Origin: Candidatus Didemnitutus sp.
Lineage (GTDB): Bacteria > Verrucomicrobiota > Verrucomicrobiia > Opitutales > Opitutaceae
DNA: 38,507 nucleotides
Direction of reading: 5' to 3'
Assembly (NCBI GenBank): GCA_023701285.1
Contig: JAMPXH010000029.1
Location: forward strand, 1 to 38,507
In this document: positions 1 through 38,507 of the stretch, piece by piece
Layout of the letters: each line of letters opens with the position of its first letter
Numbering within the stretch: position 1 is the stretch's first letter
Program-made: the position numbers and the translations under genes
The notes under the pieces: model-generated
Seen by the model: the letters and a program-made list of their open reading frames with translations, nothing else
Database searches by the model: none
Told to the model about the DNA's origin: nothing

Positions 1-384
1 CGCGTTCCCCTGCTTACCGCGCTGAGCCTCGCGCTACTCGGGTTTCCGGCCGCAGTGGCGGACGAATCGCCCGCGCCCCCGCCGGCGGCGACGGAGCCGG
101 CGATCGTGACGGAAGTCGATGAGCCCGCGGTGCCGCTGCGGCCGATCCGGCCGCTTTATCCGCAGGAAATGCTTCGCGAGGGCGTGGCCGGCGAGGTGGT
201 GTTGCGCTTCATCGTCGATGCGGAGGGCCTCGCGCGTGACGTGCAGGCCGTCCGGTCCAACCACCCGGCCTTCACGCGAGCCGCGGTGCGCGCTGTGTTG
301 GCGGCGCGGTTCCGCCCGGCCCAGCTCAAGGGCGAGCCGGTGGCCACGCAGGTGTCGCAAGTGGTGCGATTTATCCTGGAGTGA
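1..384 (+). CDS. TonB C-terminal domain protein (5' end outside window)
   Basis: The reading frame is open from the first base, so the true start lies upstream of the window. The first visible residues (LLTALSLALLGFPAAVA) form the hydrophobic core and cleavage region of a signal peptide or N-terminal membrane anchor. A short Pro/Ala-rich linker follows, then a TonB C-terminal fold of about 80 residues with RPLYPQEMLREGVAGEV and the later PAFTRAAVRAVLAARFRPA helix and strand. Family members either energise outer-membrane receptors by contacting their TonB box or act as free periplasmic TonB_C proteins. No ExbB or ExbD gene is visible here. The gene converges with the SOUL-type gene. The TonB_C assignment is firm; the transport role is inferred. 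Confidence 0.85.
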   Translation, partial: RVPLLTALSLALLGFPAAVADESPAPPPAATEPAIVTEVDEPAVPLRPIRPLYPQEMLREGVAGEVVLRFIVDAEGLARDVQAVRSNHPAFTRAAVRAVLAARFRPAQLKGEPVATQVSQVVRFILE

Positions 385-408
385 GCCGCCGGTGGTGGCC
401 GAGCGACA

Positions 409-945
409 TCACCCGCGCGGCCGCACCGGCACGTGCACCTCGAAGGTCTTGGCGAACCACGGGGTGAAGGGGCCGTGCCAATACACGGCGTAGGGCTCGC
501 CGTCCGCCACGAAGTCCGGTTGCCCGGCCAGCCAGGTGAGCAACCGCGCGCGCATCACGGCGTAGTTTTTCTCGGAGTAGGAGCCCCGTCCGCCCGCGCT
601 GGCGACCGGGCGCGCGGGCAGCGCCACGACTTCCACGCCGCCTTCGTCGCCGGCGACCTTGTCGCGCTGGCTTTCCGCGACCCAGAAATACATCGCGGCG
701 TCCTCGATGCGCGCCTCGACCGGAGTCGTCATCGCGATGTCGTGCCGCGAGATGTAGCGGAAGAGCGGGCCGAAGAGGTTGTTCGCCCCGGCGAAGTAGT
801 TGCCGCGCCCGGTGGATTTGAGCAGCACGCCGGCCGGCAGCGTCTTGAACTCGATCCGATCGGGTGCGGTGGGCGGGAAGGCTTGTTCGGCGGCCATGAG
901 CGGAAGCGGGGTGAGCAGGAGGACGGCGAGGAGGAGCCGGAGCAT
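409..945 (-). CDS. SOUL haem-binding family protein, secreted
   Basis: This 178-residue protein starts with a signal peptide (MLRLLLAVLLLTPLPLMAA) and continues into a SOUL/HBP fold. Visible family signatures are the N-terminal FKTLPAGVLLKSTGRGNYFAGANNLFGPLFRYI region, the highly conserved IAMTTPVEARI core, and the C-terminal Y.VYWHGPFTPWF segment. SOUL proteins bind haem or related tetrapyrroles in some members, but many bacterial members have no tested ligand. The signal peptide predicts a periplasmic location. The gene ends 25 bp from the convergent TonB-type gene. The family call is confident and haem binding is only inferred. Confidence 0.8.
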   Translation of the reverse strand: MLRLLLAVLLLTPLPLMAAEQAFPPTAPDRIEFKTLPAGVLLKSTGRGNYFAGANNLFGPLFRYISRHDIAMTTPVEARIEDAAMYFWVAESQRDKVAGDEGGVEVVALPARPVASAGGRGSYSEKNYAVMRARLLTWLAGQPDFVADGEPYAVYWHGPFTPWFAKTFEVHVPVRPRG

Positions 946-1046
946 ATCCAGAATGCGTGCGGCGCGCCCGTTTGGATGCAGGGCGCGGGCCCCGGCGCGT
1001 TTCCGTCTTGCGGGGCCGGGCGGGCGGTCAACGGTGGGCTTTCGCC

Positions 1047-1511
1047 ATGAAAGCTGCCTTCACCGCCAAGGAATACCGCCAGCTCCTCGAACTCGTGCAT
1101 CTCGGCATGTGGGTCGTCACCGGTTACCAAGGTGAGGACACCGCGGAGGCGAAGCGCTACTTCGCCCTCGACCAGCGGCTCATGGAAATGGCCACCGAGA
1201 TGGGTTGCGCCGACCTTGTGGAGGAGCGCCCCGACGGCACGCTCCAGCCCGCGCCGAAACTGGCCGAGGACGAGCGCATGAAGGATCTGCAGCTCGATTT
1301 CCAGAACGACGCCTTCTGGCACGAGTTCGTGCAACGCCTCGCCGACCGCGATCACGCCGGCGCCGCCGCGCGCCGCGCCCTCGAGACGCCCGGCATCGAG
1401 CCGCCGCCGTCCACCGAGGACCAGCTCAAGCAGCTCGAGGAGAAATACTGGCAGGAGTTCGAGAAGAACGACCTCGCCAACGTCGTCGTGTTGCGCGGCG
1501 GCAAGGGCTGA
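1047..1511 (+). CDS. Hypothetical protein, acidic and helical
   Basis: This 154-residue soluble protein has no signal peptide or membrane segment, and I do not recognise a family. It begins MKAAFTAKEYRQLLELVHLG. It is rich in Glu, Asp, Arg and Leu and looks largely helical, with a C-terminal stretch (EDQLKQLEEKYWQEFEKNDL) that could form a coiled coil. The frame stays open upstream to 957, but the ATG at 1047 begins the sequence that reads like a folded protein, and the preceding residues are Arg/Gly-rich read-through. A dispersed repeat begins within three bases of the stop codon. Confidence 0.6.
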   Translation: MKAAFTAKEYRQLLELVHLGMWVVTGYQGEDTAEAKRYFALDQRLMEMATEMGCADLVEERPDGTLQPAPKLAEDERMKDLQLDFQNDAFWHEFVQRLADRDHAGAAARRALETPGIEPPPSTEDQLKQLEEKYWQEFEKNDLANVVVLRGGKG

Positions 1512-1513
1512 GC

Positions 1514-1656
1514 CGGGATCGTGCGGGTGGTGGGCGTCGGTGTCCCTACCGACGCCGGTCGCCGCCGGGACAGCGGCGACCGCCCCATTGTCGGGAGCTC
1601 ATCAGTCGGGAATCGCATCCAACTGGATGCGTCCGGCTGGAGTCCGGCTGAGCGGC
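1514..1656. repeat. Dispersed hairpin repeat, family C, copy 1
   Basis: This stretch is closely matched at 23658-23789, far away in another gene neighbourhood. Both copies contain two consecutive hairpins. In this copy the first has arms GTCGGT (1536-1541) and ACCGAC (1548-1553), and the second has 9-bp arms at 1557-1565 and 1573-1581. The shared block goes on through CCCATTGTC, GAGCTCATCAGTCGGGA and a GTCCGGCT motif that is duplicated here but single in the other copy. It lies between the end of an unknown gene and the end of the DUF962 gene, and no protein is expected from it. The rest of the spacer to 1732 shows nothing I recognise. Confidence 0.8.
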
Positions 1657-1732
1657 ACCGTTGCGCGATGGCGCCTCAGCCGATTCTGATCTGGCTTTGG
1701 GTCCCGTCCGCCCGCGTCTGCGGCGGCCCGCC

Positions 1733-2218
1733 TCAATAGCGCAACCCGAGCCGCTTGTAGATGAAGTGCATCAGCCACGCCGGGCCGATGAGGAGGAAGA
1801 CCACATCCTTGAAGAACGACGGCTTCTTGCCCTCGATCTTGTGGCCGATGAACTGGCCGATCCACGCGACGACGAAGAGGCCGAGGCTGCTCTGCCACAC
1901 CGGCACGGTGCAACCGGCCGCGACCTGCCACTCGATCAGCGTGTAGCACACGGTCATGAAGAGGAACATGCCGACCGCGAGCGGCACCGAGAGACGCAGG
2001 TAGAACAACAGCACGCCGAGCGCGACGGGTTGCGTCCAGTTGAACCATGCCTCCGCCCACGGGCCGAACGCGGCGGGCACGGGAATCGACCAGATCAGGC
2101 CGAGCACGCAGTAGAAAATCGTGGGCACGCAGATCCAGTGGATGGTCTCGTTGGTGGCGTGCTGGTGGCTCTCGCCGTAGTCGGCGAACCATTGGTCGGC
2201 GGATTTCTTTTCGCTCAT
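1733..2218 (-). CDS. Mpo1/YGL010w-like (DUF962) membrane protein
   Basis: This 161-residue integral membrane protein has about four hydrophobic segments. It matches the DUF962/Mpo1-like family in order: an N-terminal W-x-YGESHQHATNETIHWICVP block with conserved His and Asn residues, and a C-terminal WIGQFIGHKIEGKKPSFFKD block followed by LLIGPAWLMHF. The yeast member Mpo1 is an Fe(II) dioxygenase that alpha-oxidises 2-hydroxy fatty acids derived from phytosphingosine. Bacterial members are uncharacterised, so that reaction is only a hint. I chose the ATG at 2218 because upstream residues are Arg/Pro-rich read-through and the conserved N-terminus begins shortly after it. It is divergent from the YceI-type gene. 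Confidence 0.8.
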   Translation of the reverse strand: MSEKKSADQWFADYGESHQHATNETIHWICVPTIFYCVLGLIWSIPVPAAFGPWAEAWFNWTQPVALGVLLFYLRLSVPLAVGMFLFMTVCYTLIEWQVAAGCTVPVWQSSLGLFVVAWIGQFIGHKIEGKKPSFFKDVVFLLIGPAWLMHFIYKRLGLRY

Positions 2219-2361
2219 GGGGGCGCGGGGTTGGGGCGGACGGGAAACGCGGGGCGCGGGTTCGCGCGCGGTGTCGGGGTTGCGCGGAGGTATGACAACG
2301 CCGGCATTGAACGCCAATGCGGATTTGCAGTCCAACCTCAGCGTTCCCCACTCTTTTTGCC

Positions 2362-2976
2362 ATGACTCCGACCCGGTTCCCGCTCCGTTTTCCTGCTGCG
2401 CTGCTGTTCTTCTGTCTGCTTTCGCTCGCCGGCTGGGCGCAGGCCCCGGCTCCCGCACCGACGGCTCCGGCCGAGCAACGGCTGCGCGTCGACCGCGCGC
2501 GCTCCTACGTGGACGTGGATGTCGAGGCGACGCTCGACTCGTTCACCGGGCGGCTGGAGCGCTACGATGCGCAGATCGGTGTCGACGCCGGCGGACGGAT
2601 CAAGACTGCGGTGCTCCAGTTCGAGTTCAGCGACTTGAAGACGGGCAAGGCCGAGCGCGACGCGCGCATGCTGGAATGGCTCGGCGGCGGCGAGCCGAAG
2701 GGCGTTTTCAGCCTCGGTGTGCTGGCGCTCGCACCCGACGGCCAGGGCCAGGCCAACGGCCGGCTCACGTTTCACGGCACGACCGAGCGTGTGGAGTTTC
2801 CGGTGCTCATCGTGCAGCGCGACGGCACCTACACGATCACCGGCCGCGTGACGTTCGATTACCGGAACTGGGGCCTGAAGGCGCTCCGCTTCATGGGTGT
2901 GCGCAAGGTGAAGCCAGAGGTCACGGTGCGCTTCCAATTCGTCGGCGAGCTGCCGGTCGCAGCGGCGGAGGAGTGA
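2362..2976 (+). CDS. YceI-family lipid-binding-like secreted protein
   Basis: The ATG at 2362 gives a 204-residue protein with a clear signal peptide (MTPTRFPLRFPAALLFFCLL, then LAGWAQA), so it is probably periplasmic. The mature part has the YceI beta-barrel pattern: RSYVDVDVEATLDSFTGRL near the start, then AERDARMLEWLG, TFHGTTERVEFPV and a final ITGRVTFDYRNWGLK block. YceI relatives bind long isoprenoid chains such as polyprenyl or ubiquinone precursors in a hydrophobic tunnel, and their cellular role is mostly unknown. An earlier in-frame ATG at 2317 would place 15 extra residues before the signal peptide and is less likely. Confidence 0.8.
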   Translation: MTPTRFPLRFPAALLFFCLLSLAGWAQAPAPAPTAPAEQRLRVDRARSYVDVDVEATLDSFTGRLERYDAQIGVDAGGRIKTAVLQFEFSDLKTGKAERDARMLEWLGGGEPKGVFSLGVLALAPDGQGQANGRLTFHGTTERVEFPVLIVQRDGTYTITGRVTFDYRNWGLKALRFMGVRKVKPEVTVRFQFVGELPVAAAEE

Positions 2977-3088
2977 GGCGGGCGGCGATCCCTGTTGGGG
3001 TGATCGTTTGTCGCGTGGCCGCGAGCGCCAGCGAGTGGAAAACCGCCGGCTCTCCCCAGGCCCGCCGCGACCACGACGGGCGGCGTGT

Positions 3089-3706
3089 TTACGGCTTCGG
3101 CGCGTGGCGCTTTTCGAGGACGCTGAGCGCGTCCTGCAGCGAGAGGCCCTTGGCGCGGAGGAGCACGATGAGGTGGAAAAGCAGGTCGGCGGCTTCGTTG
3201 GCCAGCTCGACGTTGTCGCCTGCGGTGGCGGCGAGCGCGGTTTCCACGCCTTCCTCGCCGACCTTCTGCGCGACGCGCTTCACGCCTTCGCGCACGAGCT
3301 TGGCCGTGTAGCTCTTCTCGTCGCCGGATGCGATGCGCTGGTTCACCGTGCGCTCGAGTTGGGCGAGGAAACCGGTGCCGGTGGCGCCGCCGCCTTCGCC
3401 GAAGCACGAGCAGGTGCCGCGGTGGCAAGTCGGGCCGTTCGGGCGCGCGCGGACGAGCAGCGTGTCGGCGTCGCAATCGCCCTCGACGCTCACGAGGTCG
3501 AGGAAGTGGCCGGAGGATTCGCCCTTGGTCCAGAGGCGGTTCTTGGAGCGCGAGAAGAAGGTGACGCGCTTCGTCGCGAGCGTCTGCTCGAGCGCGGCGG
3601 CGTTCATGTAGCCGAGCATGAGCACCTGTTGCGTATCGGCGTCTTGGATGATGGCGGGCAAGAGCCCGTCGCCTTTTTGCCAGTCGAGAGAGGGGAGAGC
3701 GGTCAT
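3089..3706 (-). CDS. hisI: Bifunctional phosphoribosyl-AMP cyclohydrolase / phosphoribosyl-ATP pyrophosphatase HisIE
   Basis: The last gene of the histidine operon encodes 205 residues that carry out steps two and three of histidine synthesis. The N-terminal half is the HisI cyclohydrolase domain, with [34 protein letters not shown], the metal-binding DCDADTLL, and a Cys-rich CHRGTCSCF site. The C-terminal half is the HisE pyrophosphohydrolase helical bundle, with [13 protein letters not shown] and [14 protein letters not shown]. The frame continues upstream for 15 residues, but those come from a dispersed CACGAAT palindrome (3728-3812), so the ATG at 3706 preceded by AATTTCCC is preferred. 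The gap to hisF is 118 bp and is filled by that repeat. Confidence 0.95.
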
Positions 3707-3727
3707 GGGAAATTCGGAGGAGGAAAG

Positions 3728-3812
3728 CCACGAATGGACACGAATGAACACGAATCAGAAAGAGCTGAGTCGTGACTCGGGATCATTCGTGTGAATTCGT
3801 GTCCATTCGTGG
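3728..3812. repeat. CACGAAT palindromic repeat, family A, copy 1
   Basis: Two 28-base arms at 3728-3755 and 3785-3812 are reverse complements at about 26 of 28 positions, with a 29-base loop. Each arm contains the heptamer CACGAAT or its complement three times, spaced by 10 bases. A second copy lies at 37335-37418 with nearly the same arms and a different loop. The element sits inside the histidine operon between hisF and hisIE. Transcribed RNA would fold into a long hairpin that could affect read-through or mRNA stability. Similar elements recur in many environmental bacterial genomes, often producing spurious peptides with the motif FVSIRVHSW. Confidence 0.9.
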
Positions 3813-3824
3813 TTAAAACCTGGT

Positions 3825-4592
3825 TCAGGTGCGGACGCAGATGCCCTCGCGGGCGAGGTAGGATTTGAGGGTGGGGATCGGAATCGTGCCCTTGTGGAAG
3901 ACGGACGCGGCCAGCGCGCCGTCGACTTGGGCTTGTTGGAAGACGGCGCGGAAATGCTCGGGCGCGCCGGCTCCGCCGGAGGCGACGAGCGGGATCGTGA
4001 GCACCGCGCGGACGAGCTTGAGCTGCGCGAGATCGTAGCCGGCGCGCACGCCGTCCTGATTCATGCAGTTGAGGACGACTTCGCCGGCACCGAGGCGCTG
4101 CGCTTCGCGGGCCCAGTCGACCGTGCGCCAGCGGGTGGCGCGCGTCTTGTCGGGGTCGCCCGTGTAGGCTTTCACGAAGTAGTCGCCGTTCTCCTGGCGC
4201 GAATCGATGCCGACGACGACGGCTTGCGAGCCGAACTCGTCGGCCAGCGCGGTGACGAGCGCGGGGTTTTCGAGCGCGGGCGAGTTGAGCGAGACCTTGT
4301 CGGCGCCGCGGTGCAGGATCTGGCGGGCGCCGTCGAGCGAGCGGATGCCGCCGGCGACGCAGAACGGGATGTCGATCACGCGCGCGACGCGCTCGACCCA
4401 CGCCGCGGAGACGGTGCGGCCGTCGGAGCTGGCGGTGATGTCGTAGAAGACGAGCTCGTCGGCGCCGGCGTCGCGGTAACGCTGCGCCAGCTCGATGATG
4501 TCGCCCATGTCCTCGTGGTTGCGGAACTGGACGCCCTTCACGACGCGGCCATCGCGGACGTCGAGGCAGGGAATGATGCGGCGGGCTAGCAT
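3825..4592 (-). CDS. hisF: Imidazole glycerol phosphate synthase cyclase subunit HisF
   Basis: This 255-residue (beta/alpha)8 barrel joins ammonia from HisH to PRFAR, forming imidazole glycerol phosphate and AICAR. The catalytic aspartates are present at the canonical places: Asp11 in IIPCLDV and Asp130 in VVVGIDS. The phosphate-binding loops FCVAGGIRS and PLVASGGAG are intact, as is [15 protein letters not shown]. The length is normal for the family. The start is the ATG at 4592, which directly opens the conserved [13 protein letters not shown]-terminus and is preceded by ACTCCCCC. The gap to hisA is 54 bp and contains short direct repeats. Cytoplasmic, working as a heterodimer with HisH. 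Confidence 0.97.
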
Positions 4593-4596
4593 GGGG

Positions 4597-4645
4597 GAGT
4601 GAGCAGTGAGCGGTGAGCCATCAGTGGCTTGCGGTGAGCGGTGCG
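4597..4645. repeat. Short tandem GTGAGC-type repeats between hisA and hisF
   Basis: The hexamer GTGAGC or close variants occurs about four times in this 49-base spacer (GTGAGCAGTGAGCGGTGAGC, then CGGTGAGCGG further on). No function is evident. It makes this junction longer than the overlapping hisB-hisH-hisA joints. Confidence 0.5.
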
Positions 4646-4646
4646 G

Positions 4647-5375
4647 TCAGACGGCGAGTGCTTCCCGGAGCGTGAATTTCTTCTCGTAGAGTGCGCGGCC
4701 AACGATGGCGCCGGGGGCACCCTCGCGCTTGAGGCGGCGGAGATCGTCGAGCGACGAGACGCCGCCCGAGGCCTGCGCAGCGATGGTCGGGAAATCGCGG
4801 CGCAGCTGCGCGTAGAGTTCGAAGTTCGGTCCGGTCAGCTTGCCGTCGCGCGAGATGTCGGTGCAGAGGATGTGGCGCAGGCCGCGCGGGAGGAAGGTGC
4901 GGAGCGTGGCGTCGAGCGTGACGCCGCTGTCGGCCTGCCAGCCGGCGACGGCGATCATCGGCACGCCGGCGCCGTCGAGGCGCACGTCGAGGGCGAGGAC
5001 GATTTTATCCGGACCGAATTTCTCCAGCCAGCCGCCGACGAGGTCAGGTTGCTTCACGGCGAGGCTGCCGACGATCACGCGCTCCACGCCGGCGTCGAGC
5101 AGCGTGCGCACGTGCGACTCGTCGCGGACACCGCCGCCGGATTGGACGCGCAGGCCGCAGGTCTGGACGACGGCGGCGACGAGCGCGGTCTGGCGTTGCG
5201 CGGGGTCTTTGGCGCCGTCGAGGTCGACGAGGTGCAGCCACGGCGAGCCGGCGGCGGCGAACTCGCGCGCGACGGCGGCGGGATCGTCGAAGTAAGCCTT
5301 CTCGGCGTCGAAGCTGCCCTCGGTGAGGCGCACGACGCGGCCGCGGCGGAGATCGATGGCGGGATAGAGGATCAT
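4647..5375 (-). CDS. hisA: ProFAR isomerase HisA
   Basis: This 242-residue (beta/alpha)8 barrel performs the Amadori rearrangement of ProFAR to PRFAR, step four of histidine synthesis. The general acid/base aspartates are Asp8 (YPAIDLR) and Asp130 (IVLALDVR). Phosphate-binding repeats are VQSGGGVR in the first half and AQASGGVSS in the second. TDISRDGKLTGPN is the usual conserved C-terminal block. The start codon overlaps the hisH stop by four bases (ATGA), indicating translational coupling. Length and motifs are ordinary, so function is secure. Confidence 0.97.
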   Translation of the reverse strand: MILYPAIDLRRGRVVRLTEGSFDAEKAYFDDPAAVAREFAAAGSPWLHLVDLDGAKDPAQRQTALVAAVVQTCGLRVQSGGGVRDESHVRTLLDAGVERVIVGSLAVKQPDLVGGWLEKFGPDKIVLALDVRLDGAGVPMIAVAGWQADSGVTLDATLRTFLPRGLRHILCTDISRDGKLTGPNFELYAQLRRDFPTIAAQASGGVSSLDDLRRLKREGAPGAIVGRALYEKKFTLREALAV

Positions 5376-5965
5376 GCGGGGAGGGCCAAAAAGTTCTGCA
5401 GTAACTGCGCACCGGCGGCCCCGGAGCGCTCGGGATGGAATTGCACGCCGTAGAAGTTGCCGCGCTGGACGACGGCGGCGAAGGGCGCGCCGTGCGTGGC
5501 GGTGGCGAGGGTGAATTCGTTGACCGGGCCGGCGAAGCTGTGGACGAAGTAGAAGCGCGCGTCGCGCGCGATGCCGGCGAGGAGCGGCGTGTCACGGAGC
5601 ACTTCGAGGGTGTTCCAACCCATGTGCGGCACAGTGATGCCGGGCGTCTCGGGGATGCGTGCGACGCGGCCGGGGATGAGGCCGAGCGACGTGGTGTCGC
5701 CTTCCGCGGAAGATTCGAAGAGCAGCTGTTCGCCGAGGCAGAAGCCGATCACGGGCTGCGTGAGGCTGCGGATGACCTCGACGAGGTTCTTCTCGCGGAG
5801 TTTGCGCATGCCCTCCTGCGCAGAGCCGACGCCGGGCAGGATGACGCGCTCGGCGGAGCGGATCACGGCCGGATCGGCGGTGAGTTCGCTGGCGATGCCG
5901 AGGCGCTCGAGGGCGAAACGGACGGAGGCGATATTGGCGCCGCCGCTGTCGACGATGGCCAGCAT
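5372..5965 (-). CDS. hisH: Imidazole glycerol phosphate synthase glutaminase subunit HisH
   Basis: This 197-residue class I glutamine amidotransferase supplies ammonia to HisF. The catalytic triad is visible: Cys76 in the nucleophile elbow VIGFCLGEQLLF, and His177 plus Glu179 in VQFHPERSG. The N-terminal MLAIVDSGGANIASVRFALE and VILPGVGSAQEG blocks are typical. The start overlaps the hisB stop by one base (TGATG) and the stop overlaps hisA by four, so the three genes are tightly coupled. GFCLGEQ differs slightly from the more common GICLGMQ but keeps all key residues. Confidence 0.97.
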   Translation of the reverse strand: MLAIVDSGGANIASVRFALERLGIASELTADPAVIRSAERVILPGVGSAQEGMRKLREKNLVEVIRSLTQPVIGFCLGEQLLFESSAEGDTTSLGLIPGRVARIPETPGITVPHMGWNTLEVLRDTPLLAGIARDARFYFVHSFAGPVNEFTLATATHGAPFAAVVQRGNFYGVQFHPERSGAAGAQLLQNFLALPA

Positions 5966-7029
5966 CAGAGCACTCCTTTCGAGCTCGGGATCTCGCTGCC
6001 GGCGCCGCGGGCGACGGCGGGGCGCAGCGCGCGGCCGAAGCCCTTGAACAGGGCCTCGATCATGTGGTGCGTGTTGTCGCCGGTGACCTTCATGTGGAGC
6101 GTGGCGGCGAGCGTGTCGCTGACGGATTTGAAGAAGTGCGAAACCATCTCGGTCGGCATCTGGCCGACGTTCTCGCGCGGGAACTGCGCCTCGAACACGA
6201 GCCAGGCGCGGCCGCTGAGGTCGAGGGCGACGTCAGCGCGGGCCTCGTCCATCGGCATGACGAAGCCGTAGCGGCCGATGCCGCGTTTGTCGCCGAGGGC
6301 TTGGCGGAGCGCGGTGCCGAGGGCGAGGCCGACGTCCTCGATCGTGTGGTGCTCGTCGATGTGGAGGTCGCCGTCGCAGGTGATCACGAGGCTGATGCCG
6401 GCGTTGCGGGCGATCTGCTCGAGCATGTGGTCGAAGAAGCCGAGGCCGGTCTGAAGGCGGATGGGCGCCGGGGCGTCGAGGTCGACGGTGACGGAGATTT
6501 TCGTCTCCTTCGTCTCGCGGCGGATGGTGGCGCGGCGCGGGGCGTCGAGAAAATCGCGGGCGAGCGCGAGCCACGGCGTGGTCTGGCACGCGTAACGGAC
6601 GCCGCGGATGCCGAGCGCTTCGGCGAGCTGGAGATCGGTGTCGCGATCGCCGATGACGGCGGAGGCGGCGCGGTCCCAGGAGGTGTCGCGCAGGTAGTCG
6701 AGGAGGAGGCCGACCTTCGGCTTGCGGCAGTCGCAGCCGTCACCGGGCTTATGCGGGCAGATGCGGACGGCTTCGAACACGATGCCTTGGGAGGCGAGGA
6801 CGCGGACGAGCAGGTCCTGCAGCGGGCGGAACTGTTCCTCGGGGAAACTGGCGGTGCCGAGGCCGTCCTGATTTGTGACCATGACGAAGGTGTAACCGGC
6901 CTCGGCGAAGCGGCGAAGGGCGGGCACGACGTCGGGTTCGAGCGCGAACTTGTCGAGGCGGTCGATCTGGAAGTCGGCGGGCTCGGCGATGAGCGTGCCG
7001 TCGCGGTCGAGGAAGAGGATTTTTTTCAT
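5965..7029 (-). CDS. hisB: Bifunctional histidinol-phosphatase / imidazoleglycerol-phosphate dehydratase HisB
   Basis: This 354-residue fusion carries out steps six and eight. The N-terminal HAD phosphatase has the DxD nucleophile pair Asp8/Asp10 (FLDRDGTL), the VTNQDGLG motif, and a zinc loop with Cys91, His93, Cys99 and Cys101 (CPHKPGDGCDCRKPK). The C-terminal dehydratase starts near residue 175 and has the metal-binding His sets FFDHML (201), DEHHTIED (227-228) and NTHHMIE (321-322). The start at 7029 opens MKKILFLDRDGT directly, and upstream in-frame residues are read-through from the hisC end. The fused form is typical of gammaproteobacteria and some other phyla. The gap from hisC is 28 bp. 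Confidence 0.97.
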   Translation of the reverse strand: MKKILFLDRDGTLIAEPADFQIDRLDKFALEPDVVPALRRFAEAGYTFVMVTNQDGLGTASFPEEQFRPLQDLLVRVLASQGIVFEAVRICPHKPGDGCDCRKPKVGLLLDYLRDTSWDRAASAVIGDRDTDLQLAEALGIRGVRYACQTTPWLALARDFLDAPRRATIRRETKETKISVTVDLDAPAPIRLQTGLGFFDHMLEQIARNAGISLVITCDGDLHIDEHHTIEDVGLALGTALRQALGDKRGIGRYGFVMPMDEARADVALDLSGRAWLVFEAQFPRENVGQMPTEMVSHFFKSVSDTLAATLHMKVTGDNTHHMIEALFKGFGRALRPAVARGAGSEIPSSKGVL

Positions 7030-7057
7030 GGGGTGGCGCGGAGGAGTTAACCCGGAA

Positions 7058-8122
7058 TCAGCCGCGGGAAAGAACCTCCAGCGCAAAGGCGGTCTCGGCG
7101 GGCGAGCCGATGGTGATGCGGACGGTGTTGGGCACGTCCTTGCTGCGGTCGCGGATGATGAGGCCGGCGGCGCGCGCGAGTTGCATGATGCGGGCGGAGT
7201 CGGTGACGGCGACGAGGAGGAAATTGGCGTCGCTCGACCAAACCGTGCGCACGTAGGGCAGGCGAAGAAGCGCGGCGGCGAGGCGCTCGCGTCCGGCCAC
7301 GAGGTCGGCGGCGGAACGGCGCGCGGCGGCGATGGCGTCGGGCGTGAGTGCGGCGAGTGCGGCGCTGACGACGGGCGTGGGGATCGGGTAGGGTGCGAGG
7401 ATCTTTTGCAGCACGCCGATGAGCTCCGGCGCGGCGAGCGTCACGCCGACGCGGGCGCCGGCGAGGCCGAAGGCCTTGGAGAGCGTGCGGAGCACGACGA
7501 GGTTGGCGCGCGACGGAAGCGCGGAGACGAGGCTCTCGCCGGCGGAGAATTCGGCGTAGGCCTCGTCGACCACGACGACGGCGCGTCCGGCAAGGGCGTC
7601 GACGATCTGCAGCACGTCGGCGCGCGCGAGGTTCCGGCCCGTTGGGTTGTTGGGCGAGCAGAGGAAGACGAGTTTCACGTCGGGGCCCGCGGCGCCGATC
7701 ACGGCGGCGGGGTCGACGGCGAAATCCTTTTCCGCGACGAGCGGCGCGGTGCGCACGGCGGCGCCCTGGATGCCCGCGGCGACGACATACATGCCGTAGG
7801 TCGGCGGCGTGATGAGGATGGCGTCGTGGCCGGCGCGGCAGAAGGCGCGCACGAGCAGGTCGATGCCTTCGTCGGAGCCGCGGGTGACGAGAATGCCGTC
7901 GGGCGCGGTGCCGTAGAGCGAGGCGAGGCGCGCGACGAGTTCGGGCGGCTGCGGCTCCGGATAGCGGTTGAGCAGCGGCGCGCCGGCGTGAGGTGTCGCG
8001 GGGTTTTCGTTGGCGTCGAGCCAGACCTTGCCGCCCTTGGACTCCTTGCGGGCGGAGGAATAAGGGGCGAGCGCGAGGATCTCGGGGCGGACGAGCGCGA
8101 GCGTGGCGGCGGGTGAGTTCAC
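7058..8122 (-). CDS. hisC: Histidinol-phosphate aminotransferase HisC
   Basis: This 354-residue PLP-dependent fold-type I aminotransferase converts imidazole acetol phosphate plus glutamate to histidinol phosphate. Visible motifs are LDANENP near the start, TRGSDEGIDLLVRAF, SPNNPTG (158-163), VVVVDEAYAEF, and the PLP-binding lysine in RTLSKAFGLAGARVG (Lys217). The start is best placed at the GTG at 8122, preceded by CTTTTCCC and only 10 bases after the hisD stop. The open frame goes further upstream, but that stretch overlaps the end of hisD and is Pro/Ala-rich. Homodimeric and cytoplasmic. Confidence 0.95.
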   Translation of the reverse strand: MNSPAATLALVRPEILALAPYSSARKESKGGKVWLDANENPATPHAGAPLLNRYPEPQPPELVARLASLYGTAPDGILVTRGSDEGIDLLVRAFCRAGHDAILITPPTYGMYVVAAGIQGAAVRTAPLVAEKDFAVDPAAVIGAAGPDVKLVFLCSPNNPTGRNLARADVLQIVDALAGRAVVVVDEAYAEFSAGESLVSALPSRANLVVLRTLSKAFGLAGARVGVTLAAPELIGVLQKILAPYPIPTPVVSAALAALTPDAIAAARRSAADLVAGRERLAAALLRLPYVRTVWSSDANFLLVAVTDSARIMQLARAAGLIIRDRSKDVPNTVRITIGSPAETAFALEVLSRG

Positions 8123-8132
8123 GGGAAAAGGA

Positions 8133-9434
8133 TCAGGAGGAAAGACGCCGCAGGCGAACGCTGACGGCGCGCTGGTGGGCGGCGAGGCCCTCCGCGGTGG
8201 CGAGGCGTTCGACGACGGGGCCAAGTTTGGCGAGGCCGCGCGGGGTGGCTTCCTGCACGGTCATGGTGCGGGAGAAATCGGCGAGGCCGAGGCCGCTGTA
8301 GGCGCGGGCCCAGCCGTAGGTAGGGAGCACGTGGTTGGTGCCGCTGGCGTAGTCGCCGAGCGACTCGGGCGTCCACGGGCCGACGAAGACCGAACCGGCG
8401 GCCGCGATCTGCGGGAGCAGCGCGCGCGGCTGCGCGAGTTGGAGAATGAGATGCTCGGGCGCGTAGGCGTTGGCGATGGCGGCGGCTTCGGCCGCGTTGG
8501 CGGCGAGGATGAAGCGGCTCTGCGCGAGGGCGCGCCGGGCGATGGCGGCGCGCGGGAGGTCGGCGAGCTGCTGCTCCACCGCGGCGGAGACGCGCGGCAG
8601 GAGGGCGCGGCTCAATGAGACGAGGACGACTTGCGAGTCCGGGCCGTGCTCGGCTTGCGAGAGCAGGTCGGCGGCGACGAAGACCGGATCGGCGGAGGCG
8701 TCGGCAATGACCATGACTTCGGACGGGCCGGCGGGCAGGTCGATGGCGGCGCCGTCGGCGGTGGCGGAGACCTGTTGTTTGGCCTCGGTGACGAAGGCGT
8801 TGCCGGGACCGAAGAGTTTGTCGCACTTCGGGATCGTGGCGGTGCCGAAGGCGAGCGCGGCGACGGCCTGGGCGCCGCCGACTTTGAAGACGTCGCGGAT
8901 GCCGCAGAGTTGGGCGGCGAAGAGTATCCACGGGCTCACGCGTCCGTCCTTGCCCGGCGGGGTGCAGAGCACGCGCACAGGGCAGTCGGCGAGTTGCGAG
9001 GGCACACCGAGCATGAGCGCGGTGGAGAAGAGCGGGGCGCTGCCGCCGGGGACGTAGAGGCCGACGCGGGCGATCGGGCGCGAGAGTTTTTCGCAGACGA
9101 GGCCCGGCATCGTGGCGACGCGCACGGGCTTCGCGGTCTGGGCGGCGTGGAAGCGGCGGAGGTTGCGGTAAGCGGTGCGGAGTGCGGCGCGGTCGGCGGC
9201 GGAGAGCGCCCTTTCGGCGGCCGCGAACTCGGCCTCGCTCACGCGGAGGGAGGCGAGTTGCACGCCGTCGAATTTCGCCGTCAGGCGGCGGAGCGCCTGA
9301 TCGCCGTCGCGCCGGACCTCGGCGACGAGGCGCGAGACGGCGGCCGCGATCTGCGGGCGCGCGGCTTGCGCTGGCCGTTGGAGGGCGGCGCGACGCTGGG
9401 CGGGCGAAAGTTTTTTCCAGACGAGCGGGGGCAT
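8133..9434 (-). CDS. hisD: Histidinol dehydrogenase HisD
   Basis: This 433-residue zinc enzyme performs the last two oxidations, histidinol to histidine, with two NAD+. Zinc ligands map one residue off the E. coli numbering: Gln260 and His263 ([11 protein letters not shown]), Asp361 ([16 protein letters not shown]) and His420. The catalytic Glu327-His328 pair is in YAPEHL. The NAD-site blocks [15 protein letters not shown] and [10 protein letters not shown] are intact. The stop is 10 bases before hisC and the start is 8 bases after the hisG stop. Its length is normal, so the call is secure. Confidence 0.97.
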
Positions 9435-9442
9435 GGCGGACT

Positions 9443-10357
9443 TCAGAGCATCATCTTCTCGATGGGGAGGACAAGGATGCTGCTGGCGCCGGCACGCTTG
9501 AGCGACTCCATCGTTTCCCAGAAGACGGCTTCCTGGCAGACGGCGTGGACAGCGACCTTGGAATCGTCGCCGGCGAGCGGGAGGAGGGTCGGGTTCTCGG
9601 AGCCGGGGAGGAGCTGCTTGATTTCATCCAGCGCGCTCTTCGGGGCGTGGAGCATGATGTATTTGGCCTCGGCGGCGAGCTGCACGCCGTCGATGCGGCG
9701 GAGGAGGATGTCGAGGGCGTGGCGCTTGACCGGATCGAGCGCGCGGTCGCAGCGGATGAGCGTGGCCTTGGACTTGAAGATGGTCTCGACGGCGCGGAGG
9801 CGGTTGGCCTCGAGGGTGGAGCCGGTGGCGACGAGGTCGCAGATGGCGTCGGCGAGGCCGAGGCGCGGGGCGATCTCGACGGAGCCGGTGAGGAGGACGA
9901 CGTCGGCCTTGATGCCTTTTTCCGCGAAGTAACGCTTGGTCAGGCGCGGGTAGGACGTGGCGATGCGGAGGCCGGCGAGGTCGGAGGGTGCGGAGTAGGC
10001 GCGCTCCTCGGGAATGGCGATGGCGAGGCGGCAGCCGCCGAAGTCGAGGCGGCGGTCGACGACGTAGGGATTGGCCTCGCCGCCGGAACTGCGCTCGAGG
10101 GCGGTTTCCTCAAGGACGTTCTCGCCGACGATGCCGAGGTCGCACACGCCGTCCATGACGAGCTGCGGGATGTCGTCGTCGCGGACAAAGAGGATATCGA
10201 TGGGGAAGTTTTCCGCGTGGAGGAGGAGCTTCTCCTTGGGGGCTTTGACCTTGATGCCGCAGCGATTCAGGAGGTCGAGGCAGTCGGTGGAGAGGCGTCC
10301 GCTCTTCTGGATGGCGAGGCGGAGGCGGTCTTTGGGCGGAGGTGTGGCGGGAGGCAT
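9443..10357 (-). CDS. hisG: ATP phosphoribosyltransferase HisG, long form
   Basis: This is the first enzyme of the pathway, joining ATP and PRPP. At 304 residues it is the long form with a C-terminal regulatory ACT-like domain, so it should be feedback-inhibited by histidine and needs no HisZ. The sequence is strikingly like the enterobacterial enzyme. IQKSGRLS and [13 protein letters not shown] lie near the N-terminus, [15 protein letters not shown] and [20 protein letters not shown] in the catalytic domain, and [20 protein letters not shown] at the end. The ATG at 10357 is preceded by TTCCTCCC. An attenuator-like leader with a His-rich peptide lies directly upstream. Confidence 0.97.
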
Positions 10358-10409
10358 GGGAGGAAGTGGGCGAAGGGCGGAAGGCGATGGGCGATGGGTG
10401 AGAGACGGG

Positions 10410-10449
10410 AAAACGAAGAACCCCGGTGGCTTGGCGCCGACCGGGGTTC
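10410..10449 (-). terminator. Attenuator terminator of the his leader
   Basis: On the minus strand a perfect 10-bp stem, GAACCCCGGT (10449-10440) paired with ACCGGGGTTC (10427-10418), encloses a 12-base loop. It is followed at once by the T-rich tract TTCGTTTT. It sits between the His-codon peptide and hisG, 52 bases before the hisG start. This is the expected position of the terminator hairpin in a his attenuator. Confidence 0.88.
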
Positions 10450-10462
10450 AGAAAGAGGGATT

Positions 10463-10522
10463 CATCACCACGAGAAGGCACCGGCCTTCCCGGGGGGAAG
10501 GCTGTCAGACGTGGTGGTGATG
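10463..10522 (-). promoter_or_regulatory. his leader RNA pairing segments (pause/anti-anti-terminator region)
   Basis: In the minus-strand transcript the His-codon segment CATCACCAC (complement of 514-522 past 10000) can pair perfectly over 9 bp with GTGGTGATG encoded at 10471-10463. That pairing encloses a strong inner hairpin with 8-bp arms at 10502-10495 and 10491-10484 and a 3-base loop. A ribosome stalled on His codons would block this pairing. This is the geometry of a leader that chooses between terminator and anti-terminator structures. The alternative anti-terminator pairing was not computed, so the switching mechanism is inferred. Confidence 0.65.
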
Positions 10523-10537
10523 GTGGTTGAGGATCAT
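10505..10537 (-). CDS. hisL: his operon leader peptide (HisL-like)
   Basis: On the minus strand, upstream of hisG, a short frame reads MILNHHHHHV and stops. The five consecutive His codons are CAC CAT CAC CAC CAC. The same frame is open to an earlier ATG at 10600, which would give a 31-residue peptide with two more histidines (IHSPHDQP before the M). Neither start has a clear ribosome binding site. As in enterobacterial hisL, slow translation of the His run when charged tRNA-His is scarce should prevent the downstream terminator (10410-10449) from forming. The composition and position make chance unlikely. The exact start is uncertain. Confidence 0.85.
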   Translation of the reverse strand: MILNHHHHHV

Positions 10538-10661
10538 TGGTTGATCGTGCGGCGAATGAATCGGCAGGCCCGGGGGTGTCGCAAGGATATTTTCCCGCAT
10601 GACACGGGAGGCGGGCGTGGCGTGGGCGGTGCTGCGCCCGCGTCGCGGCAGGGCGTGCGGC

Positions 10662-11111
10662 TCAGGGGAGCTTGGCCTGCACGAGTTTGCTGGCGGCGCC
10701 GAAGTCGATGAGGGCGGCCTCGGGGCGCTGCTTGAGGGCGCCGATGACCTTGCCCATTTCCTTCTTCGAGGTGGCGCCGGTGGCGGCGATGACCTCCGCG
10801 ATGAGGGCTTCGAGCTTGGCGGGGTCGAGGCTGGCGGGGAGATATTTCTCGAGGATGGCGATCTCGGCGGTGTTGGCGGCGACGAGGTCGGCGCGGCCGC
10901 CTTTCTCGAATTCGGCGCGGGCGTCGGAGAGGTTCTTCACGGCCTTGCGGACGGTCGTGAGGGCGAGGGCGTCGTCGATGGGCTTGTTGGCGTCCATGGC
11001 GGCGCGCTGGATGGCGGCGTCCATGGTGCGGAGCGCGGTGGCGCGGGCGGTGTCGCGGGCTTTCATGGCCGCGACGATGTCGGCGCGGAGGGTTTCGTAG
11101 ACGTTGGCCAT
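10662..11111 (-). CDS. GatB/YqeY domain protein
   Basis: This 149-residue protein of the YqeY family shares the tRNA-contacting helical domain of GatB but is not part of an amidotransferase. Typical features are the N-terminal LRADIVAAMKARDTARATALRTM helix, the central EFEKGGRADLVAANTAEIAILEKYLP block, and the C-terminal TSKKEMGKVIGALKQRPEAALIDFGAASKLVQAKL. Family members are cytoplasmic and their role is not settled; many lie near translation genes. The stop is about 60 bases upstream of the his leader, so both are on the same strand and could share some transcription. Confidence 0.9.
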   Translation of the reverse strand: MANVYETLRADIVAAMKARDTARATALRTMDAAIQRAAMDANKPIDDALALTTVRKAVKNLSDARAEFEKGGRADLVAANTAEIAILEKYLPASLDPAKLEALIAEVIAATGATSKKEMGKVIGALKQRPEAALIDFGAASKLVQAKLP

Positions 11112-11187
11112 GCGACCACGATGCGGGATTTCAGGCCGGGCGGAAGCGCGGAGTTGGCCGGCGGGTGCGCTGGTGCGCCCGCGGCGC

Positions 11188-11523
11188 TCAGCGCTCGACG
11201 CGGAACGTGGCGGCGGCGCCGAGCTCGACGACGAGGAACTCGTCCTGGCCGAGCGCGGCGCCGAGTTCGTTGCACCAGGGGCGCAGCAACGCGGGCCGCG
11301 TGGTGGTGACGAGCACCTGGCGCGAATCCTCCTCGACGAACACCTTGCGGGCGGGGTCGAAGCGACCGCCGCCGGATTTCAGGATGATGAAGCCCTCCGG
11401 GAAATGCCGCGCGGTGATCTCGCGCAACAGCGCGTCGTCCGCCGCGGAAATCTCGGCGGTGCTGCCGCGAGTCTGGCGCGCGCCGAGGAGCAGGGAATAG
11501 GATTTGGTGTTCAGGACGGCCAT
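11188..11523 (-). CDS. Small protein resembling DUF3574
   Basis: This 111-residue protein has no signal peptide and begins MAVLNTKSYSLLLGARQTRG at the ATG 11523, preceded by CCTTCCC. The pattern of a first strand LLLGARQ, a helix DDALLREITARHFPEGFIIL, a strand pair with GGGRFDPARKVFVEEDSRQVLVTTT and a final helix with CNELGAALGQDEFLVVE resembles DUF3574 proteins. Those proteins are small ferredoxin-like folds with an LxxGR start and a RFPDGxT motif, and no function is known. The frame continues far upstream as read-through and was trimmed. The 313 bp between this gene and the TPR gene show no other feature I can support. Confidence 0.55.
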   Translation of the reverse strand: MAVLNTKSYSLLLGARQTRGSTAEISAADDALLREITARHFPEGFIILKSGGGRFDPARKVFVEEDSRQVLVTTTRPALLRPWCNELGAALGQDEFLVVELGAAATFRVER

Positions 11524-11836
11524 GGGAAGGGAAGGTTGGGTGAGGATGGGACCCGCCGGGCGGGAGGGAAAAAGGGAAGCGAGCAGGGTCTGCCGTGCGA
11601 GCGGACGGCCAGCATGCCGGGATTGAAAATCACCGCGCGCCGCACCCCGGGATCGGAGCGGACAATAAGGGCGACGCGGCGGACATGGGTCCACAAGCGA
11701 CCCGTCCGCCCGGCAAAGCGAGCGCGAATTACGGCGCCCCGCGCCAGCGGACCGGCGCCGCGTCCTCGCCGGCGGCAGGATTTCGGGGTGGCGCGGACCG
11801 GAAATGCCGGGAAGATCGAACGAACCTCCGCCTCCC

Positions 11837-12724
11837 GTGTCCAACCGCCGCGTGTCCCTTCGCTCCCTGTTTTTCCTGACGCTCGCGCTGGCGCTGCCCG
11901 CGGGCCTGCCCGCCGCCGAGACGCTGGCCGAGAAATCCCTGCGCGAGATCGTCGCGCGCGAAAAGGCACTCTTCGCCCAGGCGCAGGCCGAGGGTGACGC
12001 GCTCGACGAGGCACGCTTTGCGGGCGAAGCGCAGGCCATCGCGCGCAGCTACGACGTCTTGATTCAGAAGAACCCTGCGTTCGCCCCCGCCTTCGTCACC
12101 TACGGCCTGTTCCTTGAGAAGATCGACATGAACCGCGCGGCAGTCGCCATGCTGCTCAAGGCCAACAAACTCGACCCGCACATCCCGCTGGTGAAAAACC
12201 AGCTCGCCAAACTCCTCGCCGAAGACGGCAAACCTGTCGAGGCGTTGCCCTATTTGATGTCCGCCATCGAGCTCGAGCCGCGGGAGCCGCTCTATCACTT
12301 CCATCTCGCGCAACTGCTGCTGGCGGGCCGCGACGACTTCATCCGCGCCGGCGAGTGGACCCGCTCCGCGCTCGACCGGGCGATGCTCGAGGCCTTCGCA
12401 CGCGCGGCCGACCTCTCGCCCGACGACCTCTCGCTCGCCTACCAGCACGCCAAGGCCTATTACGAGCTCGACCCGCCGCGCTGGGAGGAGGCGCTCGGCC
12501 TCTGGGAGCGGCTCGAAGGCCGCGCGCCCCGCGCGCAGATGCGCCAGCTCATCAAGCTCCAGCGCGCGAATGTCCTCGTGCAACTCGGCCGCACCGACGC
12601 CGCCGGCCGGCTGCTCGACGAGGTCACGGATCTCCACCTTGCCGGCGAGAAGCAACAGGTGCTCGACGCGCTGGCGGCGAAGAAAAAAGCCGCGCCGGAC
12701 GCCGCCGCCGCCGCGAAGCCGTAA
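11837..12724 (+). CDS. Secreted tetratricopeptide-repeat protein
   Basis: About 295 residues with a signal peptide (LRSLFFLTLALALPAGLPAAE), then helical repeats. At least three TPR-like units are visible: NPAFAPAFVTYGLFLEKIDM, KLDPHIPLVKNQLAKLLAED and IELEPREPLYHFHLAQLLLA. A less regular helical region and a low-complexity Ala/Lys tail (AKKKAAPDAAAAAKP) follow. TPR arrays mediate protein contacts, and the partner is unknown. The GTG at 11837, preceded by CCTCCC, gives a compact signal peptide. An ATG at 11804 would add 11 residues including four prolines and is the alternative start. Ninety bases separate it from the rhomboid-like gene. Confidence 0.75.
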   Translation: MSNRRVSLRSLFFLTLALALPAGLPAAETLAEKSLREIVAREKALFAQAQAEGDALDEARFAGEAQAIARSYDVLIQKNPAFAPAFVTYGLFLEKIDMNRAAVAMLLKANKLDPHIPLVKNQLAKLLAEDGKPVEALPYLMSAIELEPREPLYHFHLAQLLLAGRDDFIRAGEWTRSALDRAMLEAFARAADLSPDDLSLAYQHAKAYYELDPPRWEEALGLWERLEGRAPRAQMRQLIKLQRANVLVQLGRTDAAGRLLDEVTDLHLAGEKQQVLDALAAKKKAAPDAAAAAKP

Positions 12725-12814
12725 GGCCGGAGCGGCAACAGGCGCGCCGCCGTCCCGGGCCGGGCATCGCCTCGGCACTTGCGCGAGGCCGGACGCGCTG
12801 CACAGTGGGCGGCC

Positions 12815-13594
12815 ATGGCTTTCCTCAACCGGCTCGAACGCATCTTCGGACGCTTCGCGCTCCCGAACCTCTCGCTCTACCTCGTCATCGGCCAGGTCTT
12901 CTTCTGGAGCATGTCGTTCCTCGGTTACTTCGACCTGGAGCGCATCGCGCTGCTGCCGGCCGCGGTGGGCGCGGGCGAATACTGGCGGTTGTTCACCTTC
13001 CTCTGGCTGCCGCCGGCGGCGCACCCGGTCTTCATCGCCTTCGCGTGGTATCTGTTCTGGATGATGGGCACGGCGCTCGAGCAGCACTGGGGCGCCTTCC
13101 GCTACAACCTGTTCCTCTTCGTCGGCTGGCTCCTCACCGTGGGCGTGGCGTTCCTCTTCCCGCTGCACTACGCCACCAATGTTTTCCTCGCCGGCAGCGT
13201 CTTCCTCGCCTTCGCGTTCCTCCATCCGAACTTCGAGCTGATGTTGTTCTTCATCCTCCCGGTGAAGATCAAGTGGTTCGCCCTCTTCCAAGGCGTGCTC
13301 TACGCCTATCAGATCGCCGTCGGCAATCTCCCCACGAAGCTCGCCGTGCTGGCCTCGGTCGGCAACTTCCTCCTCTTTTTCACCGGCGACATCATCGAGC
13401 GCCTGCGCACCGGCCGCCGCCGGATGGAGCATCAGGCGCGGGTCGCCTCCGCCCGCGCGAGCGACCGCGAGCCGCGGCACCGCTGCGTCGTTTGCGGCAA
13501 GACCGACCTCACGCACCCGCTGGAGGACTTCCGCTACGGCGACGACGACCGGTGCACCTGCTCCGAGCACCGCGGCGGACAGAAGAAAAGCTGA
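12815..13594 (+). CDS. Rhomboid-like membrane protein without catalytic serine, with C-terminal zinc ribbon
   Basis: This 259-residue protein has about five or six membrane segments. The rhomboid-type WR element (GEYWRLFTFLW, near residue 55) and the following FWMMGTALEQHWGAFRYNLFLF loop-helix are present. The GxSG serine motif is replaced by LAGSVFLAFAF (125-135), and I see no catalytic His partner, so it is probably not a protease. A charged linker leads to a soluble tail with Cys224, Cys227, Cys247, Cys249 and His252 (CVVCGK and CTCSEH), which looks like a small zinc-binding knuckle. Its stop is three bases before the prmB ATG, suggesting one operon. Fold membership is likely; the function is unknown. 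Confidence 0.65.
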   Translation: MAFLNRLERIFGRFALPNLSLYLVIGQVFFWSMSFLGYFDLERIALLPAAVGAGEYWRLFTFLWLPPAAHPVFIAFAWYLFWMMGTALEQHWGAFRYNLFLFVGWLLTVGVAFLFPLHYATNVFLAGSVFLAFAFLHPNFELMLFFILPVKIKWFALFQGVLYAYQIAVGNLPTKLAVLASVGNFLLFFTGDIIERLRTGRRRMEHQARVASARASDREPRHRCVVCGKTDLTHPLEDFRYGDDDRCTCSEHRGGQKKS

Positions 13595-13597
13595 GTC

Positions 13598-14578
13598 ATG
13601 CCCGTGCGCCCGCAGACCATCGGTGATTGGCTGGAGTGGGCGGTCCGCGCCTACACGCGGAAGAAAATCGCGCTCGGCCAGGTGGCGGACAATGCGCACG
13701 ACGAAGCGCTCTACCTGCTGCTGCGCACGCTCGACCTGCCGCTGGAGAGCCCGCCCAGCGTGTTGCGCCGCAAGCCGACGCCCGAGCAGGCCGCGCAACT
13801 CGCCGAAGTCTTCCGCCGCCGCTTCGACGACCGCGTGCCCGCGGCCTACCTGACGCACGAGGCCTTCCTCGGCGGACACCGTTTCTACGTCGACGAGCGC
13901 GTCATCATCCCGCGCTCGTATTTCGTCGAACTGCTACCCGTCATCGCGGATCTGGTCGAATGTCGGGCAGGGTCGCCAAACCCCGCCGCGAAGCGGAAGA
14001 AGCGGCCGGGCGAGGCGGGGTTCGGCGACCCCGCCCGACAAACCCCGGGCGAGCGGCGCGTCGTGAAGCGCGTCGTCGACGTCTGCACGGGCTCCGGTTG
14101 CCTCGCCGTGCTGCTCGCGCACCAATTTCCCGCCGCCAAGGTCGACGCGATCGAGCTGTCGCCCGCCGCCGCCGCCGTGGCGCGCTTCAACCTCGCCGAG
14201 CACGGCCTGGCCAAGCGCATCACGCTGCACCACTCCGACGTGTTCGATGCGGTGAAGCCGGTGAAATACGACGTCATCCTCTCCAACCCGCCCTACGTGC
14301 CGACGCGCGAGATGCGCGACCTGCCCGACGAGTTCCGGCAGGAGCCGGCGATGGCGCTCGACGGCGGACGCGACGGGCTCGACATCGTGCGCAAGCTCTT
14401 GCGCCAGGCGCGCGAGCGGCTCCAGCCGCACGGCATCGTGACGCTCGAAGTCGGGCAAGCGCGCCCGGCGCTGGACGCGGCGTTCGCCGAACTCGAGCCG
14501 CACTGGTTGCACACACAGGACGGCGAGGACTGCGTCTGCGTGATCACCGCCGCGCGGCTTCACGCGTGGCGCGAGTGA
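13598..14578 (+). CDS. prmB: Ribosomal protein uL3 glutamine methyltransferase PrmB, with in-frame repeat insertion
   Basis: This 326-residue SAM-dependent enzyme is best matched to PrmB, which N5-methylates a glutamine of ribosomal protein L3. The N-terminal TIGDWLEWAVRAYTRKKIALGQ, DNAHDEALYLLLRTLDLPLE and RVPAAYLTHEAFLGGHRFYVDERVIIPRS segments follow the PrmB rather than PrmC pattern. The methyltransferase core has VVDVCTGSGCLA (159-170) and the NPPY active-site motif (230-233). Between the N-terminal domain and the core, residues 122-148 or so are encoded by an 80-bp palindromic repeat (13961-14040), making the protein longer than usual at an expected linker. The frame is kept, so the enzyme may still work. 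Confidence 0.88.
   Translation: MPVRPQTIGDWLEWAVRAYTRKKIALGQVADNAHDEALYLLLRTLDLPLESPPSVLRRKPTPEQAAQLAEVFRRRFDDRVPAAYLTHEAFLGGHRFYVDERVIIPRSYFVELLPVIADLVECRAGSPNPAAKRKKRPGEAGFGDPARQTPGERRVVKRVVDVCTGSGCLAVLLAHQFPAAKVDAIELSPAAAAVARFNLAEHGLAKRITLHHSDVFDAVKPVKYDVILSNPPYVPTREMRDLPDEFRQEPAMALDGGRDGLDIVRKLLRQARERLQPHGIVTLEVGQARPALDAAFAELEPHWLHTQDGEDCVCVITAARLHAWRE
13961..14040. repeat. Palindromic repeat, family B, inside prmB
   Basis: Arms at 13961-13987 and 14014-14040 are reverse complements at 25 of 27 positions, with a 26-base loop. The arm begins TGTCGGGCAGGGTCGCC. The same element, with the left arm nearly identical and a different loop, starts at 38436, three bases after the last gene of the window. 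Here it lies within prmB and is translated as CRAGSPNPAAKRKKRPGEAG and onward. It ends in RQTPG and falls at the hinge between two domains. Confidence 0.9.
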
Positions 14579-14672
14579 GGAAACACCCGCGACCGCGCAC
14601 GGAGCCCGCGCGAGCTTTGACGTTGGCGCGACGGGTCGGGTCTGCTGGACTCGGCGCGGAGATTTTCCGCCC

Positions 14673-15530
14673 ATGAAAACACGTCGCTTCCCCGTCTGGC
14701 TGTCACTCTCGCTCGGTATCGTGTTGTCGCTCGGGTTGTCCGGCTGCGTCAGCTCCACCACGCCCGGTGCGGTGGGCGTCCAGCGTTCGCAACTCATGCT
14801 CGTCTCGGCCGGGCAGGTTTCGCAGATGGCGGAGACGGCCTTCCGCGAGCAGAACACGCAGGCGGCGAGCAAGGGCACGTTCGTCCGCTCCGGCCCGGAG
14901 CTCGACCGACTCAAGCGCATCGCCAACCGGCTCATCGCACAGACCCGGGTCTATCGCGACGACACCGCGCAGTGGGCGTGGCAGGTCGTGTTGATCGACG
15001 AACCGGTCATCAACGCCACCTGCTACCCCGGCGGGAAAATCACCTTCTACACCGGCATCATCCGGCAGCTCCGGCTCACGGACGGCGAGATCGCCGCCAT
15101 CATGGGCCACGAGATCGCGCACGCGCTGCGCGAACATGGTCGCGAAAAAATCTCCCAGAGCATGCTGCAGCAGACGCTCGCGGGCGTGGCCGTTGCCGTG
15201 GCGCCGGACAAGCAACGCGAGGTCGCGCTCGCCAACCAGGCCGCGACGATCCTCGTCCAGCTGCCCTACTCGCGGCACATGGAGCTTGAGGCCGACAAGA
15301 TGGGGATCGAGCTGATGGCGCGAGCCGGCTTCGACCCCCGCGAGGCCGTGAGCATGCAGCGCAAGCTCATGGCCGCCTCGCAGGGCGGTCGCACGCCGGA
15401 GTTTTTGTCGACGCATCCGGCCGGCGAGCGGCGCATGCAGGACTTGAATGAACTCCTGCCGCTGGTGATCCCGCTCTACGAACGCACGCGGCAGGAAAAC
15501 GCGGCTGCGGCTGCGGTCCCGCGCGGCTGA
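14673..15530 (+). CDS. M48-family metalloprotease lipoprotein
   Basis: This 285-residue lipoprotein has a lipobox LGLSGC giving acylated Cys25. The gluzincin signature GHEIAHALREHGRE supplies zinc ligands His146 and His150 with catalytic Glu147, and the third ligand is in MELEADKMG (Glu206). INATCYPGGKITFYTGII before the motif and FLSTHPAGERRMQDL after it are typical of M48 periplasmic proteases of the LoiP/YcaL/BepA group. Those proteases degrade or mature outer-membrane proteins. It should face the periplasm. The ATG is preceded by TTTTCCGCCC. A GC-rich hairpin lies just after the stop. Confidence 0.9.
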   Translation: MKTRRFPVWLSLSLGIVLSLGLSGCVSSTTPGAVGVQRSQLMLVSAGQVSQMAETAFREQNTQAASKGTFVRSGPELDRLKRIANRLIAQTRVYRDDTAQWAWQVVLIDEPVINATCYPGGKITFYTGIIRQLRLTDGEIAAIMGHEIAHALREHGREKISQSMLQQTLAGVAVAVAPDKQREVALANQAATILVQLPYSRHMELEADKMGIELMARAGFDPREAVSMQRKLMAASQGGRTPEFLSTHPAGERRMQDLNELLPLVIPLYERTRQENAAAAAVPRG

Positions 15531-15536
15531 CAGGTG

Positions 15537-15559
15537 GGCGCGCCCCGCGGCGCGCCTTT
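15537..15559 (+). terminator. Possible terminator after the M48 protease gene
   Basis: An 8-bp stem of GGCGCGCC at 15537-15544 and 15549-15556 with a 4-base loop is followed by TTT. It lies seven bases past the stop of the M48 gene and before the convergent rhodanese gene. The T tract is short, so it is only a moderate candidate. Confidence 0.45.
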
Positions 15560-15561
15560 GC

Positions 15562-15966
15562 TCACGGCTGCAGCTTCCGCACGGGCAGGCCGGCGGCCGC
15601 CCAGTCCTTGAACGCGCCGCCGTTCACGACTTGGTAACCTTCCTTCGCCAACGCCGCGGCGACGCGCCCCGAGCGGTTGCCGGAGCGGCAGTAGAGCACG
15701 AGCGTCTTGTCCTTGGCCGGGCCGGCGAGGAAGGGTTTCCAGCCGTCGCGGCCGCCCTCGAAGTCGCTCAACGGCAGCAGCTGTGCCGGGGCGGCGACGC
15801 CGGTCTCCATCCACTCGGCGGGTTCGCGCACGTCGATGAGCAGCGCGCCGCCTTCCACGAGCCGGGCGGCCTCGCGGGCATCAACCCGCGCGACTTCCGC
15901 GCCTTGCAACGAGAAGAACAGGCCGAGCAGGAGGAGGCCGAGGGCGGGGGCGAGCAGGCGCTTCAT
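15562..15966 (-). CDS. Periplasmic single-domain rhodanese
   Basis: This 134-residue protein has a signal peptide (MKRLLAPALGLLLLGLFFSL) and one rhodanese domain. The active-site loop CRSGNRSG carries the catalytic cysteine that accepts sulfane sulfur. LLIDVREPAEWMETGVA and LLPLSDFEGG precede it. Rhodaneses move sulfane sulfur between thiosulfate, persulfides and acceptors. It lies 45 bases downstream of a DUF3365 haem-protein gene on the same strand. It is a clear paralogue of the rhodanese at 24705-25097 (shared TGVA, LPLSD and W.PFL pattern), which also neighbours a DUF3365 gene. This recurrence suggests a shared pathway. Confidence 0.88.
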   Translation of the reverse strand: MKRLLAPALGLLLLGLFFSLQGAEVARVDAREAARLVEGGALLIDVREPAEWMETGVAAPAQLLPLSDFEGGRDGWKPFLAGPAKDKTLVLYCRSGNRSGRVAAALAKEGYQVVNGGAFKDWAAAGLPVRKLQP

Positions 15967-16011
15967 GGGCGCGAAGCTAACCGCCGCGCCCGAGTCCGCA
16001 AGTGCGGGGCG

Positions 16012-16662
16012 TCACTTCGCCGGGGCGGGCGGCGGTGGTGCGGGCAGTTCGTAGGAGACGCGCACGATGCCGCGCCAGTCGTAGGCGCCGTAATTCACCG
16101 CCTGATCCTCGGGAAAGCGCCGGTGCAGGACAGCGCGCACCGCCGGCTGGAGCGAATCGAACGCGCCGTGGCAGTAGAGGCAGGAAGTCATCGTGGCGAG
16201 CGGCCGGTAGACGCGCCACTCGTCGGGCGCGCCCGCGCGCTCGATCTTCTGCACGAGCGGCTGGCTCGCTTCCTCGCTGCCGCGCTTCAGCGCATCGCGG
16301 ATGTAGTCGAGCGCGGCCAGTTCGGCGGCGTCGGGGGCGTTGCGGGGATTGCGGATGCGGTAGCTCGTGAACTTGAACCCGATCAACTTCGGCCGGCCCT
16401 CGATCGCGCGCGGCAACTTGAGGTTCTGCAGGTGGAGCAGTTCCACGGATTCGTTCAACCCGACGGTGGCGAGCAACCGCTCGGTCTCGCCGACGAGATT
16501 GCCGCCGAGGATGTCGATCATCCGGAGTCCCGCCTGACGGACGGGCACGGCGGCCGGGCTGGAGGGATCGACCCAGGCGAACTTCATTTCCGGGGCCGGT
16601 TCGGTCGCGCCGAGGCGACCGACGAGAGCGAGCAGAAGGAAACCGACGACGCGCGCTTTCAT
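16012..16662 (-). CDS. DUF3365 (Tll0287-like) periplasmic mono-haem c protein
   Basis: This 216-residue protein has a signal peptide (MKARVVGFLLLALVGRLGAT). The C-terminal half has one c-type haem site, CLYCH (Cys161, Cys164, His165). Before it lie the family blocks SYRIRNPRNAPDAAELAAL and EWRVYRPLA, and WRGIVRVSYE closes the domain, as in DUF3365/Tll0287-like proteins. That PAS-like haem fold is thought to sense redox state or small ligands. A Pro/Ala tail ends the protein. It is a paralogue of 24065-24697. The ATG at 16662 is preferred because it begins the signal peptide, and upstream in-frame sequence is read-through of the methyltransferase gene. Confidence 0.88.
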   Translation of the reverse strand: MKARVVGFLLLALVGRLGATEPAPEMKFAWVDPSSPAAVPVRQAGLRMIDILGGNLVGETERLLATVGLNESVELLHLQNLKLPRAIEGRPKLIGFKFTSYRIRNPRNAPDAAELAALDYIRDALKRGSEEASQPLVQKIERAGAPDEWRVYRPLATMTSCLYCHGAFDSLQPAVRAVLHRRFPEDQAVNYGAYDWRGIVRVSYELPAPPPPAPAK

Positions 16663-16739
16663 GGCGGAATTATACACCCGGCGGCGCCGCGCCGCATCCG
16701 GTATCGGGCGCAAGAAATGCGCAGCGGCCGGCGGCGTGG

Positions 16740-17375
16740 TCAGAGCGGGCGGCGCGCGACGACCTGCACCACGGCGGCGCGGCCGGTGTGGCCGGAGCCT
16801 TCGATGACATCGCGCTCGAGTTCGCGGCCCACCGCGAATCCCAGATCCGGCAATTCCGTGCGCAACTGCGCGAGCGTGGGCAGGAGCGCGGGGTCCTTCG
16901 GGCCGCCGGTGCCGAACGCCAGTTGCGCCGGCGTGTAGGCCTCCATCACGAACACGCCGCCCGGCCGCAATCCCGCCGCGGCGCGGGCGAGCAGGTCGCG
17001 GCGCAGCGCCGGCGGCAGATGCATGAAGATCGCCACGATCCCGCTCCAAGCACCGGGCGCGATGCCGTAGGTGGAGAGATCGGCCACGGCGGTCGTGAGC
17101 GTCACGCCGCGCGCCACCGCCAACGCCTGCGCCTTGGCCAGGCCCGCCGCGGAGAGGTCGACCGCGGTGACTGCATGGCCGCGTCCGGCGAGGAACACGG
17201 CATTGCGTCCTTCACCCTCGGCGAGACAGAGCACCGGTCCGGACGGGATCTCACCGGCGATGTGGCGGAGGAAATCGTTCGGCTCGGTGCCGAAGACGAA
17301 ATCCGCGGTGCCGTAGCGGGCGTCCCAGAAATCGGCGCCGTAGGAAGAGGGGGCGGGAGAAGCGGGAGAGGTCAT
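16740..17375 (-). CDS. Class I SAM-dependent methyltransferase, TehB-like
   Basis: This 211-residue soluble enzyme opens with FWDARYGTADFVFGTEPNDFL, the typical N-terminus of TehB/thiopurine-type small-molecule methyltransferases. The SAM site is VLCLAEGEGRNAVFLAGRGHAVTAVDLS, with the acidic end of strand two at VDLS. IVAIFMHLPPALRRDLLARAAAGLRPGGVFVMEAYTP covers motifs beyond. The substrate is not evident; members act on tellurite, thiols or other toxic small molecules. It starts at the ATG 17375 after a 97-bp gap from the nitroreductase gene. No operon with the neighbours can be shown. Confidence 0.85.
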   Translation of the reverse strand: MTSPASPAPSSYGADFWDARYGTADFVFGTEPNDFLRHIAGEIPSGPVLCLAEGEGRNAVFLAGRGHAVTAVDLSAAGLAKAQALAVARGVTLTTAVADLSTYGIAPGAWSGIVAIFMHLPPALRRDLLARAAAGLRPGGVFVMEAYTPAQLAFGTGGPKDPALLPTLAQLRTELPDLGFAVGRELERDVIEGSGHTGRAAVVQVVARRPL

Positions 17376-17472
17376 GGTGGGCGGCGGAGCGTCTCCGCGT
17401 CAGAACCTCACATTGGAATCACCGCCAGCCGCCGCGCAACCGAAACCCCGGGCGTGGGTCTCCGCGTCCGGG

Positions 17473-18144
17473 TCACGCCACCACCGTGAACCATTCGTCG
17501 ATCGGGCGGCGCGGGGGTTGGAAGGCGTTGACGTGGCTGCCGGGCACCGGGCGGCCGAAGGGCAGGGCGCAGATGAAGAGCGTATCCTCGCTGCCGGGCA
17601 GGTGCTGGCGCAGGAGGTCGGCGTAGACCATGACGCTGAACTGCGGGCAGGAGCCGTAACCCAGCGAGGTCAGACCGAGCATGAGGTTGTCGAGCACGAA
17701 GCCGCAGTCGAGGAAGGTGCCGGGCGCGTGGGCGGATTTCTTCGTGCCGAGGAAAAACACCTGCGGCGCGCCGAAGAAGCGGAAGTTCTCGCGGTCGTGC
17801 GCGCGGCGCTTGTCGGTGTCGTCGCGGCCGATGCCCTTGTGCTGGAAGATGCCGATGCCGACTTCCTTCGCGCGCGCCATCCACGAATCGGGCAGCGGGC
17901 TGGGCGAGTAGGCGTAGTCGGGCTTGCCCGGGCGCTGCGCATCGAAGGCCGCGAGATAATCGGTGCGGAGCCGCTCCAGCGCCGCGCCCTGCGCGAGGTA
18001 GAGCTGCCACGGCTGGGTGTTCTTCGAACTCGGCGCGCGGCCGGCCGCCTCGACGAGCTGGTGCACGACGTCGGCGGGAACGGGCTCGGGTTCGAACTCG
18101 CGGATGGAGCGGCGGGCGTGGAGGGCTTCGAGGACGGTGGTCAT
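17473..18144 (-). CDS. Nitroreductase-family FMN oxidoreductase
   Basis: This 223-residue protein has the nitroreductase fold: ALHARRSIREFEPEPVP at the start (FMN phosphate and ribityl contacts), APSSKNTQPWQLYLAQG, LDCGFVLDNLMLGLTSLGYGSCPQFSV in the dimer and cofactor region, and LFICALPFGRP near the end. Such enzymes reduce nitroaromatics, quinones or flavins using NAD(P)H as dimers in the cytosol, and the physiological substrate is unknown. The ATG at 18144 opens MTTVLEALHARRSIREF. Upstream in-frame residues are read-through. A 150-bp spacer separates it from the permease gene. Confidence 0.9.
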   Translation of the reverse strand: MTTVLEALHARRSIREFEPEPVPADVVHQLVEAAGRAPSSKNTQPWQLYLAQGAALERLRTDYLAAFDAQRPGKPDYAYSPSPLPDSWMARAKEVGIGIFQHKGIGRDDTDKRRAHDRENFRFFGAPQVFFLGTKKSAHAPGTFLDCGFVLDNLMLGLTSLGYGSCPQFSVMVYADLLRQHLPGSEDTLFICALPFGRPVPGSHVNAFQPPRRPIDEWFTVVA

Positions 18145-18294
18145 GGCGGAAAGGCGCGCCGGCGGAGCGCCGGCGACGGATCCATCGAAACCCGGTGCGC
18201 CGGGCGCGCAACGCCGCGTTGCGTCCGGCCTGACCATTCCTTGGCGATTGCCGCGCAGGGTTTGGGGTGGCGGCGTTCCGCGCCTCCCGCGCCG

Positions 18295-19251
18295 TCAGTG
18301 CAGGGCGTTGAACAGCCAGCCGATGAGCGTGGTGCCGACGAACACCGTGGCGGCGAAGAGCACGAGCAGTCGCACGGTCATCACGGCGCGCAACATCACC
18401 AGTTCGGGCAACGAGACGCCCACGGCCGAAAGCAGGAAGGCCAGCGCGGTGCCGAGCGGCACGCCCTTGGCCACGAAGGCCTCGAGGAGCGGCACGGTGG
18501 CGTTGGCGCTGACGTAGAGCGGCAGGCCGGCGAGCGAGGCGAGCGGCACGGTCCACGAACTGCGTCCGGCGAACGCGCGTTCGAAGAAACCCTCCGGCAC
18601 GAAGCCGTGCAGCGCCGCGCCGAGCAGGAGCGCACCGACGAGCCACGGGAAAATTTTCCGCAGAATGAAGACGCTGGTGTCGGCCGCGTCACGCAGGCGC
18701 GCCGCGAGTCCGGCTGGCGGAGGATCGTCCTCGTCCTCGACCGGAGCCGTGGCGCCGGGCACGAGCCAGCGCTCGGCGCGGCAGGCCGAGAGAATCAGTC
18801 CGCCCACGATGCCGAGGGCGATGCCGGCGGCGGCGTAGGCGAGGGCGAGTTTCCAGCCGAAGGTCGCGGCCATGATCGCGACCGCGATCTCGTTGACCAA
18901 CGGCGACGTGATGAGGAACGCGAAGGCGACGCCGATGGGGAAACGGGCCTGCACGAACCCGAGGAAGATCGGCACGGAGGAGCAGGAACAGAACGGCGTC
19001 AGCGCACCGAAGAGCGCCGCGGCCGGATAACCGAGGAGACGGCCGCCGCGGCTTTCGAGGCGGGCACGCAACCGGTCGTGCGGCAGCGCGCCGCGGACGA
19101 GCGCCATGAGGAAGGCGACGCCGAGGATGAGCACGACGACCTTGAGCAGGTCGTAGACGAAGAAATGCAGCGCGGCGCCGGCGCCGTGCGCGGGGTCCCA
19201 GCCCGTGAGGGAGACGGTTCGGTCAGCGATCCATTCGGCCCAGCGCCACAT
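18295..19251 (-). CDS. YraQ/ArsP-type (DUF318) permease
   Basis: About 318 residues with roughly eight membrane segments in two similar halves. The hallmark FGALTPFCSCSSVPIFLGF lies in the first half and is matched by the LPLYVSANATVPLLEAFVAKGVPLG block in the second. FLITSPLVNEIAVAIMA is also conserved. An acidic loop (PVEDEDDPPP) joins the halves. Relatives include ArsP, which exports trivalent organoarsenicals, and many of unknown substrate. The arsenic operon begins about 0.9 kb away on the same strand, separated by the PEP-CTERM gene, so an arsenic role is possible but unproven. A GTG at 19275 is an alternative start. Confidence 0.8.
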   Translation of the reverse strand: MWRWAEWIADRTVSLTGWDPAHGAGAALHFFVYDLLKVVVLILGVAFLMALVRGALPHDRLRARLESRGGRLLGYPAAALFGALTPFCSCSSVPIFLGFVQARFPIGVAFAFLITSPLVNEIAVAIMAATFGWKLALAYAAAGIALGIVGGLILSACRAERWLVPGATAPVEDEDDPPPAGLAARLRDAADTSVFILRKIFPWLVGALLLGAALHGFVPEGFFERAFAGRSSWTVPLASLAGLPLYVSANATVPLLEAFVAKGVPLGTALAFLLSAVGVSLPELVMLRAVMTVRLLVLFAATVFVGTTLIGWLFNALH

Positions 19252-19496
19252 GCGTAAATCAATCCAGCCATACACCGCGAAATCAAACCTTCACCGCGGT
19301 CGGGACGCATTACGCTCCGGCCATGATGGGAGATATTCGGCTGCGTTTTAGTCGCGATGCCCGGATTTAACTGCGCGGGGAGGCGGGCTGAAAACAGGCA
19401 GACCAGCATAAGCGAATCTGCAGTGGTGCCGCTGTGCAGGTGATTTGATCGGTGGTGGTATTGACCGGAAATCACGCTTCCAGTTCTCTATGTTAT

Positions 19497-20132
19497 ATGA
19501 AGAGGCGAGCGAGGATTTGGGGGACTTTGAAATTAACTCTGGTTGCCATCGCGTTGCAGTCGGTGGCGAGCGGACAGGTATCTCTGCTGTCGCAGAATGA
19601 TGTCCCCGCGAACGAAAAGACGGTGACGATTTCTGCGTCGTCCACCTACCCCGGCACTACGCCAACCCGGGCGATCGACGGCGATTTGGGCACGGACTGG
19701 TTGGCTTATGGATTTTCCCCGCAGAACCTGACGTTGAACCTGCAAGCGTCGTATTACGTGACCTCCGTGGCGCTGATGCCCAACACGGGAAGCGGTGGAT
19801 ACGAGGGCTACACCATCGAATTCAAGATCCGGGGCAGCAACGACGGGGCGACGTTCCACGACATGTATGCGGTGGGCGGAGAATTGGCTTCCGCCACGAT
19901 GTATGAAGGCCAGCCTGCGCCCACGTTCATCACCTTCAGCGGTCTGGTCGCCTATCAATACGTCCAGATCGATTTCACGGGCGGGACGTCCTGGCCGAAT
20001 GTTCGCGAACTCGAAGTTTATGGATCGGCCAGCCCGATTCCCGAGCCGGCAACCGTTGCCCTCGGTCTGGGGTTGGCGGCGGTCGCAGTAGCCTTTGTTG
20101 CCCGGAGAAAGAAGGCGCGGCAGGGAGCCTGA
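19497..20132 (+). CDS. PEP-CTERM protein with discoidin-like (F5/8 C) domain
   Basis: This 211-residue secreted protein has a signal peptide (MKRRARIWGTLKLTLVAIAL, then ASGQ). The middle resembles an F5/8 type C / galactose-binding fold, with TPTRAIDGDLGTDWLAYGF, a jelly-roll pattern, and FTGGTSWPNVRELEVYG. The C-terminus is a full PEP-CTERM sorting signal: IPEPATVALGLG, a hydrophobic helix, then RRKKARQGA. An exosortase should cleave at PEP and attach the protein to the envelope or extracellular matrix; none is encoded here. GC content is lower than in the neighbours. The 245-bp upstream spacer shows no convincing promoter. Confidence 0.88.
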   Translation: MKRRARIWGTLKLTLVAIALQSVASGQVSLLSQNDVPANEKTVTISASSTYPGTTPTRAIDGDLGTDWLAYGFSPQNLTLNLQASYYVTSVALMPNTGSGGYEGYTIEFKIRGSNDGATFHDMYAVGGELASATMYEGQPAPTFITFSGLVAYQYVQIDFTGGTSWPNVRELEVYGSASPIPEPATVALGLGLAAVAVAFVARRKKARQGA

Positions 20133-20176
20133 GTCCGCCGCTTGATGGCGGATGTCGGCGAGGCGGCGATTGACGG

Positions 20177-20617
20177 CTACTGCAACGCTGCGCCCTCGCG
20201 CAGGCCGGCGCCGTAGGCGGTGAAGACGCGGCGGATCTCGTCGCGCACGCGACGGAACTCGGCCAGCACCTGCTCGTCCGTGCCGGTGGCGTGCGCGGGG
20301 TCGTCGAAGCGCCAGTGATGGCGGTTCACCTGCCCCGGGTAGATCGGGCAGGCTTGGTCGGCGACGCCACAGACAGTGATGACCGTGCGCACCTCGCGGT
20401 CGAGGAACTCGCGCATGTGTTTCGAGGTGTGGCCCGAGAGGTCGATGCCGATCTCGCGCATCACCGCGATGGCCTTCGGATGAACGTAGCCGGCGGGCTT
20501 CGAGCCGGCGCTCTGGACGTCGACCACGTCGCCAGCCGCGGCGCGGAGGACGCCTTCGGCCATGTGGCTGCGGCAGGAGTTGCCGGTGCAAAGGATAAGG
20601 ACGGTGGGCTTCTTCAT
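20177..20617 (-). CDS. arsC: Arsenate reductase ArsC, thioredoxin-coupled type
   Basis: This 146-residue low-molecular-weight phosphatase-fold enzyme reduces arsenate to arsenite. The P-loop CTGNSCRS contains nucleophile Cys10 and Cys15. The resolving pair Cys83 and Cys90 in [15 protein letters not shown] matches the thioredoxin-linked (S. aureus pI258-type) class. [24 protein letters not shown] closes the domain. It is the third gene of an operon, 13 bases after acr3, so the arsenite it produces is exported by Acr3. The start is preceded by CCCCGCCC. Confidence 0.92.
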
Positions 20618-20630
20618 GGGCGGGGAAATC

Positions 20631-21686
20631 TCAGGTGGCGGACCGAAACCAGCGGCGGCGCAGCCAGAAGGCGACGTGGACGAGGCCGATCAGCGCGGGC
20701 ACCTCGATCAGCGGGCCGACGACGGCGGCGAAGGCCACGCCGGAGTGCAAGCCGAAGACCGCGATGGCCACCGCGATCGCGAGCTCGAAATTGTTGCCGG
20801 CCGAGGTGAAGGCCAGCGTCGTGGCGCGCGGGTAGTCGGCGCCGAGGCGTTTCGCCATGGCGAAGCTGACGAGGAACATGATCGCAAAGTAGATCACCAG
20901 CGGGAGCGCGATGCGCAGGACGTCGAGCGGCAGGCGGACGATCGCGTCGCCCTTGAAGGTGAACATCACGACGATGGTGAAGAGCAGCGCGCCGAGCGTG
21001 AGCGGCGAGATCCGCGGGATGAAGACGCGCTCATACCAGTCCTCGCCCTTGAGCGGCACGAGCACCACGCGGCTGAGCACGCCGGCGGCGAAGGGGATGC
21101 CGAGGTAGATCATCACGCTCCAGAAGATGTCGGCCATGCGCACCGGCACGACGGCGCCCGCGAGGCCGAACCAAGGCGGCAGCACGGTGATGAAGACCCA
21201 GGCGAAGAAGCTGTAGAACACGATTTGCGCGAGGCTGTTCAAGGCGACGAGCCCCGCGGCGTATTCGGGGCTGCCCTCGGCGAGGTCGTTCCAGACGAGC
21301 ACCATCGCGATGCAGCGCGCGATGCCCACGAGGATGAGACCGACCATGTAGTCCGGGTGATCGCGCAGCAGCGTCACGGCGAGGAGAAACATCAGCACGG
21401 GGCCGATGAGCCAGTTCTGCACGAGCGAGAGCGTGAGGATGCGGACGTTGGCGAAGACGCGCGGGAGCTGGGCGTATTTCACCTTCGCGAGCGGCGGATA
21501 CATCATGACGATGAGGCCTAGCGCGATCGGGAGATTGGTCGTGCCGACGGTCAGCGGTGCGAACAGCGCGGCCGGATCGGCGATGACGAAGTGGCCGAGC
21601 AACACGCCCAGGGCCATGGCGGCGAAGATCCAGACCGTCAGGTAGCGGTCGAGGAACGACATTTTTCTGGCAACGGAATCGCTCAT
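20631..21686 (-). CDS. arsB: Arsenite efflux transporter Acr3
   Basis: This 351-residue BASS-superfamily transporter has about ten membrane segments. It exports arsenite using the proton motive force. Conserved Acr3 features are [22 protein letters not shown] near the start, [17 protein letters not shown], and [18 protein letters not shown] with the essential cysteine (Cys125). [20 protein letters not shown] is the second crossover motif. The ATG at 21686 is preceded by CATTTCCC. Upstream in-frame sequence belongs to the arsR gene region, which ends 10 bases before. It is often annotated arsB although it is not an ArsB-type pump. Confidence 0.93.
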
Positions 21687-21696
21687 GGGAAATGGG

Positions 21697-22083
21697 TCAG
21701 CGACGGGCGAGGCGGAGGAGTTTGAGCCGCGGCACTTCCGGCGTGGCGCAACCGCAGTCGGTCCGGGCGGAGATCGTCGCGAGGCGCTCGAGATCACGGC
21801 GGAGCACCGGTTCAGTGGTCTGCGCGTCTTGCAGGCAGGCGAGATTTGCGCGCAGCGCCGCGGGCGTGGGCTCGGCCAGCGCATAGACGCGCCACGGGCC
21901 CTGCTGCGTGACGGTGACGAGCGCGTGCCGCCGGAGGTAGGCGAGATGGCGCGAGATGCGGGCCTGCGGGAGTTTCAGCACCGCCTCGAAGTGGCAGACG
22001 CAGAGCGACCGTTGCGCCAGCAGATTCAGCAGGCGCAGGCGGGTGGCGTCGCAGAGGCAGTCGTAGATGCGCAGCAGGTGCAC
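21697..22083 (-). CDS. arsR: ArsR-family arsenite-responsive repressor
   Basis: About 128 residues forming a winged helix. The N-terminal [29 protein letters not shown] has the alpha-3 metalloid site Cys28-x-Cys30 in the classic LCVCHF motif, with two more cysteines nearby. [19 protein letters not shown] is the recognition helix. The C-terminal tail TDCGCATPE adds a Cys pair. Arsenite binding should release DNA and derepress arsR-acr3-arsC. The GTG at 22083 is preferred. A TTG at 22104 is possible but would put translation five bases from the operator palindrome at 22109-22126. Confidence 0.88.
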
Positions 22084-22108
22084 GCCGACAGCAAGGCGCA
22101 GCAATACG

Positions 22109-22126
22109 TATTCGCCAAGGCGAATA
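22109..22126. promoter_or_regulatory. Likely ArsR operator
   Basis: TATTCGCCAAGGCGAATA is a perfect 8-bp inverted repeat with a 2-base centre, about 25 bases upstream of the arsR start. Its AT-rich ends contrast with the GC-rich surroundings. Position and symmetry fit autoregulation by the ArsR dimer. No strong -35/-10 pair could be fixed. Confidence 0.65.
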
Positions 22127-22398
22127 TGCAGGCGTCACCGGAACGTCACCCGGCGCGCATCGGTAGTGGGGTGCGAGGACCGTCGGTTCGACGGAGCGTT
22201 TCCACCGGATCACCCCGCGCCGCCTTGGGTGCGCGGCAGGGGTTCGAGTCACAGAATAAGAGAACAATCATGCGAGAGGCATGAGGAACGGGGCGCCCGC
22301 GAATTGAAACGCCATCGCCCCACGCGCAAATGAACCGCAAGCCCGAGACCGTTCCAGCTTTCCGCACCCTTGCGCAGCGCAAGCGACTCGGCTGTAAT

Positions 22399-22452
22399 CC
22401 CCAACGCCTCAGTGCGAATTTTTCGTTCCGAGGCTGAACAACACTGTTGGGC
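22399..22452 (+). other. attC-like site upstream of a low-GC gene
   Basis: CCCCAAC (22399-22405) and GTTGGGC (22446-22452) are complementary at 6 of 7 positions and lie 54 bases apart end to end, close to the short limit for integron attC sites. The right half has GGCTGAAC, a 6-base spacer and GTTGGGC, the usual L'-R' arrangement. The left half lacks a matching L'' box. An ATG follows 11 bases later, as in gene cassettes. The rest of the 22127-22398 spacer shows nothing I can support. Confidence 0.4.
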
Positions 22453-22463
22453 GGCAAAGAATC

Positions 22464-22943
22464 ATGAATGACAATTGGGACCTGGATCGAATGCCCACCA
22501 CCGCAGAGCGAGTCGTTGGCGTGATTAGCTCCGTCCTACTATGTGCCGCTGGCGGGTTCTCCTTTTGGTTTTCGCTCACGTTTCTAAAGAATATTTGGGC
22601 TTCTCTGCTCACTGGTGGTTTTGCGGTGGCCTCGGCTTACTTGGTGTATCATTTTGCTTTCACCAAAGGTCGGAAGCTTCAGCGGCCGGAAATTATTAGA
22701 CTGGCGGCAGTGTTCACAATTGTTGGTTTGGCTGCCCTCATTGGCAGGTTTTTAGTAGAAGATCTGCTTGATCAGCTCTGGTTGCTATACATTGGCCTCA
22801 GCGGAATATGTGGAGGCATTCTGAATTTTACTATGACGAAGAAACAGCCCAACCGGCCGCTACGGCGCAACGCGGGCAGCCGTCCGTCTTCGGGCCATTC
22901 ATCCGCATCCGAAACTTCATCCTCGCGCGGCCCGCGTGGCTGA
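22464..22943 (+). CDS. Hypothetical membrane protein, low GC, possibly transferred
   Basis: This 159-residue protein has about four membrane segments (GVISSVLLCAAGGFSFWFSL, ASLLTGGFAVASAYLVYHFA, LAAVFTIVGLAALIGRFL and LWLLYIGLSGICGGILN). I do not recognise a family. The coding part to about 22845 is near 50% GC, far below the neighbours, and codon use differs accordingly. The last 30 or so residues (PNRPLRRNAGSRPSSGHSS and onward) are Arg/Ser/Gly-rich and appear to be read from attC-like recombination-site sequence beginning with GCCCAAC at 22847. The original protein may have ended near that point. Compare the next gene, which has the same type of upstream boundary. Confidence 0.6.
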   Translation: MNDNWDLDRMPTTAERVVGVISSVLLCAAGGFSFWFSLTFLKNIWASLLTGGFAVASAYLVYHFAFTKGRKLQRPEIIRLAAVFTIVGLAALIGRFLVEDLLDQLWLLYIGLSGICGGILNFTMTKKQPNRPLRRNAGSRPSSGHSSASETSSSRGPRG

Positions 22944-22958
22944 TCTGAAACGTTCAGC
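22847..22958 (+). other. Second attC-like boundary between two foreign-looking genes
   Basis: GCCCAAC at 22847-22853 opens the segment and GTTCAGC at 22952-22958 closes it. Before the latter, GGCTGATC and a 6-base spacer copy the GGCTGAAC-6-GTTGGGC layout of 22432-22452. The next ATG is five bases on. The right core differs from the GTTRRRY consensus, so it may be decayed. Confidence 0.3.
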
Positions 22959-22963
22959 CTCAA

Positions 22964-23545
22964 ATGCCGCTCTCGCTCGCAGATATGTTCGGAATGGCGA
23001 TTCGCAAGACGCCCATCTCCAAAATCCGGCAGGCGCTCGCTGTGTGTGAAACCGCTGGGCTGGCCGTAACCGCGAGGGATCTGGAATCGCATCATCTTTG
23101 TGGCCGGGATCCGCTCGCGCTCGCGGAAGCGCTCGTGACAGCGAAACAACTTGGCGTGAGCACTACATTTCAGGAAATGGCGGCGATTACTTTGGCCGGC
23201 CACGATCCGTTGGCGCTGCTGCTCGACGCTTCAAAAGACCGGACCGAGAAATTCGATACTTTCAGCCCCAAGCGAGAGGACCGGATTCGAGGTTTTACGA
23301 AGGATCAGCGGGAGGCTTCGGCGGTGATCACGGTGGTGTTCAGACTGTCTCCGAGTCAATTGGCGTTCCGTTTCGACTTCCGACATGTTCACGAGCGACT
23401 TGGCGCCGCCGCTTCGGTGTTCATCAATACCGCGCCGGATTTGCGGACGCTTCAGCTGAGGCGTCCTGAGCACGAAGCGGAGCTCAGACTTCTGGGTCTA
23501 GACGCGCTACCCGGACTGCGATCGGTCGCGGTCGAGTATCGATGA
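22964..23545 (+). CDS. FloA/YqfA-like (flotillin-like) soluble protein
   Basis: This 193-residue protein resembles an internal part of the flotillin-like FloA/YqfA family. LADMFGMAIRKTPISKIRQA, then AGLAVTARDLESHHLCGRD, LAEALVTAKQLGVSTTFQEM and AAITLAGHDPLALLLDA line up in order with the FloA region after its membrane segment. The second half (KFDTFSP, then a stretch with DQREASAVITVVFRLSPSQLAF) could be the start of the SPFH/band-7 domain. The N-terminal hydrophobic hairpin and the long C-terminal coiled coil of FloA are absent. GC content is intermediate. It may be a truncated or divergent family member carried on a cassette-like segment. Confidence 0.5.
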   Translation: MPLSLADMFGMAIRKTPISKIRQALAVCETAGLAVTARDLESHHLCGRDPLALAEALVTAKQLGVSTTFQEMAAITLAGHDPLALLLDASKDRTEKFDTFSPKREDRIRGFTKDQREASAVITVVFRLSPSQLAFRFDFRHVHERLGAAASVFINTAPDLRTLQLRRPEHEAELRLLGLDALPGLRSVAVEYR

Positions 23546-23657
23546 AGGCTGGCTCGGAGGGTTCTGCTGCGCCGGAGCGCGCAGCGGGACGCCGGTTGAA
23601 CGAGCCTTCGCCAAGGCTAAGGCTCGCAGGCAAGCCCTTCGCAAATCAGGACTCAGT

Positions 23658-23789
23658 CGGGATCATGCAGGTGGTGGGCGTCGGTGTCCCTACCGACGCC
23701 TGTCGCCGCTGGGACAGCGGCGACCACCCCATTGTCAGGAGCTCATCAGTCGGGAGTGGCGTCCAACTGCATGAGTCCGGCTCAGCGGC
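23658..23789. repeat. Dispersed hairpin repeat, family C, copy 2
   Basis: Matches 1514-1656 over its length with scattered substitutions and one short deletion of a duplicated GTCCGGCT unit. Hairpins are conserved: GTCGGT/ACCGAC at 23680-23685 and 23692-23697, and GTCGCCGC/GCGGCGAC at 23702-23709 and 23717-23724. It lies in the 311-bp spacer between the FloA-like gene and the DUF2892 gene. The remainder of that spacer shows only a GCCTTCGCCAAGGCTAAGGC-type short inverted repeat near 23605. Confidence 0.8.
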
Positions 23790-23856
23790 GCGAGCGCCCG
23801 TCAGGGACGGACAGGATTATGCGCTTTGTGTTGGGCGCGTCGCGCCACGGCGGGCG

Positions 23857-24051
23857 TCACTCGTCGTGTTTCGGGCGGCAGGTGTTCAGGCCGAAGGGCA
23901 GGTAGGCCGGGCAGAAGCGGACGACGGCAGTGATAATGGGCACGAGTCCCAAGAAGCCCCATGCACTTTTGAAGTAATAGCCGGCGCCGAGGAGCGCGAC
24001 GCCGAGGATGACACGGATGATGCGGTCGGTGAATCCGATGTTGGGTTTCAT
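23857..24051 (-). CDS. Small DUF2892 membrane protein
   Basis: This 64-residue protein begins MKPNIGFTDRIIRVILGVAL and continues with two membrane segments, ending in FCPAYLPFGLNTCRP. DUF2892 is the small two-helix membrane domain also found fused to rhodanese in YgaP. The paired cysteines of the FCP...NTC motif are kept. It is the last gene of the eight-gene ArsR-linked operon, 13 bases after the DUF3365 gene. A second DUF2892 gene begins the same operon (30976-31200). Function unknown; in YgaP the domain anchors a sulfurtransferase. Confidence 0.88.
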   Translation of the reverse strand: MKPNIGFTDRIIRVILGVALLGAGYYFKSAWGFLGLVPIITAVVRFCPAYLPFGLNTCRPKHDE

Positions 24052-24064
24052 GGGGGCGGGGGTT

Positions 24065-24697
24065 TCAGGAAGCGGGAACCGCAGCGACGGGGCGCACGGT
24101 GGCGCGGATCAAGCCGCGCCAGTCGCCGGTGCGATAACCGGTGGCGGCATCCTTGGGGTAACGCTCGTGCAAGGCGTCGCGCAGCACAGCGGGCAACTGG
24201 TCGCTTGGGCCGTGGCAGGCCAGGCAGGCCGGTTGAACGACGACCGAGCGGTAAACGCGCCACTCGGGCGTGGGCGAGCCTTCGGTCTCGATGCGTTGGA
24301 CGAAGAGTGCGGGCGGCGGCTCGCCGCGGGCGAGTTGCTCCTCGACGTGACGGAGCGCGAGTTGCTCGGCGGCATCGGGGGCGTTGGCGGCGTTGCGGAG
24401 CCGTCGGCTGGTGCGCTTGACCGCGACGATCTCCGGCTGGTCGGCGGCTTGAGGCTTGGTCAGGGCGGGAACCTGAAGGTGGCAGAAGTCGACGGCGTTC
24501 TCCGGACCGCCGGTGCCGAGCGCGACGGTGAGCTCCGCGAGCAGCCGCTGCGAGAGCGCCGCCGTGGCCTTTTCGCCGGCGCGGCGGATGGCGGCGACTT
24601 CGGGCGCGGAGGCGGCGACGATTTCCGCACGCAGAGCCGGCTCGGTGGCGAAGACGGCGCCGGGCAGGGCGAGGAGCAGCAGGAGGAGATTTTTCAT
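24065..24697 (-). CDS. DUF3365 (Tll0287-like) periplasmic mono-haem c protein, paralogue 2
   Basis: This 210-residue protein has a signal peptide (MKNLLLLLLALPGAVFATEP). The haem c motif is CLACH (Cys158, Cys161, His162). RLRNAANAPDAAEQLAL, EWRVYRSVVVQPACLACHG and GDWRGLIRATV match the paralogue at 16012-16662 in order. It should hold one covalent haem in the periplasm and could act as an electron-transfer or redox-sensing partner. It starts seven bases after the rhodanese stop, within the ArsR-linked RND operon. The pairing with a rhodanese is repeated at both loci. Confidence 0.88.
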   Translation of the reverse strand: MKNLLLLLLALPGAVFATEPALRAEIVAASAPEVAAIRRAGEKATAALSQRLLAELTVALGTGGPENAVDFCHLQVPALTKPQAADQPEIVAVKRTSRRLRNAANAPDAAEQLALRHVEEQLARGEPPPALFVQRIETEGSPTPEWRVYRSVVVQPACLACHGPSDQLPAVLRDALHERYPKDAATGYRTGDWRGLIRATVRPVAAVPAS

Positions 24698-24704
24698 GAG
24701 GAGG

Positions 24705-25097
24705 TCAGGGATGGATGGGCCAGCCGGAGTTTTGCCAGCGGCCGAGGGAGCCGGCGTTGACGGCGTCGAAGCCTTCGGCGCGGAGCTGGCGGGCGGCGAG
24801 GCCGGAGCGCGTGCCGGAGGCGCAGTAGAGAATGAGTTTCTTGCCCTTGTTCTGTGCGAGGAAGGGCCGCCATTGCGTCCGGGCGCCGCGCAGATCGCTG
24901 AGCGGCAGACGCGCGGCCTGCTTCGCCACGCCGGTGGCGGTCCACTCGCCCGGTTCGCGCAGATCGATCAGCACAGCGGTGTCGGCGGCGAGCGCGGCTT
25001 TCGCTTCGGCCAGCGGCAGTCCCGGGCGGGCGAGGATCACCTGATAGAGCACCAACATGACTCCACCGAAGATAAGGAGAAAGGTGAACCAGTTCAT
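24705..25097 (-). CDS. Membrane-anchored rhodanese
   Basis: This 130-residue protein has an N-terminal membrane anchor ([20 protein letters not shown]) and one rhodanese domain facing the periplasm by prediction. Motifs are [27 protein letters not shown] and the active loop CASGTRSG with catalytic Cys92. The start overlaps the RND pump stop by four bases (ATGA), so translation is coupled. The longer open frame that continues upstream in this phase is read-through of the pump gene. It is a paralogue of 15562-15966. Likely role: sulfane-sulfur transfer at the membrane, linked to the pump. Confidence 0.88.
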
Positions 25098-28000
25098 GCG
25101 TCGGCGGAAGGGCGGCGGTGGTTGGCCATGAAGTAGAGCACGGGGACGGCCATGCGGCTGATGAGCAGGGAGGCAATCTCGCCGAACATCAGGCTGATGG
25201 CGAGCCCTTGGAAGATGGGATCGGCGAGAATGACGCTCGCGCCGACGACGACGGCGAGGGCGGTGAGCAGCATCGGTCGGAAGCGAACGGCGCCGGCCTC
25301 GATCACGGCGTCGCGCAGCGACAGGCCGTGCGAGCGGCGCAGCTCGATGAAGTCGACGAGAATGATCGAATTGCGCACCACGATGCCGGCGCCGGCCATG
25401 AAGCCGATCATCGACGTGGCGGTAAAGAACGCGCCCATCGCCCAATGCGCGGGCAAGATGCCGATGAGCGAGAACGGAATCGCGGCCATGACGACGAGCG
25501 GCGTGACGTAGCTGCGGAACCAGCCGACCATGAGCATGGCGATGAGCACGAGCACGGCGGCGAAGGCGAGGCCGAGGTCGCGGAAGACTTCGAGCGTGAT
25601 GTGCCACTCGCCGTCCCACTTGAGCGCGGGCGTCTGGTCGTCGGTCGGGAGGTTGAGGTGGTAGATCGGCAGCTCGGCCGCGGTCGCGCCGAAGCGGCGG
25701 GCGTCGAGGGCGCGGATTTCCTTGTCGGCGGCGAACATCGCGTAGGCCGGGCTCTCGACCGCGCCGGCGGCGTCGGCGGTGACGTAGGTCACGGGCTTGA
25801 GGTTCTTGTGGTAGATGGCCCGCTCGCCGGTCGTGCGTTCGAGGCGGACGAGTTCGGACAACGGCACGAGCGGGGCGGCGGGATCGCGGTCGGAACGGAC
25901 CTTGAGCGCGAGCAATGCTTCCGGCTGCGAGCGCGCGGCGGCGGGCAGTTCGAGGATGAGCGGCACGTCCTCGCGCTCGGCGGGGCGGTGGAGCAGGTCG
26001 ATCACGGCGCCTTGGGCGGCGAGGGAAAGGGTCGAGGCGATGGAGGCCTCGCTCACGCCGTGAAGGGCGGCCTTGGCGCGGTCGACGACGAAGCGGACCT
26101 TCGGCTGCGGCGCCTCGACATACCAATCGAGGTCCACGACGCCGGCGGTGCGGGCGAGGATGGCGCGGATTTCCTGCGCGAGGGCGACGCGCTGCTCCTC
26201 GTCGGGGCCGTAGATTTCGGCGACGATGGATTGAAGCACGGGCGGGCCGGGCGGCACCTCGGCGACGGCGACGGCGGCGCCGTATTTGGCGGCGATGGCG
26301 GCGACGAGCGGGCGCACGCGCTTGGCGATGGCGTGGCTCTGGTCGGAGCGCTCGTCCTTGCCCACGAGATTGACCTGGAGGTCGGCGACGTTGGGGCCGC
26401 GGCGCTCGAAGTAGTGGCGGACGAGGCCGTTGAAGTTGAACGGCGCGGCGGTGCCGGCGTAGATCTGGTAGTCGCGCACCTCGGGCACGGCGCGGAGGGC
26501 CTCGCCCATTTCCTGGGCGATGCGGGTCGTCTGCTCGAGGGTGGTGCCCTCGGGGGTGTTGAGGATGATCTGGAACTCCGACTTGTTGTCGAAGGGCAGC
26601 ATCTTCACCTCGACGGCGCCGAAGGGCACGAGGCTCATCGCGGCGAGCAGAAGAAACGCGATGGCGGCGAGGAAGGCCCAGCGGGCGCGCGCGCGGTCGA
26701 GCAACGGCTCCATCACGCGGTGGTAGAGGCGGGTGAACCAGTCGTTGGCCGAGTGGTCCTCGTCGAAGGTCAGGGCGGCGCGCTCGGCCTCGGAGAGTTT
26801 CTCCTCGCAGACGGCCCGGCGCTTGAGGACGCGGAGGGCGGCCCAGGGGGTGATGGTGAAGGCGATGACGAGGGAGAAGAGCATCGCGGCGGTCGATCCG
26901 ATCGGGATCGGCCGCATGTAGGGGCCCATCAGGCCGCCGACGAAGGCCATCGGCAGAATCGCGGCGATGACGGCCCAGGTGGCGAGGATCGTCGGGTTGC
27001 CGACCTCGTCGACCGCCTCGAGCGCGACCTGAGAGAGGGGCTTCTGCGCGGCGCCGGGCAGGCGGATGTGGCGGACGATGTTTTCGACGACGACGATCGC
27101 GTCGTCGACGAGGATGCCGATCGAGAAGATCAGCGCGAACAGCGTGATGCGGTTGAGGGTGTAGCCGTAGAGGTAGAAAACGAGCAGCGTGAGCGCGAGG
27201 GTCGTGGGGATCGCGAGCAGCACGACGAGCGACTCGCGCCAGCCGAGGAAAAACAGGATGAGGATCGCCACGCCGAAGACGGCGATGCCCATGTGGAGGA
27301 GCAGCTCGTTGGATTTTTCGGCGGCGGTGTGGCCGTAGTCGCGGGTGATGGCGAGGCCGACGTCGGCGGGGAGGAGGGTGCCGCGGACGCCGTCGACTTT
27401 GGTGAGGACGGCGTTGACGACGTCGATGGCGTTCGCGCCCGGGCGCTTGGCGAGGCTGAGGGTGACGGCCGCTTCGAGCGGCCGATCCGCCGCGCCGTGC
27501 AGGACGTAGTTGGCCGGCTCCTGCGCGCTGTCGGCGATCGTCGCGACATCGCGCAGGTAGACGGGGCGGTTTTCAAAGACCCCGACGACGACGGAGCCCA
27601 CGTCGGTGGCGTCCCGGAGGAAGGTGCCGGTCTCGAGGAGAATCTCCGTGTTGGCGAAGGGGCGCGAGCCGGCCTGGGCGCGGCGGTTGGCGGCCTGAAG
27701 TGAGGCGGTGAGTTGCTGCGGGGTCAGGCCGCGCGCGGCGAGGGCGGCGGGGTCGAATTGCACGCGCACGGCGCGGCGGGTGCCGCCGATGAGGGTCGTC
27801 TCGGCGACCTGCGGCACGGATTTGACGACCTCGTCGAGCTGGGCGGCGAGCCGGCGGAGCTGGAGGTGGTCGTAGCGGGCGCTGTGGAGCGTCAGCGCGA
27901 GGATCGGCACGTCGTCGATCGAGCGCGGTTTGACGAGCGGCAGGCTGACGCCGGTCGGGATGCGGTCGAAGTTGGTTTGGAGCTTCTGGTTGAGACGAAC

Positions 28001-28372
28001 GAGCGCGGCCTCGATGTCGGTGCCGACGACGAAGCGCACGATCACCATTGCTCCGCCGGGGCTGGAGGTGGAGTAGAGATACTCGACGCCCGGGATTTCC
28101 CAGAGGAGCTTCTCCATCGGGCGGGTGACGCGGTTCTCGACCTCGGCGGCGGTGGCGCCGGGCATGGCGACATGCACGTCGATCATGGGCACCTTGATCT
28201 GCGGCTCCTCCTCGCGCGGCAGCTGCCAGACGGCGAAGAGGCCGAGCAAGATCGACGCGATGACGGCGATCGGCGTGAGCTTCGAGGTGACGAAGGTCGA
28301 GGCCAGGCGGCCAGCGATGCCGAACTGCGGAGGCGTGGATTCGGCGGTGGGGGTTTCGGGGTCGGCGCTCAT
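25094..28372 (-). CDS. RND-family efflux pump inner-membrane subunit
   Basis: This 1092-residue AcrB/CzcA-superfamily transporter has the usual plan: a first membrane helix, a large periplasmic loop, five or six helices, a second loop and five more helices. [28 protein letters not shown] opens the first porter domain. [19 protein letters not shown] in TM4 carries the proton-relay Asp pair. The closing membrane block has [16 protein letters not shown]. The sequence is closer to the broad AcrB/MexF-like multidrug group than to CzcA metal pumps, but the substrate cannot be read from it. It overlaps both the adaptor gene (28369-28372) and the rhodanese gene by four bases. Confidence 0.92.
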
Positions 28373-29403
28373 GAACGGACCTCCAACGGCTGGCCTTCGC
28401 GGAGGGAGGCGGGCGGGGCGACGACGACGGATTCGCCGGCGTCGAGGCCGGAGAGGATTTCGATGCGGTCGCCGTGGGTGGCGCCGGTCTTCACGAGGCG
28501 GAGCACGGCGCGTTTGTCCGGACCGGCGACGAAGACGCGTTCCATCTGGCCGACGCGGGAGACGGCGGACGCGGGCACGAGCAGCGCGCGGACCGGGGTG
28601 CCGGGGAGGGCCACGCGGGCGAACTGGCCCGGGCGGACGTCGGTGCCGGCGGGGACGGCGATCTTGATCAGCACGGTGCGCGCGGTGGCGTCGGTGGCGG
28701 AGGAAATCTCGGCGACGGTGCCGGTGAAGCGGCGGCCGGTCGAAGGCACGGAGACGGCGAGCGGTTGGCCGGAGGCGAGCGTGCCCGCGAGCGAGTCGGG
28801 CACGGCGGCGTCGATCTGGAAGCCGTCGAGTCCGTCGAGGCCGAGGAGCGGTTGACCCGGGGCGGCGAGGTCGCCGGCATCGACGAATTTCCGGGCGATC
28901 ACGCCGGCGAAGGGCGCGCGGAGTTCGGTGTAGCCGAGCATGGTCTCGGCCTCGCGGAGCTGGGCGGCGGCGCCGGCGGCGCGGTCTTCGAGGCTGCGGA
29001 CGAGGTCGGTCGTGCTGGCGCCCTTGGCGAGGAGGGTGCGTTCGCGCTCGAGGTCGCGGGCGGCGATGTTGAGCTGGGCGCGGGCCTGGGCGACGCGGGC
29101 GTCGATCTCGGAGGCGGAGAGCCGCAAGAGCAGTTCGCCGGCGGCGACGCGCTGGCCGAGGGTGACGGGCAGGTCGGCGACGGTGCCCATGACCTTGGCG
29201 GCGAGGGTGGCGCGTTGCACGGAGCGCACGGAGCCGGTGATCTCGGTGAGCAGCGGGGTCTCGACCGATTCGACGCGCGCGACGGACACGGCGACGGACA
29301 CGGCGGCGGGCGGCAGGGAGGCGGCGGGATTTTCGGCGGCCGGCTTGGAGCAGCTGGCGAGCAGCGCGAGGGCGGAGATGACAGGGAGGAGACGGGATTT
29401 CAT
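28369..29403 (-). CDS. RND periplasmic adaptor (membrane-fusion) lipoprotein
   Basis: This 344-residue HlyD/AcrA-type adaptor has a lipobox LLASCS (Cys18) that anchors it to the inner membrane. It shows the barrel-sandwich and hairpin regions: [20 protein letters not shown], a helical hairpin ([22 protein letters not shown] then [20 protein letters not shown]) and the lipoyl second half [16 protein letters not shown]. The C-terminal beta-barrel includes [20 protein letters not shown]. It links the pump with TolC. The stop overlaps the pump start in ATGA, and 54 bases separate it from the TolC-type gene. Confidence 0.92.
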
Positions 29404-29457
29404 CTGCGGAAAGGAGGAGATGGGAACGGAGCAGGGACAGAGGCCGGCGAGCGGCGC

Positions 29458-30774
29458 CTACGATTGACGGGGGGCGAGCGGGGTGAGGCCGACGGCGCGG
29501 TGGAGTTCGGCGACGGCGATGCGTTCGTCGGCTTCGGCGAAGGTGCGGCGCAGGCGGGCGTCGAGGAGGCGGGTCTCGGCACCGATGAGATCGGCGGCGA
29601 GGAGGGCGCCCTGCTCGAAACGGGCGCGTTGGAGCGCGGCGCTTTCCTCGGCTTGGGCGACGGTCTGCGAGCTCACGTCGAGGCGTTCGCGAGCAGCCGC
29701 GTGGGCGAGGCGGGCTTGCTCGGCCTCGAGGGCGAGGCCCAGCTCGGCTTTGCGGAGCAGTTCCTTCACCTGGGAGAGTTCAGCCTCAGCCTGGCGGATC
29801 TTGCCGGAGGTCTGGCCGCCGTCGAAGACGTTGACGTCGACGGCCACGCCGGCGGTCCAACTGTTGCCGTGGCGGTCGAGCTGCCAACCGCGGTCGTGCT
29901 GGTAGGAGGCGAAGGCGTTGACGGTCGGGCGGCGGGCGCCGCGGGCGACGGCGACCGCTTTTTCGGCGGCGACGAGGCGCTCGCGCAGGCCGGCGAGTTC
30001 GGGGCGGGCAGAGGCGTCGGTGGCGGAGGGGGCGGGCAGGGCGTCGAGATCGGGATCGGCGGCGGCGAGTTCGACGGTTTCGCCGGGCTCGGGCGCGCGG
30101 CCGAGGACGAAGAGGAAGGCGCGCTCCGCCAAAGCGGCTCCGTGGCGGGCGGTGGTGAGTTGCTCGCGGGTCTGCGCGAGCTGGACCTCGAGGCTGAGGA
30201 GGTCGGCCTTGAGGACTTGGCCGGCGTCGAAGCGCAGGCGGGCGTTGGCGAGGGCGGCCTCGTAGGCGCGGACACCGGAGGCGAGGGCGGTGGTGGCTTC
30301 GCGGGCCTTGCGGAGATTGAGCAGGGCCTTGATCGCCTCGGTGGCGAGCTGCTGGTGGGCGGCGCGGAGGTCCTCGAGGGCGGCGCGGGCTCCGGCTTCG
30401 GCGGCGCGCTTGCCGGCGGTGGCGCGGCCACCGGAGTAGAGGTTGTAGGCGACGGTGCCAGTGGCGTTGAGGTTGTCGATCCGGCCCGGGTGGTTGAAAT
30501 CGAGGGCGAAGGAGAAGGCGCGCTGGTTGAGGATGGAGCCGAAGGCCGCCATCGGGCTGTTGGTCTGCGTGTAGCCGCCGGAGAGGGACACCTGCGGGAG
30601 CCACGCGGCGTTGGCCTGCGCGATCATCGCCTCGGCGGCATCGACCCGGGCGCGGGCGATGGCGGCGTCGGGGTGGTTGCGCAGGGCGGTGTCGACGGCT
30701 TGCGCGGCGGTCCAAGGCGTGGCGGAGGCGAGGGCCGGTGCGAGCAACAGGGCGAGGAGGAAAAGGGGCTTCAT
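29458..30774 (-). CDS. TolC-family outer-membrane factor
   Basis: This 438-residue outer-membrane efflux protein has a signal peptide ([18 protein letters not shown]). Two similar repeats of long helices and beta strands are visible: [27 protein letters not shown] followed by strands ([14 protein letters not shown]), and in the second half [26 protein letters not shown] followed by [10 protein letters not shown]. It would form the trimeric exit duct of the RND pump encoded downstream. The ATG at 30774 overlaps the stop of the DUF6132 gene (ATGA). Upstream in-frame sequence is Arg-rich read-through. No Cys lipobox is present. Confidence 0.93.
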
Positions 30775-30959
30775 GTCGGAGAGTTGGAGCGCTGGCCGGT
30801 GGCGATGAGCAGGCCCAGGACGGCGCCGTAGAGGGCGCCGCGCCACCAGGTGGAGGTGAGCGGGCAGGTGCCGGAAGAACATTGCCCGTAGTAACCGAGG
30901 GCGGCCCCGAGGGTCGCCCCGATCAACACCGGCAGGAGAAAACGGAACCAGGCGGGCAT
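30771..30959 (-). CDS. DUF6132-like small membrane protein
   Basis: This 62-residue protein has two membrane segments around LGYYGQCSSGTCPLTSTWWRG, ending GAVLGLLIATG. The CSSGTCPLTS motif with two cysteines is the hallmark of the DUF6132 family, a small membrane protein of unknown role often found near rhodanese or DUF2892 genes. It overlaps the TolC gene start by four bases and is 16 bases downstream of the first DUF2892 gene. The CxxxxC motif could bind sulfur or a metal, but this is speculation. Confidence 0.82.
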   Translation of the reverse strand: MPAWFRFLLPVLIGATLGAALGYYGQCSSGTCPLTSTWWRGALYGAVLGLLIATGQRSNSPT

Positions 30960-30975
30960 GCGGCGCAGGCAGGGC

Positions 30976-31200
30976 TCACTTGGCGCGGCCGCCCCAATGG
31001 ATGACGTCGTGCTCGTCCACCCAGCCCAGCTTGCGGAGAATCAGCGTGGGCGGGCAGAAACCGGTGAAGACGGACTGGATGAGATTCAGCCCGACGAAGA
31101 CCGGGACGAGGATCCACAGCGGGTGGACGAACCACGTCAGGGCGGAGCCGAGCAGCGTGACCGTGCCGGCGAGGAGGCGGATGAGATTGTGGGTGGTCAT
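30976..31200 (-). CDS. DUF2892 membrane protein, first gene of the ArsR-linked operon
   Basis: This 74-residue protein starts MTTHNLIRLLAGTVTLLGSA at the ATG 31200, preceded by CCCCTCCCC. It has two membrane helices and the conserved GLNLIQSVFTGFCPPTLILRKLG block, with a single Cys as in YgaP-type DUF2892 domains. A short soluble tail (WVDEHDVIHWGGRAK) ends it. It is divergent from the ArsR gene, with only about 57 bases between the starts 31200 and 31258. That gap carries the shared operator. Confidence 0.88.
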   Translation of the reverse strand: MTTHNLIRLLAGTVTLLGSALTWFVHPLWILVPVFVGLNLIQSVFTGFCPPTLILRKLGWVDEHDVIHWGGRAK

Positions 31201-31218
31201 GGGGAGGGGAAGGAAGGA

Positions 31219-31250
31219 TTGACTTCTATATGCGCATATACTCATATACT
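31219..31250. promoter_or_regulatory. Shared operator/promoter between ArsR gene and RND operon
   Basis: On the plus strand TTGACT (31219-31224) and TATACT (31245-31250) form a -35/-10 pair with an unusually long 20-base spacer. A CATATA at 18 bases is the alternative -10. Between them lies the perfect palindrome TATATGCGCATATA (31227-31240) and a tandem CATATACT pair (31235-31242 and 31243-31250). The AT-rich block stands out from the surroundings. A repressor bound here would block both divergent genes. On the minus strand TTTTCA and GCATAT or ATATAG give a plausible opposite promoter. Confidence 0.72.
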
Positions 31251-31284
31251 TGAAAAGATGTCAAGCCGCTGTTTGCTGGGTCGC

Positions 31285-31620
31285 ATGCCCAAGACCAATC
31301 CGCTCACCGCCGAGGCGCTCGATCTCGTGGCGCGTCGTTTCGCCGTGCTGGCGGAGCCGATGCGGCTGCGGTTGATCCAGGCGCTGTTCGACGGGGAGAA
31401 GAACGTGACGGAGCTGGTCGAGGCGACCGGCGGCACGCAGGCCAACATCTCCCGGCATCTCCAGACGCTGACGGCCGCGCACGTGCTCGCGCGGCGCAAG
31501 GAGGGCCTGCAGGTCTTCTATCGGATCGGCGATCCGACGATCCCGAAGCTGTGCGAACTGGTCTGCGGCAGTCTGGAAAAATCGCTGACGCGACAGGTCG
31601 GTCATCTCTCGGGCGGCTGA
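31285..31620 (+). CDS. ArsR/SmtB-family repressor with Cys-x3-Cys motif
   Basis: This 111-residue winged-helix protein contains ARRFAVLAEPMRLRLIQALF, the recognition helix GGTQANISRHLQTLTAAHVL and the wing ARRKEGLQVFYRI. It lacks the alpha-3 ELCVC metal site of ArsR. Two cysteines in the C-terminal helix, Cys90 and Cys94 (KLCELVCGSLEK), could sense thiols, persulfides or a metal instead. It is divergent from the DUF2892/RND/rhodanese operon and probably represses it, comparable to BigR/YgaV-type sulfur regulators. The ATG at 31258 is also possible, but it falls at the predicted transcription start, so 31285 is preferred. Confidence 0.82.
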   Translation: MPKTNPLTAEALDLVARRFAVLAEPMRLRLIQALFDGEKNVTELVEATGGTQANISRHLQTLTAAHVLARRKEGLQVFYRIGDPTIPKLCELVCGSLEKSLTRQVGHLSGG

Positions 31621-31661
31621 ACAGGGCTACACTGGCGGCGATTTGGGCCGATGAGGAGGGT

Positions 31662-32501
31662 GTGACAACGTCCTCCTCCGCTTTCCCGGAGGTGCTGCTG
31701 CTCGATTTGGCACAGCAACTCCCGGCCGCCCCGCGTCTGCTCGCGGAGCTGGGCCGGCTCGTGCGTGCGCCGCAGACCGATGCGGCTGATATCGTGGCGT
31801 TGCTGCGGCGTGATGCGGCCCTCGTGGCGCGGTTGCTGCGCATGGCGAACAGCGCGGCCTACGCGCGCGCGATGCCGATCGGTGCGATCGAGGACGCGGT
31901 GGTGGCCGTGGGTTTCGGCGAGGTGCACCGGCTGGTGGGCGCGTTGGCGTCGGTGCAACTCGCGGACACGCCGTTGCCGCGGCACGGCGTGAGTGGCGCA
32001 CGCTACCGGGAGAATGCCTTGTTTGTCGCGACGCTGATGGAGGAATTCGCCCAGCGGGCGAAGCTCGACGCGCATGCGTGCTACACCATCGGCCTGTTGC
32101 GCGGGCTCGGCATGCTCATCCTCGAACGGGCGGCAGCGCGCGAGCACCGGACGATCCCGCCGTTCCACGCGGGTGGCGAGGAGAGCCTGACGGCGTGGCA
32201 GCAACGTTGCTGGGGCACGGACGGATGGCACGTGGGCGCGGCGATCCTCGGACAATGGCATTTGCCGCCGGAGGTCGTGCTCGCGATCGAGCATCACGCC
32301 GAGGCAAGCGTGCGGACCGAACCGGTCGTGCACCTGCTGGATCTCGCGGTGAAGGTCGCGGCGCAAAACGGTTACGGGTTGCCCGGAGATCAGCCGGGGC
32401 TGCAGGAACTCACGGCGACGGGGCTGACGAGCGATCAGTTCCACGGCGCCGTGGAGCGCGCGGAGGAGACGTTCGTGCGGCTGCGGGCGTCGGTGGTGTG
32501 A
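31662..32501 (+). CDS. HDOD-domain protein
   Basis: This 279-residue protein has an HDOD domain. LPAAPRLLAELGRLVRAP leads in, LLRMANSAAYARAMPIGAIEDAVVAVGFGEV is the core signature, and TIGLLRGLGMLILERA and AAILGQWHLPPEVVLAIEHH follow. Where an active HD phosphohydrolase has His-Asp pairs (GLLHDIG), this has GLLRGLG, as expected for HDOD proteins, which act in signalling by protein contact. No second output domain is present. The GTG at 31662 lies 41 bases after the ArsR stop. Earlier in-frame starts overlap the ArsR gene. Target unknown. Confidence 0.85.
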   Translation: MTTSSSAFPEVLLLDLAQQLPAAPRLLAELGRLVRAPQTDAADIVALLRRDAALVARLLRMANSAAYARAMPIGAIEDAVVAVGFGEVHRLVGALASVQLADTPLPRHGVSGARYRENALFVATLMEEFAQRAKLDAHACYTIGLLRGLGMLILERAAAREHRTIPPFHAGGEESLTAWQQRCWGTDGWHVGAAILGQWHLPPEVVLAIEHHAEASVRTEPVVHLLDLAVKVAAQNGYGLPGDQPGLQELTATGLTSDQFHGAVERAEETFVRLRASVV

Positions 32502-32555
32502 GACCGGACGCCGGGTGGTCGGCTTGCGGAATGATCGCGTCGGAGCGAGCGCTGC

Positions 32556-33308
32556 TCAACCCTGCGCGGCGGCGCTGAGTTCGTCGGACATTTCCTCGTT
32601 GGAGAAGACGGCTTGGACGTCGTCGTTTTCCTCGAGGGAATCATGGAGGCGGGCGAGGGATTGCGCGATCGCGACGTCCGTCACAGGCACGGTGGCGGTC
32701 GGGATGTAGGCGATCTCGGAGGACTCGGCCTTGATGCCGGCCTGCTCGAGGGCGTGCGCGACTTTGTCGAAGGCGCGCACGTCGCAGCGGACTTCGAAGC
32801 CCTGCTCGGAGACGATGACGTCGTCGGCGCCGGCCTCGAGGGCGACTTCCATGAGCCGGTCCTCGGTGGTCTTGTCCGCGGCGACGAGGAACTGGCCGGC
32901 ATGCAGAAATTGGAAGGCGACGGCGCCGCTCTGGGCGAGGTTGCCGCCCCAGCGGGTGAAAATGGAGCGCACGTCCTGTGCGGCGCGGGTCTTGTTGTCG
33001 GTGGTGACCTTGACGACGAAGGCGACGCCGCCGGGGCCGTAGCCTTCGTAGGTGATCTCCTCGAACACGACGCCGGGGAGCTCGCCGGTGCCCTTCTTGA
33101 TGGCGCGGTCGACGTTGTCGGCCGGCATGTTCGATTCGCGGGCCTTGAGCAGCAAGGTGCGGAGGCGGGCGTTGGCGTCGGGCGAGCCGCCGCCGGACTT
33201 GGCGGCGAGGGTGATGTCGCGCGCGAGGCGCGAGAAGACCTTGCCCTTGCGCGCGTCGGTGACGGCTTTGAGGCGCTTGACCTTTGACCATTTGTTGTGA
33301 CCGGCCAT
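32556..33308 (-). CDS. YebC/PmpR-family protein
   Basis: This 250-residue protein opens MAGHNKWSKVKRLKAVTDAR, the hallmark of YebC/TACO1 proteins. GGGSPDANARLRTLLLKARE and ESNMPADNVDRAIKKGTGE and the later TYEGYGPGGVAFVVKVTTDN are all conserved. Long annotated as DNA-binding regulators, family members are now linked to translation, easing ribosome stalling at proline-rich or other slow motifs. Cytoplasmic. The ATG at 33308 is preceded by TTCCTCCC. It lies just past the terminator of the yidC operon on the same strand, so it probably has its own promoter. Confidence 0.95.
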   Translation of the reverse strand: MAGHNKWSKVKRLKAVTDARKGKVFSRLARDITLAAKSGGGSPDANARLRTLLLKARESNMPADNVDRAIKKGTGELPGVVFEEITYEGYGPGGVAFVVKVTTDNKTRAAQDVRSIFTRWGGNLAQSGAVAFQFLHAGQFLVAADKTTEDRLMEVALEAGADDVIVSEQGFEVRCDVRAFDKVAHALEQAGIKAESSEIAYIPTATVPVTDVAIAQSLARLHDSLEENDDVQAVFSNEEMSDELSAAAQG

Positions 33309-33349
33309 GGGAGGAAGTGAACGGGTGGATTACCGGAAAACGCGGGCAG

Positions 33350-33375
33350 AAAAAAGCCCGCCGGTGAAGGCGGGC
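33350..33375 (-). terminator. Intrinsic terminator after yidC
   Basis: On the minus strand a 7-bp stem GCCCGCC/GGCGGGC (33375-33369 and 33362-33356) with a 6-base loop is followed by six T residues. It begins seven bases beyond the yidC stop codon at 33382. This is a strong Rho-independent terminator and ends the rpmH-rnpA-yidD-yidC transcript. Confidence 0.93.
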
Positions 33376-33381
33376 GAGAGC

Positions 33382-35175
33382 TTATTTCTTCTTCTTCGGC
33401 GTGACGTTTTTCATGCCGCCCGGAGCGGGCTTGTCCGGACGCTTCTCGAGCGCGGGCTCGGGGAGGCGGTTGATGACGAGCTGCTGGCCGATGGTGAAGA
33501 GGCCGTTGACGGTGGAGTAGAGCGCGAGGGCGCAGGAGAAGTTGTAGCAGAACAGCGTGAAGATCCACGGCATGATCTTGAACATCATCGCCTGGGCGTT
33601 GTCGGTCGTCGGCGTGGGCGTGAGGCGCATCTGGATGATCATCGTGGCGCCCATGAGCACCGGCATGATGTTGAGCGGGAGGCCAAAGACGCGGGCGACG
33701 GTGTCGGGCGCGCTGAGGTCGGGCGCCCAGAGGAATGCGGCGTAGCGCAGCTCCGAGGCGCTCTGGAGCATCGAGAAGAAGCCGATGAAGAACGGGATCG
33801 TGATCAGGATCGGGATGCAGCCGCCGAGGGGGTTGACCTTGTAGTCCTTGTAGAGGCGCATCATGGCCTCCTGCGCCTTCTGGGGCTGGTCTTTGTATTT
33901 CTCGCGGATCTCCGTCATCATCGGCATGAGCTTCGACATGCGTTTGGAGGAGCGGGAGGCGGCGATCGTGAAGGGGACGAAGACGACCTTGAGGATGAGC
34001 GTGGTGATGACGATGGCCCAGCCCCAGCCCCACTTGAGGTTCTCGCCGCCGATCCAGCCGTGGACCTTGTTCATGATCGTGACGAGGAGCTTGGCGAACC
34101 AGCCGAAGAAGCCGAACTGCATGGCCTTGTCCTCGTCCTTCTTGAAGTTGTCGGTGTCGGAGAGGCGGGTGTATTCCTTCGGGCCGGCGTAATAGGTGGC
34201 GCCCCACACGGTGGAGGCGTTGGCGGCGAGGGGCTTCACGTCGAAGAACGCGAGGCCGGTGACGCCGTAGGCGCGGCGGTCCTCGACCGGGGCCATCGGG
34301 TAAACCTTCACGCGCTCGACGCGCACGCCGGTGCCGGGCTCGTCAGGCGTGAGGATGGCGGCGAAGAACTGGTTCTTCACCGAGGCCCACTGGACGCTGG
34401 CGGGGCGGTCGAGGTAGGGGAGGTCGACCTTCGAGCCGATGCCGAAGGAGCTGAGGAAGCCGCCGCCCTCGAGCTTGCTGCGCTCGATGTGTTCGAAGTC
34501 CTCGCCGTCGTAGTAACCGACGTTGAGGTAGAGACCGTAGTCCTCGGTGTTGACGGGTGCGGCGGTGCCGAGGTTGACGGCGGCGCGCGGGAGCGGGAGC
34601 GGGTTGGCGCCGAGGTTGCGGAAGGTGGTCTCGTGGCGGATCTGGTAGGGATCGCCGCTGCCGGCGCCGAGGAGGGCGTAGCGGCGCGTGATCTCGAGCT
34701 GGTCGCCGATGCGGGCGCGATAGACGACCTCGGAGGCGGTCTGCGAGACGAGCTCGTAGCGGGCGTCCTTGTCCGCGCCGGGGAAGTCGGCGAAGCTCAG
34801 GGCGGGCGCGGCGTGCGGGGCGTTCATCACGTAGCGGGCTTCCTCGCCGCGGGCGATGGCGTGCTTGCGCAGGGCGATGCTGTCGATGGCGCCGCCGGCG
34901 TTGGTGAACTTCACCTCGACGTAGTCATTGCGCAGCGTGGTGAACTCCGCGGGAGCGGCGCTCGGCGTGGTCGGGGCGGTGAGGGTGGCGTCGGCGGGCG
35001 ACTTGGCGGCGCCGGGGACGGGTGCCTCGTTGCTGGCGAGCGGGCCCTGGGCGGTCTCGGTGGTGCCGGTGGTCGGGCGCGGCGGCGGTTGCGGGGCCAG
35101 CCGGGCGCTGAAGTAGAAGCTGGCCATGGCTGCGACAAGCAGCAGGACGCCGATGACGGTGTTCTTTTTGTCCAT
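33382..35175 (-). CDS. yidC: Membrane protein insertase YidC
   Basis: This 597-residue Oxa1-superfamily insertase is of the Gram-negative type. MDKKNTVIGVLLLVAAMASF gives the first helix. A Pro/Ala/Thr-rich linker follows, then a large periplasmic domain (about residues 80-360). The insertase core has VFVPFTIAASRSSKRMSKLM with the groove arginine, the NPLGGCIPILITIPFFIGFF segment and MPWIFTLFCYNFSCALALYS. It ends in a Lys-rich tail (NVTPKKKK). It inserts and folds inner-membrane proteins with or without SecYEG. The start overlaps the yidD stop by one base (TAATG). Confidence 0.96.
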   Translation of the reverse strand: MDKKNTVIGVLLLVAAMASFYFSARLAPQPPPRPTTGTTETAQGPLASNEAPVPGAAKSPADATLTAPTTPSAAPAEFTTLRNDYVEVKFTNAGGAIDSIALRKHAIARGEEARYVMNAPHAAPALSFADFPGADKDARYELVSQTASEVVYRARIGDQLEITRRYALLGAGSGDPYQIRHETTFRNLGANPLPLPRAAVNLGTAAPVNTEDYGLYLNVGYYDGEDFEHIERSKLEGGGFLSSFGIGSKVDLPYLDRPASVQWASVKNQFFAAILTPDEPGTGVRVERVKVYPMAPVEDRRAYGVTGLAFFDVKPLAANASTVWGATYYAGPKEYTRLSDTDNFKKDEDKAMQFGFFGWFAKLLVTIMNKVHGWIGGENLKWGWGWAIVITTLILKVVFVPFTIAASRSSKRMSKLMPMMTEIREKYKDQPQKAQEAMMRLYKDYKVNPLGGCIPILITIPFFIGFFSMLQSASELRYAAFLWAPDLSAPDTVARVFGLPLNIMPVLMGATMIIQMRLTPTPTTDNAQAMMFKIMPWIFTLFCYNFSCALALYSTVNGLFTIGQQLVINRLPEPALEKRPDKPAPGGMKNVTPKKKK

Positions 35176-35537
35176 TAGGAAAGGGAGCGTTGGGCGGTGA
35201 GCGGCGGGCGGCCCGCGGAGGCGGACGCGCGCACGGAGGTGCAGGAAAAACGGCGGGGCGGCACCGGGTCGAGTCCGCCCGGGTGCCAGGGGCCGCACTT
35301 GGCGAGGCGGCGGAGTGCGAGCCAGAGGCCGGCGGCGACGCCGTGCTCGCGGAGCGCCTGCTGCGCGTAATGCGAGCAAGTCGGCGCGAAGCGGCAGCCG
35401 CACATCGGTGCGGCCACGGCGAAGGCCGGGGAAATCGTCTTTTGGTAAACCCAGATCGCGCCCGTGAGCAGACTCACGACACCGCGCCCGAGGGCGGCGG
35501 GGAATCCCGGGGCGGGAAGCGGCGTGGGCTCAGGCAT
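35175..35537 (-). CDS. yidD: Membrane protein insertion efficiency factor YidD
   Basis: This 120-residue protein has the YidD core: IWVYQKTISPAF, then CGCRFAPTCSHYAQQALREHG, LALRRLAKCGPWHPGG and LDPVP. The conserved cysteines and the PTCSxYA motif are intact. The C-terminal tail (FSCTSVRASASAGRPPLTAQ) is longer and less conserved than usual. YidD helps YidC-dependent membrane insertion. It lies between rnpA (8-base overlap) and yidC (1-base overlap), the standard order. The ATG at 35537 is preceded by GTCCTCCC. Confidence 0.95.
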   Translation of the reverse strand: MPEPTPLPAPGFPAALGRGVVSLLTGAIWVYQKTISPAFAVAAPMCGCRFAPTCSHYAQQALREHGVAAGLWLALRRLAKCGPWHPGGLDPVPPRRFSCTSVRASASAGRPPLTAQRSLS

Positions 35538-35937
35538 GGGAGGACGGCGGTTGGGCGGCGGGCGGAGCCAGCTTGCGACAGGCTTGGACGAACCGTTGTG
35601 CCACCTCGGAAAACTCCATCCGCAGCAGCGCGGGACGGGCGGTGAGGATGAGGTCGAGGCCGGCGGGCACGAGGGCTTGGTGCTGGCGGAAGACTTCGCG
35701 CAGGCGGCGCTTGGCGCGGGCGCGGGCGACGGCGTTGCCGACCGAAGCGCGCGAGGCGACCACGCCCACGCGGGCGGGATCGGTGGCGGCGTCCGACGAA
35801 CGCGCGCACCACACGAGCAGGAACGCGCCGCAATCGGTGCGGCGGCCGTGCTCGCGCACAGCGCCGAAGTCGCGGTTGCGCTTCACGCGCTGGAAGGCGC
35901 GGAGGCGCTGCGACGGCGGGCGGTCAGCGCCGGGCAC
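35530..35937 (-). CDS. rnpA: Ribonuclease P protein component RnpA
   Basis: This 135-residue basic protein is the protein subunit of RNase P, which cuts the 5' leader from pre-tRNA with the M1-type RNA. The RNR motif is VGNAVARARAKRRLREVFR. FQRVKRNRDFGAVREHGRR near the start contacts the leader and pre-tRNA. VGVVASRASVGNAV matches the central strand-helix crossing. A Pro-rich tail follows. It is 12 bases downstream of rpmH. The RNase P RNA gene is not in this window as far as I can see. Confidence 0.95.
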   Translation of the reverse strand: MPGADRPPSQRLRAFQRVKRNRDFGAVREHGRRTDCGAFLLVWCARSSDAATDPARVGVVASRASVGNAVARARAKRRLREVFRQHQALVPAGLDLILTARPALLRMEFSEVAQRFVQACRKLAPPAAQPPSSHA

Positions 35938-35949
35938 GGCGGAGAGGAA

Positions 35950-36087
35950 TCAAACGACCGTCAGCCGCTTGCGGCCCTTGCGACGGCGGGAGGAGAGGAC
36001 TTTGCGACCGCCCTTGGTGGCCTTGCGGGCGCGGAAACCAATCTTGCGGGCGCGCTTTTTGCGGTGCGGACGGAATGTAGGTTGCAT
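35950..36087 (-). CDS. rpmH: 50S ribosomal protein bL34
   Basis: This 45-residue, strongly basic protein reads [20 protein letters not shown] and then continues through [20 protein letters not shown] to RLTVV. The start [19 protein letters not shown] and the RRRKGRKRL end are diagnostic of bL34. It is the first gene of the rpmH-rnpA-yidD-yidC operon. This operon commonly lies near dnaA and the origin, though no dnaA is in the window. The start is preceded by TTTTTTTAACAAAACC, unlike the C-rich leaders of most genes here. Confidence 0.97.
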
Positions 36088-36111
36088 GGTTTTGTTAAAA
36101 AAAGAGGACCA

Positions 36112-36140
36112 AAGTCAGTGGAGGGCCCCGGGGGTGTCAA
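36112..36140 (-). promoter_or_regulatory. Possible rpmH promoter
   Basis: On the minus strand a perfect -35 hexamer TTGACA (36140-36135) lies about 50 bases upstream of the rpmH start. The -10 at 17 bases (TGACTT) is weak, so the assignment rests on the -35 and position. The remainder of the 304-bp spacer to 36391 shows no gene. Confidence 0.4.
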
Positions 36141-36391
36141 GCGCGGGCTCGGCCGAGCAAAGCGGTAAATCCGGCGGCGGAAACCCCAAATGCGCCGCTT
36201 TTTCCACCTGCAGGCGGGTCTGTCGGCCTCGGCGGAGCGGGCGGCGGGCGGGTATTTTCCGGTCGGGCCGGCCCGCCAAACGGCGCGGCGGGCAATGGGC
36301 TGGCCTCGGTGCGCGTCTTGTGAACAGCTTGGGGGCAGATTCCCTTTGCCTCCGCCCGGCGCGAACACACGGTGGGGCGCGTGTCCGACCC

Positions 36392-37321
36392 ATGCAAAAA
36401 GACCCCTTCACCGGAGGAGAAACATTCCTCGAAGGCCCCCGGATCCCCGGCGGCGAAGCATGGAGCGCGATTCTGGACCGTCACGGGCAACGACTTCGGG
36501 CGCTCGATCAAGTGGGCGCGAAAGCAGCCCAATGCGCTATCGGAACAGATAAAGACCGCGCACTCGTCCTCGCCCAAGGAGACGAAGTAGGCCTGCTCGA
36601 GCTCGCCGAGCCGCGCTGGGCGGAGCTGGGCGACGCGATCCGCGCCTTCCGCGCCACGCTGCCGCTGGTGCGGCTGGAGGATTTCGGCTTCGACTCGGAA
36701 TCGGATGACCCCTTCGAGGCCAACACCGCCCGCCTGCACCGCATCGGCGGCGGCGTGGAGGCGCTGGCCTTCGCGGACTGCGACCGCTCCGTCTATAAAT
36801 TCTTCCTCTTCCGCGAGGGCGGCGACGTCGGGGCGACCTTTCATTTCGAGCGCGGCGAGGACGGGTTGCTCCAGGCGACCGCCATCCCCGGCAGTTACCG
36901 CCGGCTCTTCGAAAAACTGCGCCTCACGCACGTGCTGGGCATGCCCACGGAGATCGCCGGCATCACGCCCGAGGGCGTGCTCGTGGCGAAACAGACCTAC
37001 GGCCGGCCGCTCCCGGAAAAAGCCGACGTCTCCGGGCTCGACCCCGCGCGCCTCATCCCGATCCCGTCGCGCTTCCTGCGCGCCGACCGCGATCACCCGC
37101 GGCTGGCCTTCCTCGACGACGCGCCGTGGCTCGTGGCCGACACGCACGACCGCAACGTCGTGCGCGCGGAGGACGGCTCGTTGCGCGTCATCGACCTCGT
37201 CGCCGCGCCGCTGGATGCGCCGTTGCTGGAGAAGCTGCCGCTCTTCCGCGACTGGATCGCCCGCGCCCGGCTCGACCCGCACGCCGAGATCCTCGCGCCG
37301 GTGAACGACGATGAGCTTTAA
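36392..37321 (+). CDS. Stand-alone kinase-fold protein related to polyvalent-protein kinases
   Basis: This 309-residue soluble protein begins MQKDPFTGGETFLEGPRIPG, preceded by CCGACCC. Residues about 100-275 follow the pattern of the small kinase domain described in phage and mobile-element polyvalent proteins. VYKFFLF contains a possible ATP-contacting Lys136. FEKLRLTHVLGMPTEIAGI and GVLVAKQTYGRPLPE follow. The catalytic-type segment is VADTHDRNVVRAEDGSLRVIDL, with Asp250, His252, Asn255 and Asp268 at spacings like HxD-x4-N and the metal-binding Asp. No other phage gene is visible. Kinase activity is not established. The first 90 residues are not recognised. Confidence 0.6.
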   Translation: MQKDPFTGGETFLEGPRIPGGEAWSAILDRHGQRLRALDQVGAKAAQCAIGTDKDRALVLAQGDEVGLLELAEPRWAELGDAIRAFRATLPLVRLEDFGFDSESDDPFEANTARLHRIGGGVEALAFADCDRSVYKFFLFREGGDVGATFHFERGEDGLLQATAIPGSYRRLFEKLRLTHVLGMPTEIAGITPEGVLVAKQTYGRPLPEKADVSGLDPARLIPIPSRFLRADRDHPRLAFLDDAPWLVADTHDRNVVRAEDGSLRVIDLVAAPLDAPLLEKLPLFRDWIARARLDPHAEILAPVNDDEL

Positions 37322-37334
37322 GGCAGGGAGAAAA

Positions 37335-37418
37335 CCACGAATGAACACGAATTGACACGAATATGCCCCCGTAGCCGGTCGGCCCGGAATCTTCGTGTTC
37401 ATTCGTGTCCATTCGTGG
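37335..37418. repeat. CACGAAT palindromic repeat, family A, copy 2
   Basis: Arms at 37335-37362 and 37391-37418 pair over about 25 of 28 positions around a 28-base loop. The arms match the copy at 3728-3812, with the same 10-base spacing of CACGAAT heptamers, while the loop is unrelated. The copy fills the 113-bp spacer between the kinase-like gene and the transporter gene. It contributes false upstream start codons to the latter. Confidence 0.9.
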
Positions 37419-37434
37419 TTCAAAATCTCTGTCC

Positions 37435-38433
37435 TTGAACTCCGCGGCTTCATCACCCGTTGCAAACTGGCTCCGTGCCAACGCGTTTCTCCTTGGGCTC
37501 GGTGTCGCCACCGCGCTCGCCTTCGCCTTCCCCGCGCCGGGCGCACGCGGCGGCTGGATGCATCCGGAGATTCTCGTCAACGCCGGCGTCGCGCTGATCC
37601 TGTTCCTGCAGGGGCTCTCGCTGCCGTTCGAGCGGGTGCGCGCCGGCGCGGCGAACTGGCGGCTGCACCTCATCGTGCAGGCGTTCACGTTCGGGGTGTT
37701 CCCGCTCGTCGGGCTCGCGCTCGACGCCGGGTTGACGGCGCTGTGGCCGGACGCGCCAGCGGCAATCCGCGACGGCTTCCTCTATCTCTGCGTGCTGCCA
37801 TCGACGGTCTCCAGCTCGGTCGTGTTCACCGCCGTGGCGCGCGGCAACACGGTCGGCGCGCTTTTCAACGCGGCGTTCTCGAACGTGCTCGGCGTGCTGC
37901 TGACGCCGGTGCTGGTGCACCTGCTCATGCGCACGACCGGCCAGAGTGCGCCGTTCGGGCCGCTGCTGCTGAAGATCACGGCGCTCACGCTGCTGCCCTT
38001 CGCAGTCGGCGCGGCGCTGCGCCCGCGCGCGGCGGCGTGGATCGACGCGCGCAAGGCCTGGGTCGCGCGCCTGAGCAACGGTGCAATCCTCTTCATGGTC
38101 TACGCGGCGTTCTGCGATTCCGTGCAGGATCAGGTCTGGCAGCGCCACGGAGCGGGGTTGACGGTCAAGGCGCTGGCGCTGGCGGTCGGGCTGTTCGCCT
38201 TCATGTCGCTGCTCATCGCCGGTTCGTGCCGCGCGCTGCGGCTGGGGCGGGAGGATTTCATCGCGGCGTATTTCTGCGCGGTGAAGAAGACGCTGGCGAT
38301 GGGCGTGCCGCTGGCGGTGCTGATCTTCGGCGCCGGCGCGGATCTGTCGCTGATCCTGCTGCCGATCATGTTCTACCACCCGATCCAGCTGCTCGTGAAC
38401 GGCGTGCTGGCGAACCGCTGGGCGCGGAAGTGA
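37435..38433 (+). CDS. SBF-like (YfeH-type) bile acid:sodium symporter family protein
   Basis: About 332 residues with nine or ten membrane segments. ALILFLQGLSLPFERVRAG, GFLYLCVLPSTVSSSVVFTAVARGN and LFNAAFSNVLGVLLTPVLVH are typical of the SBF-like/YfeH group. CAVKKTLAMGVPLAVLIFG and PIMFYHPIQLLVNGVLANRW are the second crossover and end. The group is broadly similar to Acr3 and ASBT transporters, and the substrate is unknown. The TTG at 37435, just after CTGTCC, is the likely start. The frame opens earlier at a GTG (37405), but that lies inside the family A repeat. A family B palindrome begins three bases after the stop. Confidence 0.85.
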   Translation: MNSAASSPVANWLRANAFLLGLGVATALAFAFPAPGARGGWMHPEILVNAGVALILFLQGLSLPFERVRAGAANWRLHLIVQAFTFGVFPLVGLALDAGLTALWPDAPAAIRDGFLYLCVLPSTVSSSVVFTAVARGNTVGALFNAAFSNVLGVLLTPVLVHLLMRTTGQSAPFGPLLLKITALTLLPFAVGAALRPRAAAWIDARKAWVARLSNGAILFMVYAAFCDSVQDQVWQRHGAGLTVKALALAVGLFAFMSLLIAGSCRALRLGREDFIAAYFCAVKKTLAMGVPLAVLIFGAGADLSLILLPIMFYHPIQLLVNGVLANRWARK

Positions 38434-38435
38434 AA

Positions 38436-38507
38436 TGTAGGGCGGGGTCGCCGACCCCCGCCTCAAGCGTGAGGCAACGCTCGCACAAAGGCGGGGTTCG
38501 GCGACCC
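38436..38507. repeat. Palindromic repeat, family B, at window end (truncated)
   Basis: The left arm at 38436-38462 begins TGTAGGGCGGGGTCGCC and closely matches the left arm of the copy inside prmB (13961-13987). The right arm starts at 38490 and is cut by the window end after 18 bases, all of which match the prmB copy. The loop differs in sequence. Its place just after a stop codon is what is expected of a dispersed spacer repeat. Confidence 0.88.

Follow-up and report, generated by a model that had tools for sequence, protein, structure and literature searches.

A predicted histidine leader-peptide attenuator of the enteric kind precedes a gammaproteobacterial-type his operon in Opitutaceae (Verrucomicrobiota)

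Vitreschak and others are said to have described attenuators in proteobacteria in 2004. A leader-peptide switch requires only ribosomes and RNA polymerase, and such an attenuator should therefore be portable. The spacer 5′ of hisG in the window (the whole 38,507-nucleotide stretch of Opitutaceae DNA analyzed here) raises the question of whether a switch of this kind governs histidine biosynthesis in a verrucomicrobium and, if so, where it came from. Judging from sequence, and with a probability that we put at roughly 0.85, a ribosome-mediated transcription attenuator controls hisGDC(NB)HAF(IE) and was probably acquired with the operon from a gammaproteobacterium-like donor.

The initial annotation had placed a peptide with five His codons, MILNHHHHHV, between a yqeY-like gene and hisG. 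This reading was confirmed on the minus strand, from 10537 to 10505:

10505 to 10537, minus strand: leader peptide ORF (hisL-like), MILNHHHHHV and stop, read from the sequence, with aligned counterparts in 30/30 leaders
10511 to 10525, minus strand: five consecutive His codons, from the sequence and a scan for CAYx5

The ORF comprises 10 codons 5′ of hisG, from ATG at 10537 to a TGA stop codon at 10507-10505. The CAYx5 run occurs a single time in the window (0/100 shuffles) and three times in the 4.0-Mb draft genome, the leader's copy included. By our reading of the translations, the second occurrence encodes a His-rich segment within a GTPase-like protein; the third lies out of frame within a permease-like gene.

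To survey relatives, we used a covariance model, R1, built from 13 leaders of Opitutaceae only. At E ≤ 0.001, R1 matched 37/252 genomes of the family: 32 strongly (106 to 144 bits), all in the three genera g1, g10, and g38, and 5 weakly (26 to 36 bits). The weak matches L147, L153, and L155 fall in tRNA-like regions and were taken as chance by eye. Two g1 genomes, each under 90% complete, gave no R1 match. In a scan of the phylum (387 genomes, stricter filters), strong matches were confined to Opitutaceae. Thirty of the 32 strong leaders were analyzed further, leaving out those of G208 and G209 as well as a weaker second copy in G203 (G203:C235:6314-6445, only 58 bits). Window included, the peptides of these 30 have 9 to 11 residues with 3 to 6 His codons; MVLNHHHHHSS, MITHHHHLHVS, and MVRNHHHVS are examples from relatives. 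A search for HisG in 150 family genomes matched 139, of which 13 were at 72 to 100% identity and the others at about 26 to 35%, plus one 80-residue fragment. The comparison of this spacer among relatives with the same operon, which the initial annotation had called for, bore out its expectation: the His run and terminator are conserved, and the leader is present in 13/13 genomes with the gammaproteobacterial-type HisG. No His run was found before hisG in leaderless loci of the family, a full check being possible at 14/17.

The leader start had been left between 10537 and 10600. Homology begins at 10537, and a conserved TTGC element falls between the two candidates, so 10537 is favored and 10600 was rejected. 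The aligned start codon in the other 29/30 leaders is ATG (28) or GTG (1), and TTGC stands 40 to 47 nt 5′ of the start codon in 29/30. The L142 leader (G203:C137; peptide MGFHHHSPLS) is without an upstream TTGC. In the window, the conserved TTGC forms part of the following element:

10556 to 10584, minus strand: promoter-like pair TTGCGA (10584-10579) and ATTCAT (10561-10556), 17 nt apart, proposed from TTGC conservation

In many leaders, CATCAA or a T-rich stretch follows 17 nt past the hexamer. The TTGC element may thus be a promoter, which would give a 5′ untranslated region (UTR) of roughly 10 nt. A simple scan of 10200-10900 detected no sigma-70 promoter, and AGGA, GGAG, or GAGG was absent from the last 18 nt before the start in 29/30 leaders (1/30 positive).

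Downstream of the His codons, the leader RNA can be divided into segments, given here in 5′ to 3′ order:

10514 to 10522, minus strand: segment A, within the His codons, partner of A′ (9 bp in the MFE fold without ribosome)
10495 to 10502, minus strand: segment B, GCCUUCCC, directly 3′ of the stop codon (B:C pairing; footprint coverage)
10484 to 10491, minus strand: segment C, GGGAAGGC, partner of B or D (C:D pair counts)
10472 to 10482, minus strand: segment D, in which GCCUUCUC (10479-10472) pairs with C and GGUGCC (10482-10477) with E (folds, pair counts)
10463 to 10471, minus strand: segment A′, GUGGUGAUG, complementary to the His codons (MFE fold)
10418 to 10449, minus strand: predicted intrinsic terminator hairpin E:F, with a 10-bp lower and a 3-bp upper stem (fold)
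10433 to 10438, minus strand: GGCGCC, forming the terminator's upper stem and loop, and antiterminator partner of D (MFE fold with a stalled ribosome, transcript ending ahead of the 3′ arm)
10410 to 10417, minus strand: interrupted T tract, UUCGUUUU (sequence)

The pairings reported initially were all found again in sequence or fold: 9 bp between the His codons and a later segment (CAUCACCAC at 10522-10514 with GUGGUGAUG at 10471-10463), an inner 8-bp hairpin (GCCUUCCC at 10502-10495 with GGGAAGGC at 10491-10484), and a perfect 10-bp terminator stem (GAACCCCGGU at 10449-10440 with ACCGGGGUUC at 10427-10418), to which an inner GGC/GCC is added. The accompanying T tract is present but interrupted. 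The fold of 10540-10400 has z = −5.5, with 0/200 shuffles as good, and the hairpin energy of the terminator is −26.1 in the window (median over 30 leaders, −21.3). In all 30 leaders, 7 to 11 T occur in the 12 nt past the GGGG of the stem. A simple scan of 10200-10900 limited to loops of 3 to 8 and 5 T in 8 returned no terminator. The role first given to the His-codon pairing did not hold. A:A′ forms in the ribosome-free fold with the terminator intact alongside it and was dropped as antiterminator; the predicted antiterminator is instead a separate helix, D:E, and the original scheme also had no counterpart of helix C:D. B:C excludes C:D, and D:E excludes the terminator E:F.

These mutually exclusive helices suggest the following working. 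Transcription would start just 5′ of the leader ATG. When His-tRNA is short, a ribosome would stall at the His codons, leaving B free to pair with C; with B:C formed, D would be available to pair with the terminator's 5′ arm and loop (D:E), and transcription by RNA polymerase would continue into hisG. When His-tRNA is ample, the ribosome would reach the stop codon with its footprint over B, so that C:D could pair; the terminator E:F would then form, and transcription would end before hisG. If the leader were untranslated, the His codons would base-pair with A′, enclosing the B:C hairpin, and E:F would again form.

We compared this scheme with computed ribosome geometry, assuming a footprint that extends 12 nt past the start of the A-site codon. 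With that footprint, all of B would lie under a ribosome at the stop codon in 30/30 leaders. In 27/30, B would remain free when the ribosome stalls at any His codon except the final one; in L138, L142, and L144, it would remain free at every His codon. The relation is kept although peptide length (9 to 11) and the offset from stop codon to B vary. In folds of transcripts cut before the 3′ arm of the terminator (means of 30), a stall at a middle His codon gave probabilities of 0.99 for B:C and 0.00 for C:D, with 13.5 paired bases in D:E, and a ribosome at the stop codon (B masked) gave 0.45 for C:D and 9.9 paired bases in D:E. Under the latter state, C:D exceeded 0.5 in 11/30 leaders and was 0.34 in the window. 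At equilibrium in full transcripts, the mean terminator probability was 0.95 with no ribosome, 0.86 with a stalled ribosome, and 0.98 with the ribosome at the stop codon. Comparing stalled with stop (rounded values), it was lower in 15/30 leaders, equal in 15, and higher in none, with the largest effects in L135, L136, L141, L122, and L142. Without a ribosome, the terminator was weak in L135 (0.02) and L122 (0.56). Folding the window by ribosome state, as the initial annotation had proposed, recovered the helices but did not separate the states at equilibrium: terminator probability was 1.00 in all three, so a switch in the window would have to be kinetic.

Conservation of the helices was assessed by duplex swaps (on 29 and 28 distinct rows) and pair counts; RNAalifold on the leader alignment returned only a partial consensus of 21 pairs. 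B:C and E:F are each paired in 99.2% of cells. C:D is paired in 89.9%, and 3 of its pairs have changes on both sides. For D:E, 77.5% of cells are paired versus 31.6 to 62.9% in six slid controls, with two-sided changes in 28 cells versus 5 to 13 in those controls; two of five D:E measures lay within shuffles (two-sided pair number, 56/500 as high; further pair types, 354/500). Shuffled partners were at least as good in 0.6% of cases for B:C, 0.3% for C:D, 1.8% for A:A′, and 10.5% for D:E. In the swap tests, whose significance is inflated by kinship of the sequences, C:D reached p = 0.0002 both overall and in the larger of the leader groups set by the D motif, the smaller group being invariant (p = 1.0). 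D:E reached p = 0.0002 overall (28 distinct rows), with 0.034 in the larger group and 0.70 in the smaller. Pooled within groups, D:E covariation was not significant (p = 0.118), and it may therefore rest largely on one old change. No covariation was detected for B:C, which hardly varies (p = 0.14), or for A:A′ (p = 0.80). The covarying stems anticipated in relatives are thus seen for C:D and, overall, D:E, but not for A:A′ or B:C.

Two simpler functions for the hairpin can be weighed against these results. One is that it simply closes the preceding gene (in the window, yqeY) or acts as a constitutive early terminator, the His-rich ORF being no sensor. The dominance of E:F in every equilibrium state of the window and the interrupted T tract there both fit such a function. 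However, YqeY is the upstream gene in only 4/30 loci while leader and terminator accompany hisG in 30/30, which assigns the leader to the his operon instead of its neighbor; the His run, the position of the stop codon, and the alternative helices are also conserved. We regard this explanation as very improbable. The second is that the leader peptide acts on hisG translation or mRNA stability and not on transcription termination, for which there is room in that termination is read from nucleotide sequence. Against it, the switched hairpin is GC-rich and in every one of the 30 leaders runs into the T-rich stretch described above; moreover, 174 to 265 nt separate the leader start from the beginning of the HisG match (13 loci measured), and in the window the distance from the end of the terminator stem to the hisG start codon is 60 nt. 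We hold this equally to have very little chance of being right. Transcription attenuation remains our preferred reading, and the element in all likelihood works like enteric his attenuation.

The genes that follow the leader bear on its origin. Eight his genes lie on the minus strand in the order found in Escherichia coli, hisGDC(NB)HAF(IE):

9443 to 10357, minus strand: hisG, long-form ATP phosphoribosyltransferase (TIGR00070 and TIGR03455 above cut-off; 62% identity to E. coli HisG)
8133 to 9434, minus strand: hisD (TIGR00069 above cut-off)
7058 to 8224, minus strand: hisC (TIGR01141 above cut-off; ORF as listed, the real start probably downstream, after hisD)
5965 to 7029, minus strand: hisB, bifunctional (hisNB), with the start set at the first ATG in the ORF as listed (above cut-off for NF003937 and TIGR01261)
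5372 to 5965, minus strand: hisH (48% identity to E. coli HisH, colinear)
4647 to 5375, minus strand: hisA (51% identity to E. coli HisA, colinear)
3825 to 4592, minus strand: hisF (67% identity to E. coli HisF)
3089 to 3751, minus strand: hisI, bifunctional hisIE by length and alignment (60% identity to E. coli hisI over the portion retrieved)

The hisI product also aligned colinearly over 195 to 215 residues in most other gammaproteobacteria compared. HisG is 59 to 63% identical to gammaproteobacterial proteins versus about 30% to those of leaderless family members; the corresponding values are 54 to 56% (two gammaproteobacteria) versus 39 to 45% (six leaderless members) for HisD and 67% versus 44 to 47% for HisF in comparisons of the same size. 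Among the matches listed, in which other phyla may be missed, the best 80 HisG relatives comprised 74 from Gammaproteobacteria and 6 from Opitutia/Opitutaceae metagenome-assembled genomes. In the six leaderless family genomes, distances of 40 kb or more separate hisG, hisD, and hisF from one another. HisNB scored above cut-off in 33/252 family genomes, including 31/32 leader genomes; in the remaining one, G133, there is a HisNB fragment only, at a contig end. None of the 13 genomes with gammaproteobacterial-type HisG gave a second HisG match, so the native HisG seems to have been lost. From these comparisons, the his operon is clearly foreign to Opitutaceae. In a quick HisG tree, the Opitutaceae clade stood beside 75 gammaproteobacterial rows, with the family's other HisG very far from both; when more Pseudomonadota were added, the clade stood among them, beside a group at 45 to 50% identity and two leaderless genomes. 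Both were quick trees with a long-branch warning (L119 was omitted as too short), and the donor and direction proposed here are accordingly tentative.

Other genomes of the family contain pieces of such genes. The HisB N-terminal domain scored above cut-off at G027:C29:864-1337 and G032:C84:12039-12515, with no strong leader match; G032 has a HisG at 29% identity, and G027 has no HisG match. In these two genomes, pieces of the foreign operon may have been transferred independently. A second hisD-like match at 38% identity (G071:C1:3446101-3447306), in a leader genome with gammaproteobacterial-type hisD, is perhaps a remnant of the native set.

If the operon is foreign, its leader may have come with it or been rebuilt in the new host. 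R1 was run on gammaproteobacterial his loci (47/74, plus E. coli K-12, for a total of 48). It recognized E. coli K-12 hisL (E = 8e-10) and found 41/48 loci at E ≤ 0.01 and 45/48 at E ≤ 1, each match directly 5′ of hisG, with 3 additional matches elsewhere (E 0.06 to 0.55). Every one of 24 gammaproteobacterial loci inspected had three or more consecutive His codons 5′ of hisG, His leaders were found in several other gammaproteobacterial families, and such a run lay upstream in 20/23 HisG genes of Pseudomonadota with an identity of 55% or higher. In the reverse direction, the Rfam His_leader model (RF00514; gathering score, 49 bits) scored the window leader at 23.5 bits (E 0.33) and listed 16/20 relatives at 26.9 to 45.7 bits (best E 4.5e-4), leaving 4 unlisted. 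Neither the window nor any of the 20 relatives reached the cut-off, below which model positions 1-126, covering both hairpins, matched in the right place in the window and those 16/20. A nucleotide profile of the whole leader hit the right place in 68/75 gammaproteobacterial loci (best E 1.8e-7; 7 matches elsewhere). This fell to 22/75 without the His codons (best E 0.001; 8 elsewhere) and to 0/75 without His codons and terminator (2 elsewhere). The match to gammaproteobacteria is therefore carried by His codons, terminator, and layout.

With 0/75 loci matched by the non-coding profile lacking the terminator, rebuilding after transfer is possible: the operon would have moved horizontally and the attenuator arisen anew by convergence instead of being carried along. 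Apart from the His codons and terminator, there is indeed no significant similarity to gammaproteobacterial leaders, and in its accessible text PMC2965389 offers dissimilarity of this sort as support for convergence of Firmicutes leaders. Some related HisG genes also stand without a leader: of the 23 Pseudomonadota genes with an identity of 55% or higher, 3 lack a CAYx3 in the 330 nt before them, and for the five at 45 to 50% the only CAYx3 runs (3 loci) appear by eye to lie within an upstream gene. Against convergence, the architecture is the same down to the stop codon directly before B, covariance models match in both directions (Rfam's below its cut-off), HisNB accompanies nearly every leader, and the leaders of Alishewanella, Rheinheimera, and Arsukibacterium look similar by eye. 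We therefore consider rebuilding unlikely and descent from a gammaproteobacterial leader quite likely. The leader was probably acquired jointly with the operon, although its non-coding part by itself has only marginal similarity.

By architecture, the predicted element is of the enteric his attenuator kind, though below the Rfam score. It shares with E. coli K-12 hisL and RF00514 a His run in a short ORF, a stop codon adjoining B, a complement of the His codons past D, a terminator before hisG, and the same eight-gene order. The stop codon is UAG in E. coli and most relatives versus UGA in the window, and the peptides have 3 to 6 His in 9 to 11 residues versus 7 His in 16 residues in E. coli. 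Unlike E. coli hisL and RF00514, the Opitutaceae leaders have the GC-rich arms GCCUUCCC and GGGAAGGC, lack a Shine-Dalgarno-like string in 29/30, and belong to another phylum; the best relative reaches 45.7 bits and the window 23.5 against the cut-off of 49.

The idea that this element extends his attenuation to another phylum stands insofar as a predicted attenuator with conserved leader and terminator occurs in Verrucomicrobiota; it is not the first outside the enterics, given predictions in Firmicutes (PMC9413887, PMC2965389). As far as its accessible text goes, PMC9413887 predicts His attenuators in the Bacillus cereus group, Eubacteriales, and Erysipelotrichales, with one likely transfer within the phylum. 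Those attenuators resemble the present one in having 3 to 5 His codons and a terminator/antiterminator before a his operon outside Proteobacteria; their motifs are reported there as novel, the authors having found no RF00514-type match in Firmicutes, while here a gammaproteobacterial-type leader precedes a gammaproteobacterial-type operon. The accessible part of PMC2965389 describes bacilli in which His leader peptides precede hisS/hisZ paralogues, likewise outside Proteobacteria, reports these leaders as dissimilar to those of Proteobacteria, and weighs transfer against convergence for Firmicutes; in contrast, the whole-leader covariance-model match to gammaproteobacteria is strong here. PMC3766115, in the portion available, suggests a gamma-proteobacterial origin of attenuator motifs and very few cases of transfer. 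PMC8305728 advances, in its accessible portion, transfer of a GDC[NB]HAF[IE] operon from gamma-proteobacteria as a hypothesis, and "Verrucomicrob-" does not occur in that portion. A search for literature on His attenuation in Verrucomicrobia or Opitutaceae, with most subscription journals beyond its reach, found nothing related. Independent invention by the phylum is not indicated on present evidence, the leader preceding a gammaproteobacterial-type his operon. The mechanism itself is known; what is new is the phylum, together with a good case for joint transfer of operon and switch, the leader apparently having been transferred in a form still recognizable as gammaproteobacterial-type.

Candidate leaders were also seen at other biosynthetic genes. 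In family f38 (Verrucomicrobiota), ORFs of about 32 codons rich in Ile, Val, and Leu lie upstream of ilvB-like genes in 10/17 loci (L196-L203, L205, L206; for example, MFISLANLIIVIILSVIVLLGVSALGVLPEPT in L199), and 5/17 have a GC hairpin with T tract according to a simple pattern search. With gene identity read from translation, these look like ilv attenuators of Verrucomicrobiota. In Opitutaceae, a short ORF (MINDLSIITRPSGVGILA, then stop) with a strong terminator (L146 1501-1624) precedes a gene whose translation reads as citramalate synthase-like; L149 1501-1625 has a similar reading and a strong terminator, with no ATG at the match start.

These results suggest that a leader-peptide switch can travel between distant bacterial groups with its genes. 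How such attenuators spread between phyla, by transfer or by new origin, has been left open in print, and a foreign operon with a leader that profiles still recognize makes the question testable in culturable relatives, for example Lacunisphaera, if a cultured strain carries the leader. On balance we lean slightly toward a wider account in which a complete gammaproteobacterial-type his operon entered Verrucomicrobiota, replaced scattered native his genes in one lineage of Opitutaceae, and brought a working attenuator. Selection would have maintained it since then in hosts that seem to initiate the leader from a very short 5′ UTR lacking a Shine-Dalgarno sequence. If this account is true, then together with the ilvB leaders, leader-peptide attenuation would be a general regulatory mode in Verrucomicrobiota.
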